Of a DNA stretch of 64,000 nt, positions 1 to 64,000 are shown in pieces. Origin of the DNA: Segetibacter sp. 3557_3 (GTDB taxonomy: Bacteria > Bacteroidota > Bacteroidia > Chitinophagales > Chitinophagaceae); the NCBI RefSeq assembly GCF_004354985.1, contig NZ_SMSK01000003.1:248001-312000 (forward strand), written 5' to 3'. Below the pieces are notes generated by a model. That model did not search any database and had not been told where the DNA came from. It worked only from the letters and a program-made list of their open reading frames with translations. Each line of letters starts with the position of its first letter. Within the stretch, counting starts at the first letter, position 1. The position numbers and the translations under genes are program-made.

Positions 1-1305
1 GAAGATGATCTTACGTTTGCTAAAATCCTCGAAGGATTTCTAAAGCGAAACGGCTACGAGGTCGATGCTAAAACTAATATCAAATCTGCTTTACAGGCAA
101 TAGAAAACAACAACTACGACCTGTTCTTACTTGATTATCGTTTACCAGATGGCACCGGGCTTGACCTGCTTTCCACTTTATCGGTAAAGCAATCAGCCGG
201 CCCCGTGATTATGATGACAAGCTTCAACGACGTCCGTACGGCTGTTAAAGCCATGCGTTCAGGCGTATTTGAATACATCACCAAACCCGTGAACCCTGAA
301 GAGCTGCTCATGATCATCAACGAGGCGTCGAAGCGAGACCCTGTTGACGTTGCTGCACCGCCTAAGAAAAAGGCCTTTATTGAAGGAAACAGCAAAATCG
401 CGCAACGTCTTTCCGAGCACATCAGGATCGTTGCGCCAACCGATATGTCGGTATTAATTGTTGGTGAAAGCGGAACCGGCAAAGAACACGTTGCCCGCTC
501 TATTCATGAGTTTAGCACCCGGAATAAAAAGCCATTTGTTGCCGTTGACTGTGGTACGCTCTCCAAAGAGCTTGCAGGAAGTGAACTTTTCGGGCATGTG
601 AAAGGAGCTTTCACTGGAGCAGCCCTGGATAAAACCGGTGTTTTTGAACTGGCCAGCGGTGGAACGGTATTCCTTGATGAAATTGGTAATCTTGGCTATG
701 ATGTGCAGATCAAACTACTCCGTATGTTACAGGAACGGGTTATCCAGCCCGTTGGTGGAACAAAGCAGGTGAATGTAGACATCCGGCTGATTACCGCAAC
801 AAACGACAACCTGTTAAACAGCATTGCGAATGGTGGATTTAGAGAAGACATCTACCACCGGATAAATGAATTCAAGATACAGGTACCACCGTTAAGGAGC
901 AGGGGAGACGACCTTAGGTTATTTGTCACCTACTTTATCGAACAGGCAAACGCAGAACTGGGACGCTCGGTAAAAGCTGTTAGTGCGGAGGCTATGCGCG
1001 TATTTGAAGATTATGACTGGCCGGGTAATCTTCGGGAGCTCCGGAACGTAATTAAAAGGATGGTGCTGCTAAGTAAGTCAGATATTGCCGGCACAGACGT
1101 TTTACCTGAAGAAATGATTGATACGATTGACCAACAGTCAAGAAAACCAACGGTTGACTTGAAAGCAATACAGGAAGTTGGGGAAAAAGAAACAATCGCT
1201 AAAGTGCTGTTGCAAACCCGTTACAATAAAACTAAAGCGGCGAAGCTGTTAAACATCGACCGTAAAACCCTCTACTATAAAATGGAACAGTACGGTATTG
1301 AATAG
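1..1305 (+). CDS. Sigma-54-dependent response regulator (NtrC/AtoC type), 5' truncated
   Basis: The frame is open from base 1, so the true start lies upstream of the window. The visible protein begins EDDLTFAKIL, the acidic pocket of a receiver domain, and carries the phosphoacceptor aspartate in LFLLDYRLPDG. An AAA+ sigma-54 activator domain follows with the Walker A GESGTGKE, the sigma-54-contacting GAFTGA loop, Walker B TVFLDEIGN and the R-finger region. The C-terminus is a Fis-type helix-turn-helix (TKAAKLLNIDRKTLYYKME). On phosphorylation such proteins oligomerise and open sigma-54 promoters. Its stop codon directly abuts the stop of the opposing hybrid histidine kinase, the natural candidate partner, though pairing is an inference from position. 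Confidence 0.95.
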   Translation, partial: EDDLTFAKILEGFLKRNGYEVDAKTNIKSALQAIENNNYDLFLLDYRLPDGTGLDLLSTLSVKQSAGPVIMMTSFNDVRTAVKAMRSGVFEYITKPVNPEELLMIINEASKRDPVDVAAPPKKKAFIEGNSKIAQRLSEHIRIVAPTDMSVLIVGESGTGKEHVARSIHEFSTRNKKPFVAVDCGTLSKELAGSELFGHVKGAFTGAALDKTGVFELASGGTVFLDEIGNLGYDVQIKLLRMLQERVIQPVGGTKQVNVDIRLITATNDNLLNSIANGGFREDIYHRINEFKIQVPPLRSRGDDLRLFVTYFIEQANAELGRSVKAVSAEAMRVFEDYDWPGNLRELRNVIKRMVLLSKSDIAGTDVLPEEMIDTIDQQSRKPTVDLKAIQEVGEKETIAKVLLQTRYNKTKAAKLLNIDRKTLYYKMEQYGIE

Positions 1306-3831
1306 CTAAACGGTAGTTCCAAGGGTACTTTGTAGCAGGAAAAGAAAACTTTCGAGTTCAGGCAATACATCCTCATGCATGGTTTGGAGCAATCCGGCAT
1401 CTTCAGTGGACCGCAGTTCAGCTTCCCAATACCGCAGTGTTTTTGCAAGTTCTTTTTCTCCCACCTGGCCGGCACGGCCGGCAAGCCGGTGAATAATCAG
1501 GCTACAGGTTTCCAGATCACCCCTGTTAACGGCGTCCGCCAATTCTTTTTTATCGGTAATGGTGTCTTCAAAGCATTGCTCAAGAATGGCCATTACCTGG
1601 TGCTCGTCTACCACCAACTTACGTAAGCCCGAAAGATCAAGCGCACTTGCTGGTTCAGGTGAGGACAATATCGTGAATTCATGCACCATTTCTACCAGCG
1701 CGGTTTCGGTAAATGGCTTTAGCAAGATACTATCAAACCCATTCTCCAGAATCGCCTGCTTTTCTTCGGCAAGCACCTGCGCTGTAAGCGCAATGATCTT
1801 TATGCCAGGGCCGATCTTCTTTCTTAGTTCATGGCACAAGTGGATCCCATCCATTCCCGGCAGCCGGATGTCGGAAACAATCAACTGAACTTCCGTATCA
1901 AATTTTGCTGCCAGGAGATCCTCCGCAGAACTAAAACAGCGGTGACGAATGTTGTATTTGCTGAAGATCAACGAAGCCAAATTCCTTATCAGGCGATCGT
2001 CATCCACGATCCATACGGTTCCACTAAAATGAACTCCATTACCGGGGTGATCATTCGTGCCAACACTCACCGGCGCATTTGTCAGGGGGTAAGCAATGGC
2101 GACGGTAAATTGTGATCCCTTTTTTGGTTGGCTCTGTACGGCGATGGTTCCATTTTGCGCCTCAACCAGTTCTTTAACAATGCTCAGCCCAAGCCCGGTA
2201 CCGTAATGCATCCCGCCCTTGTTGTTAGATGCCTGCTCAAACTGCCTGAACACATGTTGTAATTCGTGCGGTTCAATCCCAATGCCAGTGTCTTCCACTA
2301 CGATGGTAAACCGACCCATATCCCCATCTTTAAGGCCGGTAACCGATAAAGTGACCGAACCACTTTCCGTAAACTTAATGGCATTGCCCAGGAGGTTATA
2401 CAGCACCTGCTTAAGGCGAAAGCGATCACCAAGTAACCATTCTGTTTCGGTGTTTTTGACCTCAACATTTAATTGCAATCCCTTTTTTTCTGCAAGCAAT
2501 TCGAGCCCTGATGAAACTTCATTAACAACATCGGTTATCGAAAACGGGTTGTTTTCGAAGGTTAGTTTACCGGAGGTAATCCTGCTGTAATCGAGTACTT
2601 CATTTACAATTTGCAGCAGGTGTTGCGAGGAACTATACACCGCTTTTACAGCCGACTTATTGCCATCGCCATTCTCCAGTAACTGCTGCTCTGTATAGCC
2701 GATGATCGACTGCAATGGTGTCCTGATCTCGTGGCTCATGTTGGTTAAGAACCTTTGCTTCGCCATACTATGGTACTCTGCCTCGTTTTTGGCTAGTTCA
2801 AGCTGTTTCCGGTAGCTACGGCTTCGGGCAACGTCGGCCAGCAGGAGCCAGGTAAGCACTATAGCGAGCACGATGAAAATTATCGTAATCCAACGCGTTA
2901 AGGCGATTGTGTCTGCAGCAAGTTCGGTAGTCGTAGTGGTTTGTTCTTTTACCAGTGCCATCTCTTCCTGCTCAACCTCGTTAAGTATGCCCAATAATCG
3001 GTGTATAAGAATGTCGTTTGCCTTTATCAATTCCTGTTCGCTCTCCCGCAACATTTCTGTTGACTTAAGCCTTCCTTTTTCTATCCGGCGCAGTGAGCTT
3101 CCCAGTTCGGCCAGGTTGGTATCCTGCTTGGTTACCGCAAGGGTGTCGATGGTTGTTGATGACTCTTCTTCAATAATTACTTTAGGTGCGGGTGCCGTTG
3201 CAAGTACAGTTGTATCCTTTTTTTCTTTCGTAAATATTCGTTTGAGCCACGACTTTTTGGGTTTGATTTTTCTGGAAGTATCGGGGTGAATGATAGTGGT
3301 TGTTTTTACTTTTTTCTCGCGGGTTACAACATTTGTATCCACCTCAACCCGGTCGCTATCCATCTGCGCTGAGATCGCGTTGAGTTCCCGTTCAAAAGCC
3401 CTTCGTTGACCGATATTGTAGCCTAGGCGCAGGTAGTTAGCAAAAAGTTTATTGCTGAGGCGCATCAGCCGGCCAATCGAGTCGACCCTCTTTTTTTGCG
3501 CAGGCACATTAACCAACAGCGCACCAAGTTGGTTGATGGTGGTGTTAATGCGCCGTGTTTGATTGGTAAAAGACTCCGACGGTTTACGCTTGCCGGCCAT
3601 TACCTGCAACCGTTGTAGGTGGGGCAGGTTAGAAACATCGATAAACAGTTTGCGGGAGAGCAGGAGCTTTTCGTTGGGTGTAGACAGGTCGGAAACAATG
3701 GTGCTGATTTTATTAAAGGCAAGATTATTTACCACCCATACCACCCCAAGCGACAGTAACACCAATGCAAAAGCAATGATGATCTTGCCGCTCATCTTTT
3801 CAACAAAACTGCTGTTTTCGTCAGATGCCAT
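1306..3831 (-). CDS. Hybrid sensor histidine kinase with receiver and Hpt domains
   Basis: About 841 residues from the ATG at 3831; a longer frame starts only at a TTG (3879), so I prefer the ATG. Layout: a first membrane helix near residues 14-36, a long presumed periplasmic sensor region with a charged, low-complexity stretch, a second helix near 320-340, then HisKA with the phosphoacceptor in MSHEIRTPLQ (about His366), HATPase_c (GTGLGLSIV), a receiver with Asp in IVSDIRLPGMDG (about 652), and a C-terminal Hpt domain with a His in LIIHRLAGRAG (about 780). This gives a complete internal His-Asp-His relay whose Hpt could pass phosphate to a separate regulator. It converges on the sigma-54 regulator gene with no bases between stop codons. 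The ligand is unknown. Confidence 0.93.
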   Translation of the reverse strand: MASDENSSFVEKMSGKIIIAFALVLLSLGVVWVVNNLAFNKISTIVSDLSTPNEKLLLSRKLFIDVSNLPHLQRLQVMAGKRKPSESFTNQTRRINTTINQLGALLVNVPAQKKRVDSIGRLMRLSNKLFANYLRLGYNIGQRRAFERELNAISAQMDSDRVEVDTNVVTREKKVKTTTIIHPDTSRKIKPKKSWLKRIFTKEKKDTTVLATAPAPKVIIEEESSTTIDTLAVTKQDTNLAELGSSLRRIEKGRLKSTEMLRESEQELIKANDILIHRLLGILNEVEQEEMALVKEQTTTTTELAADTIALTRWITIIFIVLAIVLTWLLLADVARSRSYRKQLELAKNEAEYHSMAKQRFLTNMSHEIRTPLQSIIGYTEQQLLENGDGNKSAVKAVYSSSQHLLQIVNEVLDYSRITSGKLTFENNPFSITDVVNEVSSGLELLAEKKGLQLNVEVKNTETEWLLGDRFRLKQVLYNLLGNAIKFTESGSVTLSVTGLKDGDMGRFTIVVEDTGIGIEPHELQHVFRQFEQASNNKGGMHYGTGLGLSIVKELVEAQNGTIAVQSQPKKGSQFTVAIAYPLTNAPVSVGTNDHPGNGVHFSGTVWIVDDDRLIRNLASLIFSKYNIRHRCFSSAEDLLAAKFDTEVQLIVSDIRLPGMDGIHLCHELRKKIGPGIKIIALTAQVLAEEKQAILENGFDSILLKPFTETALVEMVHEFTILSSPEPASALDLSGLRKLVVDEHQVMAILEQCFEDTITDKKELADAVNRGDLETCSLIIHRLAGRAGQVGEKELAKTLRYWEAELRSTEDAGLLQTMHEDVLPELESFLFLLQSTLGTTV

Positions 3832-4006
3832 TTTAATGATTTGCCTGCTGAACGCAGGAACAAGCTGCCAAACAGTCAAAAGTACTTATAAAGCTGAGGT
3901 GAGTGAAGGGTCAAAAGTTAAATGTGGAAAAGCGCAAGGAAAAAATCAAAATTCAAAAGTAAAAATTCAAAACTGAGCAACTGGGTTTAGGTTGCGGGGG
4001 AACAAC

Positions 4007-4101
4007 GTTGCGGCGCCAGGTAGGCTTACTGGTCACAATATTGGCATGTTAGAAAATTGCCTGAGATCCGGGCACAATCTTCAGACACCTGGCGCTGCAA
4101 T
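4007..4101. repeat. Imperfect 15-bp inverted repeat, arms 65 bp apart
   Basis: Left arm 4007-4021 (GTTGCGGCGCCAGGT) and right arm 4087-4101 (ACCTGGCGCTGCAAT) match as reverse complements at 13 of 15 positions. The enclosed 65 bp has no coding signal. This could be a large hairpin or the relic ends of a tiny mobile element; no target-site duplication was evident by eye. Confidence 0.5.
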
Positions 4102-4284
4102 CCTGGTGTTTGCATTCTGTAAACCACTAATTAGAAGGCTAATGTTGCAAATCATAGCTTGACGCATCACCAGGGATCGAAATTCTTTGCATTTACGATC
4201 AACATTCAACGTCGTTTAGTTAAGCCCCTTGCTGGCTTAATTTGCCCGGTAAAGGTATACAGTACAAGCCCCGTCCGAAAGTAG

Positions 4285-4310
4285 TTCATACGGGCGGGCG
4301 CCCGTATGAA
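4285..4310. repeat. 26-bp GC-rich palindrome
   Basis: Two perfect 12-bp arms (TTCATACGGGCG and CGCCCGTATGAA) are separated by GG; as RNA this is a 10-bp stem with a six-base loop. There is no T-run next to it, so it is not a typical intrinsic terminator. It sits just upstream of the dispersed repeat at 4326-4361 and could be a protein-binding site or part of that repeat. Confidence 0.7.
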
Positions 4311-4325
4311 CCCGTTTTGAATGGT

Positions 4326-4361
4326 GTGCGACTCACTAATAAATTCAGGGCACGGCGCAAC
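4326..4361 (+). repeat. Dispersed intergenic repeat, copy A
   Basis: This 36-bp segment matches 46279-46314 at 30 of 36 positions without gaps: GTGCGAC, then AATAAATT, then GGCACGGCGCAAC are shared. Shorter relatives carrying GTGCGACGCAAC or GTACAAG occur at 9691-9710, 25007-25031 and 41939-41960. All copies lie outside genes. The function is unknown. Confidence 0.6.
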
Positions 4362-4446
4362 GATTTACAATTAAAAACGGCGGCTTGGTCCACAAAGATT
4401 GCTGAATCAACAACAATGACTCAACATTTATCATTCAGGATAACTA

Positions 4447-7050
4447 CTACGAGGTAAGCCTCGCCTGCATCTTCCTCACCCGGTCTTCCAACTTTTCCGA
4501 GCTCATGTCTTCCCGCATGCTATCTACTTTAATTGGGAAACAGAACGGTGTAAGGCGGTCGGGGTAGGTAAGGATGATCGCCGACTGTTGAATACGCTCC
4601 AGCATACTGCGCAAACGAACCTCTTCCATTTGCTGATCCATCACCTCGTTGTACGCCTGCCTCAACAGGAGATTGCGGGCATCGTATTCGCTGAAAACTT
4701 TGAAGAGTAAACCCGCCGACGATTGCAGGTGGCGGGTTTTCTTTTGTTCACCCGGGAACCCCTGGAAAATAAGTCCGCCGATTACCGCAATGTCCCTGAA
4801 TTTGCGCATGGCCATCTCCGTCGCGTTTACACTTCGCTGGATGTCGGCAAACAGGTTATCGGTAGAAAAAAGCTCGTATACGTTTGTATCATCAACTGGT
4901 ATCGGTTGATCGCTGAGCAATTCAAACCCATAATCATTCATGGCAAACGAAAAGGTAATGGGGGTAATCTGGCTAATGCGGTAGGCGAGGATAGCGGCCA
5001 TAGCTTCGTGCACCAGCCGGCCTTCAAACGGGTAAACAAAGAGGTGAAAACCGTCCTTTGTTTCGATTTGCTCGATCAAAAGTTCGTTTTCCTGCGGCAC
5101 ATGCGACAGTTCCTGCTGAAGGTCGAACAGAGGCTTTAGCGCCAGTAGCTCTACGTCGGTGGCGTTATGGTGGGCCTCGTTAAATTTTTTCCGCAACATC
5201 TTGCCCAGGTTAGAGGAGAGTGGCATCCGACCGCCGTTCCAGCTGGGGATATTCGATTTGGTTGCATTTGATTTTCGCACCAGCGCGGTCATGTCTTTGA
5301 TCATCACAAATTCGAGAACCCGCCCGGATAACGTAAACACGTCGCCCGGCGCCATTCGGGAGATAAACGACTCTTCAATTACGCCAATGTAACCGCCAGC
5401 CATAAACTTAACCTTCACCATGGAGTCGCCTACGATGGTGCCAATATGAAGCCGGTGGCGCATGGCAATACGCCGGTTTCGGATCCGGTAAATGCCATCA
5501 TCACCGATTTCTACTTTCTTGTATTCATCATACTGTTGCAGCGCCTCGCCACCACTCACGATGCTATGTAGCATTTGCTGCCATTCATCATCGGTGATGT
5601 CGCTAAAACACCAGGTGCTTTTTACTTCTTCATAAACCTGATCCGGCAAAAAGCCTTCGCCGATCGCAAGCGTACATAAATATTGAATCAGCACATCGAA
5701 ACAAAGTATGCGTGGCTCGCGGGTCTCGATAAGGTTTTCGTGCATGGCCTGTTTCAGCGCTGCGGCTTCAACGAGTTCAAGCGTATGTGTCGGAAGAAAA
5801 TAAATCTTACTCACCTTACCAGGCTGATGACCACTGCGACCCGCGCGCTGCAGGAATCGCGCAACACCCTTTGGCGAACCCACCTGTATGACGGTTTCCA
5901 CCGGTCGGAAGTCAACCCCAAGATCTAAACTAGCGGTGCAAACAACTGCTTTTAGCTTAGTTGTATGTAAGGCTTCTTCCACCCAGGTGCGGAGTTCGCG
6001 TTCTATGCTTCCATGATGTAATGCAATGGCTCCCGCCAGGTCGGGAGCGAGCTCCAGTATTTTCTGGTACCATCTTTCACTCATACCCCGGGTATTGATG
6101 AACATCAGGGTAGTGGTATTCGCGCGGATAATTTCGATTGCCTGTTCTGCAAGGTTAAGCCCAAGGTGCCCCGCCCACGGATACTTCTCAATCTCGTCGG
6201 GGATCACCGACTCAATGGCAATTTTTTTCTGCAAACGGGCGACAATTATGGGGAATCTCGTGGTGTCAGTTGTATCAACTCCTGCCAGTTGCTGCAATGG
6301 CGACAGTAGCACGTCGCGGGCCTCGTCGAGATTGCCAATGGTCGCACTGATGCCCCAAACCGAGAGCTGCTGCAATTCGTGCTGATGCACATCCCCTGTT
6401 TTTGTCGCGGCCCGTTTTACTTTCGCTGTTGCTCCTATCGCATTAGCCGAAACTGCTGTTTCAGCCAAAGCCTTTGTGATAGCACTATTCTTAACACCGG
6501 CAATCCGGCTGATCGCAAGCTCTACCTGCACCCCCCGTTTGCTGCCCAGCAATTCATGCCATTCGTCTACGGCAATGGTCTGGAGGTTTTGAAAAGTTGT
6601 GGGGTAATCTTTTGTTGCCAGCAGGAGGTGCAGGCTTTCCGGTGTAATAATGAGCACCTCCGGCATATTGCGCTTTTGCTTTGCGCGTTCATTCAGGTCG
6701 GTATCGCCATTCCTGGATCCGATTTGCCAGCTCATTCCAAGCTCTGCGATTACTTCTTCCATTGCCCGCCCAATATCTTTGGCAAGCGCCCGCAACGGGG
6801 TGACCCAAAGTAACTGTAATCCGTTTTTTCGTTTTGTTTTGTACGTAGCCGGATTCTGGTTGATGAAATTAATGAGTGCGCCCAGGTAAACAGAAAACGT
6901 TTTGCCAAATCCCGTAGGCGCATTAACCAGGCCGCTTTGCTGCGCACAGATAGCCCGCCAGGTTTCCTGCTGGAATTCAAACGGCTTCATGCCTTTTCCC
7001 GCCAACCAATCACTTATTACCTGGTAGCCCGGCGTTTTCTCAAGTTTCAC
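4447..7050 (-). CDS. Lhr-like DEXH-box helicase (ligase-associated type)
   Basis: 867 residues. The N-terminal helicase core has Walker A APTGFGKT (residues 44-51), a DEWHE box (about 163), a SAT-like ISATIGN motif, and a second RecA domain with QRAGRSGHQPG motif VI. The C-terminal half fits the Lhr winged-helix/beta-barrel core. It resembles the ligase-associated DNA damage response helicases of bacteria, which unwind DNA and usually sit beside an exonuclease, an ATP-dependent ligase and a phosphoesterase. None of those three is here, so the pathway assignment rests on sequence alone. The ATG at 7050 gives a natural N-terminus before the helicase Q-motif region (FEFQQETW). Confidence 0.9.
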   Translation of the reverse strand: MKLEKTPGYQVISDWLAGKGMKPFEFQQETWRAICAQQSGLVNAPTGFGKTFSVYLGALINFINQNPATYKTKRKNGLQLLWVTPLRALAKDIGRAMEEVIAELGMSWQIGSRNGDTDLNERAKQKRNMPEVLIITPESLHLLLATKDYPTTFQNLQTIAVDEWHELLGSKRGVQVELAISRIAGVKNSAITKALAETAVSANAIGATAKVKRAATKTGDVHQHELQQLSVWGISATIGNLDEARDVLLSPLQQLAGVDTTDTTRFPIIVARLQKKIAIESVIPDEIEKYPWAGHLGLNLAEQAIEIIRANTTTLMFINTRGMSERWYQKILELAPDLAGAIALHHGSIERELRTWVEEALHTTKLKAVVCTASLDLGVDFRPVETVIQVGSPKGVARFLQRAGRSGHQPGKVSKIYFLPTHTLELVEAAALKQAMHENLIETREPRILCFDVLIQYLCTLAIGEGFLPDQVYEEVKSTWCFSDITDDEWQQMLHSIVSGGEALQQYDEYKKVEIGDDGIYRIRNRRIAMRHRLHIGTIVGDSMVKVKFMAGGYIGVIEESFISRMAPGDVFTLSGRVLEFVMIKDMTALVRKSNATKSNIPSWNGGRMPLSSNLGKMLRKKFNEAHHNATDVELLALKPLFDLQQELSHVPQENELLIEQIETKDGFHLFVYPFEGRLVHEAMAAILAYRISQITPITFSFAMNDYGFELLSDQPIPVDDTNVYELFSTDNLFADIQRSVNATEMAMRKFRDIAVIGGLIFQGFPGEQKKTRHLQSSAGLLFKVFSEYDARNLLLRQAYNEVMDQQMEEVRLRSMLERIQQSAIILTYPDRLTPFCFPIKVDSMREDMSSEKLEDRVRKMQARLTS

Positions 7051-7441
7051 ATGCTAAAATTAGGCGTTTATATGATCGCGGATTTACCGATTAGCGGATT
7101 ACGTATGACTAAGCTCACTGACCTATTGCAAATTCACATTTTGCGGATGGGCACAACCTTGTGAAATGAAAATGGTATCAGGAATGGGAGTTCAGGATAA
7201 CACCAGAACGAAATGAAAGTTGATATTCGTTGCCCCGTTGTTGAAAGAAAGTACAGCCGATGTGAGTGACACCCCCCGAATGGCGCAGGCGAGGGGCAAC
7301 GATGTTGAGCGAAGCGCACATTGGAGCTCCAATAGAAATCAATTCAGAAAGTTCATCCCCCGTGCTATCGCGCTCAGCGACTATAAACGGGGGTATACAC
7401 GAAAAAGGGCTCTTTTCAGAGCCCTTAGGTTATAATCGTCG
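7051..7441. other. Intergenic stretch with palindromes and a terminator
   Basis: No gene is visible. The stretch contains a perfect 14-bp palindrome (ATTGGAGCTCCAAT, 7320-7333), a pair of inverted arms CCCCCGT and ACGGGGG around 7356-7393 enclosing a smaller GCGCTCAGCG element, a degenerate relative of the dispersed GTACA/GTGAGTGAC/CAACGATG repeat near 7249-7303, and the terminator of the M28 peptidase gene (7402-7426). Confidence 0.6.
7402..7426 (-). terminator. Intrinsic terminator of the M28 peptidase gene
   Basis: On the minus strand, AAGGGCTCT and AGAGCCCTT form a 9-bp stem with a four-base loop followed by a run of T. It starts about 15 bases after the peptidase stop codon. Confidence 0.88.
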
Positions 7442-9013
7442 TTAATTGCCACTGGCTTTCGGTAGTTCTTTTCTCGGGATCTTTTCGTCGCGCATTGCTG
7501 CATTATAAACAAAAGCTGCAACGATTGCCGCCGATTGTTTAAGGTCCGACTCAATCAGGTGATCGTAGGTATCCATATTGCTGTGGTGGGTACGGGTATC
7601 GTATTCAATCTCATCTTGTATAAACTGGAAGCCTGGCAGGCCCACAGCGTCGAATGCAAGGTGATCGGTCCCACCGGTATTGTTGATGGTAACTGTTTTC
7701 GAGCCTGAATCAGCAAATGGTTGCAACCAGTTGGTAAAAACATTACGTGCAGCTTCGTTGCCCTGCAGGTAAATACCGCGAACTTTTCCTGTGCCATTGT
7801 CCAGGTTAAAGTAAGCCGAGAACTTTTCGTGTGCAGGTAATAATTGCATGGTTGCGGGGTCGCCAAAGGTTTTCTTTACATAGCCACGTGAGCCAAAAAG
7901 ACCCTGCTCCTCACCGCTCCACAAAGCAATGCGAATGGTGCGTTTTGGCTTTAGCCCAAGTGTTTGTATCAGGCGAACCGCTTCCATCATTATAGAACAA
8001 CCTGCCGCATTATCCGTTGCACCGGTGCCGCCATGCCAGCTGTCCAGGTGACCACCAAGCATAACCACCTCATCCTTCAGCTTACTGTCGGTGCCTTTTA
8101 TTTCGGCAATTACGTTGTAACCCTTTGTGTCGTCCGTGGTGAACCGGGTTTTTACATCCATTTCGAGGCTTACCGGGGTGCCCGATTTAGCGAGGCGCAT
8201 GATGCTCATATAATCTTCATTGGCTAGGGCAACGTCCAGCAGGTTCTCCGGGTCGGTAGCTTTGTATGCGCCGCCTCCCTGAACAAACACGGTACCATCG
8301 TGGCTTCGGCTTGTAGCACTTAACACAGCTATTGCACCTTCACTTTTTGCCATCGCTTTCAACAATGCGGGAACCGCAAGTGCCCCTCTTTGCCCGGCAA
8401 ACTGCTCTCTTCTGCGCCGTAACGCGGCAGTGTCTACCGGAACCCGGGGCGTAAGTTTGGCATCCGTCATCTTCTGCAATTCCTCATCCGTATACCGGTT
8501 TGCATCGGCAGTAAAGCTTTGCCGGTAAGTGTCGTTGCGTTCAAGTAGAACCACTTTCCCAGCCAGTTTGCCGCGGTACCCTTCAAGGGCAGCAGAATCT
8601 TTTGCTGACACCAACAGCACAGCGGCCGATTTTGGCCCGTTTGTACCGGCCGACCATGCTTTCGGGATCCCGATCAATGGCTTATAATATGGCGCAGTCA
8701 TGGCTACGTACGATTTCTGAAGTTCCCAGCCTTTACCGAAATCGCCCCAGGGATCAAGAATGGCATTGGTAAGCCCCCATGATTTCAATTGTTGCAGGGC
8801 ATAGTTGGCGGCACGTGAAAATCCCGGTGACACTGTAAGCCGTGGTCCGCTGACGTCGGTTAGCTGAAAGGCGATATCCATCACCTGGGAGCGGTTCATT
8901 TCTTCCTGCCGGATCCTTTGAACCGTTGCGAGGTCTGTTTTCTCGTTTTGCGCGCAAACACCCAGCGGGGCGGCTACAAGAAGCGCCAAAATAAAGTGAT
9001 CAAATTTTCTCAT
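7442..9013 (-). CDS. Secreted M28-family zinc aminopeptidase with PA domain
   Basis: 523 residues beginning with a signal peptide (MRKFDHFILALLVAAPLGVC, cut near AQN). A protease-associated domain is inserted in the middle part. The catalytic M28 core shows the zinc ligands and acid residues in GGHLDSWHGGTGATDNAAG, WSGEEQGLFGS (general base Glu-Glu) and NNTGGTDHLAFDAVG. It would trim N-terminal residues from peptides in the periplasm or outside the cell. It is a single-gene unit: a clear terminator follows at 7402-7426 and the divergent methyltransferase gene begins about 85 bases upstream. Confidence 0.93.
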   Translation of the reverse strand: MRKFDHFILALLVAAPLGVCAQNEKTDLATVQRIRQEEMNRSQVMDIAFQLTDVSGPRLTVSPGFSRAANYALQQLKSWGLTNAILDPWGDFGKGWELQKSYVAMTAPYYKPLIGIPKAWSAGTNGPKSAAVLLVSAKDSAALEGYRGKLAGKVVLLERNDTYRQSFTADANRYTDEELQKMTDAKLTPRVPVDTAALRRRREQFAGQRGALAVPALLKAMAKSEGAIAVLSATSRSHDGTVFVQGGGAYKATDPENLLDVALANEDYMSIMRLAKSGTPVSLEMDVKTRFTTDDTKGYNVIAEIKGTDSKLKDEVVMLGGHLDSWHGGTGATDNAAGCSIMMEAVRLIQTLGLKPKRTIRIALWSGEEQGLFGSRGYVKKTFGDPATMQLLPAHEKFSAYFNLDNGTGKVRGIYLQGNEAARNVFTNWLQPFADSGSKTVTINNTGGTDHLAFDAVGLPGFQFIQDEIEYDTRTHHSNMDTYDHLIESDLKQSAAIVAAFVYNAAMRDEKIPRKELPKASGN

Positions 9014-9084
9014 GTGTATATTTTACGTTTCGCAACTAAGTTAAGTAGGCACAATTTACCCTGGGGGAAAGATATGGAAGTAAT

Positions 9085-9092
9085 TACCTTTG
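9085..9092 (+). promoter_or_regulatory. Bacteroidota-type -7 box (TACCTTTG) for the SpoU methyltransferase gene
   Basis: TACCTTTG fits TAnnTTTG and ends only five bases before the ATG at 9098, so transcription would begin at or next to the start codon. A good -33 TTTG was not found at the expected distance. If real, this box rules out the upstream in-frame ATG at 9074. Confidence 0.45.
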
Positions 9093-9097
9093 CGCAC

Positions 9098-9631
9098 ATG
9101 CGAAAATTAAGCATGGATGAACTGGGGCGCAAATCGGTAAAAGCTTTTAAAGAAGCAGAAAAAACACCTGTTATAGCCATATTGGACAATATCAGAAGTA
9201 TGCATAATGTTGGCAGTATATTTCGGTCAGCCGACGCATTTTTGCTCCAGGCCATCTTCCTTTGCGGGTACACCCCGCAACCACCACACCGCGATATCCA
9301 AAAAACTGCCCTTGGCGCAACCGAAACCGTCGACTGGATCTATTTTGCTTCAACCCTCGAGGCTGTACAGGCGGTTAAAGCACAAGGGTATCTGGTGTAT
9401 GGTATCGAGCAGGCTGCGGGAAGTGTCCAACTGCAACACTTTAACACCCAAAATGCCCCGCTTGCCATCGTGTTTGGCAACGAGGTAGAAGGGGTTGGTG
9501 CAGACGTTCTGGCCATTGCCGACGGCTGTATAGAAATTCCACAGATGGGGATGAAGCACTCGCTAAACGTTTCTGTTGCCGCAGGAATTGTTTTTTGGGA
9601 GTTGGTACGGGGCGGGTTCGCGAGCACTTGA
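9098..9631 (+). CDS. SpoU/TrmH-family RNA 2'-O-methyltransferase
   Basis: 177 residues from the ATG at 9098 (MRKLSMDELGRKS); an in-frame ATG at 9074 would add eight residues. The SPOUT knot motifs are visible: ILDNIRSMHNVGSIFRSADAF (motif 1 with the catalytic-type Asn and Arg), AIVFGNEVEGVG (motif 2) and IPQMGMKHSLNVSVAAGI (motif 3). Such enzymes methylate ribose 2'-OH groups in tRNA or rRNA using S-adenosylmethionine. The length fits the compact TrmH form without an extra RNA-binding domain, and the target base cannot be told from sequence. It diverges from the M28 peptidase gene and is followed by a UbiA prenyltransferase gene. Confidence 0.92.
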   Translation: MRKLSMDELGRKSVKAFKEAEKTPVIAILDNIRSMHNVGSIFRSADAFLLQAIFLCGYTPQPPHRDIQKTALGATETVDWIYFASTLEAVQAVKAQGYLVYGIEQAAGSVQLQHFNTQNAPLAIVFGNEVEGVGADVLAIADGCIEIPQMGMKHSLNVSVAAGIVFWELVRGGFAST

Positions 9632-9690
9632 TACCGGTTTACCGCTGATCGTTTATTTTTGTTCCCGGCAATGCACCGCTACTGGAAATC

Positions 9691-9710
9691 GTTGCGTCGC
9701 ACACTGCAAC
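9691..9710 (-). repeat. Dispersed intergenic repeat, short copy
   Basis: On the minus strand this reads GTTGCAGTGTGCGACGCAAC, sharing GTGCGACGCAAC with the copy at 41939-41960. It lies between the methyltransferase stop and the prenyltransferase start, 25 bases from that ATG. Its ends GTTGC and GCAAC are complementary, so it can form a small hairpin. Confidence 0.5.
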
Positions 9711-9734
9711 TTTCTTATCTCTAATCAACTTTTC

Positions 9735-10694
9735 ATGTCTACGATACGACATTACTTTTCTCTTGTTAAATTCAGTCACACCATTTTTGCACTGCCTTTT
9801 GCGTTAATCGGGTTTTTCCTGGCCTGTGTTAAAACAGGGCTGATTGAGTTTACGGGAGTAGTCGGCCCAAAACCGGGATGGCATACAACGGTGTTTCCAC
9901 CGGAATTGCTGGACCAATATAAAAACCTCCCCGGAACGGCTACCGAGATCGCCATTCGTTTTGCACTGGTATTACTGTGTATGATAACCGCCCGGAGTGC
10001 AGCTATGGCGTTTAATCGTTGGCTGGATAAAAACTTCGATGCTAAAAATCCGCGAACTGCCATCCGCGAAATACCGGCCGGGATCGTTTCGGCAAATAGC
10101 GCATTGATCTTTGTGGTTGTTAATGCAATCATTTTCATCGCCAGCACCTGGTTTATAAACCCGATTTGTTTTTACCTGAGCCCGGTTGCACTTTTTGTGA
10201 TCTTGTTTTACAGTTACACAAAGCGGTTTACCCCACTGTGTCACCTGGTGCTCGGCCTCGGATTGTCACTTGCGCCAATTGGGGCTTACCTGGCGGTAAC
10301 CGGCAGGTTCGACTTACTCCCGGTCTTGTTTTCGTTTACGGTTCTTTGTTGGGTGAGCGGCTTCGATATCATCTATGCTTTACAGGATGTAGAATTCGAT
10401 CGTGAGAATAACCTCTATTCTATCCCTGCGGTCCTGGGTAAGAAAAATGCGCTGCATGTTTCGGAACTCCTGCATTTGTTCAGTGCTGCACTTGTGATTG
10501 CTGCGGGGCTAATCGGCAGCTTCGGTATGCTTTATTGGTTTGGTGCAGCAATTTTTTCGGGCATGCTTATCTATCAACACGCCATTGTAAAGCCTGACGA
10601 TCTAAGACGCGTAAATCTCGCGTTTATGACGGCAAACGGAATTGCCAGTATTGTTTTTGCCTGCTTCGTCCTGGCCGACCTGTTCCTCTTCTAA
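9735..10694 (+). CDS. UbiA-family polyprenyltransferase (menaquinone-type, MqnP/UbiA-like)
   Basis: 320 residues from ATG 9735 (MSTIRHYFSLVKFSHTIFAL), chosen because the longer frame has no sensible N-terminus. It is a polytopic membrane protein with both prenyl-diphosphate/Mg2+ motifs: NRWLDKNFDAKNPRT in the first Asp-rich loop and DIIYALQDVEFDRENN in the second. The KFSHTIFALPFA start and the NPRTAIREIPAG string match the UbiA-like enzymes that act on hydroxybenzoate or, in futalosine-pathway bacteria, on 1,4-dihydroxy-6-naphthoate. It attaches a polyprenyl tail to an aromatic acid in the inner membrane. No other quinone genes flank it, so the exact acceptor is inferred. Confidence 0.88.
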   Translation: MSTIRHYFSLVKFSHTIFALPFALIGFFLACVKTGLIEFTGVVGPKPGWHTTVFPPELLDQYKNLPGTATEIAIRFALVLLCMITARSAAMAFNRWLDKNFDAKNPRTAIREIPAGIVSANSALIFVVVNAIIFIASTWFINPICFYLSPVALFVILFYSYTKRFTPLCHLVLGLGLSLAPIGAYLAVTGRFDLLPVLFSFTVLCWVSGFDIIYALQDVEFDRENNLYSIPAVLGKKNALHVSELLHLFSAALVIAAGLIGSFGMLYWFGAAIFSGMLIYQHAIVKPDDLRRVNLAFMTANGIASIVFACFVLADLFLF

Positions 10695-10791
10695 GTTCAA
10701 TTGAATGTTCATTCTTGGGTTTTTTTTCTCCCTAATGAGCCTTTTTTGAACCCCGCTGCAATTAGCCTAAACGAAGTACTTTAGCTGGCTA

Positions 10792-11496
10792 ATGCCTGTT
10801 TATCTCCCTGCCATTGTAATCCTTTTAGTTGCTGCATTCATTGTGGTGCGACTGCGTAAGCTTACCCCCGCAGGCGGTATCGCAGCTGTTGTCACCGGGT
10901 TGCTGGTGTTCGTTGGGGCAAGCTATACGGGCCTTATTTTACTCGCTTCTTTTTTTACCATGGGCACAGCCGCTACATCATGGAACAAATCCTTGAAGCA
11001 AACAGTTGATCCGTCTGAAAACCAACTCGGTGGAAGAACTGCCGGCCAGGTATTCGCAAATGGTGGGGTAGCAGCGCTGGCGGGTTTGTTTGCTTACCTC
11101 TTGCCACAATTTCACGTTACTTTATTGTTGATGTTAGCCGGGAGTTTGTCTGCTGCCACCGCCGATACCCTGTCATCCGAAATTGGCATGGTAAAAGGCC
11201 GGCGCTTCTATAACATTCTTACCTTTAAGAAGGATCTGGCGGGCTTAAATGGTGTAGTCAGTGTTGAAGGTACGTTTGCAGGTATTTTAGGCAGCGTTAT
11301 ACTCGGAGCCTGTTATTTATTGCTTACCAATGCGCCGGCAATACACTTTATGGCAATTGTACTTGCAGGTACCGCGGGAAATTTAGCGGACTCTGTTCTA
11401 GGTGCAAGCCTTGAAAGAAAACACGTGTTAAACAACGATGCGGTAAATGCGCTGAATACTATTGTTGGCGCTCTCACTGTGCTGCTGTTTATATAG
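10792..11496 (+). CDS. DUF92 (TMEM19/VTE6-like) membrane protein
   Basis: 234 residues, about six or seven hydrophobic helices, with the family hallmarks AATADTLSSEIGMV and AGTAGNLADSVLGASLERK. In plants and cyanobacteria the DUF92 protein VTE6 is a phytyl-phosphate kinase that salvages isoprenoid alcohols; the bacterial function outside phototrophs is not established. It follows the UbiA gene on the same strand after about 100 bases, which is compatible with a role in prenyl-diphosphate supply, but that is inference only. The start MPVYLPAIVILL places the first helix directly at the N-terminus, as expected. Confidence 0.88.
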   Translation: MPVYLPAIVILLVAAFIVVRLRKLTPAGGIAAVVTGLLVFVGASYTGLILLASFFTMGTAATSWNKSLKQTVDPSENQLGGRTAGQVFANGGVAALAGLFAYLLPQFHVTLLLMLAGSLSAATADTLSSEIGMVKGRRFYNILTFKKDLAGLNGVVSVEGTFAGILGSVILGACYLLLTNAPAIHFMAIVLAGTAGNLADSVLGASLERKHVLNNDAVNALNTIVGALTVLLFI

Positions 11497-11679
11497 GCAC
11501 TCCTGGCAAAATTCGTTTTGGGAGATCCTTTCACTGGAAGTGCAAACGATAAATTACTTGGGAAAAGCCGGCTTGTTATCAAAATGGGTCTGCCCAATAC
11601 CATACAGTTTCCGGTCATACCATAGAAAGCTCATAATGCTATTAGTATGCCGCATTGATATCGAATTGGCAGGAGATGA

Positions 11680-11687
11680 TACATTTG
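11680..11687 (+). promoter_or_regulatory. Bacteroidota-type promoter box for the Omp85-like gene
   Basis: TACATTTG fits TAnnTTTG and lies 53 bases before the ATG at 11741; a TTG lies 22 bases upstream of it (11655-11657). The spacing is at the long end of the known range. Confidence 0.5.
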
Positions 11688-11740
11688 TTATCATCTAAAT
11701 CCAGGCAACCAGGCGAACCTAAAGGAAACCCGAAAGATTA

Positions 11741-13594
11741 ATGTCTACTAAGACCTCATATCTAACCTTCCTGTTTGTTGGCTTTTTTGTGTTATTCCAG
11801 TCAGCTGCCCAGAAAACTGATCCCAAAGACCCACCAACCAGGAAGCGATTTCTACACAACATCTTCCAGAAAGCAATGCGATCGGTAACGGTCAGCAAAA
11901 AAGACAGTGCGATTAAAGCAACCGTCATTTACAACAGAAGCGAACGCCCATACGTCAATTATCAGGGAAAGGTAATCCGGAAGATCAGGATACGCGAACT
12001 CGGGTTCGAAAAGGTGTTTACAGATACCTCCAAAGTCATCAAGTACTATGGCACAAGGCTACTAAATGCTTTACATACCGACACTTGGGATTGGGTGATT
12101 CGCGATAACCTGTTTATCAGGGAAGGCAGCCGTTTGAACCGCTACCTGGTCGCCGATAACGAAAGGCACCTACGTACACTTGATTTCATCCAGGATGTAC
12201 GAATAATTGCCAGGCCTATTACGGGCTCAACCGACTCCGTCGACCTTGAGGTGATCACGAAGGACCTCTTTAGTATCACGGGTTCTCTTGAATTAAACAG
12301 TGCAAAACGGCAAAAATTTAAGATCTCCGAGAACAATCTTGCTGGTGCAGGTCAGAAGGTACAGTTGTCGGCGTTGGTCGATCAGCGGCGACACCCAACC
12401 TTTGGCTATGACCTGCTCTATGCTAAGAACAGTATCCTTCACAGTTTTGTAAATGCAACCGTTGGTTACACGAAAATCTTTCCGGACAGGCAGGGCGATG
12501 AGGGTGTTCGTTCCTTCTACGTACAGTTAAGCAGACCGCTTGTATCAGCATATACCAGAGTTGCAGGGGGTGTCCAGGTCAACCTCGACAAAGCATACAA
12601 TAGTTTTCTCCGGCCGGATAGCTCATTTTACCAATACCAAAACAGCTATACTGACCTTTGGGTTGGATACAACATTGGTGTTAAGAAACTGCTTACAGAA
12701 CACAAAAGCCTTAACCGCACCTTTGCTGCAGTACGGTACTTTCAAAAAGACTTTCAGCACTTACCGTTCCAGGTGGGCAAAGGCTTTGATCCTTTTTACA
12801 ACAACAAAAGGGCGCTATTGGGGGAGGTGACTTTTTTCAGGCAGGAGTTTTACAAGACCAACTACCTGTATGGTTTCGGAACCACCGAAGACGTTCCTTA
12901 TGGTTACAACATAGCGGTGACTGCCGGCTGGTACAGGCAAATGGAGCTTAGCCGCCCATATCTTGGTATCAACGCAAATCGCTACAAGGTTCGACCCAAT
13001 GGAAGTTTCCTGCAAACTTTTGTTAGGTCAGGTATTTTTCCCTACCGCAAAAAACTGGAAGACGCAAGCCTGATGGTAGGCGGAAGTTTGTACAGCAAGT
13101 TGTATACGTATCGAAACGTTAAGATGCGGGAGTACATAAAGCTGAGCTTTACCAGGCTTTCAAACCGGGTAGTAAACGAACCGCTAAGAATCAACAACGG
13201 GCTTGGGGTCCGTTACCTTACTGCGGACTCCCTCAGTGGGCGGCAACGATTAAGCATATATACCGAAACCTTTGTGTTCCTAAAGTATAAGCTATTTGGT
13301 TTCCAGTTGGCGCCTTTTGTTTTTGCCGACGGCTCTTTACTTACTGCCGATAATGACAAACTGTTTAAATCCGACTTGTATGCGGGTGTTGGCGGTGGCA
13401 TCAGAACGCGGAACGAAAACCTTGTTTTTGGCACCTCCGAATTACGGTTTGTATTTTTTCCCAGGAGGGCACAGGATATGAATGCCTTTAAGCTCAGTTT
13501 TAAAGGCAACATCCGTTTCAGGTACAATAGTAATTACGTTCGTACACCAGACTTCATCCAGTTGAATTCAGAAGATACAAATAGTTTCTATTAA
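11741..13594 (+). CDS. Omp85/BamA-like outer-membrane beta-barrel protein with POTRA region
   Basis: 617 residues. A signal peptide (MSTKTSYLTFLFVGFFVLFQ, cleaved after SAA or so) is followed by a short linker, a POTRA-like unit around KVIRKIRIRELGFEKVF and residues to about 180, then a long alternating beta-strand region rich in Tyr and Phe ending in SEDTNSFY. This is the layout of Bacteroidota BamA-like proteins with few POTRA repeats. It is shorter than true BamA, which carries five POTRA domains, so a role in transport or in anchoring a specific surface protein is more likely than general barrel assembly. It is preceded by a promoter box at 11680-11687 and converges on the pepE gene. Confidence 0.82.
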   Translation: MSTKTSYLTFLFVGFFVLFQSAAQKTDPKDPPTRKRFLHNIFQKAMRSVTVSKKDSAIKATVIYNRSERPYVNYQGKVIRKIRIRELGFEKVFTDTSKVIKYYGTRLLNALHTDTWDWVIRDNLFIREGSRLNRYLVADNERHLRTLDFIQDVRIIARPITGSTDSVDLEVITKDLFSITGSLELNSAKRQKFKISENNLAGAGQKVQLSALVDQRRHPTFGYDLLYAKNSILHSFVNATVGYTKIFPDRQGDEGVRSFYVQLSRPLVSAYTRVAGGVQVNLDKAYNSFLRPDSSFYQYQNSYTDLWVGYNIGVKKLLTEHKSLNRTFAAVRYFQKDFQHLPFQVGKGFDPFYNNKRALLGEVTFFRQEFYKTNYLYGFGTTEDVPYGYNIAVTAGWYRQMELSRPYLGINANRYKVRPNGSFLQTFVRSGIFPYRKKLEDASLMVGGSLYSKLYTYRNVKMREYIKLSFTRLSNRVVNEPLRINNGLGVRYLTADSLSGRQRLSIYTETFVFLKYKLFGFQLAPFVFADGSLLTADNDKLFKSDLYAGVGGGIRTRNENLVFGTSELRFVFFPRRAQDMNAFKLSFKGNIRFRYNSNYVRTPDFIQLNSEDTNSFY

Positions 13595-13608
13595 GGTTGC
13601 CGGTGCTT

Positions 13609-14352
13609 TCATACGGATAGTCGCATTGATTGCGATTGAAGATGTGTGAGGTCAGTGCCGGGGGAGATTTCTTCCCGGCTCACCTGGCTGTTTTTGCCAA
13701 TAAACATTACAGCAGGCGCCATGCCTTTGTAGTAAAGATTTTCGCCCTCCATTCTCAACAAACTTCCTTCTGGCAAACCAACAACCGGTATACCCGGGTT
13801 GAGTTGGGTAAACTCCGTTAGTCGTTCATCACGGGTTTCGCCGTTGTGTCCTTCCACCTTTTGATTGATGTAGTGAGGGTTGAGCTGAAAAGAAAAGAAG
13901 CCCAGGCTGGTAAAACTTAATGGCTGAATGATGGGCATATCGTTCGTGGTGCAAATTGTTGCACCAGCGATGTTGGCACCTGCACTCCATCCAACATAAG
14001 GGGTTCCCCTGGCAACTTTAGTTTTCACCAGGTCTACCAGGTCGAGCGCATATAAATCATGAAGAAGTTTGAATGTATTGCCACCGCCAACCATTATTGC
14101 ATCCGCCTGAGACAGCGTAGCCTTCGCTTCACCAGGAGTAACCAATTGAATGTTGTACCCCAGTTGTTTAAGCCCCTCCTGTACGATTGCATGATAGTGT
14201 TCGTAGTCGTTGGTTACAGCGGCAAAAGGGATAAAAGCAATGTTGATCGGTTTAGGTCCGAGAAAATCTTTGATTTCAGGTGCTGCAAATTCCAGGTAGC
14301 CGGAATTGCCAACCCTTGAACTGCTCAATGCGAGTATACGGTGATCATTCAT
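13609..14352 (-). CDS. pepE: Dipeptidase E (peptidase family S51)
   Basis: 247 residues from the ATG at 14352 (MNDHRILALSSSRVGNSGYL); the longer frame to 14496 adds a non-conserved leader. The nucleophile elbow GWSAGANIAGAT, the preceding VGGGNTFKLLHDLY and the FQLNPHYINQK segment with its histidine are those of aspartyl dipeptidase PepE, which has a Ser-His-Glu triad and cleaves dipeptides with an N-terminal aspartate in the cytoplasm. It is slightly longer than the roughly 230-residue enterobacterial enzyme. It stands alone, converging on the Omp85-like gene with a 14-base gap. Confidence 0.9.
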   Translation of the reverse strand: MNDHRILALSSSRVGNSGYLEFAAPEIKDFLGPKPINIAFIPFAAVTNDYEHYHAIVQEGLKQLGYNIQLVTPGEAKATLSQADAIMVGGGNTFKLLHDLYALDLVDLVKTKVARGTPYVGWSAGANIAGATICTTNDMPIIQPLSFTSLGFFSFQLNPHYINQKVEGHNGETRDERLTEFTQLNPGIPVVGLPEGSLLRMEGENLYYKGMAPAVMFIGKNSQVSREEISPGTDLTHLQSQSMRLSV

Positions 14353-14547
14353 TATTGAAGAAGCTTGTAGTTTATGAACCTTATTAGTGAATATAGGCAC
14401 CCTTAGTAAATGAAACCTGGACTTCCCCAAAGACAAGCGCTTGATTTTCTGCGGCAGAAGATACCGGGCTGTTGAGGAGGCACTGGTGAAGAGCATGTGG
14501 GTGATGCCTTAGGCTACCTTAATTAATTCAGGTGTAGTTTGCGCCAG

Positions 14548-14970
14548 CTAACTGCTGTGATCGGCAATTATGTAAAACCGGTTATTGATCTTTTGAAATA
14601 ACAGGGTATAATAGCCACCCACATTGCCAATTGTTCTTGTTAGTTGCCACTTCCCCAAAACAAAATAATATGGACCAGCGAGTGGTTTCACTTCGAGAAT
14701 ATCAAACTTGAGTTTGCCCATCGTGGCAGTGTCGGGATAGCTTTTCTTGTAATGTTCCAGCGTGGTTCTCCAGCCATAGGTAGGTCCTTTGCTGCCAACG
14801 AACAGCATACTGTCCGATTTCAGATAACCTTCCATAAAGCCATTGATATCACCCTTGTTCCAGGCTTTTTCCTGCATTTGCATAAGACTGCGGATGGCTT
14901 GCTGATCAGCTTGTGCCTGAGCGCTGGCATGCATAACCACTATCGCTACAACGATTAAGAATGTTTTCAT
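14548..14970 (-). CDS. Secreted DUF4440/SnoaL-like (NTF2-fold) protein
   Basis: 140 residues from the ATG at 14970; the upstream extension to 15117 lacks a signal and is not credible. A signal peptide (MKTFLIVVAIVVMHASAQAQ) precedes an NTF2-like cone fold with the typical QMQEKAWNKGDINGFMEGY opening and W, H and Y positions of DUF4440 proteins. These proteins bind small molecules or act as isomerase-like enzymes; no function can be assigned here. A TACATTTA sequence just upstream resembles the Bacteroidota -7 box. Its neighbours, pepE and the SNF2 ATPase gene, give no context. Confidence 0.83.
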   Translation of the reverse strand: MKTFLIVVAIVVMHASAQAQADQQAIRSLMQMQEKAWNKGDINGFMEGYLKSDSMLFVGSKGPTYGWRTTLEHYKKSYPDTATMGKLKFDILEVKPLAGPYYFVLGKWQLTRTIGNVGGYYTLLFQKINNRFYIIADHSS

Positions 14971-15208
14971 GTGAACGGTTGAATGGTGAAAGATATAAAT
15001 GTACTGTGTTGGTGCGAAATGCGAACCGTAAATGGATCTGCTGCAACAATACGTGGGTAAATGGGTTTTCAAATACAAGATTTTCTCTCCGGGCTTCGCC
15101 ATAAAGAAATTATCCACGTTGGTGCCGTTTACATGTGAATATCTTTTGGTTTAGATCAAGGAAGCTGCAGCGGTCATCTGTTATGTTTGCGTCAACTAAA
15201 GGGAAGGA

Positions 15209-18076
15209 ATGAAAACTGCGGAGAAAATAGAAAAGAAAGTTGCTTTATTGTTGTTACCTGAACACCTGAACAGGGGTCACGAACCCATTCGGTCACTACA
15301 TATCAACCGCTCACCAACAGGCATAAATTACGATGTAAATGAATTGAGCACCGGTGAGTTAAGAAATGCATTTCAACATGTTTCATCTCCCTGCAAGGAT
15401 GCGCTTGTTCGTTTTACAAGCGACCACCTGATCGTGGCGGAACAAGACATCAAGAAGAAACTGGCATCGCAAAAGGCAGGAGTTTCAAGAGAGCTGTACA
15501 TGGAGCGTTCTATCATCCGGCATTATAATGATCTTTTTTGCCGGCTAAAGCCATTTCTGGGTTCGCTGAAGTGGTACCATAGAACAAGCATAGCGGGTAA
15601 AAAGTATAAGACTGCACCATGCACTTTCAGCAACTTTACTTGTGCACTCCATTTCGAGGTAGTAAAAGACGCAAACCGGCTGGTGCTAAACACCCTGGTA
15701 CTAATAAATGGCATAGCGTACCCGTTATCTCAATTTACCCGCTACCGGTTTTTGCTGGAAAGTGCAAACGAGTATTTCATGCTTTCTTTCAAAGACCTGC
15801 AGACACTTGACTGGCTTGAAGAAGTAAACCCGTTGCAATTTGCTTTTAATCCAACCGCTTTATCACAACACGTTCTAACCAGGCTGGAGCCAGACTACCC
15901 CGTTAATCGAAACGGGCATTTTCCGAAGAAAGAAGTTCAGCTGAAACCACAACACCGGGTGTTATTAAGTGAACTTAATAATGCTTTTTTGATGTTTACC
16001 CCACAGTGGGTGTACGATGGTTTTGTAGTTGAAGCACCCTGGAAACCAACCTATGAAATTGTTGTGGACGGCGAAGAATATATGATTGTTCGCGACCGGG
16101 ACACAGAAGCCGCCTTTGTAAAAGAACTGGCATCTTTTCATCCAAATTTTATACAGCAACGAAATGGATACTTCTATTTGCCTTTTGCAGAGGCTCAAAA
16201 AAAGCAATGGTTTCTAAAATCCTTTCACAAGATGCTTGAAATGGGGATTGAACTGGTAGGCATGGACATGCTGCACCATTTCAGGTATTCGTCATTTAAG
16301 CCAGAAACAAGCACCAGGGTAATAAAAGAGGAGGGTAGCCGTGTTGAGTTGGAAATGAAAGTTTTGTTCGGCAAGGAGGAACTTTCACTTGCTGTTTTAC
16401 AAAAAATGTTGCTTGCCGGTCAAAAAGCGGTTATGCTCAAAGACTCCAGCCTTGGAATACTCGGCGACGAGTGGCTGGAGCAATATGCCGCCATTGTGAA
16501 ACATGGAAGAATACAGAAAGACCGGGTGAGTGTAACCCGATTTATGGCAATTGCGGCCGAGTCGGGCTCGGCGGAAAGTACGGTTCTAAAGCCGTTGATC
16601 AAAAAGCTCTGGTGGGACAAATGGAAGCAGTGGCAGGAGGGAGGTGAGCCCGTTTATGCCGTTCCCGAAACAGTACATGCTACACTCCGTCCGTACCAGC
16701 AAAAGGGATTTGAGTGGCTGACGCTATTAGCGGAAGCAGGTGCCGGGGGCTGCCTTGCAGACGACATGGGGTTGGGTAAAACACTTCAAACCATATGTTT
16801 TCTCGCTTATCATATACATCGAAATCCAACCGATATCAACATAATTGTTTCGCCTTCCTCACTTATTTATAATTGGCACCAGGAGTTGCATAAGTTTAGT
16901 CCGGGAATTACTACGGTAGTTTATCACGGTGCTTCCCGCGATAAGGAGGTCTTAAAAAGTGGCAAGCAAGTCATCATCACGAGTTACGGAACATTAAGGT
17001 CCGATGTTGAGTTACTATCGGGGCAGGAATATGGGGTTGCAGTAATAGACGAAAGTCATAACATAAAGAACCCATCAGCGCAAATTACAACTGCGGTAAA
17101 CCAGCTCAACGCGGGCAGCAGGATCGCCCTGAGTGGAACACCGGTCGTGAATAACACGTTTGATTTGTATTCGCAGCTAAATTTTTCGGTTCCGGGTATG
17201 TTTGGAAGCAGGGAGTTCTTTAAGAAAGAATATGCTGATGCAATCGATCGCTACCAGGATGAAGATAAGATAACTGCACTCCGGAAACTTACGGCCCCAT
17301 TTATTCTCCGTCGAACAAAAGAACAGGTGGCCAGGGACCTGCCTGTTAAAACCGAGATTGTACTATGGTGTAATATGAGCGGACGTCAAAAAGAGTTGTA
17401 CAATGATATCAAGGACCAGGTGCGGGGAAACATCTTCATGAATATTAAAGACAACGGGTTAAATAAAAGCAAGCTAGCCGTGTTGCAAGGGATAATGAAA
17501 CTCAGGCAGGTTTGTAACTCGCCGTTGTTGCTTCCGGCGAATGAACAACAAGGCTGTACAGATTCCGTGAAGACAGAAGTTTTAATCTCGGAACTTCAAA
17601 ATGTGCTTGGCAAACATAAAGCACTGGTGTTTTCTCAGTTTAGCAGCATGCTGAAACTGTTGGCTGGCGAATGCGATCGCCAGGGGATTGCTTATTACCA
17701 TTTCGACGGGCAAACCCCACCGGAAAAGAGGCTTTCGATGGTGAATGCATTCCAGGAGGAGGACAATGCAACAAACTTATTCCTGATAAGCCTTAAAGCC
17801 GGAAATACAGGTCTTACGCTTACGTCGGCAGATTATGTATTTCTTTTTGATCCGTGGTGGAATACGGCAGTAGAGCAACAGGCAATCGATCGAACCCATC
17901 GGATTGGGCAAACGAAAAAGGTCTTTGCTTATAAGGTTGTTTGCAAGGATACGATTGAAGAAAAGATTATTGGACTTCAACAAAAAAAGAAAAAGCTTTC
18001 TGACCAATTGGTAGCCGACGATGAAGGCTTTATGAAGTCGCTTGACGAGGACGATATAGCATACCTGTTTAGTTAA
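15209..18076 (+). CDS. SNF2-family DNA-dependent ATPase (SWI/SNF type)
   Basis: 955 residues. A poorly conserved N-terminal half of about 480 residues precedes the SNF2 motor: Walker A in DDMGLGKTLQT (near 516), the DESH box in VIDESHNIKN (near 612), SGTPVVNN, and the helicase C-terminal domain with SLKAGNTGLTLTSADYVFLF and the arginine-finger motif DRTHRIGQTKKVFAYK (near 892). It would translocate on DNA and remodel protein-DNA complexes, as RapA does for RNA polymerase, though it is not a RapA orthologue by layout. It has an unusually strong ribosome site (AGGGAAGGA) just before the ATG and a TATGTTTG box at 15182-15189. The fusion prenyltransferase gene starts 32 bases later. Confidence 0.93.
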   Translation: MKTAEKIEKKVALLLLPEHLNRGHEPIRSLHINRSPTGINYDVNELSTGELRNAFQHVSSPCKDALVRFTSDHLIVAEQDIKKKLASQKAGVSRELYMERSIIRHYNDLFCRLKPFLGSLKWYHRTSIAGKKYKTAPCTFSNFTCALHFEVVKDANRLVLNTLVLINGIAYPLSQFTRYRFLLESANEYFMLSFKDLQTLDWLEEVNPLQFAFNPTALSQHVLTRLEPDYPVNRNGHFPKKEVQLKPQHRVLLSELNNAFLMFTPQWVYDGFVVEAPWKPTYEIVVDGEEYMIVRDRDTEAAFVKELASFHPNFIQQRNGYFYLPFAEAQKKQWFLKSFHKMLEMGIELVGMDMLHHFRYSSFKPETSTRVIKEEGSRVELEMKVLFGKEELSLAVLQKMLLAGQKAVMLKDSSLGILGDEWLEQYAAIVKHGRIQKDRVSVTRFMAIAAESGSAESTVLKPLIKKLWWDKWKQWQEGGEPVYAVPETVHATLRPYQQKGFEWLTLLAEAGAGGCLADDMGLGKTLQTICFLAYHIHRNPTDINIIVSPSSLIYNWHQELHKFSPGITTVVYHGASRDKEVLKSGKQVIITSYGTLRSDVELLSGQEYGVAVIDESHNIKNPSAQITTAVNQLNAGSRIALSGTPVVNNTFDLYSQLNFSVPGMFGSREFFKKEYADAIDRYQDEDKITALRKLTAPFILRRTKEQVARDLPVKTEIVLWCNMSGRQKELYNDIKDQVRGNIFMNIKDNGLNKSKLAVLQGIMKLRQVCNSPLLLPANEQQGCTDSVKTEVLISELQNVLGKHKALVFSQFSSMLKLLAGECDRQGIAYYHFDGQTPPEKRLSMVNAFQEEDNATNLFLISLKAGNTGLTLTSADYVFLFDPWWNTAVEQQAIDRTHRIGQTKKVFAYKVVCKDTIEEKIIGLQQKKKKLSDQLVADDEGFMKSLDEDDIAYLFS

Positions 18077-18108
18077 CGGGTGTCCTGTGCCTGATTATTG
18101 CAAGGTTC

Positions 18109-19698
18109 ATGATATCATCCGAAGGTTTATCAGGAATAGCATTGCAGTATATGAGCAGGAACAACCAGCCATCCAGGCCACTAAACGTTTTAGTCATAAA
18201 TGGACACCCGCGCAAAGCAAGTTTATCAGAGGCCTTATGTGATCAATATATTGCTGGTGCTACGGCCGCCGGCACTGTTGTGCACAGGATTGATCTTTAC
18301 GCCTTAGACTTCGAACCTAATGTTCTACATCATTCTCCGAACACCCAGTTCATGGAACCGGGACTGGTTCGTGCGCAGAAATTAATAGCCTGGGCCGACC
18401 ATGTTGTTTTTGTTTACCCAACCTGGTGGGGAACCATGCCCGCCATTTTAAAAGGGTTTATCGATCGTGTATTTACCGCTGGATTTGCTTTTGAGGAGAT
18501 TGAGGGTGGCACCGGTTATGCGCCGTTGTTGCGGGGTAAAACCGCGCAGCTGATGACGACCATGGACACACCCAAACTTGTTTACAACCTGGTTTACAGG
18601 GCGCCTGGTAATAATGCTATGCACCGTGCTACCCTTGGATTTTGCGGATTCTTGATGTTGAAAAATGAAATCTTTAGCCCGGTAAAATCAGCGGATGAAA
18701 CCCGCAGAAAGTTATGGTTGAACAAGGCTTACCAGTTGGGCAAAAAACTCAGATCAGGTGCGCTTTCTCCCACACAGAAGATCGGTATAAAAGCATTTTC
18801 CTGGTTTAAAGCAATCCGTTTCCAGTTTTATCCGATGACCTTTATTGCCTATGCAGCCGGTGCAGTTGCAGCCGGGCAAATGGGTTATGGGTATAGTTCC
18901 TTTATATTTTGGGTAGGTTATTTATGGCTGTTTTTCCTGGAACTTGTAACCGTACTGTCGAACGATTATGTTGATTATCCCACCGATGTTCAGAACCGCT
19001 TTTTTGGTCCCTTTTCCGGTGGATCGAGGGTAATGGTCGACAAGCTTTTAAGCCCAAAAGAAATGAGAATTGGCATACTGGCTTCACTTATTCTTTGTTT
19101 TGGAGCGCTCGCTGTTTTACTTGCAGCCGCAAAAGGAGCGCTCTCAACATTAACGATGACCTGCCTTGTGCTAACAATAATCACCACTGGCTATACCATC
19201 CCGCCGTTGCGTTTATCGTATAGGGGGTTGGGTGAGGCCACCGTTGCTTTTACCCATAGTTTCGCCGTGATCGTTTGTGGCTATATCTTCCAGGGAGGCA
19301 AATTAGCTGACCAGGTGCCATGGTTGTTGAGCATTCCCCTGTTTCTCAGTGTTCTGCCGAGTATTATGTTAGCGGGCATTCCTGATCACGACGCTGATAA
19401 ATCGGTATCAAAAAATACTTTAGCCGTTCTTTTAGGTAAGAAAAGGGTTGTTCGGCTGGCGATATTTTTTACGCTAACAGCGGCTTTGCTTGTATTGGTG
19501 TACCATCTTTTCAAGGTAGAGCAGGGTGCTTTCACCAACCTGCTCGTCTTTGTGGTTCCACATGCACTATTGATTGTTTATCTCTTATGCAGGTACCTCC
19601 GTAATCCTTATCCACCGGCCCGTATTGACGGCCTATTGGTTGCTGCATTAAGTTATATACTTTGGTTTGGATTGATCCCACTAATAAACCTCATGTAA
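18109..19698 (+). CDS. Fusion of NAD(P)H-quinone-reductase-like flavodoxin and UbiA prenyltransferase
   Basis: 529 residues with two domains in one frame. Residues 24-200 are a flavodoxin-2/NQO-type fold: NVLVINGHPRKASLSEAL at the FMN/FAD phosphate loop and VFVYPTWWGTMPAILKGFIDRV. Residues 225-529 are a polytopic UbiA domain with both Asp motifs, VLSNDYVDYPTD and AGIPDHDADKSVSKNT. The likely idea is that a quinone is reduced to the hydroquinone and then prenylated, or that the two steps share a membrane surface. A downstream ATG (18151) would remove 14 residues outside the fold; the first ATG is kept because AAGG precedes it. No stop or frameshift separates the domains. The substrate is unknown. 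Confidence 0.88.
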   Translation: MISSEGLSGIALQYMSRNNQPSRPLNVLVINGHPRKASLSEALCDQYIAGATAAGTVVHRIDLYALDFEPNVLHHSPNTQFMEPGLVRAQKLIAWADHVVFVYPTWWGTMPAILKGFIDRVFTAGFAFEEIEGGTGYAPLLRGKTAQLMTTMDTPKLVYNLVYRAPGNNAMHRATLGFCGFLMLKNEIFSPVKSADETRRKLWLNKAYQLGKKLRSGALSPTQKIGIKAFSWFKAIRFQFYPMTFIAYAAGAVAAGQMGYGYSSFIFWVGYLWLFFLELVTVLSNDYVDYPTDVQNRFFGPFSGGSRVMVDKLLSPKEMRIGILASLILCFGALAVLLAAAKGALSTLTMTCLVLTIITTGYTIPPLRLSYRGLGEATVAFTHSFAVIVCGYIFQGGKLADQVPWLLSIPLFLSVLPSIMLAGIPDHDADKSVSKNTLAVLLGKKRVVRLAIFFTLTAALLVLVYHLFKVEQGAFTNLLVFVVPHALLIVYLLCRYLRNPYPPARIDGLLVAALSYILWFGLIPLINLM

Positions 19699-19999
19699 TA
19701 CCCGGGAGAAGTTAACCTGGCTCTTATTATCATTAATTCTATGTGACGGTTTTGCGGTAGGATGTACTCTGTTTCTATCAGAAATGAAGATAAAACTCAC
19801 TTATTTTAGGCCTAATCAAAACCTTATACTTTTTTTTAACTACTTACCCCAGGTTGGAGATGATATCTTGATTATGCGTAAAGTCAATACCCGCTTGCGT
19901 TTTAGGTTAACAAACTAGGTTTTGGCGTAATAATTCAAGAAAAAAGTTGATCTGCGGAAGGTGCTGTTGGGGTGTATTTTTACAATGTAATCAGGAGCA

Positions 20000-20160
20000 G
20001 AAATATGGCAAGCTCAGGTTAGAAAGCAATGTTAGAGGCCTAAATCGAAGAGTGGCAAATTTATAGCCCGTTTCTGATAAGATAATTATTTTATAACTTT
20101 TTCATATGGCAAGCAATCGTTAGAGGCTGCTCCGTTTCTACGGAGGAGCCCTTTTTTTTT
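20000..20160 (+). ncRNA. Candidate small RNA, copy 1 of a duplicated unit
   Basis: The unit begins GAAATATGGCAA and ends with a terminator (20125-20160). Its last 66 bases (20094-20159) are identical to 20786-20851 in copy 2, while the first two thirds share blocks such as GTTAGAAAGCAATGTTAG and AAATCGA. The motif GTTAGA occurs three times in the unit, twice inside a GCAAT(C)GTTAGAGGC context. There is no open reading frame of note. TAACTTTT at 20094-20101 resembles a -7 box, so the transcript might be either the full unit or only the last 55 or so bases. Transcription and function are inferred; I recognise no known RNA family. Confidence 0.5.
20125..20160 (+). terminator. Intrinsic terminator of candidate RNA copy 1
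   Basis: GGCTGCTCCG and CGGAGGAGCC pair with one mismatch around a TTTCTA loop, followed by C and nine T residues. This is a strong plus-strand terminator. Confidence 0.88.
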
Positions 20161-20215
20161 ATGCGAAAACCTTTCGCTGGTGTTGTACGAGGCGTCATCA
20201 ATTTCCAATGTACTT

Positions 20216-20456
20216 CTACCTATTCATTACCTCGTATGTTTGTCTTTTGCCGAGATCAATCAAATCCTGGGAACTTAGTCCAGTATAAGTCAAACGATGG
20301 TCGTTGTTAAAGTTGACCGGTTTTCATAACCTTGCTATAGACGGTGCACGGCAGGCTGGGATTTCCGTTCTCATACACTTCAGAACTTTCTTGTAGCTGA
20401 TTTTGCGCGATGTTGTAATTATTCAGCTCTACTACAAACAACCTTAATTTTTTGCT
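20216..20456 (-). pseudogene. Frameshifted relic of a small protein gene
   Basis: Reading the minus strand from 20456 gives VVELNNYNIAQ...VYENGNPSLPC...SKVMKTG, then a stop; shifting by one base at that point continues as FNNDHRLTYTGLSSQDLIDL...QTYEVMNR and a stop at 20216. Together they make a coherent, charged protein of about 75 residues with no ATG at its head. The composition change-free join suggests one coding sequence broken by a single-base indel. I do not recognise the family. It lies between the two candidate RNA units. Confidence 0.55.
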
Positions 20457-20690
20457 CTAAAGCGTTTTACAAGGTATTTCTGTATCTCATGATATTGTAA
20501 AAACACGAACCTGAAAAATTTTTTTAAGTGATTTAGAGCTTGGCGATAATGAGGTAATGCGTCCGAAATACACTACTGGCGTGAGTTCTATAAAATCAAG
20601 GATGTTTTGCGATAATAAAAACCGGTAAAACTCGATTAATAAAACCTTAAGAACATCGTAGTTTTACTTGGTAATTGAAAGACGGGGTAA

Positions 20691-20851
20691 GAAATATGGC
20701 AAACAAGCGTTAGAAAGCAATGTTAGAGGCCGAAATCGATAGTTTGCAAATATAGACGCGAACTCCGGAATACAAAAGATTATTGTAACTTTTTCATATG
20801 GCAAGCAATCGTTAGAGGCTGCTCCGTTTCTACGGAGGAGCCCTTTTTTTT
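20691..20851 (+). ncRNA. Candidate small RNA, copy 2 of a duplicated unit
   Basis: Second copy of the unit at 20000-20160, with the same opening GAAATATGGCAA, the shared GTTAGAAAGCAATGTTAG block and an identical 66-base 3' end including the terminator. Here GCAAAC (20699-20704) can pair with GTTTGC (20742-20747); this stem is not preserved in copy 1. The spacing of blocks is kept between copies while the middle third diverges, which looks more like a duplicated functional element than a recent repeat. The terminator T-run overlaps the stop codon of the opposing acetyltransferase gene. Confidence 0.5.
20817..20851 (+). terminator. Intrinsic terminator of candidate RNA copy 2
   Basis: Same hairpin as at 20125-20160, followed by eight T residues. 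The last two T bases form part of the minus-strand stop codon of the acetyltransferase gene, so there is no space left between the two units. Confidence 0.88.
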
Positions 20852-21380
20852 ACCTTAAGTTTTCGTGGGTAAGCGGTTTTTGCATAATCAAAAATTCAAG
20901 CACTTGTCTCGGGGTTCCAAAAGTTTGGTCTTTAACAGGGAACGGTTGCCGTTCACCGGTATCCTGGAAGCCAAGTCGCTTGTACCATTCGATAAGCTCA
21001 GTGCGAACTGAAATGACAGTGATTTGGATTTGTTTGCAGCCCAGCGATCTAGCCACTTTCCCGGAAGCATCAACCAGCAATTTTCCAATACCCAGGTTCT
21101 GCAGCACAGGCATCACACTTAGCATGCCCAGGTGACAGGTGAAATGTACCATTTCAAGTGAAACACATCCTGCAAGTTGATCATCTATTGTGCACTTTAG
21201 CAATACAACGTTCGGCTGCAATAGCAAGACACGTAAGTAGTCCTGGTTTATTCGCAAACCCTCTATCAGGTCTGCTTCACTCGTCCAGCCTTCTTTCGAC
21301 TCTGGCCCACGATAGGCCATGTTAACCAGTGCATGTAGTTCAGCCACATCATTGCTTGTACATCTTGCTATTTTATACAT
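20850..21380 (-). CDS. GNAT-family N-acetyltransferase
   Basis: 176 residues from the ATG at 21380 (MYKIARCTSNDVAELHALVN); an ATG at 21413 would add 11 residues with no GNAT similarity. The acetyl-CoA binding motif A is visible as MLSVMPVLQNLGIGKLLVD, preceded by the CVSLEMV strand and followed by WYKRLGFQDTGER, the typical C-terminal GNAT signature. It transfers an acetyl group to an amine; the substrate cannot be inferred. Its 3' end runs into the terminator of candidate RNA copy 2, and it diverges from the Dabb-domain gene. Confidence 0.87.
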   Translation of the reverse strand: MYKIARCTSNDVAELHALVNMAYRGPESKEGWTSEADLIEGLRINQDYLRVLLLQPNVVLLKCTIDDQLAGCVSLEMVHFTCHLGMLSVMPVLQNLGIGKLLVDASGKVARSLGCKQIQITVISVRTELIEWYKRLGFQDTGERQPFPVKDQTFGTPRQVLEFLIMQKPLTHENLR

Positions 21381-21418
21381 ATAAGTTCTTTTGCCACAAA
21401 CCCGAATATACATTTCTG

Positions 21419-21426
21419 CTACATTT
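21419..21426 (+). promoter_or_regulatory. Bacteroidota-type -7 box for the Dabb gene
   Basis: TACATTTG lies 15 bases before the ATG at 21442. A TTTG occurs upstream but at a spacing of about 26, longer than usual, so only the -7 element is well supported. Confidence 0.42.
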
Positions 21427-21441
21427 GTAAAAAGCAGTAAA

Positions 21442-21831
21442 ATGGATAGAAATCCCGATTTGTTTGATCAAAATTCGAGTGTAGGCCCTGGCGCAAGCAA
21501 TCAAAAAACAGGCAAAAACATGGTAGTGCACCAGGTATACTTTTGGTTAAAAAATCCGAATTCAGCTGAAGACCTCGATAAACTTTTAGCTGGGTTAAAA
21601 TCCCTTGAGCAAATTGAAACCGTAAACCAATTATTCATCGGAGTACCCGCAGTTACCGGTATTCGCGATGTAGTTGACGGAAGCTATAGTGCATCCGAAC
21701 TCATCTTTTTTGATGACCTGGAAAGTCATGATATCTACCAGGTCCATCCCATTCACCAGCAGTTTATCAATGACTGCGGATCACTATGGAGTAAGGTAGT
21801 TGTTTACGACTCGTTAAGCAGCCCCGCATAA
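21442..21831 (+). CDS. Dabb (stress-responsive A/B barrel) domain protein
   Basis: 129 residues from ATG 21442. The Dabb dimeric alpha/beta-barrel domain starts at VVHQVYFWLKNPNSAEDLDKL and includes the VDGSYSASELIFFDDLESHDIYQVHPIH segment typical of the family. An ATG at 21520 would start right at the domain (MVVHQVYF); the first ATG adds a 26-residue polar leader of unclear value. The TACATTTG box at 21419-21426 suits the longer form. Dabb proteins are small, often homodimeric, with varied or unknown roles. The 2H phosphoesterase gene follows 35 bases later and is probably cotranscribed. Confidence 0.85.
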   Translation: MDRNPDLFDQNSSVGPGASNQKTGKNMVVHQVYFWLKNPNSAEDLDKLLAGLKSLEQIETVNQLFIGVPAVTGIRDVVDGSYSASELIFFDDLESHDIYQVHPIHQQFINDCGSLWSKVVVYDSLSSPA

Positions 21832-21866
21832 CCCAGGATTGGCTCATTCAATCTTATTATATAGCA

Positions 21867-22388
21867 ATGTCCTTTTTTGTTGGGATCGTTCCACCTCCTG
21901 AAGTTGCTGATAGTATCAAATCAATCCAGGAACCTTTTGGTGACAATCGTCTTGAACCACATATAACAATCATTCCTCCACTAGAAGTTGCAGAGGTAAC
22001 GCTTTGGCTGAAGGCACTTGTGGCAAGTTGCAGGCAAATTGCACCCTTTGAGGTCGATCTCACGGGTACAGGCAAGTTCGGGAAAGGTGTTTTGTATATG
22101 AGCGTGGCTGCACCTTCTTTGGCGTCGGTTCACCAGAGGTTAAAGCAGGCAACCGTTCCTTTCCGGTTACCTGGTAAGAAAGAAGAACCTAACACCTTTC
22201 ATCCCCATTTAACATTAGGTAGACTCTGGTGTGGCTTTACGCTCGAAGGTTTTGCGATAATGAAAGAGCTTGCCGATAAATTTATCGCAACGGGTATAGG
22301 TCCTTTTAACATCAACTTTGTCAGGGTTTATGAAAAGAAAGCTCATAAACGTTATGAGAAGCTGACCGATTTGCAATTGCAGGGCTGA
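21867..22388 (+). CDS. 2'-5' RNA ligase family protein (LigT/2H phosphoesterase)
   Basis: 173 residues. Two HxT/S catalytic motifs define the 2H superfamily: EPHITIIPP near residue 31 and FHPHLTLGR near residue 112, with the expected internal duplication and spacing. These enzymes hydrolyse or form 2',3'-cyclic phosphate and 2'-5' bonds in RNA, often during tRNA end processing. The length is standard for bacterial LigT-like proteins. It ends 30 bases before the convergent stop of the cation antiporter gene. Confidence 0.9.
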   Translation: MSFFVGIVPPPEVADSIKSIQEPFGDNRLEPHITIIPPLEVAEVTLWLKALVASCRQIAPFEVDLTGTGKFGKGVLYMSVAAPSLASVHQRLKQATVPFRLPGKKEEPNTFHPHLTLGRLWCGFTLEGFAIMKELADKFIATGIGPFNINFVRVYEKKAHKRYEKLTDLQLQG

Positions 22389-22418
22389 CATAAGATGTTG
22401 CTTGAAAGAACCCGGCTA

Positions 22419-24320
22419 TCAGGAGGGTTGCTTTCCGTGGCCATTTTCATTCACCTCTTTGATCATTGATGCTTCGTCCCAACCAAAATCGTTTTGGAAC
22501 TTTTTCCCTTCATTAATGTCGCTCTTGATCATTTGTTCAAGTTCATCGATGAATTCACGCGCGGTCGTAATGTATGCTTTGCTGTCGTCTCTTACTGCCG
22601 ACAATTGCTTTAAGGCTTTTTCATCGTGGCGTAAAAATAACCGCGCTGCTCTATGCGCCTGGTATTTGCGTCGTCCAAGTAATTGCAACGCGTCGATACC
22701 CATACGTAAAGAAGTATCAATGGTTTCCCTGTAAATGTGGAGCATACCCGCATCCATAAATTTGAAAGTGTCGGGACGGTCGTATGCCCGCACAAGAAGT
22801 CTGAGGTTGGGAAAATGTTTCTTCGCCGTGTCTACCAGTTCCAGTGCTTTCTCGGGATCACCAATTGCTACGATCAGCAGGCGGGCATCAGCTGCTCCGG
22901 CAGAATGAAGTAAGTCGTAACGGGTAGCATCACCATAATATACTTTATAGCCAAACCGGCGGAGCAGATCGACCCGATCGCTATCAATTTCAAGTACCGT
23001 TGAGTCTACCCCATTTGCTTTTAAAAAGCGACCAACTATATTCCCAAACCTGCCAAAGCCGGCAATGATAACGGGGTTTCTTTCATCAACGGTGTCCATC
23101 ACTTTATCTGCTGCCTGCCGCGTACCCGTTGCAGGCTGAAAGAACTTTTCATTGATCAACAGTAAAATGGGTGTAAATACCATTGAGATTGCAACAACAA
23201 CCGTAATGATGTCAACTTCACCCTTAGGCAATACCCCTCCTTTAACCGACGAAGAAAGTAGCACAAATGCGAATTCACCTACCTGCGAAAGGCCAAATGC
23301 AAATAGAAGGTTTTGATCGTGTTTTAACCTGAAGATCTTTCCAAGAAGAAAAAGTACCCCGCCTTTGAGCAACATCAACGTTCCTACAAGCGAAAAGATG
23401 AGCAAGGGCGTTTGTTGAACAATGGTAAAATCTATTGACACACCAACCGCAACGAAAAATAAACCAAGCAACAAGCCTTTAAAAGGCTCAATGTCGCTTT
23501 CCAATTCGTGCCGGTATTCGCTGTCGGCCAAGACCACCCCGGCCAGGAAAGTTCCGAGCGCGGGGCTTAATCCGACCTTCATCATTAGAACCGTAACTGC
23601 CACGACCAACAATAAAGCGCCTGCCGTAAAGATTTCGCGCTGACCGGTTTTAGCCAACAAGCGGAAGAAGTATCGTACAATGTAGCGCCCACCGATGATG
23701 ATGGCTACGACCGATGCAAGTACAATAAGGGCCTGAACCCATCCTGGTTGGTCAGCGGTTAACGTTCCTGAGTGGGTTTCCGGGTCGGCAACAATGGGGA
23801 AAACAGCAAGCAAAGGAAAGATCGCCAGGATTGGGATAACTGCGATGTCCTGGAACAATAAAACCGAAAATGCACTTTGACCAGCTTCGGCCTTCATAAG
23901 GCCCTTTTCTGTGAACGACTGTAAGACAATAGCCGTGGATGAAAGAGAGAGGATAAGCCCGATCGCGAGCGACGTTTTCAGGGAAAAGCCAAAGAATATG
24001 CAAGCAGTCATGATGAGTGCCGTTGTTATCACCATCTGCAGTCCACCCAAGCCCAGTATCGCAACCCTCAACCTCCAGAGCAAAGCCGGTTCAAGTTCTA
24101 GTCCTATAACGAACAGCATCATAACTACGCCAAATTCTGCATAGTGCATCAGGTCCTCGCCTCCATGACCAGCTATCCCGAGCACCGCAGGCCCGATGAT
24201 TACGCCTGCCAGCAGGTAACCAAGTACCGATCCGAGCCCAACTTTTTTCGCCAGGGGCACGCATATTACGGCGGCTGCCAGATAAATGACCGCCTGAATA
24301 AAAAACTGTTGTTGGTTCAT
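22419..24320 (-). CDS. Kef-type CPA2 cation:proton antiporter with TrkA-N (RCK) domain
   Basis: 633 residues. About twelve hydrophobic helices form a Na+/H+ exchanger-like membrane domain, with the conserved FLAGVVLADSEYRHELESDIEPFKGLLLG region in the core. A cytoplasmic nucleotide-binding RCK_N domain follows from about residue 415 (VIIAGFGRFGNIVGRFL, then VLEIDSD). A short charged C-terminal tail ends the protein. This is the KefB/KefC layout: potassium efflux gated by thiol adducts in proteobacteria. The gene begins exactly where the flavodoxin-like gene stops (TAA then ATG), so the two are translationally linked, matching the KefC-KefF or KefB-KefG pairing. This genome also has bshC, so bacillithiol rather than glutathione may be the sensed thiol. 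Confidence 0.92.
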   Translation of the reverse strand: MNQQQFFIQAVIYLAAAVICVPLAKKVGLGSVLGYLLAGVIIGPAVLGIAGHGGEDLMHYAEFGVVMMLFVIGLELEPALLWRLRVAILGLGGLQMVITTALIMTACIFFGFSLKTSLAIGLILSLSSTAIVLQSFTEKGLMKAEAGQSAFSVLLFQDIAVIPILAIFPLLAVFPIVADPETHSGTLTADQPGWVQALIVLASVVAIIIGGRYIVRYFFRLLAKTGQREIFTAGALLLVVAVTVLMMKVGLSPALGTFLAGVVLADSEYRHELESDIEPFKGLLLGLFFVAVGVSIDFTIVQQTPLLIFSLVGTLMLLKGGVLFLLGKIFRLKHDQNLLFAFGLSQVGEFAFVLLSSSVKGGVLPKGEVDIITVVVAISMVFTPILLLINEKFFQPATGTRQAADKVMDTVDERNPVIIAGFGRFGNIVGRFLKANGVDSTVLEIDSDRVDLLRRFGYKVYYGDATRYDLLHSAGAADARLLIVAIGDPEKALELVDTAKKHFPNLRLLVRAYDRPDTFKFMDAGMLHIYRETIDTSLRMGIDALQLLGRRKYQAHRAARLFLRHDEKALKQLSAVRDDSKAYITTAREFIDELEQMIKSDINEGKKFQNDFGWDEASMIKEVNENGHGKQPS

Positions 24321-24932
24321 TTACAAAGTTTGATGAGTTTGTACGTCGCCAAGCAAGTCGTTGAGATAAAGCACATTTTCGATCGGAACCGAGGTTAACA
24401 GGTTCTCCTGGATTCTTTTGATGAGGCCGGCATATTGATGCGCCAATACCTCGATGGTTTCATTGGTAAGTTTATGGGTTCCGTCGATAATGTAGGGCGC
24501 AAGGTATTGCATCTTGCACAGCCTTGCGGTTTGTTCAAATGGTGCGAGGTATTGGCGTATCGGGATCCGGTTTAAACCTGTTTGATCGTAGGCGTATTTG
24601 GAGCCGCCGAGCGATAGCGCGTTGAAGATTTTTTTTCCGCGTAAGGCATTGCCTGTTGCACCATAAGCCCAGCCGTGTTCCAGTACCAGGTCGATCCATT
24701 GCTTCAATAAGGCTGGGGCACTGTACCAATAAAAGGGGTGTTGCCAGATAATTACATCATGTTGCAGTAACAGTCGTTGTTCGCGTTCCACGTCAACGTC
24801 GAAATCGGGGTATTCCTCGTAGAGATCGTTTATGGTAAGGTCCTTAAGCTTCCTGATGTGGTAGAGCATTCTTGAATGCACCCTGCTTTTCTCAAGAGCA
24901 GGGTGTGCAAACAATACCAATATTTTTGCCAT
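24321..24932 (-). CDS. Kef-associated NAD(P)H oxidoreductase (KefF/KefG-like)
   Basis: 203 residues of the flavodoxin-2 fold: ILVLFAHPALEKSRVHSRML at the FMN-binding loop, VIIWQHPFYWYSAPALLKQWIDLVL, and the LSLGGSKYAYDQTG segment. In enterobacteria KefF and KefG bind the Kef antiporter and are needed for full activity. The gene is upstream of and directly abutting the antiporter gene, with no intervening bases, so the physical and functional partnership is well supported by context. Confidence 0.9.
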   Translation of the reverse strand: MAKILVLFAHPALEKSRVHSRMLYHIRKLKDLTINDLYEEYPDFDVDVEREQRLLLQHDVIIWQHPFYWYSAPALLKQWIDLVLEHGWAYGATGNALRGKKIFNALSLGGSKYAYDQTGLNRIPIRQYLAPFEQTARLCKMQYLAPYIIDGTHKLTNETIEVLAHQYAGLIKRIQENLLTSVPIENVLYLNDLLGDVQTHQTL

Positions 24933-25006
24933 CGCGTTTAATTATCGGTTTTGAATTGGGTTGGCTACTGAATCGTTGGTCGGATACCCGGCGAATAGCG
25001 GTTTGC

Positions 25007-25031
25007 GGTACAAGAGAGTGACACAACGATG
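25007..25031 (+). repeat. Dispersed intergenic repeat, degenerate copy
   Basis: GGTACAAGAGAGTGACACAACGATG resembles the reverse-strand copy at 41939-41960, which reads GTACAAGAGTGCGACGCAAC. It sits in the gap between the Kef operon and the 3' end of the TIR gene. Confidence 0.4.
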
Positions 25032-25151
25032 TAGACCAGTGTTACTTTAGCTTGTCACCAAAAAAAACGCTTAAGCCGGTAAGATTGATTAATATACCGT
25101 TCATACGTTTGCCGGGCGCAATATGCGTGTCGCTATCGGAACGGCCAATAC

Positions 25152-25958
25152 TTATTCTGCCGCGGCAGCCGAGAGATCAAAGTCTTCGTCTTCAATAGCG
25201 TACAAGTGAAACGTCCGGTTATTTTTCATATTCAGCGCAGCAATCCTGTCATAGCCGCTGGTTGAGATTTTCGTCCCTTCATCGGTCTGAAAAATAGCAT
25301 GCACCTTACGTTGCTCTGCCCTTGGCATTTGCTGCCAATCCTCTTCTGCCTCGCTGTCTACCAGAACCCAGCGAACACGAAATGGCATATACGCACCAGT
25401 TTCGGCTTCGTTACGTACGCCTAAACTTGCAGAGGCTTTGTCGATGAGCCAACGAACGCTTGCATTTGGTGAAACCTCGAGATTAGATAAGAACCCGGTG
25501 TGACGGGACTCTACGACCACCTGGAGTGCTTTTTTTTGAGCCTGGTTGTGTTGTAGTAACCATGCAAGGTCGTTGGCAATTGCCTCGGGGCCAACTATAA
25601 ACTCTTTAAAAGCGAATGCCGCCAAAAAAGGGTATTGGTTTAAGACCAGCTCCTTTGAGTTTAAGATAAGGGGCAGCACCCGTTTTACACCATCCTCCGT
25701 TTGCATGGCAAGCACAGCGGAAAGTTCGTTCTGTGGCCAGGGGCGTTTAATAAAGTTTTCTGACAGGCAAATAATTGCGAACCTGCTATCACGAAGACCA
25801 TCACTCATTTTTGTAACAATGTTGTCGCCCCACGCGATCGCATGGGTATCGAGCCAGAATGTAATTCCCCGGTTTTTTAATTCAAGTGCCAAAGGTTCTA
25901 CATACCTTTTTTTATCTTCTCCTGCGTGTGATAAAAAGACATCCTGTTTTGCCGGCAT
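25152..25958 (-). CDS. TIR-domain protein with unassigned C-terminal half
   Basis: 268 residues. Residues 4-135 are a bacterial TIR domain: DVFLSHAGEDKKRYVEPLA, FWLDTHAIAWGDN, ICLSENFIKRPWPQNELSAVL with the likely catalytic glutamate in QNEL. Bacterial TIR domains often cleave NAD+ or make cyclic ADP-ribose signals in antiphage defence. The C-terminal part (about 150-268) has a predicted mixed fold with VRWLIDKASASLG and VRWVLVDSEAEEDW but no family I recognise. There is no signal peptide or membrane segment. No Thoeris, CBASS or other defence partner is adjacent, so a defence role is plausible but unproven. Confidence 0.85.
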   Translation of the reverse strand: MPAKQDVFLSHAGEDKKRYVEPLALELKNRGITFWLDTHAIAWGDNIVTKMSDGLRDSRFAIICLSENFIKRPWPQNELSAVLAMQTEDGVKRVLPLILNSKELVLNQYPFLAAFAFKEFIVGPEAIANDLAWLLQHNQAQKKALQVVVESRHTGFLSNLEVSPNASVRWLIDKASASLGVRNEAETGAYMPFRVRWVLVDSEAEEDWQQMPRAEQRKVHAIFQTDEGTKISTSGYDRIAALNMKNNRTFHLYAIEDEDFDLSAAAAE

Positions 25959-26347
25959 TGTTATTCGTTAATATGCGATAAACTTACAATCTTCAAACGG
26001 ATTAGCGTTGCGGTGGCACGCAGCTAATGGTGTAGCACAAACGTGCAAGTTACTATTCATGGGCAGGCAAAAAGAAAAGCCATGCAATTATATACTAATC
26101 TGAAAAAGTTAGTGCGACGGCTAGCGCAAACTTACGCCTGCAAAACAAGGGGAGAAACGTGTTTAAACCGGTGTGTGCCGGACGGCATTTTAGCTACTGC
26201 TTATTCAACCAGGTTTGCCAAGGGGAAACTTGTGGGGCAGGCGTTTAGAAAAAACTTCAGGTAATTTTCAATCATCCTGATCGTTAAAGTAAAACACAAC
26301 TACAACAAGCTTACTTTATATACATTTGATCATAAACAACTTTCACA
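25959..26347. other. Intergenic stretch between the TIR and lipoprotein genes
   Basis: I see no convincing gene. An open frame at 26043-26264 (Arg/Lys-rich, no start context, no similarity I can name) is probably chance. GTGCGAC and GCGCAAAC near 26113-26133 weakly echo the dispersed repeat. A TACATTTG box at 26321-26328 serves the following lipoprotein gene. Confidence 0.5.
26321..26328 (+). promoter_or_regulatory. Bacteroidota-type -7 box for the small lipoprotein gene
   Basis: TACATTTG fits TAnnTTTG and ends 19 bases before the ATG at 26348. No good -33 TTG was found upstream. Confidence 0.42.
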
Positions 26348-26818
26348 ATGAAATACCTGGCTCTTTGTTTAATGCTTTTCGCCATAGCCTGCAATACCGA
26401 AACCACCGAAAATGATAAGAAGACTGACAGTAAAATCATAACAAACGACACTGTGCCGGAGGTGCGTACCAACATCAGCAAGGCTCCTGTAGCTTCGTAT
26501 ATGGTGCCACTTGGAAATCCCGTTCAGAAATGGTTTTTCGGGGTTCAGGTATTCGAAACAAATCAAACGTTTAAGTACCTGTTGCGCATGCAGTATGAAG
26601 GCATGATCGAAACGGATACCCTCAGGTTGCCCAACTTTGGAACATGGCCGGTTGTAGAGGTGCGGAAAGGATCTGAAAAACTAAGTTGTATTATCGGCTT
26701 CCTGGATCAGCAGAAGCAATTCAAGGAATATAAAAAGTTAGTGGTAGAAGTTAATAACATGAAGCTTGTTGTGCTTAAACGCTATTCGGTTGGTGTAACT
26801 CAAACAAAAAAAGAATAA
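26348..26818 (+). CDS. Small hypothetical lipoprotein
   Basis: 156 residues. The first 15 residues (MKYLALCLMLFAIAC) form a lipoprotein signal with Cys15 as the lipidated residue, followed by a Thr/Asp/Lys-rich linker. The remainder is a compact domain with PLGNPVQKWFFGVQVFETNQTF and a lysine-rich end. I do not recognise the family. It is expected in the outer or inner membrane, facing the periplasm or outside. A small membrane protein gene follows on the same strand. Confidence 0.75.
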   Translation: MKYLALCLMLFAIACNTETTENDKKTDSKIITNDTVPEVRTNISKAPVASYMVPLGNPVQKWFFGVQVFETNQTFKYLLRMQYEGMIETDTLRLPNFGTWPVVEVRKGSEKLSCIIGFLDQQKQFKEYKKLVVEVNNMKLVVLKRYSVGVTQTKKE

Positions 26819-26893
26819 TCTTGCTGTTGGATAACTTGCCAAGTATACTATTCCAGCTCTGATCATGCGTCTCTTTGTTACAGATATAAAAGT

Positions 26894-27307
26894 TTGTTTT
26901 TGCTAAAATCCGCGCTTACACTTTACCTTGTCTGCTTCCCGCTCTACATCCTGTTCTCGCGTGACCCAGACTTTTTTGACGGGGTTAGAGTTCCTGCGAC
27001 GGTTCGTTTGCAGCAAGGTCGCTGGGAGGCCAATTACCTGGTAAATGGAAAAGGGTACCGGGTGAATGCAAGTTATCCTTTACGAACCCTAATGGAAGGT
27101 AAGCGGGTAATGGTGATCTATGAAGAAGCTGCGCCTGCAAACGGAAAGTTGTTTAAAGTCTGGGGCTATTGGCTGACCATCGAAGAGGTATTGTTTTCAG
27201 CTGCTTTGTTAACCGTGCTGAGTGTTGCCGCAGTATTCATTACGGGCGAAAATGAACCGCCTCCGCCACCGGGAACCTATTACAAACGACAGAAATACGA
27301 AACATAG
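26894..27307 (+). CDS. Small membrane protein of unknown function
   Basis: About 137 residues. A hydrophobic N-terminal segment (LLKSALTLYLVCFPLYILF), a short soluble domain with RVPATVRLQQGRWEANYLVNGKGYRV, and a second helix (EEVLFSAALLTVLSVAAVF) before a proline-rich tail. The arrangement resembles small DUF3592-like membrane proteins, a weak match. There is no ATG at the start; the best start is the TTG at 26894, so the N-terminus is uncertain. Confidence 0.6.
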   Translation: MFLLKSALTLYLVCFPLYILFSRDPDFFDGVRVPATVRLQQGRWEANYLVNGKGYRVNASYPLRTLMEGKRVMVIYEEAAPANGKLFKVWGYWLTIEEVLFSAALLTVLSVAAVFITGENEPPPPPGTYYKRQKYET

Positions 27308-27353
27308 GCAGGTACCTAACTTGCTTTGGGGAGGAACAGATATGATCAGGTTA

Positions 27354-28370
27354 TTACTTAAGAATTGCTACACGACCTTTCTCCCCGGCAAGATAAATTG
27401 CCTTACCCTTAATCATACAGACATTGAAGCTTTCCAACGACACATTCCGCCAGTTTCTGCCGGAGTCGTTTGAGACGTCAACACCTGAGGTGCCGCAGGT
27501 AACAAGGGTGTTTTCTCCCATGCTACGAATACAACTCCGAAATCCGAAAGGGGGTCGCGTCGCAAAAAGATGTCCCTTATTAACGGGCAGTTGTGCAACA
27601 AAGTTTGCTGTTGTATCAGCCGGCGCTTTATAGTCACCCCCAACCGCATACAGTATACCCCGTTTGTCTGCAGTTACCGAAAAAGCACCCGAACTTTCAT
27701 TTCCCTGGCGAAGCGGAAGTCGTGAGATACGCTTTTGTTGGTTTGTTGGTACCTGGTAGAGATTAGCAACAAGGCCTCCGGAAACAAATACATACTCGTA
27801 AGCCTTATCGTTAACAAAGGTGATATTGGTTCCTGAAGCTGCGAAAATCGCCTCACCTTCAGCTGCCGGAGGCGCCTGCTCCGGGGTCTCTTGCCAGGTG
27901 TCGCCCCCGTCTAGGGTTCTGAGCATATAAAATTTTCTGATCGTACCAGGAAGCGGGTCGCCAATGCAAATTCCGGTTTTCGTGTTTTTGAAATCCATGG
28001 CGTCGAGGAATATTCCATCCATCTCTTTTTTAAAAACAAGCTTCCAGTTCAGTCCGCCGTCAGTGGTTTTCAAAATGATTGCGGGGTTATCGATGGCCAT
28101 AATGATGGCGGTTCCACTATCGAAAGCTTCGATATCGCGAAAGTCGCGATTTCCATATCCAGGCACGTTTTGCCACTTCCAAGTTGTACCCCCGTTTAGC
28201 GACCGCCCAACGGTGCCGTTGCTACCACTAACCCATAAGATACGCTCTGTTGGAACACTCAGTCCCCGGAGGTTGGTCTTTAGCCCGGACGTAAGTATGT
28301 TTACTCTTGTTTGACCAAACGAAGTGAAGAAAGCTGCTAAGCAAATGAACACAGTGATTAAGTTGCGCAT
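27354..28370 (-). CDS. Secreted YCF48/BNR-like beta-propeller protein
   Basis: 338 residues. A signal peptide (MRNLITVFICLAAFFTSFGQ) is followed by repeated blades with Asp-box-like motifs: RSLNGGTTWKWQN, KTTDGGLNWKLVF, RTLDGGDTWQETP and SNDSGRNWRNV. This S/T-x-D/N-x-G-x-T/N-W pattern marks sialidase-type and YCF48/HCF136-type propellers. In phototrophs YCF48 aids photosystem II assembly; in Bacteroidota such proteins are outer or secreted proteins of unknown role. A minus-strand TAGATTTG box at 28385-28392 lies just upstream of the start. Confidence 0.83.
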   Translation of the reverse strand: MRNLITVFICLAAFFTSFGQTRVNILTSGLKTNLRGLSVPTERILWVSGSNGTVGRSLNGGTTWKWQNVPGYGNRDFRDIEAFDSGTAIIMAIDNPAIILKTTDGGLNWKLVFKKEMDGIFLDAMDFKNTKTGICIGDPLPGTIRKFYMLRTLDGGDTWQETPEQAPPAAEGEAIFAASGTNITFVNDKAYEYVFVSGGLVANLYQVPTNQQKRISRLPLRQGNESSGAFSVTADKRGILYAVGGDYKAPADTTANFVAQLPVNKGHLFATRPPFGFRSCIRSMGENTLVTCGTSGVDVSNDSGRNWRNVSLESFNVCMIKGKAIYLAGEKGRVAILK

Positions 28371-28957
28371 AACATGGGGTTGAGCAAATCTAAGTTAATG
28401 CTGGATCGTTGAAATGTGAACGCCGGGTGGATGTTAGATGCCAAAACCTTAGGCTTACTTAAGTCAAAGGTTCTAATATGATTGGAAGAAAATTGTACAG
28501 CCTCGATTCGCCTCAGCCATAACAATTGCTGATTTAGACCAGGGTGGTCGAAATACTAAAAGTGAAAAATGGCGTATCGTTGCGTACATTGGTACCTATT
28601 GGGTGTTCTTACGCTATCAATAGGGTGTAGGTCTGAACTGTGGCGTCGGCACGGGTTGATCAAATTCAAAGGAGTTTCACCAGGCAGAAGGGGAGCATGC
28701 ACACAGAAGAGATACAGCGTTATCAGGACAGCTGTTTAGCCTAATTACGCAACGATACCAAAGGAAAGAGCACTACACCGGATTGGTTTGGTTTTGCTTT
28801 CCCGCGTAAACAGCATTACCCCTGGTACTAAAAGCAGGAAAGCAGAGGCTGGTTTTTGTCTAGCCATCTATACAAGTTTTTAAAATCGACATGAACAAAA
28901 CAGATGACTTCGTGTTTATGTTTTAGTTCCGCATTGTTCAACAAAATAGTTTGAAGC
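28371..28957. other. Intergenic stretch before the carotenoid cluster
   Basis: No intact gene is visible. A plus-strand frame from 28697 reads MHTEEIQRYQDSC, meets a stop, then continues in the same frame as DTKGKSTTPDWFGF to a stop at 28831; this could be a relic of a short gene but I cannot name it. No clear promoter for crtI was found. Confidence 0.4.
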
Positions 28958-30466
28958 TTGAAAAAAGCAATTGTTATCGGGAGTGGGTTCTCCGGCTTGT
29001 CGGCTGCCTCGTATGTGGCTCGCGACGGGTGGGAGGTGACTGTTGTTGAAAAACATGGAACCCAGGGTGGTAGAGCACGGCAGTTGATTGCTGAAGGTTT
29101 TACGTTTGATATGGGCCCGAGTTGGTATTGGATGCCCGATGTTTTTGAAAGGTATTTTAGAAACTTTGGTAAGAATGTAGAAGACTACTACGGGCTGAAG
29201 CGGCTGGATCCTTCCTACCGTGTTTACTGGCACGACGATCATACGGACGTGCCCGCGAACTACCAGCAACTTCGAAGCTTATTTGAACAAATGGAGCCCG
29301 GAAGTGGAGAAAAACTGGATGCCTTTTTAAGCGAAGCTGAGTTTAAATACCGCACCGGTATGCAAAAGCTGGTTTTGAAGCCCGGGCAGTCGCTGAATGA
29401 GTTTGTAGACTGGGACCTCATTAAAGGTGTGCTTAAGTTAGATGTTTTTACCTCTATGAAAGCTCATCTTGCCCGCTTCTTCAAACATCCCAAACTGCGA
29501 TTTTTGTTGGAGTTCCCGGTACTGTTCCTGGGGGCTTTGCCTGAACATACCCCGGCCTTATACAGCCTGATGAACTATGCCGATGTAAAATTGGGAACAT
29601 GGTACCCTGAAGGCGGCATGTATAGTGTTGTGCAGGGTATGTACAAACTCGCGCAGGAGTTAGGTGTTAAGTTCCTCTTCTCACACAATGTAGAAAACTT
29701 GTATATCAACAACGGGAAGGTTACCGGCCTGGTTGCAGGTTCCGACACCGGCAAAGTTGTACTGGATGCGGATGTTGTTATCGGCTCTGCTGATTATCAT
29801 TTTATAGAACAGCAATTACTGCCGCCGGAACTAAGGAGTTACCCTGAAAGTTATTGGGAAAAGCGGGTGATGGCGCCATCCTGTTTACTTTATTATGTTG
29901 GTGTGAACAAAAAACTGGAAAACCTGTTACACCATTCCCTATTCTTTGATGTACCTTTTGATAAGCACGCCGCAGAAATTTATACGAAACCTTGCTGGCC
30001 AGAAAATCCGCTGTTTTATGTCAGTGCTACTTCGGTAACTGATGAAACCGCAGCTCCTGACGGGTGTGAAAATCTTTTCTTTCTCATTCCTGTAGCCACT
30101 GGTCTGACAGGTGATGATGAAAGTTTAAGGGAGCGTTATTTCGAGATGATCTTGAAAAGGTTCGAGGACCGTATCGGAGAAAACGTCCGGGATTCAATAA
30201 TATTCAAAAAAACATTTGGACCCGGCGACTTCATTCACGAATACAATGCTTTCAAAGGCAATGCTTATGGACTTGCAAATACGCTGTTTCAAACAGCGGT
30301 ATTAAAGCCATCGTGCAGAAGTAAAAAAGTGAGAAACCTGTTTTATGCAGGTCAGTTAACTGTGCCTGGACCAGGAGTACCACCAAGTTTGATCAGCGGC
30401 GAAGTGGTAGCAAAAGAGGTGCAAAAACACTATGGTAAGGCCGTAACCCTTGAAATGCAGCGATAA
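28958..30466 (+). CDS. crtI: Phytoene desaturase
   Basis: 502 residues. The start is a TTG (MKKAIVIGSGFSGLSAASYV), because a TGA stop lies two codons upstream and no ATG fits. Residues 8-17 are the FAD Rossmann loop GSGFSGLSAA, followed by EKHGTQGGRARQL. The C-terminus has the bacterial-type carotenoid dehydrogenase signature around YAGQLTVPGPGVPPSLISGE. It introduces four double bonds into phytoene to make lycopene in the membrane. It is first in a crtI-crtB-crtZ-crtY cluster and ends 11 bases before crtB, so the two are cotranscribed. Confidence 0.93.
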   Translation: MKKAIVIGSGFSGLSAASYVARDGWEVTVVEKHGTQGGRARQLIAEGFTFDMGPSWYWMPDVFERYFRNFGKNVEDYYGLKRLDPSYRVYWHDDHTDVPANYQQLRSLFEQMEPGSGEKLDAFLSEAEFKYRTGMQKLVLKPGQSLNEFVDWDLIKGVLKLDVFTSMKAHLARFFKHPKLRFLLEFPVLFLGALPEHTPALYSLMNYADVKLGTWYPEGGMYSVVQGMYKLAQELGVKFLFSHNVENLYINNGKVTGLVAGSDTGKVVLDADVVIGSADYHFIEQQLLPPELRSYPESYWEKRVMAPSCLLYYVGVNKKLENLLHHSLFFDVPFDKHAAEIYTKPCWPENPLFYVSATSVTDETAAPDGCENLFFLIPVATGLTGDDESLRERYFEMILKRFEDRIGENVRDSIIFKKTFGPGDFIHEYNAFKGNAYGLANTLFQTAVLKPSCRSKKVRNLFYAGQLTVPGPGVPPSLISGEVVAKEVQKHYGKAVTLEMQR

Positions 30467-30477
30467 AAAATAAATGT

Positions 30478-31314
30478 ATGATGCAATTATTTCATGAAGT
30501 AAGCCGCGAGTGCAGTAAAATTACCACGCACCGGTATAGTACTTCTTTTGGGAGTGCAATCAAACTCCTGCACCAGGATATGAGGGCACCAATTTACAAC
30601 ATCTATGGTTTTGTAAGGTTTGCCGATGAGATAGTAGACACTTTTCATGAATACGATAAAGCAGAATTACTTGCCGAGTTCAAGCATGAGACTTACAAAG
30701 CAATTGAACGTAAAATCAGTTTAAATCCAATTCTGCACAGTTTTCAACAGACCATAAATAAGTACAACGTCGACCACGCCCTTATCGAGGCATTTTTTAG
30801 AAGTATGGAGTTTGATCTTGATCAAACAAGCTATAATACCGCAGCTTACCGCGAATACATCTATGGAAGTGCGGAAGTGGTGGGTCTGATGTGTCTTTAT
30901 ATTTTTTGTGAAAACGATCCGGTGAAATATGCCGAGTTAAAGCCATTTGCACAATCACTTGGAGCGGCGTTTCAGAAAGTAAATTTTCTTCGCGACCTTA
31001 AGGCCGATTACCAACAACTTAACCGAACGTATTTTCCGCAGGTAGATTTTAATAATTTTACCGACGAAATGAAACGGCAGATAGAAGAGGAGATCGGTGT
31101 GGATTTTGAGCACGCATATGAAGGCATTGTTCAACTTCCATTAAAGGTGAGATTTGGCGTTTATGTGGCCTATAAATATTACTTGTCCTTATTTAAGAAG
31201 ATCAAAAAAACACATCCAACCAGTATCATGGAACAACGGATACGTATTCCGAACTATTCAAAGGCTTTCATCGTGGTACGTGCCGGCGTAAAAAATCAAT
31301 TGAAACTGATTTAA
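30478..31314 (+). CDS. crtB: Phytoene synthase
   Basis: 278 residues, starting at the first of two consecutive ATG codons. The two Asp-rich substrate motifs of head-to-head prenyl synthases are present: DEIVD at residues 50-54 and NFLRDLKADYQQLNRTYFP near 170. It condenses two geranylgeranyl diphosphate molecules to phytoene. No crtE (GGPP synthase) is in the window, so that precursor must come from elsewhere in the genome. It lies 11 bases after crtI. Confidence 0.95.
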   Translation: MMQLFHEVSRECSKITTHRYSTSFGSAIKLLHQDMRAPIYNIYGFVRFADEIVDTFHEYDKAELLAEFKHETYKAIERKISLNPILHSFQQTINKYNVDHALIEAFFRSMEFDLDQTSYNTAAYREYIYGSAEVVGLMCLYIFCENDPVKYAELKPFAQSLGAAFQKVNFLRDLKADYQQLNRTYFPQVDFNNFTDEMKRQIEEEIGVDFEHAYEGIVQLPLKVRFGVYVAYKYYLSLFKKIKKTHPTSIMEQRIRIPNYSKAFIVVRAGVKNQLKLI

Positions 31315-31496
31315 TCATTTTTAAAACCATGTTGTTTAGTTGATCAATTTCTTATGGACCGGCCGCGATATTCGATTGTAAATCGCTGCCCATTCGAACG
31401 GGTTCAACCGGGCCGGCTTGTCCTGCAAAGCAATTTTGAGCAAACCAAACGAACAATTGGCTTAATTAACCGATAGTTAATTTAAAACGTAAACAA

Positions 31497-32006
31497 ATGG
31501 AGATCTTATATTTTATACTCATTTTACTTGGCACTTTCCTCATCATGGAGGGAATTACCTGGCTTACCCATAAGTATGTGATGCATGGATTCTTGTGGTA
31601 CTTACATGAGGACCATCATAAAAAGGGGCCGGGGTTTTTCGAAAAAAATGATGCCTTTTTCCTGATATTTTCTGTACCGAGTATCTTGTGTATTGCATAC
31701 GGAGTAATGGATAGAATCTATTGGCTCGCCGCAATTGGCTTTGGCATTATGCTTTATGGCATTGCTTACTTTGTCGTTCACGACATCATCATCCACCAAC
31801 GGTTTAAGCTTTTTACCCGTACAAATAACGTGTATGTTAGAGCTATCCGGTGGGCACACAAAATGCACCACAAACACATCGATAAACACGAAGGAGAAAG
31901 TTTCGGTATGTTGCTGGTTGCCAAGAAATATTGGGATAAAGTTAGAGCAGATAAAAAAAGACATGCGGCTAATGCATTATCTGGCACGAATACCGCTACA
32001 TCGTAG
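31497..32006 (+). CDS. crtZ: Beta-carotene 3-hydroxylase (fatty acid hydroxylase superfamily)
   Basis: 169 residues. Four histidine clusters of the di-iron hydroxylases are visible: HKYVMH, HEDHH, HDIIIHQR and HKMHHKH, within four membrane segments. It adds hydroxyl groups at C3 and C3' of beta-carotene to give zeaxanthin in the membrane. It follows crtB on the same strand after about 180 bases and precedes crtY, which confirms its role in carotenoid formation. Confidence 0.93.
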   Translation: MEILYFILILLGTFLIMEGITWLTHKYVMHGFLWYLHEDHHKKGPGFFEKNDAFFLIFSVPSILCIAYGVMDRIYWLAAIGFGIMLYGIAYFVVHDIIIHQRFKLFTRTNNVYVRAIRWAHKMHHKHIDKHEGESFGMLLVAKKYWDKVRADKKRHAANALSGTNTATS

Positions 32007-32173
32007 GCCTGTTCTTACCACCGACCAAACTCCTGTTCAAACCTGCCTTTGACTATAGTTCGAGACACGTGATGTGGTACTTGACTCCACTGCACGTGTA
32101 CTGGCTTTGCAGGTAGTTCATTCCTGAAGTTCTCTCCGGCACCTGACCTGTTATTCAAAAACCCACTTTCTAT

Positions 32174-33337
32174 TTGACGCCTGATCTAAACAGTTCATAC
32201 GATTATGTTTTCCTGGGGGCAGGGTGTGCATCCCTCAGCATCGTAATGAGAATGCTTGACTCCGGCAAATTTGCTGAGAAGACCATTTTATTATTAGACA
32301 AGTCGCTCAAAGACACGAACGATCGTACCTGGTGTTTCTGGGAAGCTGAAGGGAGCTTCTTTGAACCCGTTGTCTTTCGTAAATGGAAAGAATTGCACTT
32401 TTTCGGTGATCAGGGACCCATACAATTAAACATAGAGCCGTATGAGTATAAGATGATCCGGGGGATTGACTTCTACCGGTTCTGTTTTGAGAAGATCAGT
32501 CACCATCCTAATGTTCAGGTTGCTTATGGCGAAATTGCCACATCGAACAATGCAGGTAAGGTTGAAGTAACACTAGACGGGAAGCCGGTAAATACTTTGC
32601 ATGCTACGGTATTCAATTCTATATATATTCCTTCAGCAAAGCGGACACATACAATTTATCTCCTGCAGCATTTTAAAGGCTGGATCATAGAAACTCCCGG
32701 TAATACCTTCAACACAAGCGTCGGCACCTTAATGGACTTCCGTGTAAACCAGGCACATGGAACAACATTCGTTTATGTGTTGCCTATTGCTCCTAACCGG
32801 GCACTCGTTGAATACACCTTGTTTACTGCTGACTTACTAGCTGCCGAAGCGTACGATGAGGCGCTTGCGGAGTATATCAGAACTTTTCTTAATTTAACCG
32901 ATTACAGCGTTGTCGAAAAAGAGTTTGGTATTATTCCAATGACAAATGCTGTTTTTCCCCGTCACGAAGGTGGGATGTATTATATCGGTACAGCAGGCGG
33001 GCAAACGAAAGCTTCAAGCGGCTACACTTTCCGGTTTATTCAGAAACACGCCGACTTTGTAGTTGAGGCGCTCATAAATGGCACTGCACTAATTAGCAAT
33101 GCGCCGTCTCAAAAACGATTTGCTTTTTACGACAGTACTTTGCTACATATTCTGGCACATAATAAAGTTCCCGGAAAGGAGGTCTTTACCCGATTATTTG
33201 AACGTAATAAATCATCTGCCATCTTCAGGTTCCTGGATAATGAAACCTCCCTGGTCCAGGAAATTCAACTTATTAAAACGCTACCGACATTGCCCTTTGC
33301 AGCAGCAGGTTTAAAGGAGCTGCTACACAAGCCGTAA
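32174..33337 (+). CDS. crtY: Lycopene beta-cyclase
   Basis: 387 residues. The start is most likely the TTG at 32174 (MTPDLNSSYDYVFLGAGCAS); a stop lies in frame 30 bases upstream and no ATG fits. The FAD loop FLGAGCASLSIVMRM and the NDRTWCFWE motif are typical of the CrtY/CrtL cyclases. It closes both ends of lycopene to beta-carotene rings. The order crtI-crtB-crtZ-crtY means the hydroxylase precedes the cyclase, so cotranscription of the last two across a 167-base gap is probable but not certain. Together with crtI/B/Z the expected product is zeaxanthin. Confidence 0.9.
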   Translation: MTPDLNSSYDYVFLGAGCASLSIVMRMLDSGKFAEKTILLLDKSLKDTNDRTWCFWEAEGSFFEPVVFRKWKELHFFGDQGPIQLNIEPYEYKMIRGIDFYRFCFEKISHHPNVQVAYGEIATSNNAGKVEVTLDGKPVNTLHATVFNSIYIPSAKRTHTIYLLQHFKGWIIETPGNTFNTSVGTLMDFRVNQAHGTTFVYVLPIAPNRALVEYTLFTADLLAAEAYDEALAEYIRTFLNLTDYSVVEKEFGIIPMTNAVFPRHEGGMYYIGTAGGQTKASSGYTFRFIQKHADFVVEALINGTALISNAPSQKRFAFYDSTLLHILAHNKVPGKEVFTRLFERNKSSAIFRFLDNETSLVQEIQLIKTLPTLPFAAAGLKELLHKP

Positions 33338-33689
33338 TCCGGTGAGCTCACCTACCGAGCTATTTGATCCTTTCCAGGGTAGAAAAACAATCAAATTTTC
33401 GGCCTGTGGAGTTTTGTTTTAACGATCCCTAATCCCAGATCCTGTTTGTCCCTGAACCGGAATCCTCAACGCTAAATTGTTAGTATTCACATAAATGGAA
33501 CTGATGTTCATAACAAATGTTGGCTGAATCTGCTGAGCGTATATATTTGCGGGTTGCTTTTGAGGGTCTGTGCCGGGCTTCCTAACACATTTTTAAAGTT
33601 CAGGCACCTTGAACGTATCGACTTGTGTGCGGGCAACGTTTAGGAACTCGAAGGTTGGATTTTCATCATTATAGTCAATGGCGTAAGAA
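33338..33689. other. Intergenic stretch with the parE promoter
   Basis: No gene is visible. A good Bacteroidota promoter lies at 33520-33549 and leaves about 135 bases of untranslated leader before parE. I see no riboswitch-like structure in the leader. Confidence 0.6.
33520..33549 (+). promoter_or_regulatory. Bacteroidota-type promoter upstream of parE
   Basis: TTG (33520-33522), a 19-base spacer, then TATATTTG (33542-33549), matching the TTG-N19-TAnnTTTG consensus exactly. It is the best promoter in the window. Confidence 0.65.
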
Positions 33690-35588
33690 ATGGCAGAAAA
33701 ATTAAATTTGAACGATTACAATGAGGAAAGCATCAGGAGTCTTGACTGGCGGGAACATATCCGCCTGCGCCCGGGTATGTATATCGGTAAACTGGGTGAC
33801 GGAAGTAGCCCTGACGACGGGATTTATGTACTGCTGAAGGAGGTGATGGACAATTGTATCGACGAACACACCATGGGGCATGGTAAAAACATTGAGCTGG
33901 TCATTGAGAACAAAACCGTCACTATCCGCGACTTCGGTCGGGGTATTCCGCTTGGGAAAGTAGTAGATGTTGTTAGCAAAATAAATACGGGCGCCAAATA
34001 CGATAGCAAAGCGTTTCAAAAAAGCGTTGGACTCAATGGTGTTGGAACCAAGGCGGTAAATGCGCTAAGCGGGTATTTCCAGGTTACCGCCTTTAGAGAG
34101 GGAAAGCAGAAAACGGCAGAGTTTGAGAAAGGTGTTTTAATAAAAGAGCATAAGGAAAAAGCAACCACGGAAGCAAACGGAACCCTGGTCAGCTTTGTTC
34201 CCGATGATACCGTTTTCAAAAACTTTCATTTCATACACGAATACATCGACAACCAGCTCTGGAACTATTGTTACCTGAATGCCGGACTTATAATTAACTA
34301 TAACGGCAAAAGGTATGTAAGTAAAAACGGCTTACTCGATCTGTTACAACGTCGTACAAATGCCGATGAAATTCGTTATCCAATCATTCACCTGAGGGGT
34401 GAGGATATCGAGATTGCTATAACCCATAACAATGACTACGGAGAGGACATTTATTCTTTTGTAAACGGGCAATACACCACCCAGGGAGGAACCCACCACC
34501 AGGCATTTCGAGAGGCTTTTGTAAAGGTGATCCGCGACTTCTATAAAAAAGATTATGAGGCTGCCGACATTCGCGGAAGCATCTGCGCAGCCATAAGCGT
34601 ACGGGTACAGGAGCCGGTATTCGAAAGCCAGACCAAGACCAAACTCGGTTCATTAACCGTGTATGAAGGCGGTCCTACCATGCGGAACTTTATGGTCGAT
34701 TTTATGGGTAAGGAGCTGGATAACTACCTCCATAAAAATCCGCAGACAGCAGATGCCATGCGTCGCCGTATCGAACAAAGCGAACGCGAACGCAAGGAAC
34801 TCGCAGGCATTAAGAAATTGGCTAACGAGCGCGCAAAAAAGGCCAATCTCCACAACAAAAAACTTCGCGATTGCAAGTTTCACTTTAACGATGAGGTGGA
34901 GGGTAAACACAAGGATGAGATCCTTGAAAAGAAGAATCAGACAACCGTGTTTATCACCGAAGGAGACAGCGCCAGCGGATCGATAACTAAAAGCAGGAGG
35001 GTAGATACTCAAGCCGTTTTTAGCCTTCGCGGTAAACCATTGAATTGCTTTGGTCTGACCAAAAAAGTGGTATACGAAAACGAGGAGTTTAACCTGCTGC
35101 AACATGCCCTGAACATAGAAGATGGACTTGAAGGCTTACGTTACAACAACATTGTAATTGCTACCGACGCGGATGTGGATGGGATGCACATCCGGTTGCT
35201 GATGCTGACGTTTTTTCTTCAGTTTTTTCCTGACCTTGTCAAAAACGGTCACGTATACATTCTTGAAACACCGCTCTTTAGGGTACGCGATAAAAAGGAG
35301 ACCATCTATTGTTACGATGAAAGCGAAAAAGCCGCCGCAGTAAAAAAGATTGGTGCAAAAGCCGAGATCACCCGCTTTAAAGGGTTGGGAGAGATTAGCC
35401 CTGAAGAGTTTGGAAAATTTATCGCCGAAGACATCAAGTTGCAGCCGGTTATGTTGTTGCCGGAAACACATATACAACAACTGCTTGAATATTATATGGG
35501 AAAAAACACCATGCAGCGACAGGAGTTTATTATCGACAACCTGAAAGTGGAAATTGATATCGCTGAAGATGTAGCAGCTGAAGCATAA
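33690..35588 (+). CDS. parE: DNA topoisomerase IV subunit B
   Basis: 632 residues. The GHKL ATPase domain shows [19 protein letters not shown] and [14 protein letters not shown]. The TOPRIM domain has [13 protein letters not shown] and the metal-binding [14 protein letters not shown]. The length fits ParE rather than the longer GyrB, and the partner subunit gene parC is two genes downstream. With ParC it decatenates and relaxes chromosomes by ATP-driven strand passage. The ATG at 33690 is preceded by a 135-base leader and a clear promoter (33520-33549). Confidence 0.95.
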
Positions 35589-35689
35589 CGTGGAAGTTCC
35601 CTGCACTTGCTGACAAAGCAATATCGGCATAGCAAACTTCAGTTTAGGCTCAGTAACTATTCAGGAACAAAATCTAATTGATAGCATAA

Positions 35690-36523
35690 ATGATACACAT
35701 CGTTTTTGAAGAAGCGAACAAGGGGGCACTAGAGAAAAGCTTTGAACTTGACACCACTATGGCCGGTGAAGTGGTAATTATCAGGGACGACTACGCAGTA
35801 GGACCCATCAACAACATCTATGCGTTGGAAGGGATAGAAAACAGGGCTAACTGGTGGAAAGATGTTCTAACAGGCGGGCCATTCGAGCACCTGGTAGCAG
35901 GTGGTTTTAATCACGATCATGATGCCTGCAACGCAGTTTTGGAAAAACTAAGAGCCGATGAAGAGGAAGTGCTTTGGATATGGGCCGCACAAAATAAACA
36001 CGATGTTTCAGGTTATTACTGGCTGGTGAGTCAATTGAAGGACTTTCAAGGCCGGATATTTATCTTGTACCTGAACAACCTTCCTTTTATAAACGAAAAA
36101 GGTAATATTTTCTATCCGACCAGCCTTTTTCAAATCCAACCTAAAGAGTTCGTAAAGGCAAAGAAATTGGCACGTCCGATTACCCTATCAGAATTCGAGA
36201 TTGACCCCGACGAATGGCAAAAGCTTGGAATCGAAAACAAAGGTGTTCGCCTGCTTGAAGGCGGGAAAAAATTGGCTCAGAAAGGAGATGATTATTATGA
36301 TGCTGAACTGCTGAACTACATCGGACACGAATGGCTGAAAGTGCAAAAGGTCTTCAACCAATTTTTTTCAAAAGCAAAAGAAACAACGGGTGATGCCTTT
36401 CTCTTCGGCCGGGTTAAGGAATTGATCAGGAACGGCAAGATCGTTTCGCAAGGTGATGTCAGGAATCTAAGGGAGTTTGAATTAAAGCTAGCCTCAGAAG
36501 TGGAGGTGCCGGTTGAAGGGTAA
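35690..36523 (+). CDS. DUF1835 domain protein between the topoisomerase IV genes
   Basis: 277 residues. The N-terminal half is a DUF1835 domain (IHIVFEEANKGALEKSFEL, EVVIIRDDYAVGPI, then WIWAAQNKHDVSGYYWLVSQL) and the C-terminal part from about 165 fits DUF3658 (SEFEIDPDEWQKLGIEN). The function is unknown. Its position between parE and parC, on the same strand with gaps of about 100 and 280 bases, recurs in related Chitinophagaceae to my knowledge, which suggests a link to topoisomerase IV or shared regulation. Confidence 0.85.
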   Translation: MIHIVFEEANKGALEKSFELDTTMAGEVVIIRDDYAVGPINNIYALEGIENRANWWKDVLTGGPFEHLVAGGFNHDHDACNAVLEKLRADEEEVLWIWAAQNKHDVSGYYWLVSQLKDFQGRIFILYLNNLPFINEKGNIFYPTSLFQIQPKEFVKAKKLARPITLSEFEIDPDEWQKLGIENKGVRLLEGGKKLAQKGDDYYDAELLNYIGHEWLKVQKVFNQFFSKAKETTGDAFLFGRVKELIRNGKIVSQGDVRNLREFELKLASEVEVPVEG

Positions 36524-36800
36524 TCAATCGAATGTTAAGGGCTAAACAACCGCAGGCATGTTACGTTGTCTAAATTTGTACAGGGCAGGCCCTAAGATCA
36601 GGTGCTTCGTTTACAAAACAGGCTTGTTCAATGATTGTGCCGGCTGGATCACTGGGCGCAAGCATGCAATCGAAAGTAAAGTTGCATTAATGTTCAGTGA
36701 TAACCTCGATCGGGCCGGGAAAGTGTTTTAGATGATGTTATTTGAAGGATGAGCATCGTATGCTACCGATGAAAGATGGTTTACTAATTATCAATACAAA

Positions 36801-39317
36801 ATGGCTAAGGGTACCTATACCGACCAGGACTTTTTGGAAAATGATCACGGGATAACAGGGCAATACAAAAACTGGTTTCTTGATTATGCTTCCTATGTTA
36901 TTTTAGAGAGGGCCGTTCCTGCAATGGAAGACGGTCTTAAACCCGTGCAGCGCCGCATACTACATGCGATGAAGGAAATGGATGATGGCAGGTTTAACAA
37001 AGTTGCCAACATCATCGGTCAAAGCATGCAATACCATCCGCATGGAGACGCCTCTATTGGAGACGCCCTGGTGAACATGGGTCAAAAAGACCTGCTGATT
37101 GAAAGACAGGGAAACTGGGGTGATGTTAACACCGGCGACGCCGCCGCGGCTGCCCGGTACATCGAGGCACGCTTAAGTAAGTTCGCCCTCGAAGTGGCTT
37201 TTAATGCCAAAACAACTGAATGGCAGCTCAGTTACGACGGCCGAAAAAACGAGCCGGTAACACTGCCCATGAAATTTCCCTTGTTGCTTGCACAGGGAGC
37301 AGACGGTATCGCCGTCGGTTTGTCCACCAAAATACTCCCACACAATTTTTGTGAGCTTATCGACGCTTCCATAAAGTACCTGAAAGGAAGAAAGTTTGAG
37401 ATCTTCCCCGACTTCCAGACAGCCGGGATGATCGACGTTACCAATTACAATGAGGGTAAACGTGGAGGTAAAGTTCGCGTACGTGCCGTGGTGGAAGAAG
37501 TAGATAAAAAAACACTGGTTATTCGAAATGTGCCTTATGGTGTTACCGTATCAACGTTGTGCGATAGCATCGTTAAAGCAAATGAGCAAGGTAAGATCAA
37601 GATAAAAAAAGTCACCGATACCACTGCAGCCAATGTTGAGATCAACATTGAACTTGCGCCGGGAATTTCACCCGACATCACCATTGATGCCCTCTATGCC
37701 TTTACCGACTGCGAGGTAAGCATTTCGCCAAATGCCTGCGTAATTGAAGGCCAGAAGCCGCGCTTCATGGGCGTAAATGAACTGTTGAAATCTTCTGCCG
37801 ACAAAACAAAAGATCTGTTGCGCCGCGAGCTGGAAATTAAGCTTGGCGAGCTACAGGACAAGTGGCACTATACCTCACTTGAGAAGATCTTCTTCGAAGA
37901 AAAGATTTATAAGGAGCTGGAGAAAAAGCATGAAACCTGGGAGAAAGTAATTGAAGCAATTGATAAAGCGTTCAACCCTTTCAAGAAGAAGCTCAAACGC
38001 GATATCACCCGGGAAGACATCATAAAACTTACTGAAAAACCTGTTCGTCGTATTTACAGGCTCGATATCGATGAGCTGAATGCGCAGATCACGGCACTGG
38101 AAAATGAGATCAAGCAGGTAAAGCATGACCTGGAACACCTGACCGATTTTGCTGTTGCTTACTATGAAAACCTTCTGAAGAAGTACGGCAAGGGTCGCGA
38201 GCGTAAAACAGAAATCAGGGCGTTCGACACCATTACAGCTAAGTCGGTCGCAATCGCCAATACGAAATTATACCTCAACCGTTCAGAGGGATTCATCGGA
38301 ACCAGCCTTAAAAAAGACGAATTTATTGCCGAGTGTTCCGACCTTGATGACATCATTGTTTTTACCAAGGCAGGCAAGATGAAAGTGGTGCGTGTAGCTG
38401 ATAAAGTCTTTATCGGCAAAGACATTATTCATGCAGCCATTTTTCAAAAAAATGATGAACGCACCACCTATAACATGATGTATGTTGATGGTGAAAGCGG
38501 GGTTACTTACGGTAAGCGGTTTAATGTAACGGGTATTACCCGCGACCGCGAATATGAACTTACAAAAGGCAGTGAAAAAAGCAAGGTCCATTACTTTACT
38601 GCCAACCCAAATGGCGAAGCGGAAGTGGTTAAAGTTGTTTTAAGTCCTAACTGTACGGCGCGCCAAAAGGAGTTTGAATACTACTTTGAAGAGCTGGAGA
38701 TAAAAGGCAGGAGTAGCATGGGCAACCAGGTTACCAAGTACCCGGTTCGCGCAGTCAAATTCAAAGAGGCTGGTAAAAGTACCCTGGCCGGTAGAAAGCT
38801 TTGGTTTGATAATAAGTTCGGGCGGCTCAACTCAGAAGAAAAAGGGGAGTACCTCGGCAGCTTTGAAGACGACAAGATTCTGCTGGTATACGATGATGGT
38901 TCTTATGAAATAACAGATACCGAACTTACCCAACGCTTCGAACCTGAGAAAATCTGGTTAATCGAAAAGTTTGATCCTGAAAAGGTGATCACCGCCGTTT
39001 ACTTCGACGCGGATAAACAGCAATACAATATCAAACGCTTCCGCATCGAAACTTCTTCAATGAAAACGAGGTTTCCATTTATTAAAGAGGGTGCAAACAA
39101 TCGTCTCGAGGCGGTCACCACCGATGAGGATCCCGTACTAAACCTGCACAGTGGTAAGGGTGCACAGGCGAAAACGCAAAAGATTAAAATTGCCGGATTT
39201 GTTGAGGTGATGGGTTGGAAAGCAATCGGCAATAAACTTACCGATTACAGCAAAGGCATCGAAATGGATTGGGAAGTCAGGGATGCCGAAGAGAAACCGC
39301 AGGGTAAACTCTTTTAG
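36801..39317 (+). CDS. parC: DNA topoisomerase IV subunit A
   Basis: 838 residues. The winged-helix catalytic domain includes LERAVPAMEDGLKPVQRRIL, the QYHPHGDASIGDAL loop (quinolone-resistance region) and the catalytic tyrosine in AAAARYIEARLS (Tyr120). A tower and coiled coil (about 360-460) follow, then a C-terminal beta-propeller region with weaker blades. The propeller and the length favour ParC over GyrA, and the partner parE lies upstream. A TAAATTTG box at 36571-36578 might drive this gene separately. It converges on a secreted protein gene with a 12-base gap. Confidence 0.95.
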   Translation: MAKGTYTDQDFLENDHGITGQYKNWFLDYASYVILERAVPAMEDGLKPVQRRILHAMKEMDDGRFNKVANIIGQSMQYHPHGDASIGDALVNMGQKDLLIERQGNWGDVNTGDAAAAARYIEARLSKFALEVAFNAKTTEWQLSYDGRKNEPVTLPMKFPLLLAQGADGIAVGLSTKILPHNFCELIDASIKYLKGRKFEIFPDFQTAGMIDVTNYNEGKRGGKVRVRAVVEEVDKKTLVIRNVPYGVTVSTLCDSIVKANEQGKIKIKKVTDTTAANVEINIELAPGISPDITIDALYAFTDCEVSISPNACVIEGQKPRFMGVNELLKSSADKTKDLLRRELEIKLGELQDKWHYTSLEKIFFEEKIYKELEKKHETWEKVIEAIDKAFNPFKKKLKRDITREDIIKLTEKPVRRIYRLDIDELNAQITALENEIKQVKHDLEHLTDFAVAYYENLLKKYGKGRERKTEIRAFDTITAKSVAIANTKLYLNRSEGFIGTSLKKDEFIAECSDLDDIIVFTKAGKMKVVRVADKVFIGKDIIHAAIFQKNDERTTYNMMYVDGESGVTYGKRFNVTGITRDREYELTKGSEKSKVHYFTANPNGEAEVVKVVLSPNCTARQKEFEYYFEELEIKGRSSMGNQVTKYPVRAVKFKEAGKSTLAGRKLWFDNKFGRLNSEEKGEYLGSFEDDKILLVYDDGSYEITDTELTQRFEPEKIWLIEKFDPEKVITAVYFDADKQQYNIKRFRIETSSMKTRFPFIKEGANNRLEAVTTDEDPVLNLHSGKGAQAKTQKIKIAGFVEVMGWKAIGNKLTDYSKGIEMDWEVRDAEEKPQGKLF

Positions 39318-39329
39318 GCAACACTGTAT

Positions 39330-40301
39330 TTACATAGGAGGTTTATTGGCGGCAGGCTTCTTCCTAAACCGCAGTGTAGCATTTTTGATGAAGTTGCTTG
39401 ATAATGCCAGTTCATACCTTTTTGTGCCCGCATAGATTACACAGATCGCGGTATTTGGTGGAATACTGCCGAGGTTTTCTGCCAACATGCTGATCTCGTT
39501 TATCGATGTATCTAGTGCTATCATGGTAGTGAATGCCTGGGCGGTAAGAAGCTTATGCGCAGCAACCAGCTTCCGGTTATGGAACAAAGAAATCGTATCA
39601 CCGTCGATTTCGCCGTTATCGTATAACGAGAGTTGAAGGCTGTCGGCATCTACTTCTATAATATCGCTTACCTCGAAAGTTCGCTTGTTGAGTTCTGTTA
39701 CCAACGCGGCTTCCTGCATACGTTGTATAGTGTCTGCAGGCGGTAGCTTAATTCCCGGGTTTGCCGTTAGCGAATCCACTGGTCTGAGTACTGCTACAGG
39801 TTCTTCCGGCTCCGGCTCAGGATCTTTAGGTTTGATTACTTGTTTTACGAGCTTGATGTTTATTGCGGGACAGGTAAAACGATAATTTGGCGTTGGGTTA
39901 AACTGGCCGCGTAAAGAGGACTCAACCCGGCTTACGGTCAATGTAAAAGATCCTTCCATGGGGCAATCAGCACCATTGATATCGCGTGCCTTGTAATTCA
40001 GCACAGGTGTTGCTTTAAGTTCGAGTGTTCTTGTTGCAGGCAGGTACACCCCCGTTATGCGCGCCTGTATAGAATTGCTTTTAAAGAAGTAGTTGAGCGA
40101 ACCGGTAACCTTATTCCCTTTTTGCACAAGTATCAGTTCGGTAAGATAGCTGTTGTGAGCGCCATTCCGGTTTACATTTCCAACACCGTACCACTCACCA
40201 GTTACTTTTTGCGCGCTCGAAGCACCTGAAACCAACAACAAAAAACAGAGACCAAAAACAAATCTGTATTTCAACAATCCAGCGATACAAGTGCTCCACA
40301 T
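39330..40301 (-). CDS. Secreted protein of unknown function
   Basis: 323 residues from the ATG at 40301; a TTG three codons further upstream extends the frame. A signal peptide (LKYRFVFGLCFLLLVSGASS, cut near AQK) is followed by a domain with VTGEWYGVGNVNRNG, beta-rich repeats and a proline/glutamate linker, then a second beta-rich part. I do not recognise the family. It is probably periplasmic or attached to the outer membrane. It converges with parC and lies downstream of smpB on the same strand. Confidence 0.75.
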   Translation of the reverse strand: MWSTCIAGLLKYRFVFGLCFLLLVSGASSAQKVTGEWYGVGNVNRNGAHNSYLTELILVQKGNKVTGSLNYFFKSNSIQARITGVYLPATRTLELKATPVLNYKARDINGADCPMEGSFTLTVSRVESSLRGQFNPTPNYRFTCPAINIKLVKQVIKPKDPEPEPEEPVAVLRPVDSLTANPGIKLPPADTIQRMQEAALVTELNKRTFEVSDIIEVDADSLQLSLYDNGEIDGDTISLFHNRKLVAAHKLLTAQAFTTMIALDTSINEISMLAENLGSIPPNTAICVIYAGTKRYELALSSNFIKNATLRFRKKPAANKPPM

Positions 40302-40386
40302 AGTTCTCAAAAATTTAACTGGGGCAAGTTCCCATAATTATGCCATTTGGCGATCACCCCGTTAATCCCAGGTTGTTACATTCCTG

Positions 40387-40830
40387 TTATTTCAGGTAAC
40401 GTTTAATCTCGCGATCAGTCTCTTTTTTCTTGATTGTTTCCCGTTTGTCGTGTACCTTCTTTCCTTTACCAAGACCTATCTCAATTTTAGCCAGGTTTTT
40501 GTCGGTAAAGTAAACACGCAACGGAATAATCGTATAGCCCTTATCCTTTAGTTTGTTTTGTATCTTCTTGAGCTCCCTTTTGGTGAGCAACAGTTTACGA
40601 TCGTGTACTGCAATGTGGTTGTTCGAGGTTCCCAGTCCATATTCCGCTATATACATCCCCCTTAGCCACAATTCATCTTTAAAAAAAAGGCAAAAGCTAT
40701 CATTGAAACTAACCTTGCCCTCACGTATACTTTTTACCTCCGTGCCCAGCAAAACCATACCTGCATCGAACTTATCCTCGATGAAGTATTCAAAATAGGC
40801 TTGCCTGTTTTTAATTTCTTTTGTTCCCAT
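40387..40830 (-). CDS. smpB: SsrA-binding protein SmpB
   Basis: 147 residues. The OB-fold core shows AYFEYFIEDKFDAGMVLLGTEVKS, FKDELWLRGMYIAEYG and the RKLLLTKRELKKIQNKL helix, with the C-terminal lysine/arginine-rich tail (KGKKVHDKRETIKKKETDREIK) that inserts into the ribosome. SmpB binds tmRNA and rescues stalled ribosomes. The tmRNA gene is not in this window. A hairpin precedes the gene at 40840-40863, next to a minus-strand TACATTTG box, so its own promoter is possible despite accD lying upstream. Confidence 0.95.
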   Translation of the reverse strand: MGTKEIKNRQAYFEYFIEDKFDAGMVLLGTEVKSIREGKVSFNDSFCLFFKDELWLRGMYIAEYGLGTSNNHIAVHDRKLLLTKRELKKIQNKLKDKGYTIIPLRVYFTDKNLAKIEIGLGKGKKVHDKRETIKKKETDREIKRYLK

Positions 40831-40839
40831 TAATACAAA

Positions 40840-40863
40840 TGCCGGCTTTATTAGCAGCCGGCA
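40840..40863 (-). promoter_or_regulatory. Hairpin between accD and smpB with adjacent -7-like box
   Basis: TGCCGGCT and AGCCGGCA pair perfectly around an eight-base loop. On the minus strand it follows TACATTTG, which fits TAnnTTTG, so the hairpin would be at the 5' end of an smpB transcript. It lacks a T-run and is not a clear terminator. Confidence 0.45.
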
Positions 40864-40887
40864 AATGTAAAAAATGAAATGGTTCTA

Positions 40888-41808
40888 TCAGTTATTAAAT
40901 AATATGAGCAGTTGGGTAAGCTTGTCCCTTAGTTTGGTGCGATCAACAATGAAGTCGAGAAACCCGTGTTCAAGTAAAAATTCGCTCCGTTGAAAACCGG
41001 GGGGCAGGTCTTTTTTAATGGTCTCTTTTATTACACGCGGGCCCGCGAAACCGATCAGTGCACCCGGCTCTGCTATGTTCAAATCGCCGAGCATGCCAAA
41101 GCTTGCTGAAATACCACCAAAGGTCGGATCGGTGAGCAGGGAAATATAAGGCAGTTTGGCATCGCTCAGTTGCGATAACTTTCCACAGGTTTTTGCCAGT
41201 TGCATCAGGCTGAACGCGCTTTCCATCATACGCGCACCACCACTTTTGCAGATCACCAGGAACGGCAAATTATTGGCGATACAATAATCAACGGCGCGGC
41301 TGAATTTCTCTCCCATAACGCTGCCAAGACTACCACCAATAAATTCAAAATCCATACAGGCAATCACAATGTTGTTGCTGTTTACCGCACCAACCGCTAC
41401 CCGCATACTATCGGTAAGGTCTGTTTTGGCCCATATGTCTTCGAGCCGTTTTTTATACGGCTTAAGGTCGGTGAACTCTAAAAAATCTTTGCTCCGGATG
41501 TTCCCAAAAAGCTCTTCATATTCTTTGTTGTCGAACAACATTTCGTAGTACTCTTCACTGCCAATCCGGTGATGGTAGTTGCACTTTGGGCAAACGTAAA
41601 GCGCCTCGCGCAGGTCGGCGCTGGTGCAGATATAATTACATTGGGGGCATTTAACCCATAATCCTTCGGGGGTTTCTTTTTTTTCAGCGGTCGACGTCAG
41701 AATTCCCTTCTTCCTCCTGGTAAACCATCGTGGTTTTGCGGCTTCACTTTTTTCTTCAGCTCCTCCGGCCAGGTTAGCCTCTAAGTCCTCTTCCTGTTCT
41801 TTTTTCAT
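40888..41808 (-). CDS. accD: Acetyl-CoA carboxylase carboxyltransferase subunit beta
   Basis: 306 residues from the ATG at 41808; the longer frame begins at TTG. After a charged N-terminal tail, a C4 zinc ribbon (CPQC and CPKC, Cys54, 57, 73, 76) leads into the crotonase-like carboxyltransferase fold with AVGAVNSNNIVIACMDFEFIGGSLGSVMGEK, SGGARMMES and the LIGFAGPRVIKET acetyl-CoA loop. It transfers carboxyl from carboxybiotin to acetyl-CoA, the first step of fatty acid synthesis, with AccA. AccA is not in the window. Confidence 0.95.
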   Translation of the reverse strand: MKKEQEEDLEANLAGGAEEKSEAAKPRWFTRRKKGILTSTAEKKETPEGLWVKCPQCNYICTSADLREALYVCPKCNYHHRIGSEEYYEMLFDNKEYEELFGNIRSKDFLEFTDLKPYKKRLEDIWAKTDLTDSMRVAVGAVNSNNIVIACMDFEFIGGSLGSVMGEKFSRAVDYCIANNLPFLVICKSGGARMMESAFSLMQLAKTCGKLSQLSDAKLPYISLLTDPTFGGISASFGMLGDLNIAEPGALIGFAGPRVIKETIKKDLPPGFQRSEFLLEHGFLDFIVDRTKLRDKLTQLLILFNN

Positions 41809-41938
41809 ATGCTGATCTTGGGTAATTGAAGGTAATAATATTTTATTTTGGTACAACAACAGTACCGCGGTATGCCGGTATTGCCACTATAATGTTGTTT
41901 TTTTATGGACCAGGCAGAAGTACAACAAGCAACCCCGG

Positions 41939-41960
41939 TTGCGTCGCACTCTTGTACTGT
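41939..41960 (-). repeat. Dispersed intergenic repeat, short copy
   Basis: On the minus strand it reads ACAGTACAAGAGTGCGACGCAA; it shares GTGCGACGCAAC with 9691-9710 and GTACAAGAG with 25007-25031. It lies between accD and the kinase-fold-like gene. Confidence 0.5.
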
Positions 41961-42032
41961 ATAACAAAACGCGGCAAATATAAGCTACAATGAAAGACAT
42001 TAACGGCATTCTAATTAGAACAATGGAAACAA

Positions 42033-43139
42033 CTAGTACTTGTTCTTTTTCTTCGCCTGCTGTATAAGGTGCAGTGTTTTACCAAGGGTGTCTTTCAGGT
42101 GCAACTTCACCAGTTCGCCCATGGTGTTGCAACGTGGAAAACGACGATTTCCCGAATAGTCCTGCAACTCCTGGCGCAGTCTTTCAATTTTCTCATTGGT
42201 CGAAATCTGGTCGCGGGTCATAATATTCAGCAGCTCCATAAGCCGGTACCTAGAATCGGCAACCCTGAAAGCCATCATGGTTCTTTCCTCGCTCTGGTAC
42301 TGTTCAATAGAGTCGCCGTCCAGGTGTTTCATTGCAAGGTCGACAAGCGCAAAATTCTCCTTGAAGTACTGCGGCAGGTAAAGGTTTTTTCGGCCCTCAT
42401 AAGATTGCTGGTCAAAATCAATTGCCCTGATCCGGTACTGAAAATCTTCGATGTCGGGAGTGATATCAACAACGAAATTATAGCTGCGCATGTCGCCGAG
42501 TAAGCGAACAAAACACCGCTCATTAAACTTAACGAATTCCTTTGCAAACCTGATCTTATTGGTAATCGGCTGGTCGAGATATTGCTTGATAAAGATGTCC
42601 CCCGGTATGCCCGGAATGTGCTCCTCAACCAGGGTATTGTGCTGCGTAAAATAGGTGATCTTATTTGGCGACAGAATATGTTCCAGTTCGAGTCCGTATA
42701 TCCTCGAAGCATCGGCAGCTTTTATGTAAAAGTGATCGTAGTTGTCGTTGTACTTATTTACGATCCGGATTCTAAAAGGATTAGAGTTGCCAAAGGCACA
42801 ATAGTCTATCCTGGCTACGTCGAGGTGTTTGGTAAAGGTGGTATCACCCTCGGTTTTAAGTATAGCATAAATCTTCAGCAGCCCCTCGCGTATGTAGGTC
42901 CACTCATTCATATCGTACACCACTTTTTCCCAATGGGTATCCTGGCCGTTTTTATCGAGTAATGGTACGGAATACGTAATTCGCGCCAGGTCGGCATAGG
43001 TTACCGGCAGCTGCACCTCTCTTCCATTTTGCTTAAGGTAATTGCGAAGTCGATCGTTTATGGGGTAAGAAGGCTTCTTTTTCGAAGGGGCGTCATTGAT
43101 CTTGAGAACGGCTGCATTAGGAACTTCTGAAAAACTCAT
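42033..43139 (-). CDS. Unknown protein with a kinase-fold-like signature
   Basis: 368 residues from the ATG at 43139; the frame also opens from a TTG at 43160 that overlaps the upstream stop codon. I do not recognise a named family. The segment GDMRSYNFVVD (about residues 210-220) followed 20 residues later by AIDFDQQ resembles the catalytic loop and metal loop of protein kinase or aminoglycoside phosphotransferase folds, and VEEHIPGIPGD resembles the hinge. The G-rich loop is missing, so it may be an inactive or diverged kinase. There is no signal peptide or membrane helix. The upstream BtuF-like gene ends within a few bases of the start, so the two are probably coexpressed. Confidence 0.7.
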   Translation of the reverse strand: MSFSEVPNAAVLKINDAPSKKKPSYPINDRLRNYLKQNGREVQLPVTYADLARITYSVPLLDKNGQDTHWEKVVYDMNEWTYIREGLLKIYAILKTEGDTTFTKHLDVARIDYCAFGNSNPFRIRIVNKYNDNYDHFYIKAADASRIYGLELEHILSPNKITYFTQHNTLVEEHIPGIPGDIFIKQYLDQPITNKIRFAKEFVKFNERCFVRLLGDMRSYNFVVDITPDIEDFQYRIRAIDFDQQSYEGRKNLYLPQYFKENFALVDLAMKHLDGDSIEQYQSEERTMMAFRVADSRYRLMELLNIMTRDQISTNEKIERLRQELQDYSGNRRFPRCNTMGELVKLHLKDTLGKTLHLIQQAKKKNKY

Positions 43140-43156
43140 TTTGCGTGCTTGGTGGC

Positions 43157-44005
43157 TCAATTTAGCGGTTTAGTGTTAATCTGTTCGAGCAGACTTTTGA
43201 AATAAGTGCTGGCTTTTACCAGCCTGCTGCCATACCAGCTGAACATCTGCCCATCAACCAGCATAACTGTACTGCCAGGTAATTGTGCCTGCAGTTCGGC
43301 AACGTGTTCATTAGAGAAAGGGTAGGGCTCGGTAGATAGAAATACCAGGTCGCATTTGTCCTTGCTAAGCTGGTCAACGGTTATCATGGGGTAACGTTCC
43401 TGAGCTGCAAAAATGTTTTGCAAACCGCAACGTTGAAGCATATCATCTATAAACGTATTGCTGCCGACTGCCATCAAAGGCTCCTGCCAGATCAGGTAGG
43501 CTGTTCTTATGGGTACATGTTCGGAAAGTAAATGGGGTTCAATTCGCTTTACAGCAGTGTTTTTTACATATTGCTCCAGGTCGTTGAACCCATGTTTGAT
43601 CGCGGTAATGAGTTCGCCTGCGTTGTGTTCGGTGTTGGTCATTGCGCCTACGGCAGTAATCATGTCGATGGCCTGCTCAAGGGTGCTTACGTCACTTATG
43701 TATACAGGAGCAAGCTTTTTGATCTCCTCAACTTCTTCTTTAATGTTTTCTTCCTTATTGCCGATTACAAGGTCGGGTTGCAGATCCTCGACCCGGTCAA
43801 GGTGTACCTTTTTTGTTCCGCCAACCCGGGTTTTGGAGTGAAACCATTGTTCGGGATGTACACAAAACTTGGTGATGCCAACAACCTCGCTTTCGAGCCC
43901 AAGGTCATGCAACAATTCGGTTTGGGAGGGTACCAGCGAAACAATCCGCCTTGCTGGCTCGGGCAGCTCAAGTTGGCAACTTAGTTGATCAGTAATTGTA
44001 AGCAT
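43157..44005 (-). CDS. BtuF/TroA-like substrate-binding protein without a signal peptide
   Basis: 282 residues. The two-lobed periplasmic-binding fold with a helical backbone shows ARRIVSLVPSQTELLHDLGLESEVVG, VEDLQPDLVIGNKEEN and LSKDKCDLVFLSTEPYPF, as in cobalamin- or siderophore-binding proteins. No signal peptide or lipobox is present at the N-terminus (MLTITDQLSCQLELPEPARR), so it may act in the cytoplasm. No permease or ATPase gene is near. It ends 18 bases before the next gene on the same strand, or overlaps it if that gene starts at TTG. Confidence 0.82.
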   Translation of the reverse strand: MLTITDQLSCQLELPEPARRIVSLVPSQTELLHDLGLESEVVGITKFCVHPEQWFHSKTRVGGTKKVHLDRVEDLQPDLVIGNKEENIKEEVEEIKKLAPVYISDVSTLEQAIDMITAVGAMTNTEHNAGELITAIKHGFNDLEQYVKNTAVKRIEPHLLSEHVPIRTAYLIWQEPLMAVGSNTFIDDMLQRCGLQNIFAAQERYPMITVDQLSKDKCDLVFLSTEPYPFSNEHVAELQAQLPGSTVMLVDGQMFSWYGSRLVKASTYFKSLLEQINTKPLN

Positions 44006-44075
44006 AATGGGAAGTTACGGCCGAATGGCGATAACACAAGAGCCCATGTAAAATCAGGTCAACGGCGGCAGGGGC

Positions 44076-45227
44076 TCAACGGTATTTATACCAGCTCCCG
44101 GTATTGAAAAGCATAACGTTTTCTTCTTCGCCGATCCACTGTTCGTTAAGCAACTTTCTAAAAGCCATATAAGTTGCACTTCCCTCAGGCGACAAGAGGT
44201 ATCCTTCTTCTGATGCAACCAGCTTTATGCCCTCGAGCAGGTCTTGTTCGCTTACTGTTCTAACGGTTCCCTTGCTTTCTTCAATAACCTGTAGCATAAG
44301 ATCCGTTGCAAAGGGATAGGGCACTGCCAGGCCAAGCGCCAGTGAGGCTCTAGGCTTAAAATCCTCGATGTTCCTGTGGTGAAAATGGTGCATCATTGGT
44401 GCGCAATTTTCAGTTTGCACAATCACCATCCGGGGCAGCTTGCCGGTAAGCCAGCCAACTGCCTGCAGTTCGCGAAACGCCTTCCACATACCGATCAGCC
44501 CGGTGCCGCCACCAGTGGGATATATGATTACATCAGGAAGCTCCCAATCCAACTGTTCAGCGATCTCCAAACCAATGGTTTTTTTGCCCTCAAGCCTGTA
44601 GGGCTCCTTTAAGGTTGACATGTCAAAGTATCCTTTTTCGGTTGACAACTGCCTTGCAAGCTTGCCACAGGCATCGATTAAGCCGTCGACAAGTATGAGT
44701 TCGGCTCCGAATAAGCGGCACTCTTCCTTAAGCGTTTCTGCCGTATGCGCCGGCATAAGAACAGTAGCACCGATGTCGGCCTTTGCACAATAGGCAGCCA
44801 ATGCCCCTCCGGCATTGCCTGCAGTTGGGATTACGCAATGGTTTATACCCAGCTCTTTTGCTTTTGAAACGGCCATGCTAATCCCCCTGGCTTTAAAAGA
44901 GCCCGTTGGATTTGTGCTTTCATCCTTTAAAAGGAGACTATTGATGTTATGTTTTTGGGCGAGTTTAGTAAGCGAAAGGATCTTTGTCCAACCCTCGCCA
45001 AGGCTTACCACGTTGTCATCTTCAAAAAGGGGAAGAAAGGCACGGTAGCGCCACATTGAGTCGTCGTTCGTCAGAATATCTGCCTTGGTTATATTAAGAT
45101 CGTCGAACCGGGTGACCAGTGGTTGGTTGCAACAGGTCGCATAGGATTGTACCTGTTGAATATCATATTCTTTACTACAGTTCGGACATTGCAATACTGC
45201 AATTGCGACTGGGTTATTAGCTATCAT
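44076..45227 (-). CDS. thrC: Threonine synthase
   Basis: 383 residues. An N-terminal Cys-rich ribbon (LQCPNCSKEYD and TCCNQPL) precedes a fold-type II PLP domain with the lysine in ESTNPTGSFKARG (Lys112), and the phosphate loop PTGGGTGLIGM. It converts O-phosphohomoserine to threonine. A minus-strand TACCTTTA just before the start resembles a -7 box. It lies between a LysR regulator gene and the BtuF-like gene, all on one strand. Homoserine-pathway genes are not nearby. Some PLP beta-elimination enzymes resemble ThrC, but the match here is good. Confidence 0.9.
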   Translation of the reverse strand: MIANNPVAIAVLQCPNCSKEYDIQQVQSYATCCNQPLVTRFDDLNITKADILTNDDSMWRYRAFLPLFEDDNVVSLGEGWTKILSLTKLAQKHNINSLLLKDESTNPTGSFKARGISMAVSKAKELGINHCVIPTAGNAGGALAAYCAKADIGATVLMPAHTAETLKEECRLFGAELILVDGLIDACGKLARQLSTEKGYFDMSTLKEPYRLEGKKTIGLEIAEQLDWELPDVIIYPTGGGTGLIGMWKAFRELQAVGWLTGKLPRMVIVQTENCAPMMHHFHHRNIEDFKPRASLALGLAVPYPFATDLMLQVIEESKGTVRTVSEQDLLEGIKLVASEEGYLLSPEGSATYMAFRKLLNEQWIGEEENVMLFNTGSWYKYR

Positions 45228-45279
45228 TAACTAAAGGTAAGACGCACTCATAACCGAACACATGTAAATTGATTATAGG

Positions 45280-46188
45280 TCATAACTGTTGGTTATAGAT
45301 AGTTCTTGCAAATGCAATGAAAGCTTTATTTAGCTCATTGATGGATTCTCCCTTGCGTTGGATGAAATAGAAGTGACGGGTAATTTCTAAATTCTGGATT
45401 TGCACCTCGGAAAGTTCATTAGCTGCGAGCTCTTTAATGATTGCACGTTGTGGCAGAAAGCCCAGGCAATCAGCTTCAAGCAGGAAATTTTTTAGCGCCT
45501 CTGTACCTCCCAGCCGAACTTTTACATTGAGATCGCTGATTTTTATTTTATGTGCCTCGAGGCTTTGGCTGAGTGCCGCAAGAGTGCCACTACCTTTTTC
45601 GCGGAGCACCACGGGTATTGCAGGTAGTTCTTTTATGGAGGAAATTTTCTTGTGCGCCAGGCTGCTGCGCGAGTTACAAACGGGCACAACCTTATCGGTA
45701 AGAAAAGGCAGGTACTCTACATTTTTGGTGTTGCCGGGGCCTTCAACAATCCCGAGATTTATGTTCTTCTGGAGCAATGCTTCAAGCACCGATTCGGAAT
45801 TCCGGTTCAACAGGTTGATCTCTACTTCAGGGTACTGCTTATGAAATGCGGAAAGTATACGTGGCAGAATATATAGTGCAACGGTCGTGCTTGCGCCAAG
45901 GCGAAGCATTCCTTTTGCCAGCAGTTTATCTTTAAGAAAAGATATCTCGAAATCTACCTGGTCCTGTATGTTTTTTACATCAAGTAAACGTTCGTATAGC
46001 AACTTGCCGGTTGGGGTAAGCGCTATTTTTAAACCCTGTCGTTCAAACAGCTTCGACTTGTAATCGTTTTCAAGTGACTGGATGTTTTTGCTGATGGCAG
46101 GCTGTGAGAGAAAAAGCACCTGGCTCGCCTTGGTAAAGCTCTTCTGCCGGGCTACTTCAAGAAAAATGAGGTGCTTTGTGCTTAACAT
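45280..46188 (-). CDS. LysR-family transcriptional regulator
   Basis: 303 residues from the ATG at 46188 (MLSTKHLIFLEVARQKSFTK); the frame continues to 46326 but that part is repeat DNA and lacks similarity. The winged helix-turn-helix is in residues 1-60 (ASQVLFLSQPAISKNIQSLE), followed by the periplasmic-binding-like effector domain. It probably senses a small metabolite; its position between threonine synthase and cystathionine beta-synthase suggests control of sulfur or amino acid genes, as CysB-type LysR proteins do. That is inference from location only. Confidence 0.9.
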   Translation of the reverse strand: MLSTKHLIFLEVARQKSFTKASQVLFLSQPAISKNIQSLENDYKSKLFERQGLKIALTPTGKLLYERLLDVKNIQDQVDFEISFLKDKLLAKGMLRLGASTTVALYILPRILSAFHKQYPEVEINLLNRNSESVLEALLQKNINLGIVEGPGNTKNVEYLPFLTDKVVPVCNSRSSLAHKKISSIKELPAIPVVLREKGSGTLAALSQSLEAHKIKISDLNVKVRLGGTEALKNFLLEADCLGFLPQRAIIKELAANELSEVQIQNLEITRHFYFIQRKGESINELNKAFIAFARTIYNQQL

Positions 46189-46278
46189 AGTTGTTGAGGT
46201 TAGCGCGATCGGGGCATTAACCAGGGTACCCACAATTTGGCCGGTAAACAGCCTTGCCGATGCAACAACAGGGGTACA

Positions 46279-46314
46279 GTGCGACCAACCAATAAATTGG
46301 AGGCACGGCGCAAC
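46279..46314 (+). repeat. Dispersed intergenic repeat, copy B
   Basis: Best partner of the repeat at 4326-4361 (30 of 36 identical). It contains an imperfect palindrome CCAATAAATTGG and ends GGCACGGCGCAAC. It lies in the gap between the LysR and cystathionine beta-synthase genes. Confidence 0.6.
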
Positions 46315-46359
46315 AAAAGCCTCCACAAAGTTCTAAAGCCGGTTCAAAAAAATTGTTGC

Positions 46360-47715
46360 TTATTTAGCAAGGCTTTGTATGACGTCGTATTTCGTAACGA
46401 TATGGTAGTTTCCACTTTCATCTTTCGCTACAACCGCGCCGTTGCCTTTGGTGATCAGGCCGCCTAGTCTCTCGATAGGTGTATCAAAGGCAACCAATGG
46501 CAGCGGGGGTTCCATTACACTTTCAATTGATGCAGTTTTAATCTCCGGGCTGGTGAATATCTTTTTGAACAAACCACCTTCGCTAACTGCGCCGATCATG
46601 CCGGTGCCATTCATTACGGGAATTTGCTCGATGTCGTACTTCTTCATGAGCTCAAATGCATCAGCAACGGTTTCGCCGGCTCCGATTGTAACCAGTCTTT
46701 TCGAGGCGCGGCCGCTAACGATATCACGGAATGTTTTTACATCAAGGAAGCCACGCTCCATCATCCACTGGTCGTTGTATAATTTGGCAACGTACCTGCT
46801 GCCATGATCGCAGAAGATTACCACAACAAGGTCGTCTTTCTTCAGCTCATCTTTTAACTGCATGAGTCCTTTGAGCGCTGTGCCCGAACTATAGCCCACA
46901 AACAAACCTTCTTCGCGTGATATTCGCCTTGCCATTACTGCACCATCTTTGTCGGTAACGCGTTCGAATCGATCTATCACCGACATGTCGTAGTTCTGCG
47001 GAACAAAGTCTTCTCCAATTCCTTCCGTTACATAGGGATGCACTTCCTTCATGTCGATCTCACCGGTTTCATGGTATTTCTTCAAAAGGGAACCAAACAC
47101 GTCGATTGCCCAGACTTTGATTGCAGGATTCTTTTCTTTTAGGTATTTGCCCGCTCCGGTGATGGTGCCGCCTGTTCCGGTAGCTACAACAAGGTGGGTG
47201 ATCTTTCCCTCTGTTTGCTCCCACAACTCCGGACCGGTTGTTTCGTAATGTGCCAGCCGGTTCGCCAGGTTGTCGTACTGGTTCATATGAAAGGAGTTGG
47301 GTGTTTCCTTAGCCAGGCGTTTAGATACCGAGTAATAGCTCCTGGGATCTTCAGGGTCAACGTTGGTAGGGCAAACAATAACCTCGGCGCCAACTGCCTT
47401 TAGAATGTCGGCCTTTTCTTTTGATTGTTTATCGGTGGTTGCGAATATGCATTTGTAGCCCTTTACCACTGCAGCAAGTGCCAGGCCCATACCGGTGTTT
47501 CCGCTTGTGCCTTCTATGATGGTGCCGCCCGGTTTGATCTTGCCTTCCTTTTCTGCAACTTCCAGCATCTTGAAGGCCATGCGATCCTTGACGGAGTTCC
47601 CGGGATTGAAGTATTCCACTTTTGCAAGAACGGTACAAGGAAGTTCCCGGGTGATTTTATTAATTTTTATCAGGGGAGTATTTCCTAATGTTTCAAGGAT
47701 ACTGTTTAACCACAT
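46360..47715 (-). CDS. Cystathionine beta-synthase with tandem CBS domains
   Basis: 451 residues. The PLP domain has the lysine in NPGNSVKDRMAF (Lys43), the phosphate loop EGTSGNTGMGLAL and VATGTGGTITGAGKYL. Residues 335-451 form a pair of CBS domains (SKRLVTIGAGETVADAFELM and later SVMEPPLPLVAFD) that usually bind adenosyl groups. There is no N-terminal heme domain, unlike the animal enzyme. It condenses serine and homocysteine, or acts as a cysteine synthase. A minus-strand TACCTTTG box (47733-47740) sits 17 bases upstream. The LysR gene downstream may regulate it. Confidence 0.93.
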   Translation of the reverse strand: MWLNSILETLGNTPLIKINKITRELPCTVLAKVEYFNPGNSVKDRMAFKMLEVAEKEGKIKPGGTIIEGTSGNTGMGLALAAVVKGYKCIFATTDKQSKEKADILKAVGAEVIVCPTNVDPEDPRSYYSVSKRLAKETPNSFHMNQYDNLANRLAHYETTGPELWEQTEGKITHLVVATGTGGTITGAGKYLKEKNPAIKVWAIDVFGSLLKKYHETGEIDMKEVHPYVTEGIGEDFVPQNYDMSVIDRFERVTDKDGAVMARRISREEGLFVGYSSGTALKGLMQLKDELKKDDLVVVIFCDHGSRYVAKLYNDQWMMERGFLDVKTFRDIVSGRASKRLVTIGAGETVADAFELMKKYDIEQIPVMNGTGMIGAVSEGGLFKKIFTSPEIKTASIESVMEPPLPLVAFDTPIERLGGLITKGNGAVVAKDESGNYHIVTKYDVIQSLAK

Positions 47716-47732
47716 ATTCGTAAGACTTTATT

Positions 47733-47740
47733 CAAAGGTA
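47733..47740 (-). promoter_or_regulatory. Bacteroidota-type -7 box for cystathionine beta-synthase
   Basis: On the minus strand TACCTTTG, ending 17 bases before the ATG at 47715. The -33 element is not clear at the usual spacing. Confidence 0.45.
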
Positions 47741-47920
47741 ATGAAATCGCAATGGGGTGATTGCCTTAACAGTAAGGCAGATGGTAAAGTTTATAGAAAG
47801 GTAACCGGTGGACCAATATCCAGGGTCGATGAGGTTTTTTGACTGTATTCGCTTCCGGGTTTGCCGACCTGGTACATTAGCCAGCAATTGCTACCCCGGT
47901 ATGAAGGTTTTTAACAGGTA

Positions 47921-49507
47921 CTAACTTTTAAGCACGGCCAGTGCTTTTTTCACAAATTCGTCGTCGTTGTTCATCACTTCATAATAGCCTTCGTATCTCC
48001 AGATCTGCCTCGCCATAAGTGGTGGAATCCGGCGGAACAGGTCTTCGCGATCCTTTGTCGTAACCTTATTGAGATCGATAGAATCACGGGCGGCAAAATC
48101 TTTAAGGGCGTTCCATTCAGCATTGGTCGTTTTGAAGCCGGAAGAGAGCTCAAGTGGTGTTTTATAGGAGGTAAACCTGGATTTATTCTGAATATAATAG
48201 CTGTAAATAAAATTGCTTAATGTGCCTTTCGTATAAAGCCGGCTTGCTTCGGTGCCCAATGCAGTAGTGTCGTATGGAACAAATATGTCGGGGGTAATTC
48301 CGCCGCCACCATAAACGGTTCTTCCTTTTTTTGTTTTAAATGGCTCACTCGTTGCGGTAGAGTCACCCCGTACCACCTCACCATTGTGAAAACGGGTGTA
48401 AACTTCTTCTTCGTAGGCGCTGTAGCCTTTATTGTAGGGCTTCTGGATATTTCTGCCCAACGGGGTAAAATAACGTGCGACTGTCAGGCGCAAACCCGAG
48501 CCATCCGACAGGCCAAACTGCTCCTGTACCAGGCCCTTGCCAAATGTTCTTCTTCCGATGATGGTTGCCCTGTCCCAATCCTGTAAAGCACCTGAGAGCA
48601 CTTCGCTGGCGCTTGCTGACGACTCGTCAACCAACATGGTAAGCGCACCGGTTTCGAACAATCCATCACGCTGGCAACGGTATTCGTATTTGGGCACATG
48701 GGTTCCCTCAGTATAAACGACTAGCTTATTGCCATCGAGAAACTCGTCGGCAATTTTCACTGCCTGGTTCAAGAGACCGCCGCCGTTACCCCTAAGGTCA
48801 ACAATCAACTTTTTCATACCGCTGGCCTGCAGTTTTTCCATGGACTGCATAAACTCGCGGTAGGTGAGCTCATTGAACATGTTTATGTGTATAAAACCAG
48901 TTTCGGGGGTGATCATATAAGCGACATCAACGGAAGGGGTAGGAATGGTGCCGCGTTTTATGGTAAATGGTTTGAGCCTGCCATCTCTAAAGACAGTCAC
49001 CTTTACTTCACTTCCGCGCTCTCCACGAAGAAGCTTCCGGATGTTGTCGGGCTTGATTTTCACGCCTGCAATCTTTGAGGTGTCGTTTACAGCGATGATT
49101 TTATCACCGACCTGGATGCCTGCAAGATCGGAAGGGCCATTTTTGAGGACATTCAGCACATTAACGGTATCATAAAAAAGCTGGAACTCGACACCGATTC
49201 CACTGAAGTTGCCACGGAGCTCGTCGTTGATGTCGGTGAGCCTGGTTGCGGGAATATAAATTGAATGTGGATCGAGCCTGGAAAGCATTTCCTGGATCGC
49301 CTTATTACCAAGTGTATCTGTTTTAACCGGGTCAACATATTTCATTTGAATAAGGTCGATCACCTCCTGCATCGGGCTCTTGTTACTCATCTTGAAGAAA
49401 CCCGGCATGCTTGTGTTTTCCCGGAGCTTGTAACCGATCGTCATTCCCAAAACCATCACAACGGAAAACAACAAGGGCAACCAAACCTGAACTTTTCTAT
49501 TGACCAT
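47921..49507 (-). CDS. S41-family carboxyl-terminal processing protease (CtpA-like)
   Basis: 528 residues. An N-terminal membrane anchor (VQVWLPLLFSVVMVLGMTIG) is followed by a PDZ domain (about 85-170, PSDLAGIQVGDKIIAVND) and the S41 catalytic domain with the serine in VDESSASASEVLSG and the lysine in RRTFGKGLVQ. It cleaves C-terminal peptides of exported proteins in the periplasm. Length and domain order match the C-terminal-processing peptidase CtpA/Prc of this phylum. It stands between the cystathionine beta-synthase gene and a small outer-membrane protein gene, without clear operon ties. Confidence 0.94.
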   Translation of the reverse strand: MVNRKVQVWLPLLFSVVMVLGMTIGYKLRENTSMPGFFKMSNKSPMQEVIDLIQMKYVDPVKTDTLGNKAIQEMLSRLDPHSIYIPATRLTDINDELRGNFSGIGVEFQLFYDTVNVLNVLKNGPSDLAGIQVGDKIIAVNDTSKIAGVKIKPDNIRKLLRGERGSEVKVTVFRDGRLKPFTIKRGTIPTPSVDVAYMITPETGFIHINMFNELTYREFMQSMEKLQASGMKKLIVDLRGNGGGLLNQAVKIADEFLDGNKLVVYTEGTHVPKYEYRCQRDGLFETGALTMLVDESSASASEVLSGALQDWDRATIIGRRTFGKGLVQEQFGLSDGSGLRLTVARYFTPLGRNIQKPYNKGYSAYEEEVYTRFHNGEVVRGDSTATSEPFKTKKGRTVYGGGGITPDIFVPYDTTALGTEASRLYTKGTLSNFIYSYYIQNKSRFTSYKTPLELSSGFKTTNAEWNALKDFAARDSIDLNKVTTKDREDLFRRIPPLMARQIWRYEGYYEVMNNDDEFVKKALAVLKS

Positions 49508-49730
49508 ACTGTAGGTAGTGCTTATTTAAGGCACGAATTTCACGATTTATGGCGAATAAGCATGTAACGAGCCGTTAATACCATTATGTTTTTAATTAAT
49601 CAACCGTTTAGCTTCAACAAACTATGATAGCTTACGACTCCCCCCACTTATTGTGGTGCCAATTATACAGCAACCTAAACGGGGGTAAAAAGCTTAGGTG
49701 CAGCGAGTGAGGCCAGGATTTCCTGAAAAC

Positions 49731-49760
49731 AAAAAGGTTCCTGTCGCGCGGACAGGAACC
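49731..49760 (-). terminator. Intrinsic terminator of the small barrel protein gene
   Basis: A perfect 10-bp stem (GGTTCCTGTC with GACAGGAACC) around GCGCG, with the T-run on the minus strand. It begins 24 bases after the stop codon at 49785. Confidence 0.9.
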
Positions 49761-49784
49761 CTTAAATATTCAAATAAGATATTA

Positions 49785-50258
49785 TTAGTTGAGAACATAC
49801 CGGATACCGACGCCCCCAAACTGAGGTTGTAAACCTGCGTTGCCCAGGATGCTAAAACTGGGTTGCCAGTCGAGGCTGAGGTTGATGGGTACGTTTGGGA
49901 TTTTGAAGTCAAGACCGATTACACCGTCAATACCAAGATCAGTGCGTGTGTTGTTGATGGCTTTGTATTTTGAACCGTATACACCAACATGCGCGCCGGG
50001 GCCTACATACCAGGCAAGTCCGCTAACACCTTCAAGCGGGTAATGAAATTCGTATAGACCAATCACCCGTACGCCTTCCCTGAAAAACAGTGCCTGGGCT
50101 TCAAGTGCGTTTTTAACCGTAACGAATTTCTTATAGCTGAATGCCACTCCCGAAGATATTTTTACTCCTGCTGCTGTTGCGTATGGAGGTCCTGAAACAT
50201 CCTGGCTAAATGAGGCAAATGATACCAGCATTGCAAGAGAAAACAACAGCTTTTTCAT
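49785..50258 (-). CDS. Small outer-membrane beta-barrel protein
   Basis: 157 residues. A signal peptide (MKKLLFSLAMLVSFASFSQ) is followed by alternating beta-strands and ends GGVGIRYVLN. The layout matches eight-stranded porin-like proteins of Bacteroidota, but the exact family is not clear. A strong terminator follows at 49731-49760, so it is a single-gene unit. It is divergent from rimO with about 117 bases between starts; a minus-strand TAACTTTT at 50310-50317 might be its -7 box. Confidence 0.82.
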   Translation of the reverse strand: MKKLLFSLAMLVSFASFSQDVSGPPYATAAGVKISSGVAFSYKKFVTVKNALEAQALFFREGVRVIGLYEFHYPLEGVSGLAWYVGPGAHVGVYGSKYKAINNTRTDLGIDGVIGLDFKIPNVPINLSLDWQPSFSILGNAGLQPQFGGVGIRYVLN

Positions 50259-50358
50259 CGGAAAATGGTTTAGAAATGGTTAGTAGTTATACATGGGCGA
50301 AGATGTTTAAAAAGTTATAAATGAAAGGTTAAATTCAATGGCAGGACATCAATCTCCC

Positions 50359-50366
50359 TAACTTTG
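50359..50366 (+). promoter_or_regulatory. Bacteroidota-type -7 box for rimO
   Basis: TAACTTTG fits TAnnTTTG and ends nine bases before the ATG at 50376, giving a very short leader. No strong -33 TTG was seen. Confidence 0.45.
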
Positions 50367-50375
50367 CGGCTCTTT

Positions 50376-51686
50376 ATGAAATCTAGAACACTAAGAAAAG
50401 ATAAGGTAAACATCATCACCCTCGGCTGTAGCAAGAATATGGTTGACAGTGAGGTGTTAAGTGGGCAGCTGCTGGCGAATGATATCTCCGTGGTGCATGA
50501 GAGCGCCAAAAAGGATCACAATATTGTTATCGTAAATACCTGTGGTTTTATTGATAAGGCAAAAGAAGAAAGTGTAAACACCATTCTTGAACAGGTTGAG
50601 TTGAAGCGCCGTGGACGCCTGGATAAGGTATATGTTACGGGTTGCTTAAGTGAGCGTTACCGAAATAACCTTGAAGCAGAGATCCCCGAGGTGGATGCCT
50701 ATTTCGGAACAATGGAGCTGCCCCTGATCTTAAAACGATTTGAAGCAAACTACCAGGCTGAGTTGATTGGAGAAAGGTTGCTCAGTACTCCTTCGCACTA
50801 TGCATACCTGAAAATCAGCGAAGGCTGTAATCGTACCTGCTCATTTTGCGCCATTCCTTTGATGCGTGGGCAGCATACCAGCAAAACAATAGAGCAATTG
50901 GTGGCGGAAGCCGAGGGCCTGGTGAAACGTGGGGTAAAAGAAGTCATGCTTATTGCGCAGGAGCTTACTTATTACGGCCTCGACATCTATAAGCGCCGGG
51001 AGTTACCCCGGCTTTTACATGCGCTTGCCGATGTTAAAGGACTCGAGTGGATACGCCTGCATTATGCTTATCCCAGCAAGTTTCCGCTTGAGATACTTGA
51101 TGCTGTTAGGGAGCGGGACAATATCTGCAACTACCTTGATATGCCACTTCAACATGCTTCTAACAACATGTTGAAAGCAATGCGGAGACAAATAACCCGG
51201 GAAGAGATGACCGAGTTGATTTATAATATTCGCGAGAAAGTACCGGGTATATGCCTGAGGACAACCCTTATAGCGGGCTTTCCTGGTGAAACGGAGGATG
51301 ATGTTGAAGAACTTAAGGGGTTCCTGGAAGAGCATCGTTTTGACCGGGTTGGTATATTTTCATATAGTCATGAAGAAGGGACCGGTGCATATAGCCTGGT
51401 TGATAACATACCCCAGGAAGTAAAGGAAAGCCGTTGCCAGGAAATCATGGAAGTACAGCAGGAAATCAGCCTTGAGAAAAACCAGGAGAAAGTTGGTAAA
51501 GTGTTTAAAGTAATTGTGGATAAGAAGGAAGCAGGGCGCTATCTTGGCAGAACAGAGTTCGACAGCGTTGAAGTGGATAATGAGGTGGTCATTAACACCC
51601 CCAAACCCTTACCGATTGGCGACTTTGTTCAGGTTAAAATTACTAAGGCTTTTGATTACGACCTGGAAGGAGATGTGATAGCTTAA
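50376..51686 (+). CDS. rimO: Ribosomal protein S12 methylthiotransferase RimO
   Basis: 436 residues from the ATG at 50376; the upstream TTG at 50364 overlaps the -7 box and is less likely. The N-terminal MTTase domain begins VNIITLGCSKNMVDSEVL. The radical SAM cluster is CNRTCSFC (Cys near 151, 155 and 158), and a TRAM domain closes the protein. It adds a methylthio group to Asp of ribosomal protein S12. The name is supported over MiaB by the IPLMRGQHTSK stretch after the cluster. bshC follows on the same strand after 94 bases. Confidence 0.93.
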   Translation: MKSRTLRKDKVNIITLGCSKNMVDSEVLSGQLLANDISVVHESAKKDHNIVIVNTCGFIDKAKEESVNTILEQVELKRRGRLDKVYVTGCLSERYRNNLEAEIPEVDAYFGTMELPLILKRFEANYQAELIGERLLSTPSHYAYLKISEGCNRTCSFCAIPLMRGQHTSKTIEQLVAEAEGLVKRGVKEVMLIAQELTYYGLDIYKRRELPRLLHALADVKGLEWIRLHYAYPSKFPLEILDAVRERDNICNYLDMPLQHASNNMLKAMRRQITREEMTELIYNIREKVPGICLRTTLIAGFPGETEDDVEELKGFLEEHRFDRVGIFSYSHEEGTGAYSLVDNIPQEVKESRCQEIMEVQQEISLEKNQEKVGKVFKVIVDKKEAGRYLGRTEFDSVEVDNEVVINTPKPLPIGDFVQVKITKAFDYDLEGDVIA

Positions 51687-51780
51687 CATGTGAACTTGTT
51701 GTTGGCGCTTGCGCATCCAGCAGGGATCTTTACCACATGGTTATAAATAAAAACAACCAAACTAATCGTCTACTGCAACC

Positions 51781-53376
51781 ATGCCGATAAACTGCGATTA
51801 CATTGCTTATAAAAGTACCGGCTACTTTTCCAGGATCATAACGGACTATCTCGACGGATCAGAAAACATCAAACCACTTATTGCGCATCCGCCTACAATT
51901 GAAGGGATAAGCGCAGCCATTGCCAATCGCATTAATGCACCTTCTCACAGGGAGCTGTTGGTATCAGAACTCAGGCAGCAATATAATGGATTGCCACTCT
52001 CGGCGCTGCAACAGGAAAACCTTGCTAAGCTTTCGCAGGATACCACATTCACCATTTGCACAGCACATCAACCCAACATCTTTACGGGTCACCTATACTT
52101 CATCTACAAAATTCTTCACACCATTAAGCTTGCGCAGGAGCTTGGCAGGCAGATGCCGCAATACCACTTTGTGCCCTTTTATTATATGGGTAGCGAAGAC
52201 GCCGATCTTGAAGAACTTGGTCATATTAACCTGAATGGTGAAAAGCTCGAGTGGAAAACAAACCAGACCGGCGCCGTAGGAAGAATGAAAGTTGACAAAC
52301 ACCTTATTGCATTGATCGAAAGAATATATGGTGAATTGGGTGTACTCCCTTTTGGCAATGAATTGTCGGAATTGCTGCGGTCTGCTTACCAGGAAGGTGT
52401 TACCATTCAACAAGCAACGCTTGTATTGGTTAACCAGCTGTTTGGCGAATACGGGCTCCTCGTGCTGATCCCGGACAATGCAAACCTGAAAAGGCCATTT
52501 AACCCTATTGTAAAACGCGAGTTAACAGCGCAGTTTTCACACCCGTTGGTTGAGTCGACTGCAAAGAAGTTAGGCGAAAACTATAAGGTACAGGCGAGTG
52601 GTCGCGATATCAACCTGTTTTATCTTGATGATGGTGCCCGTGACCGGATCGTATTTGAAGAAGGTGTATTCCGGGTGCCCGGCAAGGTTTGGATGACGGA
52701 ACAGGTGCTCGAAGAGCTGGAGAGCCATCCTGAACGGTTCAGTGCTAATGTAATTCTCAGGGGACTTTTCCAGGAGATGATACTACCCAACATTGCCTTC
52801 ATCGGGGGTGGTGGTGAAGTTGCCTACTGGCTGGAATTGAAAGCCGTTTTCGATGCTGCAGATGTGCCATACCCCGTTTTGTTGCTCAGGAATTCATTCG
52901 TTCTTGTCGACAAAACTTCGCGGGATACGGTCTCGAAACTTGGGTTTTCCTTGCCAGAATTTTTTGCGCCGCAGGACGTTCTCGTCGAAAAACATGTAAG
53001 GAGGAGTTCTGGGCTACAACTGTCATTGGAGCAGGAGAGGGAACAGTTTCGGGATAGCTACAAGCATATCCAGGATGTTGCGGCAAAGGTGGATCCAACG
53101 TTATTGGCTCACGTTGGGGCGCTGCAAAGTGAGCTTGATAAAAAGTTCATTGCTTTGGAGAAGAAGATGCTACGGGCGGAAAAGCGAAAATTTGAAAGTG
53201 CTACAAGGCAAATTCAATGGGTGAAATCGACGTTATTTCCTCGTAACAATTTGCAGGAGCGCGTAGATAACCTGTCGCCATGGTATGCCCGGTATGGCAA
53301 ACAATTGTTTGATGAATTACTGGCTTGTTCGCAAACAACAGCACAGGAGTTTGGCATTGCGAGGTTAGCCGATTAA
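51781..53376 (+). CDS. bshC: Bacillithiol biosynthesis cysteine-adding enzyme BshC
   Basis: 531 residues. The N-terminal Rossmann-like part shows AHQPNIFTGHLYFIYKILHTI and YYMGSEDADLEELGHINLNGE, and a long coiled coil lies near residues 400-470, as in the known BshC structure. It joins cysteine to glucosaminyl-malate to complete bacillithiol, the low-molecular-weight thiol of many Bacteroidota and Firmicutes. Its stop codon shares the bases TTAA with the stop of the opposing DUF6929-like gene. BshA and BshB are not in the window. Confidence 0.92.
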   Translation: MPINCDYIAYKSTGYFSRIITDYLDGSENIKPLIAHPPTIEGISAAIANRINAPSHRELLVSELRQQYNGLPLSALQQENLAKLSQDTTFTICTAHQPNIFTGHLYFIYKILHTIKLAQELGRQMPQYHFVPFYYMGSEDADLEELGHINLNGEKLEWKTNQTGAVGRMKVDKHLIALIERIYGELGVLPFGNELSELLRSAYQEGVTIQQATLVLVNQLFGEYGLLVLIPDNANLKRPFNPIVKRELTAQFSHPLVESTAKKLGENYKVQASGRDINLFYLDDGARDRIVFEEGVFRVPGKVWMTEQVLEELESHPERFSANVILRGLFQEMILPNIAFIGGGGEVAYWLELKAVFDAADVPYPVLLLRNSFVLVDKTSRDTVSKLGFSLPEFFAPQDVLVEKHVRRSSGLQLSLEQEREQFRDSYKHIQDVAAKVDPTLLAHVGALQSELDKKFIALEKKMLRAEKRKFESATRQIQWVKSTLFPRNNLQERVDNLSPWYARYGKQLFDELLACSQTTAQEFGIARLAD

Positions 53377-54320
53377 GGGATAATTAGCTTTACTTTGAAG
53401 AGGCGGGTATTGCCCTTATCGTTATCGGCCACCAGGTGCAAAAGCATGGTGGCACCATTACCTTCCTGGATACAAACACCCTCGATCTTTTGATCTTTAA
53501 ACGCGGAGTCATGGTCACTGAGTTTAAGCCATCCATTGGGTGTAATGGACCCTGCAGATGTTTTGGTACTGATATCATTTATCCACCCGATGTAACTGTC
53601 TCCGATTTCACCGTCGTCATAAGCATTTGTTGTAGCCTCTGTTGAAGCCGTAAAAAAAAGCCGGTCATTATGATCTATTGCAAGCCCGGATATTCCGGCA
53701 AATGCTTTTGTATTGCGGGGCAGTTGTACCGCAGCAATATGGAAGGAGACACGGGACTGATTCTTCCAGAAATCGTTGCTGGTAAAAACCAGGTGGTTAA
53801 CCGGTTGTGCAAGGTTGCCCCGGTTGCTGATGACTAATCCTCCTTTAAGGGCTGTGAGGCCTTCGTAATTGGTTTCTTTGATACCCCGCTTGCGCACCCT
53901 TGCATTAAACGTTTTGGTGTGTACGATAGTTCGTTTGGCTGGATCACCAGTTGCATTGCTGATCAGGAGTTTGTTTCGTAGGGCTGTAGAGCCCGAACCT
54001 AACATCAGAAGCGACTTGTTTGGGAGAACCGTGGAGGATTCGATGTCGGTTTTCTTACTCTTCTCAATCCTCTTTGTTTTGCTGGTAAACAGTTGTATGG
54101 CCGAAAGCTTGTTGTATGCGGTGTCAAGCACCCGGTATTCCGTGGCATCGTCACCAAACAGGTATAGCTTACCCGATGTATACTCTATTGATGAGCCCGA
54201 GGGGAAGTCTTCCAGGAGCTTCGCCTCTATCAATGTTAGCGATGGTTGTTGATCAGGCAATTTCTGATTTGTCGAACTCATTAGGCCAGCCATCAGCAAC
54301 CAATTTATCCAGTTTTTCAT
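53373..54320 (-). CDS. DUF6929-like protein overlapping purE
   Basis: 315 residues if started at 54320 (MKNWINWLLMAGLMSSTNQ); this start lies 68 bases inside the 3' end of purE in another frame. ATG codons at 54293 or 54281 reduce the overlap. The rest is a beta-propeller-like domain with KLYLFGDDATEYRVLD and LAIDHNDRLFFTASTEA. The family is a tentative recollection and its function is unknown. Same strand as purE, so translation may be coupled. Its 3' end overlaps the bshC stop by four bases. Confidence 0.75.
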   Translation of the reverse strand: MKNWINWLLMAGLMSSTNQKLPDQQPSLTLIEAKLLEDFPSGSSIEYTSGKLYLFGDDATEYRVLDTAYNKLSAIQLFTSKTKRIEKSKKTDIESSTVLPNKSLLMLGSGSTALRNKLLISNATGDPAKRTIVHTKTFNARVRKRGIKETNYEGLTALKGGLVISNRGNLAQPVNHLVFTSNDFWKNQSRVSFHIAAVQLPRNTKAFAGISGLAIDHNDRLFFTASTEATTNAYDDGEIGDSYIGWINDISTKTSAGSITPNGWLKLSDHDSAFKDQKIEGVCIQEGNGATMLLHLVADNDKGNTRLFKVKLIIP

Positions 54321-54822
54321 ATACACCCTGTTGAAGTTCCGCTTTGTATTTATCCAGTTTTTTTGCCAGCGTATCGTTTGAGGTTGCGAGAATTTGCGCA
54401 GCAAGAATGCCCGCGTTTTTCGAGCCGTTCAAAGCAACGGTCGCTACCGGTACCCCCGAGGGCATTTGAAGAATTGAAAGAACAGAGTCCCAGCCATCGA
54501 TACTGTTAGATGATTTAACCGGAACCCCGATTACCGGCAGGCTTGTGATAGAAGCGATCATGCCCGGCAGGTGAGCAGCACCACCTGCACCGGCGATAAT
54601 CACCTTTAAGCCCCTCGACGAGGCTGATGTGGCGTATTCGATCATCCTTAGTGGTGTGCGATGTGCAGACACTACCGTTAGCTCGAAGTTAACGCCAAAG
54701 TGCCTGAGCACGTTTGCAGCCTCCTGCATAACGGGCAGATCACTGTCGCTACCCATAATTATTCCAACCAGTAAAGGTGACTCGTTTTCAAGGTAAGGTT
54801 CTGCGGCGCCCAATTGTGTCAT
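54253..54822 (-). CDS. purE: N5-carboxyaminoimidazole ribonucleotide mutase
   Basis: 189 residues. After a short leader of about 18 residues, the PurE core shows VGIIMGSDSDLPVMQEAANVL, VVSAHRTPLRMIEYA, IIAGAGGAAHLPGMIAS and LPVIGVPV. It rearranges N5-carboxyaminoimidazole ribonucleotide in purine synthesis, immediately after PurK. purK lies upstream on the same strand, separated by 190 bases that include a G/T-rich repeat. The 3' end overlaps the following DUF6929-like gene. Confidence 0.95.
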   Translation of the reverse strand: MTQLGAAEPYLENESPLLVGIIMGSDSDLPVMQEAANVLRHFGVNFELTVVSAHRTPLRMIEYATSASSRGLKVIIAGAGGAAHLPGMIASITSLPVIGVPVKSSNSIDGWDSVLSILQMPSGVPVATVALNGSKNAGILAAQILATSNDTLAKKLDKYKAELQQGVYEKLDKLVADGWPNEFDKSEIA

Positions 54823-54862
54823 ATGGAGGTATTTCGATTAGTGATGCGGATTATGGATCTGG

Positions 54863-54962
54863 GTATAAAGGTATTGGGGAATAAGTTATAGGGTATTAAG
54901 GTATAGGGTATTGGGGTATTTGGGTATTGAGGTTTTGGGTTGAGCGTTGTTGGGTTGTTGGT
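54863..54962. repeat. G/T-rich degenerate tandem repeat between purK and purE
   Basis: The plus strand repeats GGTATTGGG-like units (GGGTATAAAGG, GGGTATTAAGG, GGGTATTGGGG, TATTTGGG, TTTTGGG). At least four runs of three or more G occur within about 40 bases, so the plus strand has G-quadruplex potential. The minus-strand transcript of purK-purE would carry the C-rich complement. Confidence 0.65.
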
Positions 54963-55012
54963 AGATTGTTGTGCGGTGATCAAGTGATTATTGTGACGGC
55001 CTCCCTCACGAC

Positions 55013-56248
55013 TTACATTTCACCTTTATCTACCTGGATGCTTTGCACTTTCAACGCCTGCTTAACTTTATTTGCCTGGTAGGGTAGTTCGTGTGTTTCG
55101 TTACTCATGATCGTAATATGCCCCATTTTTCTGCCTGGTTTCGTTTTTCGTTTACCATACAGGTGAACAAATGCATTTTCAATTTTAAGTATCTCTGCAA
55201 GGCCTTCATAGTGTACATCACCTTCGAAGTTGTCGGCGCCAACAACGTTTACCATACATGAAGGTTTAATGGCTTTTGTATTTCCAAGTGGATAGCCGAG
55301 CAGAACACGCCATAACATATCGAACTGGCTGGAAAAATTAGCTTCTATGGTATGATGGCCACTGTTGTGTACCCTGGGCGCAGTTTCGTTAACCCATACA
55401 TCATCATTCTTATCTACAAACATTTCAATGGCAAAGATTCCTGGGCTGTTGAGCTCCCGCACGACTTTTAAAGCAATGGCTTCTGCTTTCCAACCTACCG
55501 TTTCCGGAACGCGGGCGGGGCTTACCTGGTAGTCGAGCAGGTTAAATTGCGGATCCATGACCATCTCTACCACAGGGTATATCGCGGTTTTTCCATGGTC
55601 GTCCATGGCAACCATCATTGCGATTTCCTTTTTGATGTCAACCATTTTTTCGAGCACTGATGGCGCATCAAAGCCTTTGGTGAAGTCATTTTGCGTACGC
55701 ATGACCTGCACCCCGCGGCCATCATAACCTCCCATTCCTACCTTATGCACAGCCGGAAGCATTGCACTATGCAGGTTCAATTCCTGCAGGTGGGTGGTAA
55801 CCACAAAGTGTGGCGAGGGTATGCCTTTCTCCTGGTAAAATTGCTTCTGAATTATTTTATTGTTAATCGTTTTTATTACAGCCGGCCGGGGATAAACCTT
55901 AACCCCTTCAAGCGCTAGTTTTTCGAGTGCTTCAACATTGACCGATTCGATTTCAATGGTAATTGCATCCAATCCCTTTCCAAATCGGTAAACGTCGTCG
56001 AAATTCCGGATGTCGCCGTTGGTAAAATGATGACAGAGGTGCGCAGCAGGACATAGGGGATCGTTTTCGAGCACGAAAGTTTCTACAGGATAATTAGCAG
56101 CAGCCTGCAACAACATACGACCAAGCTGACCTCCACCGAGAATTCCCACCTTTGGAGGTCTTGATATTTCGGAAGAAGGTTGCCGCTCTGCAACAGCATC
56201 AGATGCAGTCGGGTGAGCATTCGTGTTGTCCGGGTAATTGTCGTACAT
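55013..56248 (-). CDS. purK: N5-carboxyaminoimidazole ribonucleotide synthase
   Basis: 411 residues from the ATG at 56248; the longer frame begins earlier but adds unconserved sequence. After a polar leader of about 30 residues, the ATP-grasp protein begins VGILGGGQLGRMLLQAA, with the DPLCPAAHLCHHFTNGDIRN segment and the VHNSGHHTIEANFSSQFDM catalytic stretch. It carboxylates aminoimidazole ribonucleotide with ATP and bicarbonate. It is the first gene of the purK-purE pair. Confidence 0.95.
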   Translation of the reverse strand: MYDNYPDNTNAHPTASDAVAERQPSSEISRPPKVGILGGGQLGRMLLQAAANYPVETFVLENDPLCPAAHLCHHFTNGDIRNFDDVYRFGKGLDAITIEIESVNVEALEKLALEGVKVYPRPAVIKTINNKIIQKQFYQEKGIPSPHFVVTTHLQELNLHSAMLPAVHKVGMGGYDGRGVQVMRTQNDFTKGFDAPSVLEKMVDIKKEIAMMVAMDDHGKTAIYPVVEMVMDPQFNLLDYQVSPARVPETVGWKAEAIALKVVRELNSPGIFAIEMFVDKNDDVWVNETAPRVHNSGHHTIEANFSSQFDMLWRVLLGYPLGNTKAIKPSCMVNVVGADNFEGDVHYEGLAEILKIENAFVHLYGKRKTKPGRKMGHITIMSNETHELPYQANKVKQALKVQSIQVDKGEM

Positions 56249-56908
56249 AGTCTGGCATTGGTAAGGGTTGCAATTTGTGAAAATAATGATCAATCGGAGT
56301 TTTTTTCTTAGCAAGCAATATCCTCATCCATTTTAAAGATATCCTGCAATGTTTTTTACTCAGCCGACCTCGATATAGGCTTACGCTTATTAAGGACTCA
56401 ACTTAGGGATAGTTATAGGTTAAGCCGGGGCCTTTGCGAGTGGCTCAGCTGAGTGATCCAGGGGTACGATTGGACTTGCCACAGGGTAAAGATGTTGATC
56501 GGGAGTGTCAGGCTGCCATAGTAATTGCAAGCTGGCTTTGTTATTTCTCATGCTACGTTTTTCCGGACGGTTCTCGAAGGGATATCTCATGTTGCTGCCT
56601 GCCCAGCTCCATAGGTCAACCACGAACCTTAATTATAGATCCTGTGGAACATTACAGGTTGAATTATAAAGGTTCTGCAGAACGAATGAAGCAGGATACA
56701 CAAACGGTTTATGTGTGCATACAGCCAAGTAGCTGCTGGCCGTCGGGCTTAACAACGGTAAATGGTGCTTCTTCATGCCAATTTTTTATCTTTAACCCGA
56801 TGAACGAGCGCAAGCCATACCATATACTTATGAGTACCCTTGCCATGGATTCGTGCCCTGTTGATTGCACAACTGACAACTTTTATTCCATTACCAATCA
56901 ACATTTCC
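56249..56908. other. Intergenic stretch upstream of hpd
   Basis: 660 bases with no convincing gene; a plus-strand open frame (56434-56955) lacks any recognisable domain and overlaps hpd. Palindromes are present: CTCAGCTGAG (56444-56453), CCTGT-N8-ACAGG (56641-56658) and the perfect 12-bp GTTCTGCAGAAC (56672-56683). They may be regulator sites for hpd. Confidence 0.5.
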
Positions 56909-58039
56909 ATGCAAACAGTATCGTCTATACCGCAGAATACTCCCGTTCAAACTGATTTTCTCCCATTACAGGGAACCGACTACGTCGAATTTTATGTTGG
57001 CAACGCAAAACAAGCCGCCCACTTCTACAAAACCGCATTCGGTTTTCAAAGCCTGGCGTATGCAGGTCCGGAAACCGGGTTAAAAGATAAGGTGAGTTAT
57101 GTACTGCGGCAGCACAAACTCACTTTTGTTTTAACCACACCGCTTAGATCTGGTAATGAGATTGCCGACCATATCTACCGGCATGGTGATGGCGTTAAGG
57201 TGCTTGCACTAAAGACCGAAGATGCAACCAGTGCATGGGAGGAAACAACAAAGCGTGGCGGAAAAAGTTATCTGGAGCCGGTTAAGCTGACCGACCCGGA
57301 TGGTGAGGTTACCCTAAGTGGTATACATACCTATGGTGACACGGTACACCTGTTCGTGGAGCGGAAAAAATATAACGGCATTTTTCTGCCGGGGTTTAAA
57401 GAATGGAAATCCAACTATAACCCGCCCTCTACCGGCCTCTTATATGTTGACCATTGTGTAGGCAATGTTGGCTGGAACCAAATGAATCCATGGGTTAAGT
57501 TTTATGAGAATGTCATGGGTTTTAAGAACATCCTGACATTTGATGACAATGACATATCAACTGAATATTCGGCCTTGATGAGCAAGGTTATGAGCAACGG
57601 CAATGGCTTTGTGAAGTTTCCGATTAACGAACCTGCAGAAGGAAAAAAGAAGTCGCAAGTGGAAGAATACCTCGACTTCTATGATGGTGAGGGGGTACAG
57701 CACATTGCCGTGGCAACCCAGGATATTGTGGAAACAGTGCGGGACCTGAAAAGTAGGGGTGTTGAATTTTTGAAAATACCGGATAGTTATTATGCAACTG
57801 TGCTCGACAGGGTAGGGCATATCGACGAAGATCTGGCACCACTGCAGGAATTGGGTATCCTGATCGACCGCGACGATGAGGGTTACCTGTTGCAGATATT
57901 TTCCAAACCGGTTGAAGACCGCCCAACCCTGTTCTTTGAGATCATTCAGCGAAAGGGCGCAAAGAGTTTTGGAAAGGGAAACTTCAAGGCCTTGTTTGAG
58001 GCATTAGAAAGGGAGCAGGATGCAAGGGGCAATCTCTGA
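56909..58039 (+). CDS. hpd: 4-hydroxyphenylpyruvate dioxygenase
   Basis: 376 residues from the ATG at 56909 (MQTVSSIPQNTPVQTDFLPL). Two vicinal-oxygen-chelate repeats; the iron ligands are in VDHCVGN (about His182), VQHIAVAT (about His265) and LFFEIIQRKG (about Glu343). It converts 4-hydroxyphenylpyruvate to homogentisate in tyrosine breakdown, in the cytoplasm. No homogentisate dioxygenase gene is adjacent; in related bacteria they are often elsewhere. The upstream 660 bases hold palindromes that may be control sites. Confidence 0.94.
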   Translation: MQTVSSIPQNTPVQTDFLPLQGTDYVEFYVGNAKQAAHFYKTAFGFQSLAYAGPETGLKDKVSYVLRQHKLTFVLTTPLRSGNEIADHIYRHGDGVKVLALKTEDATSAWEETTKRGGKSYLEPVKLTDPDGEVTLSGIHTYGDTVHLFVERKKYNGIFLPGFKEWKSNYNPPSTGLLYVDHCVGNVGWNQMNPWVKFYENVMGFKNILTFDDNDISTEYSALMSKVMSNGNGFVKFPINEPAEGKKKSQVEEYLDFYDGEGVQHIAVATQDIVETVRDLKSRGVEFLKIPDSYYATVLDRVGHIDEDLAPLQELGILIDRDDEGYLLQIFSKPVEDRPTLFFEIIQRKGAKSFGKGNFKALFEALEREQDARGNL

Positions 58040-58081
58040 TGTGCATATCTACGGCTGAAAACTTTTTTTTTATACTTTAAC

Positions 58082-58121
58082 GATAAAATAAATTTTTATC
58101 CGCAGCGATAAAATATTTTTG
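58082..58121 (+). promoter_or_regulatory. AT-rich operator-like repeat and -7 box before the L,D-transpeptidase gene
   Basis: GATAAAATAAATTTTTATC (58082-58100) is an inverted repeat (GATAAAA with TTTTATC), and CGATAAAATA recurs at 58106-58115. TATTTTTG at 58114-58121 fits TAnnTTTG and ends five bases before the ATG. Confidence 0.45.
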
Positions 58122-58126
58122 GTTCA

Positions 58127-58879
58127 ATGAAAGCCCTGTCGTTAACCATCGCCTTTTTCGTTCTGCTGAATAATGTGCATGCACAGCTGTCTTTTGTTGA
58201 CGTTCAAAAAAGCTATCCCCGTGTAGCTTCTGCTATTAAAGGCAAAGAAGATACCCTAAAGCGGCAGTTTGCCCTGGCAGGGTTGCCCTGGCCGGTTAAG
58301 CAGATGTACATCAGGTCGTTTAAATATGACAGCCAGCTTGAAGTTTGGGTGCGAAATAATAAGGACGAAGCTTTTAAACTTTTTAAAACCTACAAGGTTT
58401 GTGCACTGGCGGGTGGAATGGGTCCTAAACGGATGGAGGGTGATTACCAGGTTCCGGAAGGATTTTACTATATCAATGAGTTTAACCCGAGGAGTTCTTA
58501 CCATCTTTCGTTAGGGCTCAACTATCCCAATGCTTCCGACAAGGTCCTAAGCGACTCGATAAAGCCGGGAGGTGAAATATATATACACGGTAGTTGTCTG
58601 ACAGTTGGTTGTATACCCATCCAGGATAACCAGATAGAGGAATTGTACATCCTTGCGGCTTATGCAAAAACCCAGGGACAAGATTTTATCCCGGTGCACA
58701 TTTTTCCAATTCGGTACAATAACAAAAAGAGCCTTGAATACCTTGCACGTACTACAAAACACGACCAGGACTTGCAACGCTTTGCGATAAAGATCAAGGA
58801 GGTATACGACATCTTTGAAGAAAAGAAGAAGCTGCCGTTAATTTCAGTAAATAAAAAAGGTGAATACATTGTCTTGTAG
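58127..58879 (+). CDS. YkuD-family L,D-transpeptidase (YafK-like)
   Basis: 250 residues. A signal peptide (MKALSLTIAFFVLLNNVHAQ) precedes the YkuD domain with its catalytic motif HGSCLTVGCIPI (His near 153, Cys near 161). The KVCALAGGMGPKRMEGDYQVPEG stretch matches the YafK type rather than the ErfK type. It cross-links peptidoglycan or hydrolyses bonds to the wall in the periplasm. AT-rich inverted repeats lie just before the start. A hairpin (58927-58949) follows the stop codon. Confidence 0.88.
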   Translation: MKALSLTIAFFVLLNNVHAQLSFVDVQKSYPRVASAIKGKEDTLKRQFALAGLPWPVKQMYIRSFKYDSQLEVWVRNNKDEAFKLFKTYKVCALAGGMGPKRMEGDYQVPEGFYYINEFNPRSSYHLSLGLNYPNASDKVLSDSIKPGGEIYIHGSCLTVGCIPIQDNQIEELYILAAYAKTQGQDFIPVHIFPIRYNNKKSLEYLARTTKHDQDLQRFAIKIKEVYDIFEEKKKLPLISVNKKGEYIVL

Positions 58880-59411
58880 GCATGAGACTAACAGGACCAT
58901 AAACGGGAAGTCTTTATCATATTTCTAATGCCGGTTAACGACCGGCATTCTGATTCTTGGAAACGCCTCCTCACAGATACCAGCATTTCGATCCTAAGAA
59001 AACCATTTGCTTCTAACCTCAAGCGCTATGATGCTGTTCCTTAAGCTGATTTATTCTTCAGTTCCTTGCGGCTATTTGGCACGATACACGAATGTATCCG
59101 CTTGTCGTTAATTGTAGCTGAAAAGGTGTAGCCAGGAATAAGCACCGGATAAACCGGACGGCGTGGCAAGACTGTTTTTACTGCAGATATGGCGAGAAAC
59201 TGGTGGCAGCCGGAAGTTTTGAAATTGCCCGGATACAAGATACTATGAGATTACACCTGCGGAAATTGATCCGGGATTTGGAATGCAAACTAATAATGGT
59301 CCGGGAGTTGGATAAATCGCAGGGAGTTTGAGACCACTGGTCATTACTTAGGTTAAGGCAGCATTGCTGTAATCACTCGTTCACCTTGCCGGGTAACTGG
59401 ATAGCCCTGGT
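58880..59411. other. Intergenic stretch between the L,D-transpeptidase and serine hydrolase genes
   Basis: No gene seen. A minus-strand open frame at 59041-59238 is short and featureless. A perfect 9-bp stem hairpin with a five-base loop (AATGCCGGT and ACCGGCATT, 58927-58949) lies 47 bases after the upstream gene; it has only a weak T-rich tail (CTGATTCTT). Confidence 0.5.
58927..58949 (+). terminator. Weak terminator-like hairpin after the L,D-transpeptidase gene
   Basis: AATGCCGGT and ACCGGCATT pair perfectly over nine bases with loop TAACG; the following CTGATTCTT is only partly T-rich. Confidence 0.45.
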
Positions 59412-60590
59412 TTATCCTTCTTGCTTTTGAGGGGTTCCGGGAACTATTACCGGCAGTTCAGTACCCGGATGACGGTTGAATATATCGCCAAGGTGCATAC
59501 CGCGATATATGCCCGGGTTATACCTGTTGCCTGTTATAATAATGGTGGCGGTATCCTTAATTACCCGGGTAAATACGGCATTGTTGCCATGCCACCAACC
59601 ATTATGGTAAACGATCTTGTTGTCCGGTAACATCATCAAACGCCAGCCTAAGCCATAGTTATGAACGGAGGGACGTTCATTACTATATGGCACCAAAGCT
59701 TCTTCTAGGGTGCCTTTATTTACGTATCGATTGGTATAAAGCGCCATATCCCAAAGCAGCAAATCACGTGGGGTAGAATAAACATTTTTGTCGCCGTAAA
59801 TGCAATCCCAGTTTTCTATTCCGATCGCACGGGCCGGGTATAGATAACTGGGCTTATATGACCCGGTATCCGCAATGGAAAATACATAAGTGTCTTTCAT
59901 GCCCAGTGGTACGAACAGGTTGCTGCGCATGTATTCGGGAAAAGGCTGCGCGGTAACATATTCAACGATGAGCGCCAGCAATGCGAAGTTGGTGTTACAA
60001 TAATGAAAAGAACGATCCGGGTAATTGTTGATCCCGGGCTTATTACGGATCATTACCTGCAACATGTCGTCGTTTGTTGCAATACGTCCCCGCTTTCTGA
60101 AAGCCGTATCCTCCGGCATAAAGTACACGTAATTAGGCAACCCGCTGCGATGATTGAGCAACATCCTTATCGTTATTCCTTTGTACGGGAACTCCGGAAA
60201 GTACCTGGTTAGCGAGTCTTCCAACGATAGCTTACCCTCCTCCCACAACTTTAATACTGCCATACCCGTAAATGTTTTTGACACTGATGCTATGTGAAAA
60301 GCCGTATTTGGGGTAATGGTGTCTTTAGTTGAGAAGTCGCTGTAGCCTTTATATTCTTCCAAAAGGATTTCACCGTTTTTGGCTATGATGATACTCCCGT
60401 TGAAGTTCCCTCTTCCGTAAAGCGAGTCGTACGACTTGTATAAAGCCTCTTTGTAAAACGCCCGCTCAGCAGGTGACAGCTTCCTAAAAAACGATGTGTC
60501 TTTTGCTTGTAGCTGCGGCACCGGGGTGGTTGATTTCTGGTTACAACCGACAAAAGATAGCAGAATGAGGATATAGATGAAGTAATTCAA
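59412..60590 (-). CDS. Serine hydrolase of the beta-lactamase/penicillin-binding family (lipoprotein)
   Basis: 392 residues. The start is a TTG (MNYFIYILILLSFVGC), since no ATG fits; Cys16 is a lipobox cysteine. The class C-like motifs are SVSKTFTG (SxxK, near residue 102), YCN (near 197) and HNGWWHGN (near 328), the last replacing KTG with an HxG form common in esterase or peptidase members. It may hydrolyse peptides, esters or beta-lactams in the periplasm; true beta-lactamase activity is not implied. It is divergent from otsAB. Confidence 0.88.
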   Translation of the reverse strand: MNYFIYILILLSFVGCNQKSTTPVPQLQAKDTSFFRKLSPAERAFYKEALYKSYDSLYGRGNFNGSIIIAKNGEILLEEYKGYSDFSTKDTITPNTAFHIASVSKTFTGMAVLKLWEEGKLSLEDSLTRYFPEFPYKGITIRMLLNHRSGLPNYVYFMPEDTAFRKRGRIATNDDMLQVMIRNKPGINNYPDRSFHYCNTNFALLALIVEYVTAQPFPEYMRSNLFVPLGMKDTYVFSIADTGSYKPSYLYPARAIGIENWDCIYGDKNVYSTPRDLLLWDMALYTNRYVNKGTLEEALVPYSNERPSVHNYGLGWRLMMLPDNKIVYHNGWWHGNNAVFTRVIKDTATIIITGNRYNPGIYRGMHLGDIFNRHPGTELPVIVPGTPQKQEG

Positions 60591-60847
60591 TTCAAGGATT
60601 TTAAACGCGGCAAAAATAGGGTTCCAATCTCTTCTTAATCAGATTTTTGTTGCTTGTCGAAGAAAAACTATGCCATATTTCCGGTTTTTGCGTGACTGTA
60701 CAAGCGATTAACAAACTTATGTATCTAATCTCCACGTTAAGCTGAAAAGGAGGCTGATTAAGCATGTGGAACCATATGTTTGAAGTGACAATTGCATGTA
60801 TATGGCTTAGTTTTTATGCGTTGTGCTTCTAGATTAAATGAGCATAA

Positions 60848-63079
60848 ATGAGCAGATTGATAATTGTTTCAAACAGGTTACCCTTTTCATTAGATACCAG
60901 TGGTGATAAGCCAGTGATAAGGCAAAGTTCAGGAGGCCTGGTCAGTGCCCTCCAGAGCTATTTCGAACGCAGCAAGCAGAGTGCAGGAAAGTTCAAGAGC
61001 AAACAATGGATTGGCAGTGCAAACTTTTCGCAGGAAGAATGGAACGCGTACAGCAGTACATTAAGTGGGGAAGATTTTTCCATACAACCCATCTTTGTTG
61101 ACGAGCACGAATATTCTGATTACTATAACGGCTTCTCGAATTCCACCATCTGGCCCTTGTTCCACTACTTCAGTTCATTAACGGAATACCAGTCGGAATA
61201 TTATGATGCTTATAAAAGCGTAAACGAGCTTTTCGCCCGCGAGATTGCAGCGGTTGTTCAACCTGGCGACGTGGTGTGGATACATGATTATCAACTGATG
61301 TTATTGCCGATGTTGTTGCGGCAGCAGGCTCCAGAGATCACGATTGGGTTTTTCCTGCATATTCCATTTCCTTCTTATGAACTGTACCGGTTACTTCCAG
61401 CTAGCTGGCGAAAAAACCTACTGCTGGGAATACTTGGTGCCGACCTGATCGGTTTTCATACTTACGATTATGTATCCCACTTTATTCAGTCCGTTAAGAT
61501 GATTCTAAGGATCGATAATCACTATAATACCATCCAGTTTAACAACAGGTTGATTAAAACAGAACTTTTCCCGATTGGTATCGATTTTGAAAAGTTTCGA
61601 GACGCTGTTAAAAACAGCAAGGTAAAAGAGATCAGCAGCGACCTCAGGAAAGTTTATGGCGATAAGAAAATCATATTTTCGGTTGATCGCCTGGATTATA
61701 CCAAAGGACTCAATTATCGTTTAAAAGGATTCGAGCAATTTCTCACCCGCTACCCGGAATGGCGTGAAAAGGTGATATTTATATTGAACATTATTCCATC
61801 GCGCGATGCCATTCCCACCTATGGTGAGCGGAAGAAAATGATCGAGGAGAATATCAGCATGATCAACGGAAAGTTCTCGACCCTTCACTGGCAACCTCTT
61901 ATTTACAGGTATAATCACCTTGCTTTTGAAGACCTCTGTGCCTTATACCAGACTGCTGAGGTTGCCCTGATTACACCTTTACGAGATGGCATGAACCTCG
62001 TTGCTAAAGAATATGTAGCAGCCAGCAACAATGGAGGCGTACTTATTCTTAGTGAGCTGGCGGGCGCAGCAGCCGAACTTAATGAAGCGCTTTTGCTAAC
62101 ACCTACCGATACCGATCAAATGGCCGAGTACCTGGCTACAGCCCTGGAAATGCCGCTTGCAGAACAGAAAAGCCGGATGAAGACTATGCAGGGCAGGCTG
62201 CAGGAGTATGATGTTGTTGTTTGGGTAAATGACTTTCTTGATCAACTGGAAGAGATCAAAAATGAACAGCGGAGGGCTAAGGCAAAATTGCTGGATAATG
62301 CAACTACGGAAAAAATCCACCGGCATTACCAGGGGGCTAAAAAAAGGTGTTTTCTACTGGACTACGACGGTACTTTGAGCCCTTACACAAAACTGCCATC
62401 CGAAGCTGCGCCGGGAAAGCAGGTATTGCAATGCCTGAAAAATTTGAGTGCCGATCCCAAAAATGAAGTTGTGATTATCAGTGGGCGCGATTCCCAAACG
62501 CTCGACAAGTGGCTTAGTCATCTTCCCATACATTTTGTGTCGGAACATGGTGTTTTTATCAAGCATAAAAATGGTAAATGGGAAACCCAGACCAAGGTGT
62601 CACCGGAGTGGAAGGACAAGATCCGACCCATGTTTCAATCCTATGTGACGCGTTGCGCAGGATCTCTCATTGAAGAAAAGGCAAATACCCTTAGCTGGCA
62701 CTACCGTAACACACAACCTGATCTCGGTTTTGTGCGTTCAAGGGAACTCCTGAATAACCTGCTTCAACTTACTTCAAATACACCGATCCAGGTAATTGAT
62801 GGAAATAAGGTTATCGAAGTGCGACTTTCAGGCATGGACAAAGGGATTACTGGTCTCAAGCTTTCTACGCACTTTAATGCCGACTTTATGATCTGTATTG
62901 GGGACGACACTACAGATGAGGACATGTTTAAAGCGCTACACAATAAGGCCTACACGATCCGTGTGGGCAGCGAAACTACCGCAGCCGATTATAGCCTTTC
63001 GTCACAGGAAGAGGTTATACCTTTTCTCGAAAACCTGATGCAGGAACAACCAAGCCGGAAAAAGCGGTGGTTGTTTTAA
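60848..63079 (+). CDS. otsAB: Bifunctional trehalose-6-phosphate synthase/phosphatase
   Basis: 743 residues. Residues 1-470 are OtsA (GT20): LIIVSNRLPFS, IHDYQLMLLPMLL, FFLHIPFPSYELYRLLP and DRLDYTKGLNYRLKGFE. Residues 490-740 are an OtsB HAD phosphatase: FLLDYDGTLSP (nucleophile near 503), ISGRDSQTL and GDDTTDEDMF. The two halves make trehalose-6-phosphate from UDP-glucose and glucose-6-phosphate and then trehalose, a stress protectant. The fused form is frequent in this phylum. A TATGTTTG sequence at 60775-60782 may be its -7 box. Confidence 0.96.
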   Translation: MSRLIIVSNRLPFSLDTSGDKPVIRQSSGGLVSALQSYFERSKQSAGKFKSKQWIGSANFSQEEWNAYSSTLSGEDFSIQPIFVDEHEYSDYYNGFSNSTIWPLFHYFSSLTEYQSEYYDAYKSVNELFAREIAAVVQPGDVVWIHDYQLMLLPMLLRQQAPEITIGFFLHIPFPSYELYRLLPASWRKNLLLGILGADLIGFHTYDYVSHFIQSVKMILRIDNHYNTIQFNNRLIKTELFPIGIDFEKFRDAVKNSKVKEISSDLRKVYGDKKIIFSVDRLDYTKGLNYRLKGFEQFLTRYPEWREKVIFILNIIPSRDAIPTYGERKKMIEENISMINGKFSTLHWQPLIYRYNHLAFEDLCALYQTAEVALITPLRDGMNLVAKEYVAASNNGGVLILSELAGAAAELNEALLLTPTDTDQMAEYLATALEMPLAEQKSRMKTMQGRLQEYDVVVWVNDFLDQLEEIKNEQRRAKAKLLDNATTEKIHRHYQGAKKRCFLLDYDGTLSPYTKLPSEAAPGKQVLQCLKNLSADPKNEVVIISGRDSQTLDKWLSHLPIHFVSEHGVFIKHKNGKWETQTKVSPEWKDKIRPMFQSYVTRCAGSLIEEKANTLSWHYRNTQPDLGFVRSRELLNNLLQLTSNTPIQVIDGNKVIEVRLSGMDKGITGLKLSTHFNADFMICIGDDTTDEDMFKALHNKAYTIRVGSETTAADYSLSSQEEVIPFLENLMQEQPSRKKRWLF

Positions 63080-63435
63080 TCATTCCCGGGTCGCAAAGAT
63101 TGGTACTGCTTGTAAGGCAGGTGGCCAAGCTGGTCTATCATCATTAACATTGATTTGAGCAATTTCAGTTTCTTAAAATAAGCTGCACACTACCCTGACA
63201 ACTCAACGCGTACGCTGTTTTATATCGGGTTTGCAGATGTAGGCGGATTAATTTGCAATTAAAAAATCGCTTGATTCTACAAAAAGTCGGAATTGGATAT
63301 AACAATAACCATCTGAATGCGTTTGTCGTAAGCAATAGGTTCCGCCACAACAGCGAAAAAACCGCCATGCTGCAAATGGGAGGTTTTTTCGTTGATGTAA
63401 GAAATAATATATTGCGAATTAATTCAAACGTTCTA
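63080..63435. other. Intergenic stretch after otsAB
   Basis: No gene is visible. It holds the bidirectional hairpin at 63354-63390, which separates otsAB from the downstream lipoprotein gene. Confidence 0.5.
63354..63390. terminator. Bidirectional terminator-like hairpin
   Basis: GAAAAAACC and GGTTTTTTC flank CAT and ATG arms around GCTGCAA; A-run on one side and T-run on the other give a terminator on both strands. It lies 275 bases after otsAB and 46 bases before the next ATG. Confidence 0.6.
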
Positions 63436-64000
63436 ATGAAAACCGTTTCACTAACCGCTTTGTTGCTGTCATGCTGCAGCCTGTTTCTTTCCTCCTGTAA
63501 AAAATACGATATTGAAACACCACCCCCTGGTCCGGAGACTGAAATGGGCAACGGAAGGATAAGGTCGTTTTCAACCGTAGCCAACGGAAAACCACTAACG
63601 ATTGGCATTGAGTTAACACCGGCCTCGCTACAGGGACTCAGCACTTCAGGCCATAGTACATATTTGTTAACACTGAGTGATGAGATCAAGCGGCTTACTG
63701 CCTTTGACCACATTGTGGTTGATTGGAACCCCAAAGGCCACGCTCCCGATAGCGTTTACGACATTCCACACTTTGATTTTCACTTTTACACCATCAACAA
63801 TGCTGAACGTTTGGCCATCGGCAGTTGGGAAAAAGACTCAATTGCATTGAAGAAGAATCCCCCGCTGTCTTTCTTGCCACCTCATTATGTGCCTGCAGCC
63901 GCCGACCCTGACATGGGCAAGCATTGGGTAGACACCACCGGCCTGGAATTCGATAGGGTAACGTTTACCAAAACGTTCATCTACGGAACCTATAATGGCC
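63436..64000 (+). CDS. DUF5602-like lipoprotein, 3' truncated by the window
   Basis: 188 residues are visible and the frame stays open to the last base. The lipoprotein signal MKTVSLTALLLSCCSLFLSS ends at Cys21, followed by KKYD and a short proline-rich linker. The domain has WNPKGHAPDSVYDIPHFDFHFYTI and ADPDMGKHWVD, histidine-rich segments that match my memory of DUF5602 proteins and could bind a metal. Function unknown. It is expected on the outer membrane or its periplasmic face. Confidence 0.8.
   Translation, partial: MKTVSLTALLLSCCSLFLSSCKKYDIETPPPGPETEMGNGRIRSFSTVANGKPLTIGIELTPASLQGLSTSGHSTYLLTLSDEIKRLTAFDHIVVDWNPKGHAPDSVYDIPHFDFHFYTINNAERLAIGSWEKDSIALKKNPPLSFLPPHYVPAAADPDMGKHWVDTTGLEFDRVTFTKTFIYGTYNG

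Follow-up and report, generated by a model that had tools for sequence, protein, structure and literature searches.

The two tandem units on the forward strand of the window (the whole stretch of 64,000 nt analyzed here) are best read as paralogous members of a multicopy, probably protein-assisted family of trans-acting small RNAs (sRNAs), with a conserved seed and the terminator behind it as the working part; we give this reading a probability of roughly 0.6. As judged from sequence matches, the family is limited to the Chitinophagaceae in the genomes searched, and its fixed 3' tail, which also follows lipoprotein-like genes and occurs in phage genomes, points to a so far undescribed network of RNA regulation in a single family of bacteria. 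Each unit would be transcribed from its own promoter into an RNA of ~170 nt that carries three seed motifs and ends in an intrinsic terminator. Function would reside in the 3' module, in which the seed AUAU(R)GCAAGCAAUCG is directly followed by the terminator hairpin, and this module would act in trans through its seed, in whichever direction it regulates, while probably being held by an RNA-binding protein. The initial annotation had proposed a pair of paralogous, terminator-ended sRNAs; as a prediction this is upheld, since the promoter architecture is conserved, the terminator stem shows compensatory changes and multiple copies occur across the family.

Tandem units and their upstream regions

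Unit 1 is predicted to give an RNA of ~170 nt at 19,990-20,160 (+), with transcription probably starting near 19,990, and unit 2 an RNA at 20,675-20,852 (+), the ends of both being estimates. The repeat search returned the tandem pair at an offset of 691-692 as two blocks, D1 (20,091-20,159 and 20,783-20,851; 69 nt, 99% identity, with the final 66 nt identical) and D2, which comprises the unit openings (19,999-20,063 and 20,690-20,754; 65 nt, 82% identity). The duplication reported in the initial annotation is thereby confirmed, as are the three occurrences of GTTAGA in each unit and the lack of an explanatory reading frame, there being no ORF of 60 aa or more within 19,699-20,849. When unit 1 was compared with the whole genome using BLAST, unit 2 was found at an E-value of 1.6e-39 and four more 3' ends at E-values of 7e-9 or lower, which excludes a resemblance by chance. 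The pair is flanked by a flavodoxin/UbiA-type gene ending at 19,698 and by a GNAT gene on the minus strand with its stop at 20,850. The former (18,109-19,698, +) is a single ORF of 529 aa with flavodoxin-fold reductase and UbiA prenyltransferase domains (Pfam), a fusion that looked unusual. Further along the window, a TIR-domain protein (Pfam TIR_2; 25,152-25,958, -) is possibly defence-related.

A wider repeat search showed that the promoter region is also repeated, as the short matches D7, D10 and D5 at offsets of 684, 685 and 688; the duplicated unit is therefore an entire gene together with its control region. A total of 145 modules were retained after removal of close copies, namely 32 that follow a short ORF rich in Thr, Asp and Ala (class B) and all the remaining 113 (class A, with five viral copies and 108 from cellular genomes). 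The EM motif search over the 113 class-A copies placed a far-upstream element (family consensus GGTTGGrCATCAT) in unit 1 at 19,852-19,864 (+; GGTTGGAGATGAT) and in unit 2 at 20,538-20,550 (+; GCTTGGCGATAAT). A second upstream element (family consensus TTtGgCATaATnAA) lies at 19,920-19,933 (+; TTTTGGCGTAATAA) in unit 1, where it was found as an EM motif, and at 20,605-20,618 (+; TTTTGCGATAATAA) in unit 2, where repeat search and motif agree; in 96 of the 108 cellular class-A copies the score of this element, TTTGGCATAATnAA, exceeds 6 bits. Closer to the start, unit 1 has a -33-like element, AAGTTGATCTG (19,944-19,954, +; family AAGTTGnTTT, from a column consensus anchored on the -7 box), and the -7 box itself, TATTTTTAC (19,975-19,983, +; family TACTTTTG), of a predicted Bacteroidota-type promoter. 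The -7 box of unit 2, TAGTTTTAC (20,659-20,667, +), was located by the repeat search.

Upstream of the cellular class-A copies TAnnTTTG occurs in the sense orientation in 56 of 108 and in antisense in 16 of 108, and the anchored class-A consensus reads GCATnATnAAA ... AAGTTGnTTT ... TACTTTTG. By its letters this consensus is a predicted promoter of the Bacteroidota type; sigma-ABfr-like promoters have -7 and -33 elements, according to the available part of the report on GibS (PMC7366714). A promoter of its own and two conserved upstream elements suggest that the copies share a transcriptional input. At L005 and in 55 of the 108 cellular class-A copies (e.g., L040 and L044) a gene of ~520 aa stands head-to-head with the unit. 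Because the far element overlaps the start of this divergent gene, its conservation there may be of a coding nature; the window copies retain the element though the divergent gene is absent. The best NCBIfam match of the encoded protein was the BT2802 family, at 150.7 bits and thus far below the cut-off of 550. A link of the divergent gene to the control of the sRNA is possible.

The 3' module

The module has the order UUUUUC-AUAU(R)GCAAGCAAUCG, short spacer, hairpin with U-run. In unit 1 it occupies 20,098-20,159 (+), with five U residues, the seed CAUAUGGCAAGCAAUCG at 20,103-20,119, the spacer, the hairpin at 20,125-20,150 and the U-run, and it is identical over 62 nt to the module of unit 2 at 20,790-20,851 (+), with the seed at 20,795-20,811, the hairpin at 20,817-20,842 and the U-run. 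A covariance model built from 54 modules (R1) matches them at C29:268093-268153 and C29:268785-268845, respectively. Each unit carries two further, degenerate copies of the seed motif, at 20,007-20,040 (+; GGCAAGCTCAGGTTAGA and AAGCAATGTTAGAGGCC) and at 20,698-20,731 (+). The window units thus count among the multi-seed copies, and neither has the divergent gene. Elsewhere in the same genome (L233:7337-7400, on C29 near 147,367) the seed-repeat stretch CATATGGCAGGCAATCGTTGAGAGGGGCAATGGTCAGAGGCC resembles a decayed unit, the next 190 nt being without a module.

All 54 alignment rows were chosen by a pattern containing ATGGCAAGCAATCGTTA, so its invariance among them is by construction, and the 40 weaker, divergent hits of the model serve as the fair sample for conservation. 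Among these 40 copies GCAAGCAATCG is intact in 39, ATAT(A/G)GCAAGCAATCG is retained in 34 and AATCGTTA is present in 31, whereas the GTTAGA-bearing word AATCGTTAGA occurs in only seven. GTTAGA is not rare either, with 16 occurrences on the plus strand of the 64 kb against ~15.6 expected. The GTTAGA repeats are real, yet each of them reproduces the entire seed in degenerate form, and the suggestion that GTTAGA is the active element was not borne out.

Folding of the window terminator gave a hairpin of -19.5 kcal/mol (z -2.6), and the upper stem pairs across relatives despite changed sequence, which supports the intrinsic terminator named in the initial annotation. At five predicted pairs of the hairpin both sides have changed with pairing retained, in 15, 1, 21, 5 and 4 of the 54 rows; the loop UUUCYA is strongly conserved in the same alignment, and the length of the stem foot varies outside what the alignment captures. 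A simple terminator scan returned no terminators, probably as the stem is interrupted by a G-G mismatch. When the window module was folded singly, the seed was unpaired. In the RNAalifold structure of the alignment, and hence in model R1, UGGC of the seed pairs with the hairpin foot and two base pairs form inside the seed; an open seed in the cell is thus a prediction from the single-sequence fold. For the longer RNA, the predicted folds did not exceed those of shuffled sequences in stability (z 1.5 to -1.0).

Distribution, genomic settings and related systems

The same genome holds the 3' end in six places according to BLAST and seven module copies according to the covariance model. Homologous units were found in related genomes by the model scan, R1 matching 48 of 248 genomes of the order with one to seven copies each, and all 48 belong to the Chitinophagaceae (60 family members listed). 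BLAST at E ≤0.01 against 39 genomes (own genome included) gave matches in 19, i.e., the own genome, each of its nine congeners and 9 of the 14 other family members, and none in the 15 genomes of other families. In a draw from the class, R1 matched 5 of 295 genomes, four of them Chitinophagaceae (own genome included) and one a marginal match (E 0.005) in another family, and 290 were without a match. The exact 17-mer was present in 5 of 198 genomes of the phylum, all of them Chitinophagaceae (five of the eight drawn from the family), and a reversed control pattern in none of the 198. At least 119 stretches of GTDB contigs contain the exact 23-mer; the matches listed are mostly from Chitinophagaceae genera or generic Bacteroidota bins, with a few bins titled Flavobacterium or Pedobacter. 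Tandem clusters larger than that of the window, with three to five module units within a few kb, were seen in L089 (Niabella defluvii), L153, G022:C41 and G016:C18.

The class-B loci (L047-L148; an example from the own genome is L256 at C11:977566) follow an ORF (MKKLLFVLAIGAFAACNNG...DTTKK) that, by eye and from its composition, looks like a small lipoprotein. One representative reached 48.2 bits with the NCBIfam model for PG1828 lipoproteins, under the curated cut-off of 50. Class A, which otherwise represents the stand-alone setting, includes a few apparent 3' UTRs of outer-membrane beta-barrel genes (L006 and L042; assigned by eye).

Phage contigs are a further setting. The 16-mer ATATRGCAAGCAATCG was found in 54 IMG/VR stretches, although blastn of GenBank phages with 61 nt gave no matches. 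Among the 55 viral occurrences read, 38 passed a filter for hairpin and U-run, several of these being near-identical and two (L338 and L357) looking accidental; at least 4 of the 17 rejected (L163, L331, L332 and one in L334) have a hairpin and no U-run. The terminator stems on these contigs (L158-L163, L328-L373) are unrelated in sequence yet paired. Half of the 20 proteins scanned from the viral contigs matched PHROGs, DNA polymerase, neck protein, helicases and integrases among them. When tRNA genes were sought in 33 viral stretches, a module was within ~60 nt of one in five: on each side of tRNA-Phe in L334, directly after tRNA-Trp in L360, after tRNA-Met in L363, and before a tRNA in L332 and L163. 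A chromosomal module ~70 nt after a tRNA-Cys gene (L291, G221:C4; ARAGORN) resembles this phage arrangement.

The initial annotation recognized no known RNA family, which is correct with respect to Rfam 15. The window had no match at the gathering score, and at E ≤10 the region 19,700-20,870 gave six weak matches, all far below their gathering scores. FopS was not among the matches at either threshold, and the release may lack a model for it. A literature search, judged mainly by titles, yielded no account of a Chitinophagaceae multicopy sRNA, and a search with the seed letters returned, by title, nothing on bacterial sRNAs. The genome encodes two RRM_1 proteins, at C19:51596 and C1:148067, one of them ~136 aa and the other 95 aa long, and gave no match to Hfq, and since Hfq was not found the RNA-binding partner is presumed to be of the RRM type. 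To our knowledge, Bacteroides is without Hfq.

Among described systems, the LhrC-type multicopy sRNAs of Listeria form a set of paralogues, partly arranged in tandem, in which short single-stranded motifs recur; these motifs are C-rich, Listeria belongs to a different phylum, and the likeness is one of description only. Among 3' UTR-derived sRNAs, the one from the glutamine synthetase 3' UTR belongs to Enterobacteriaceae, with Hfq and RNase E pathways. It is likewise a regulatory RNA borne on an mRNA 3' end, as far as the available part of its report goes (PMC9731577), whereas the module described here also forms a stand-alone gene family. GibS of B. thetaiotaomicron is, in the part of the report available (PMC7366714), an sRNA of 145 nt from intergenic Bacteroidota DNA that likewise has a terminator and a conserved seed, extended and unpaired, but it is a single gene with its seed at the 5' end and two demonstrated mRNA targets.

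By architecture, FopS of B. thetaiotaomicron is the closest described analogue. As described in the available part of its report (PMC11697453), it is bound by the RRM protein RbpB, its family is stated to be deposited, and it consists of multicopy paralogues conserved within one bacterial family, with a conserved seed followed by an intrinsic terminator and canonical sigma-ABfr promoters. Nine of its members are intergenic and one is derived from a 3' UTR, the sequence has also been reported in a phage, and the host has RRM-1 proteins. The Chitinophagaceae units differ in that they belong to another bacterial family than the FopS hosts, that FopS measures 65-70 nt and has a single, 5'-terminal seed (PMC11697453) while the stand-alone RNA here would have ~170 nt and up to three seeds, and that many members here lie in 3' UTRs and carry an anti-seed, with no SusC-type target found in the crude set of start regions described below. 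Membership in the FopS family is at most a possibility: Rfam gave no match, R1 gave no clear match in other families of the class, and the likeness is judged from architecture.

Base pairing and alternative explanations

Seed words and their complements (anti-seeds) are distributed differently in the two settings; the expected values below come from shuffles that ignore relatedness, so that the counts are not exact probabilities. Extra exact seed words of at least 8 nt occur in 55 of the 108 stand-alone copies (5.4 expected) and in none of the 32 class-B copies; most of the stand-alone copies with such words have the divergent gene beside them (45 of 55, versus 10 of 53 without it). An anti-seed of at least 6 nt is present in 23 of the 26 class-B 3' UTRs that measure 45 nt or more (5.8 expected; the highest of 200 shuffles reached 12), and in class A such complements are depleted (4 of 108 versus 16.1 expected). 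The 5-mer most shared by the long class-B 3' UTRs is GCTTG (23 of 26), followed by the overlapping CTTGC (18), while 5-mers outside the anti-seed reach only seven or so of the 26. With 24 UTRs aligned on GCTTG, the flanking columns are only 29-62% identical, so the word is a conserved island; the next base is C in 75%. It starts 25 to 52 nt before the module (median 32). By eye, several UTRs seemed to present the anti-seed in a hairpin, but a shuffled control did not support this reading and it was withdrawn (stem of at least 5 in 9 of 24 versus 7.2 expected).

The search for mRNA targets did not yield the complementarity at gene starts that the initial annotation had advised looking for, insofar as no excess specific to the seed over shuffled seeds or the seed's own words was found. 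At 1,115 start regions of the own genome (a crude set from about one quarter of the genome, with SusC genes pooled with the rest), 47 seed duplexes reached -16 kcal/mol or lower against a mean of 43 for shuffled seeds, and duplex energies at 769 starts, mostly from other species, fell inside the range of shuffled seeds. Anti-seed 7-mers in 1,842 genes numbered 58 at 0 to +40 (shuffled mean 29.6; 6 of 150 shuffles reach 58) and 56 at -60 to -20 (30.3; 12 of 150 reach 56), an excess that is not specific because the seed's own words are equally common or commoner (78 and 53). Compared with other 6-mers of equal composition, several anti-seed 6-mers are frequent, AACGAT reaching the 98th percentile, and mostly lack strand bias; the exceptions are AACGAT, TAACGA and CTAACG, to which the start codon itself contributes. 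Exact 12-nt complements of the seed gave 37 matches in 70 family genomes versus five for the reversed pattern. Of 30 such loci, roughly nine lie on the antisense strand of module copies or seed repeats (three by script, six by eye), five are close to a possible start codon or 5' region (L300, L304, L323, L302 and L311), and the remainder lie within or opposite genes or are unassigned; the complements at start codons could be explained by signal-peptide codons. No perfect complement is universal, CGATTGCTTGCCB being present in only 29 of the 70 family genomes, and GCTTGC loops in intergenic DNA of the own genome (24 of 188) are within the range of other words.

The conserved GCUUG(C) of the lipoprotein-like gene, ~32 nt upstream of the module, could pair with the seed in cis or, alternatively, capture stand-alone copies in trans. 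We also advance a broader model, tentatively and with the odds somewhat against it: a family-wide 3'-end module (conserved 16-nt seed and terminator) would be attached to stand-alone sRNAs, to the lipoprotein mRNA, to some further mRNAs and tRNA operons and to phage transcripts, and all of these would compete for one partner, with the lipoprotein anti-seed locking or sponging the module and phages using it to tap or disturb the host network. Hfq-free sRNA regulation is understood in few Bacteroidota, and the module is a compact, highly conserved, family-wide candidate that comes with a natural contrast between stand-alone seeds without an anti-seed and lipoprotein 3' UTRs with both, and with phage-borne copies as well. 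It raises the questions of which protein holds sRNAs where Hfq is absent, whether the members in 3' UTRs and the stand-alone ones act on one another, and why the tail of a host sRNA is present in phages, at times beside their own tRNA genes.

Rather unlikely, albeit a serious rival, is the explanation that the module serves mainly to tag RNA 3' ends for protein binding, with the conserved 16 nt and the hairpin as the site of one conserved host RNA-binding protein that stabilizes or processes the 3' ends of sRNAs, lipoprotein mRNA and phage RNAs, with mRNA pairing of minor importance. The retention of the same 16 nt in unrelated settings, phage contigs included, and the two RRM proteins in a genome without an Hfq match fit such a tag. 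The anti-seed in the lipoprotein UTRs and its avoidance in stand-alone copies speak against it by indicating pairing at GCAAGC, although this pairing could equally hide a protein site; it is the lack of a specific excess at gene starts and of a universal perfect complement that makes a site maskable by pairing a serious rival.

The trans-acting sRNA family remains the preferred reading over the duplicated attachment site that the initial annotation offered as an alternative, i.e., a site at an RNA 3' end to which phages or mobile elements attach, which is highly improbable. It would suit such a site that the 16 nt are identical between host and phage contigs and in some of these directly follow a phage tRNA gene (L360 and L363), but the terminator stems differ among copies and remain paired, the promoters are conserved, two modules flank one tRNA in L334, the integrase lies ~4 kb from the module in both contigs where one was identified (L353 and L360), and none of the nine neighbour proteins scanned in the window is an integrase. 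Still harder to credit is a dispersed, non-autonomous repeat (REP/MITE-like) devoid of RNA function. Copies are indeed multiple, dispersed and in tandem clusters, but the repeat search gave no terminal inverted repeats bounding the units, the order and strand of seed and terminator are constant in the copies read, a promoter-like box precedes most stand-alone copies, 55 of 108 of these have the same divergent neighbour, and the stem shows compensatory changes. Equally implausible is translation of a conserved micro-ORF, ATGGCAAGCAATCGTTAG, as MASNR, since the frame is open in both window modules but divergent copies have ATA in place of ATG (ATATAGCAAGC, e.g., L258-L260) or an altered stop (TAT in L257, GAAGAC in L288-L290), with the RNA word retained in each case.
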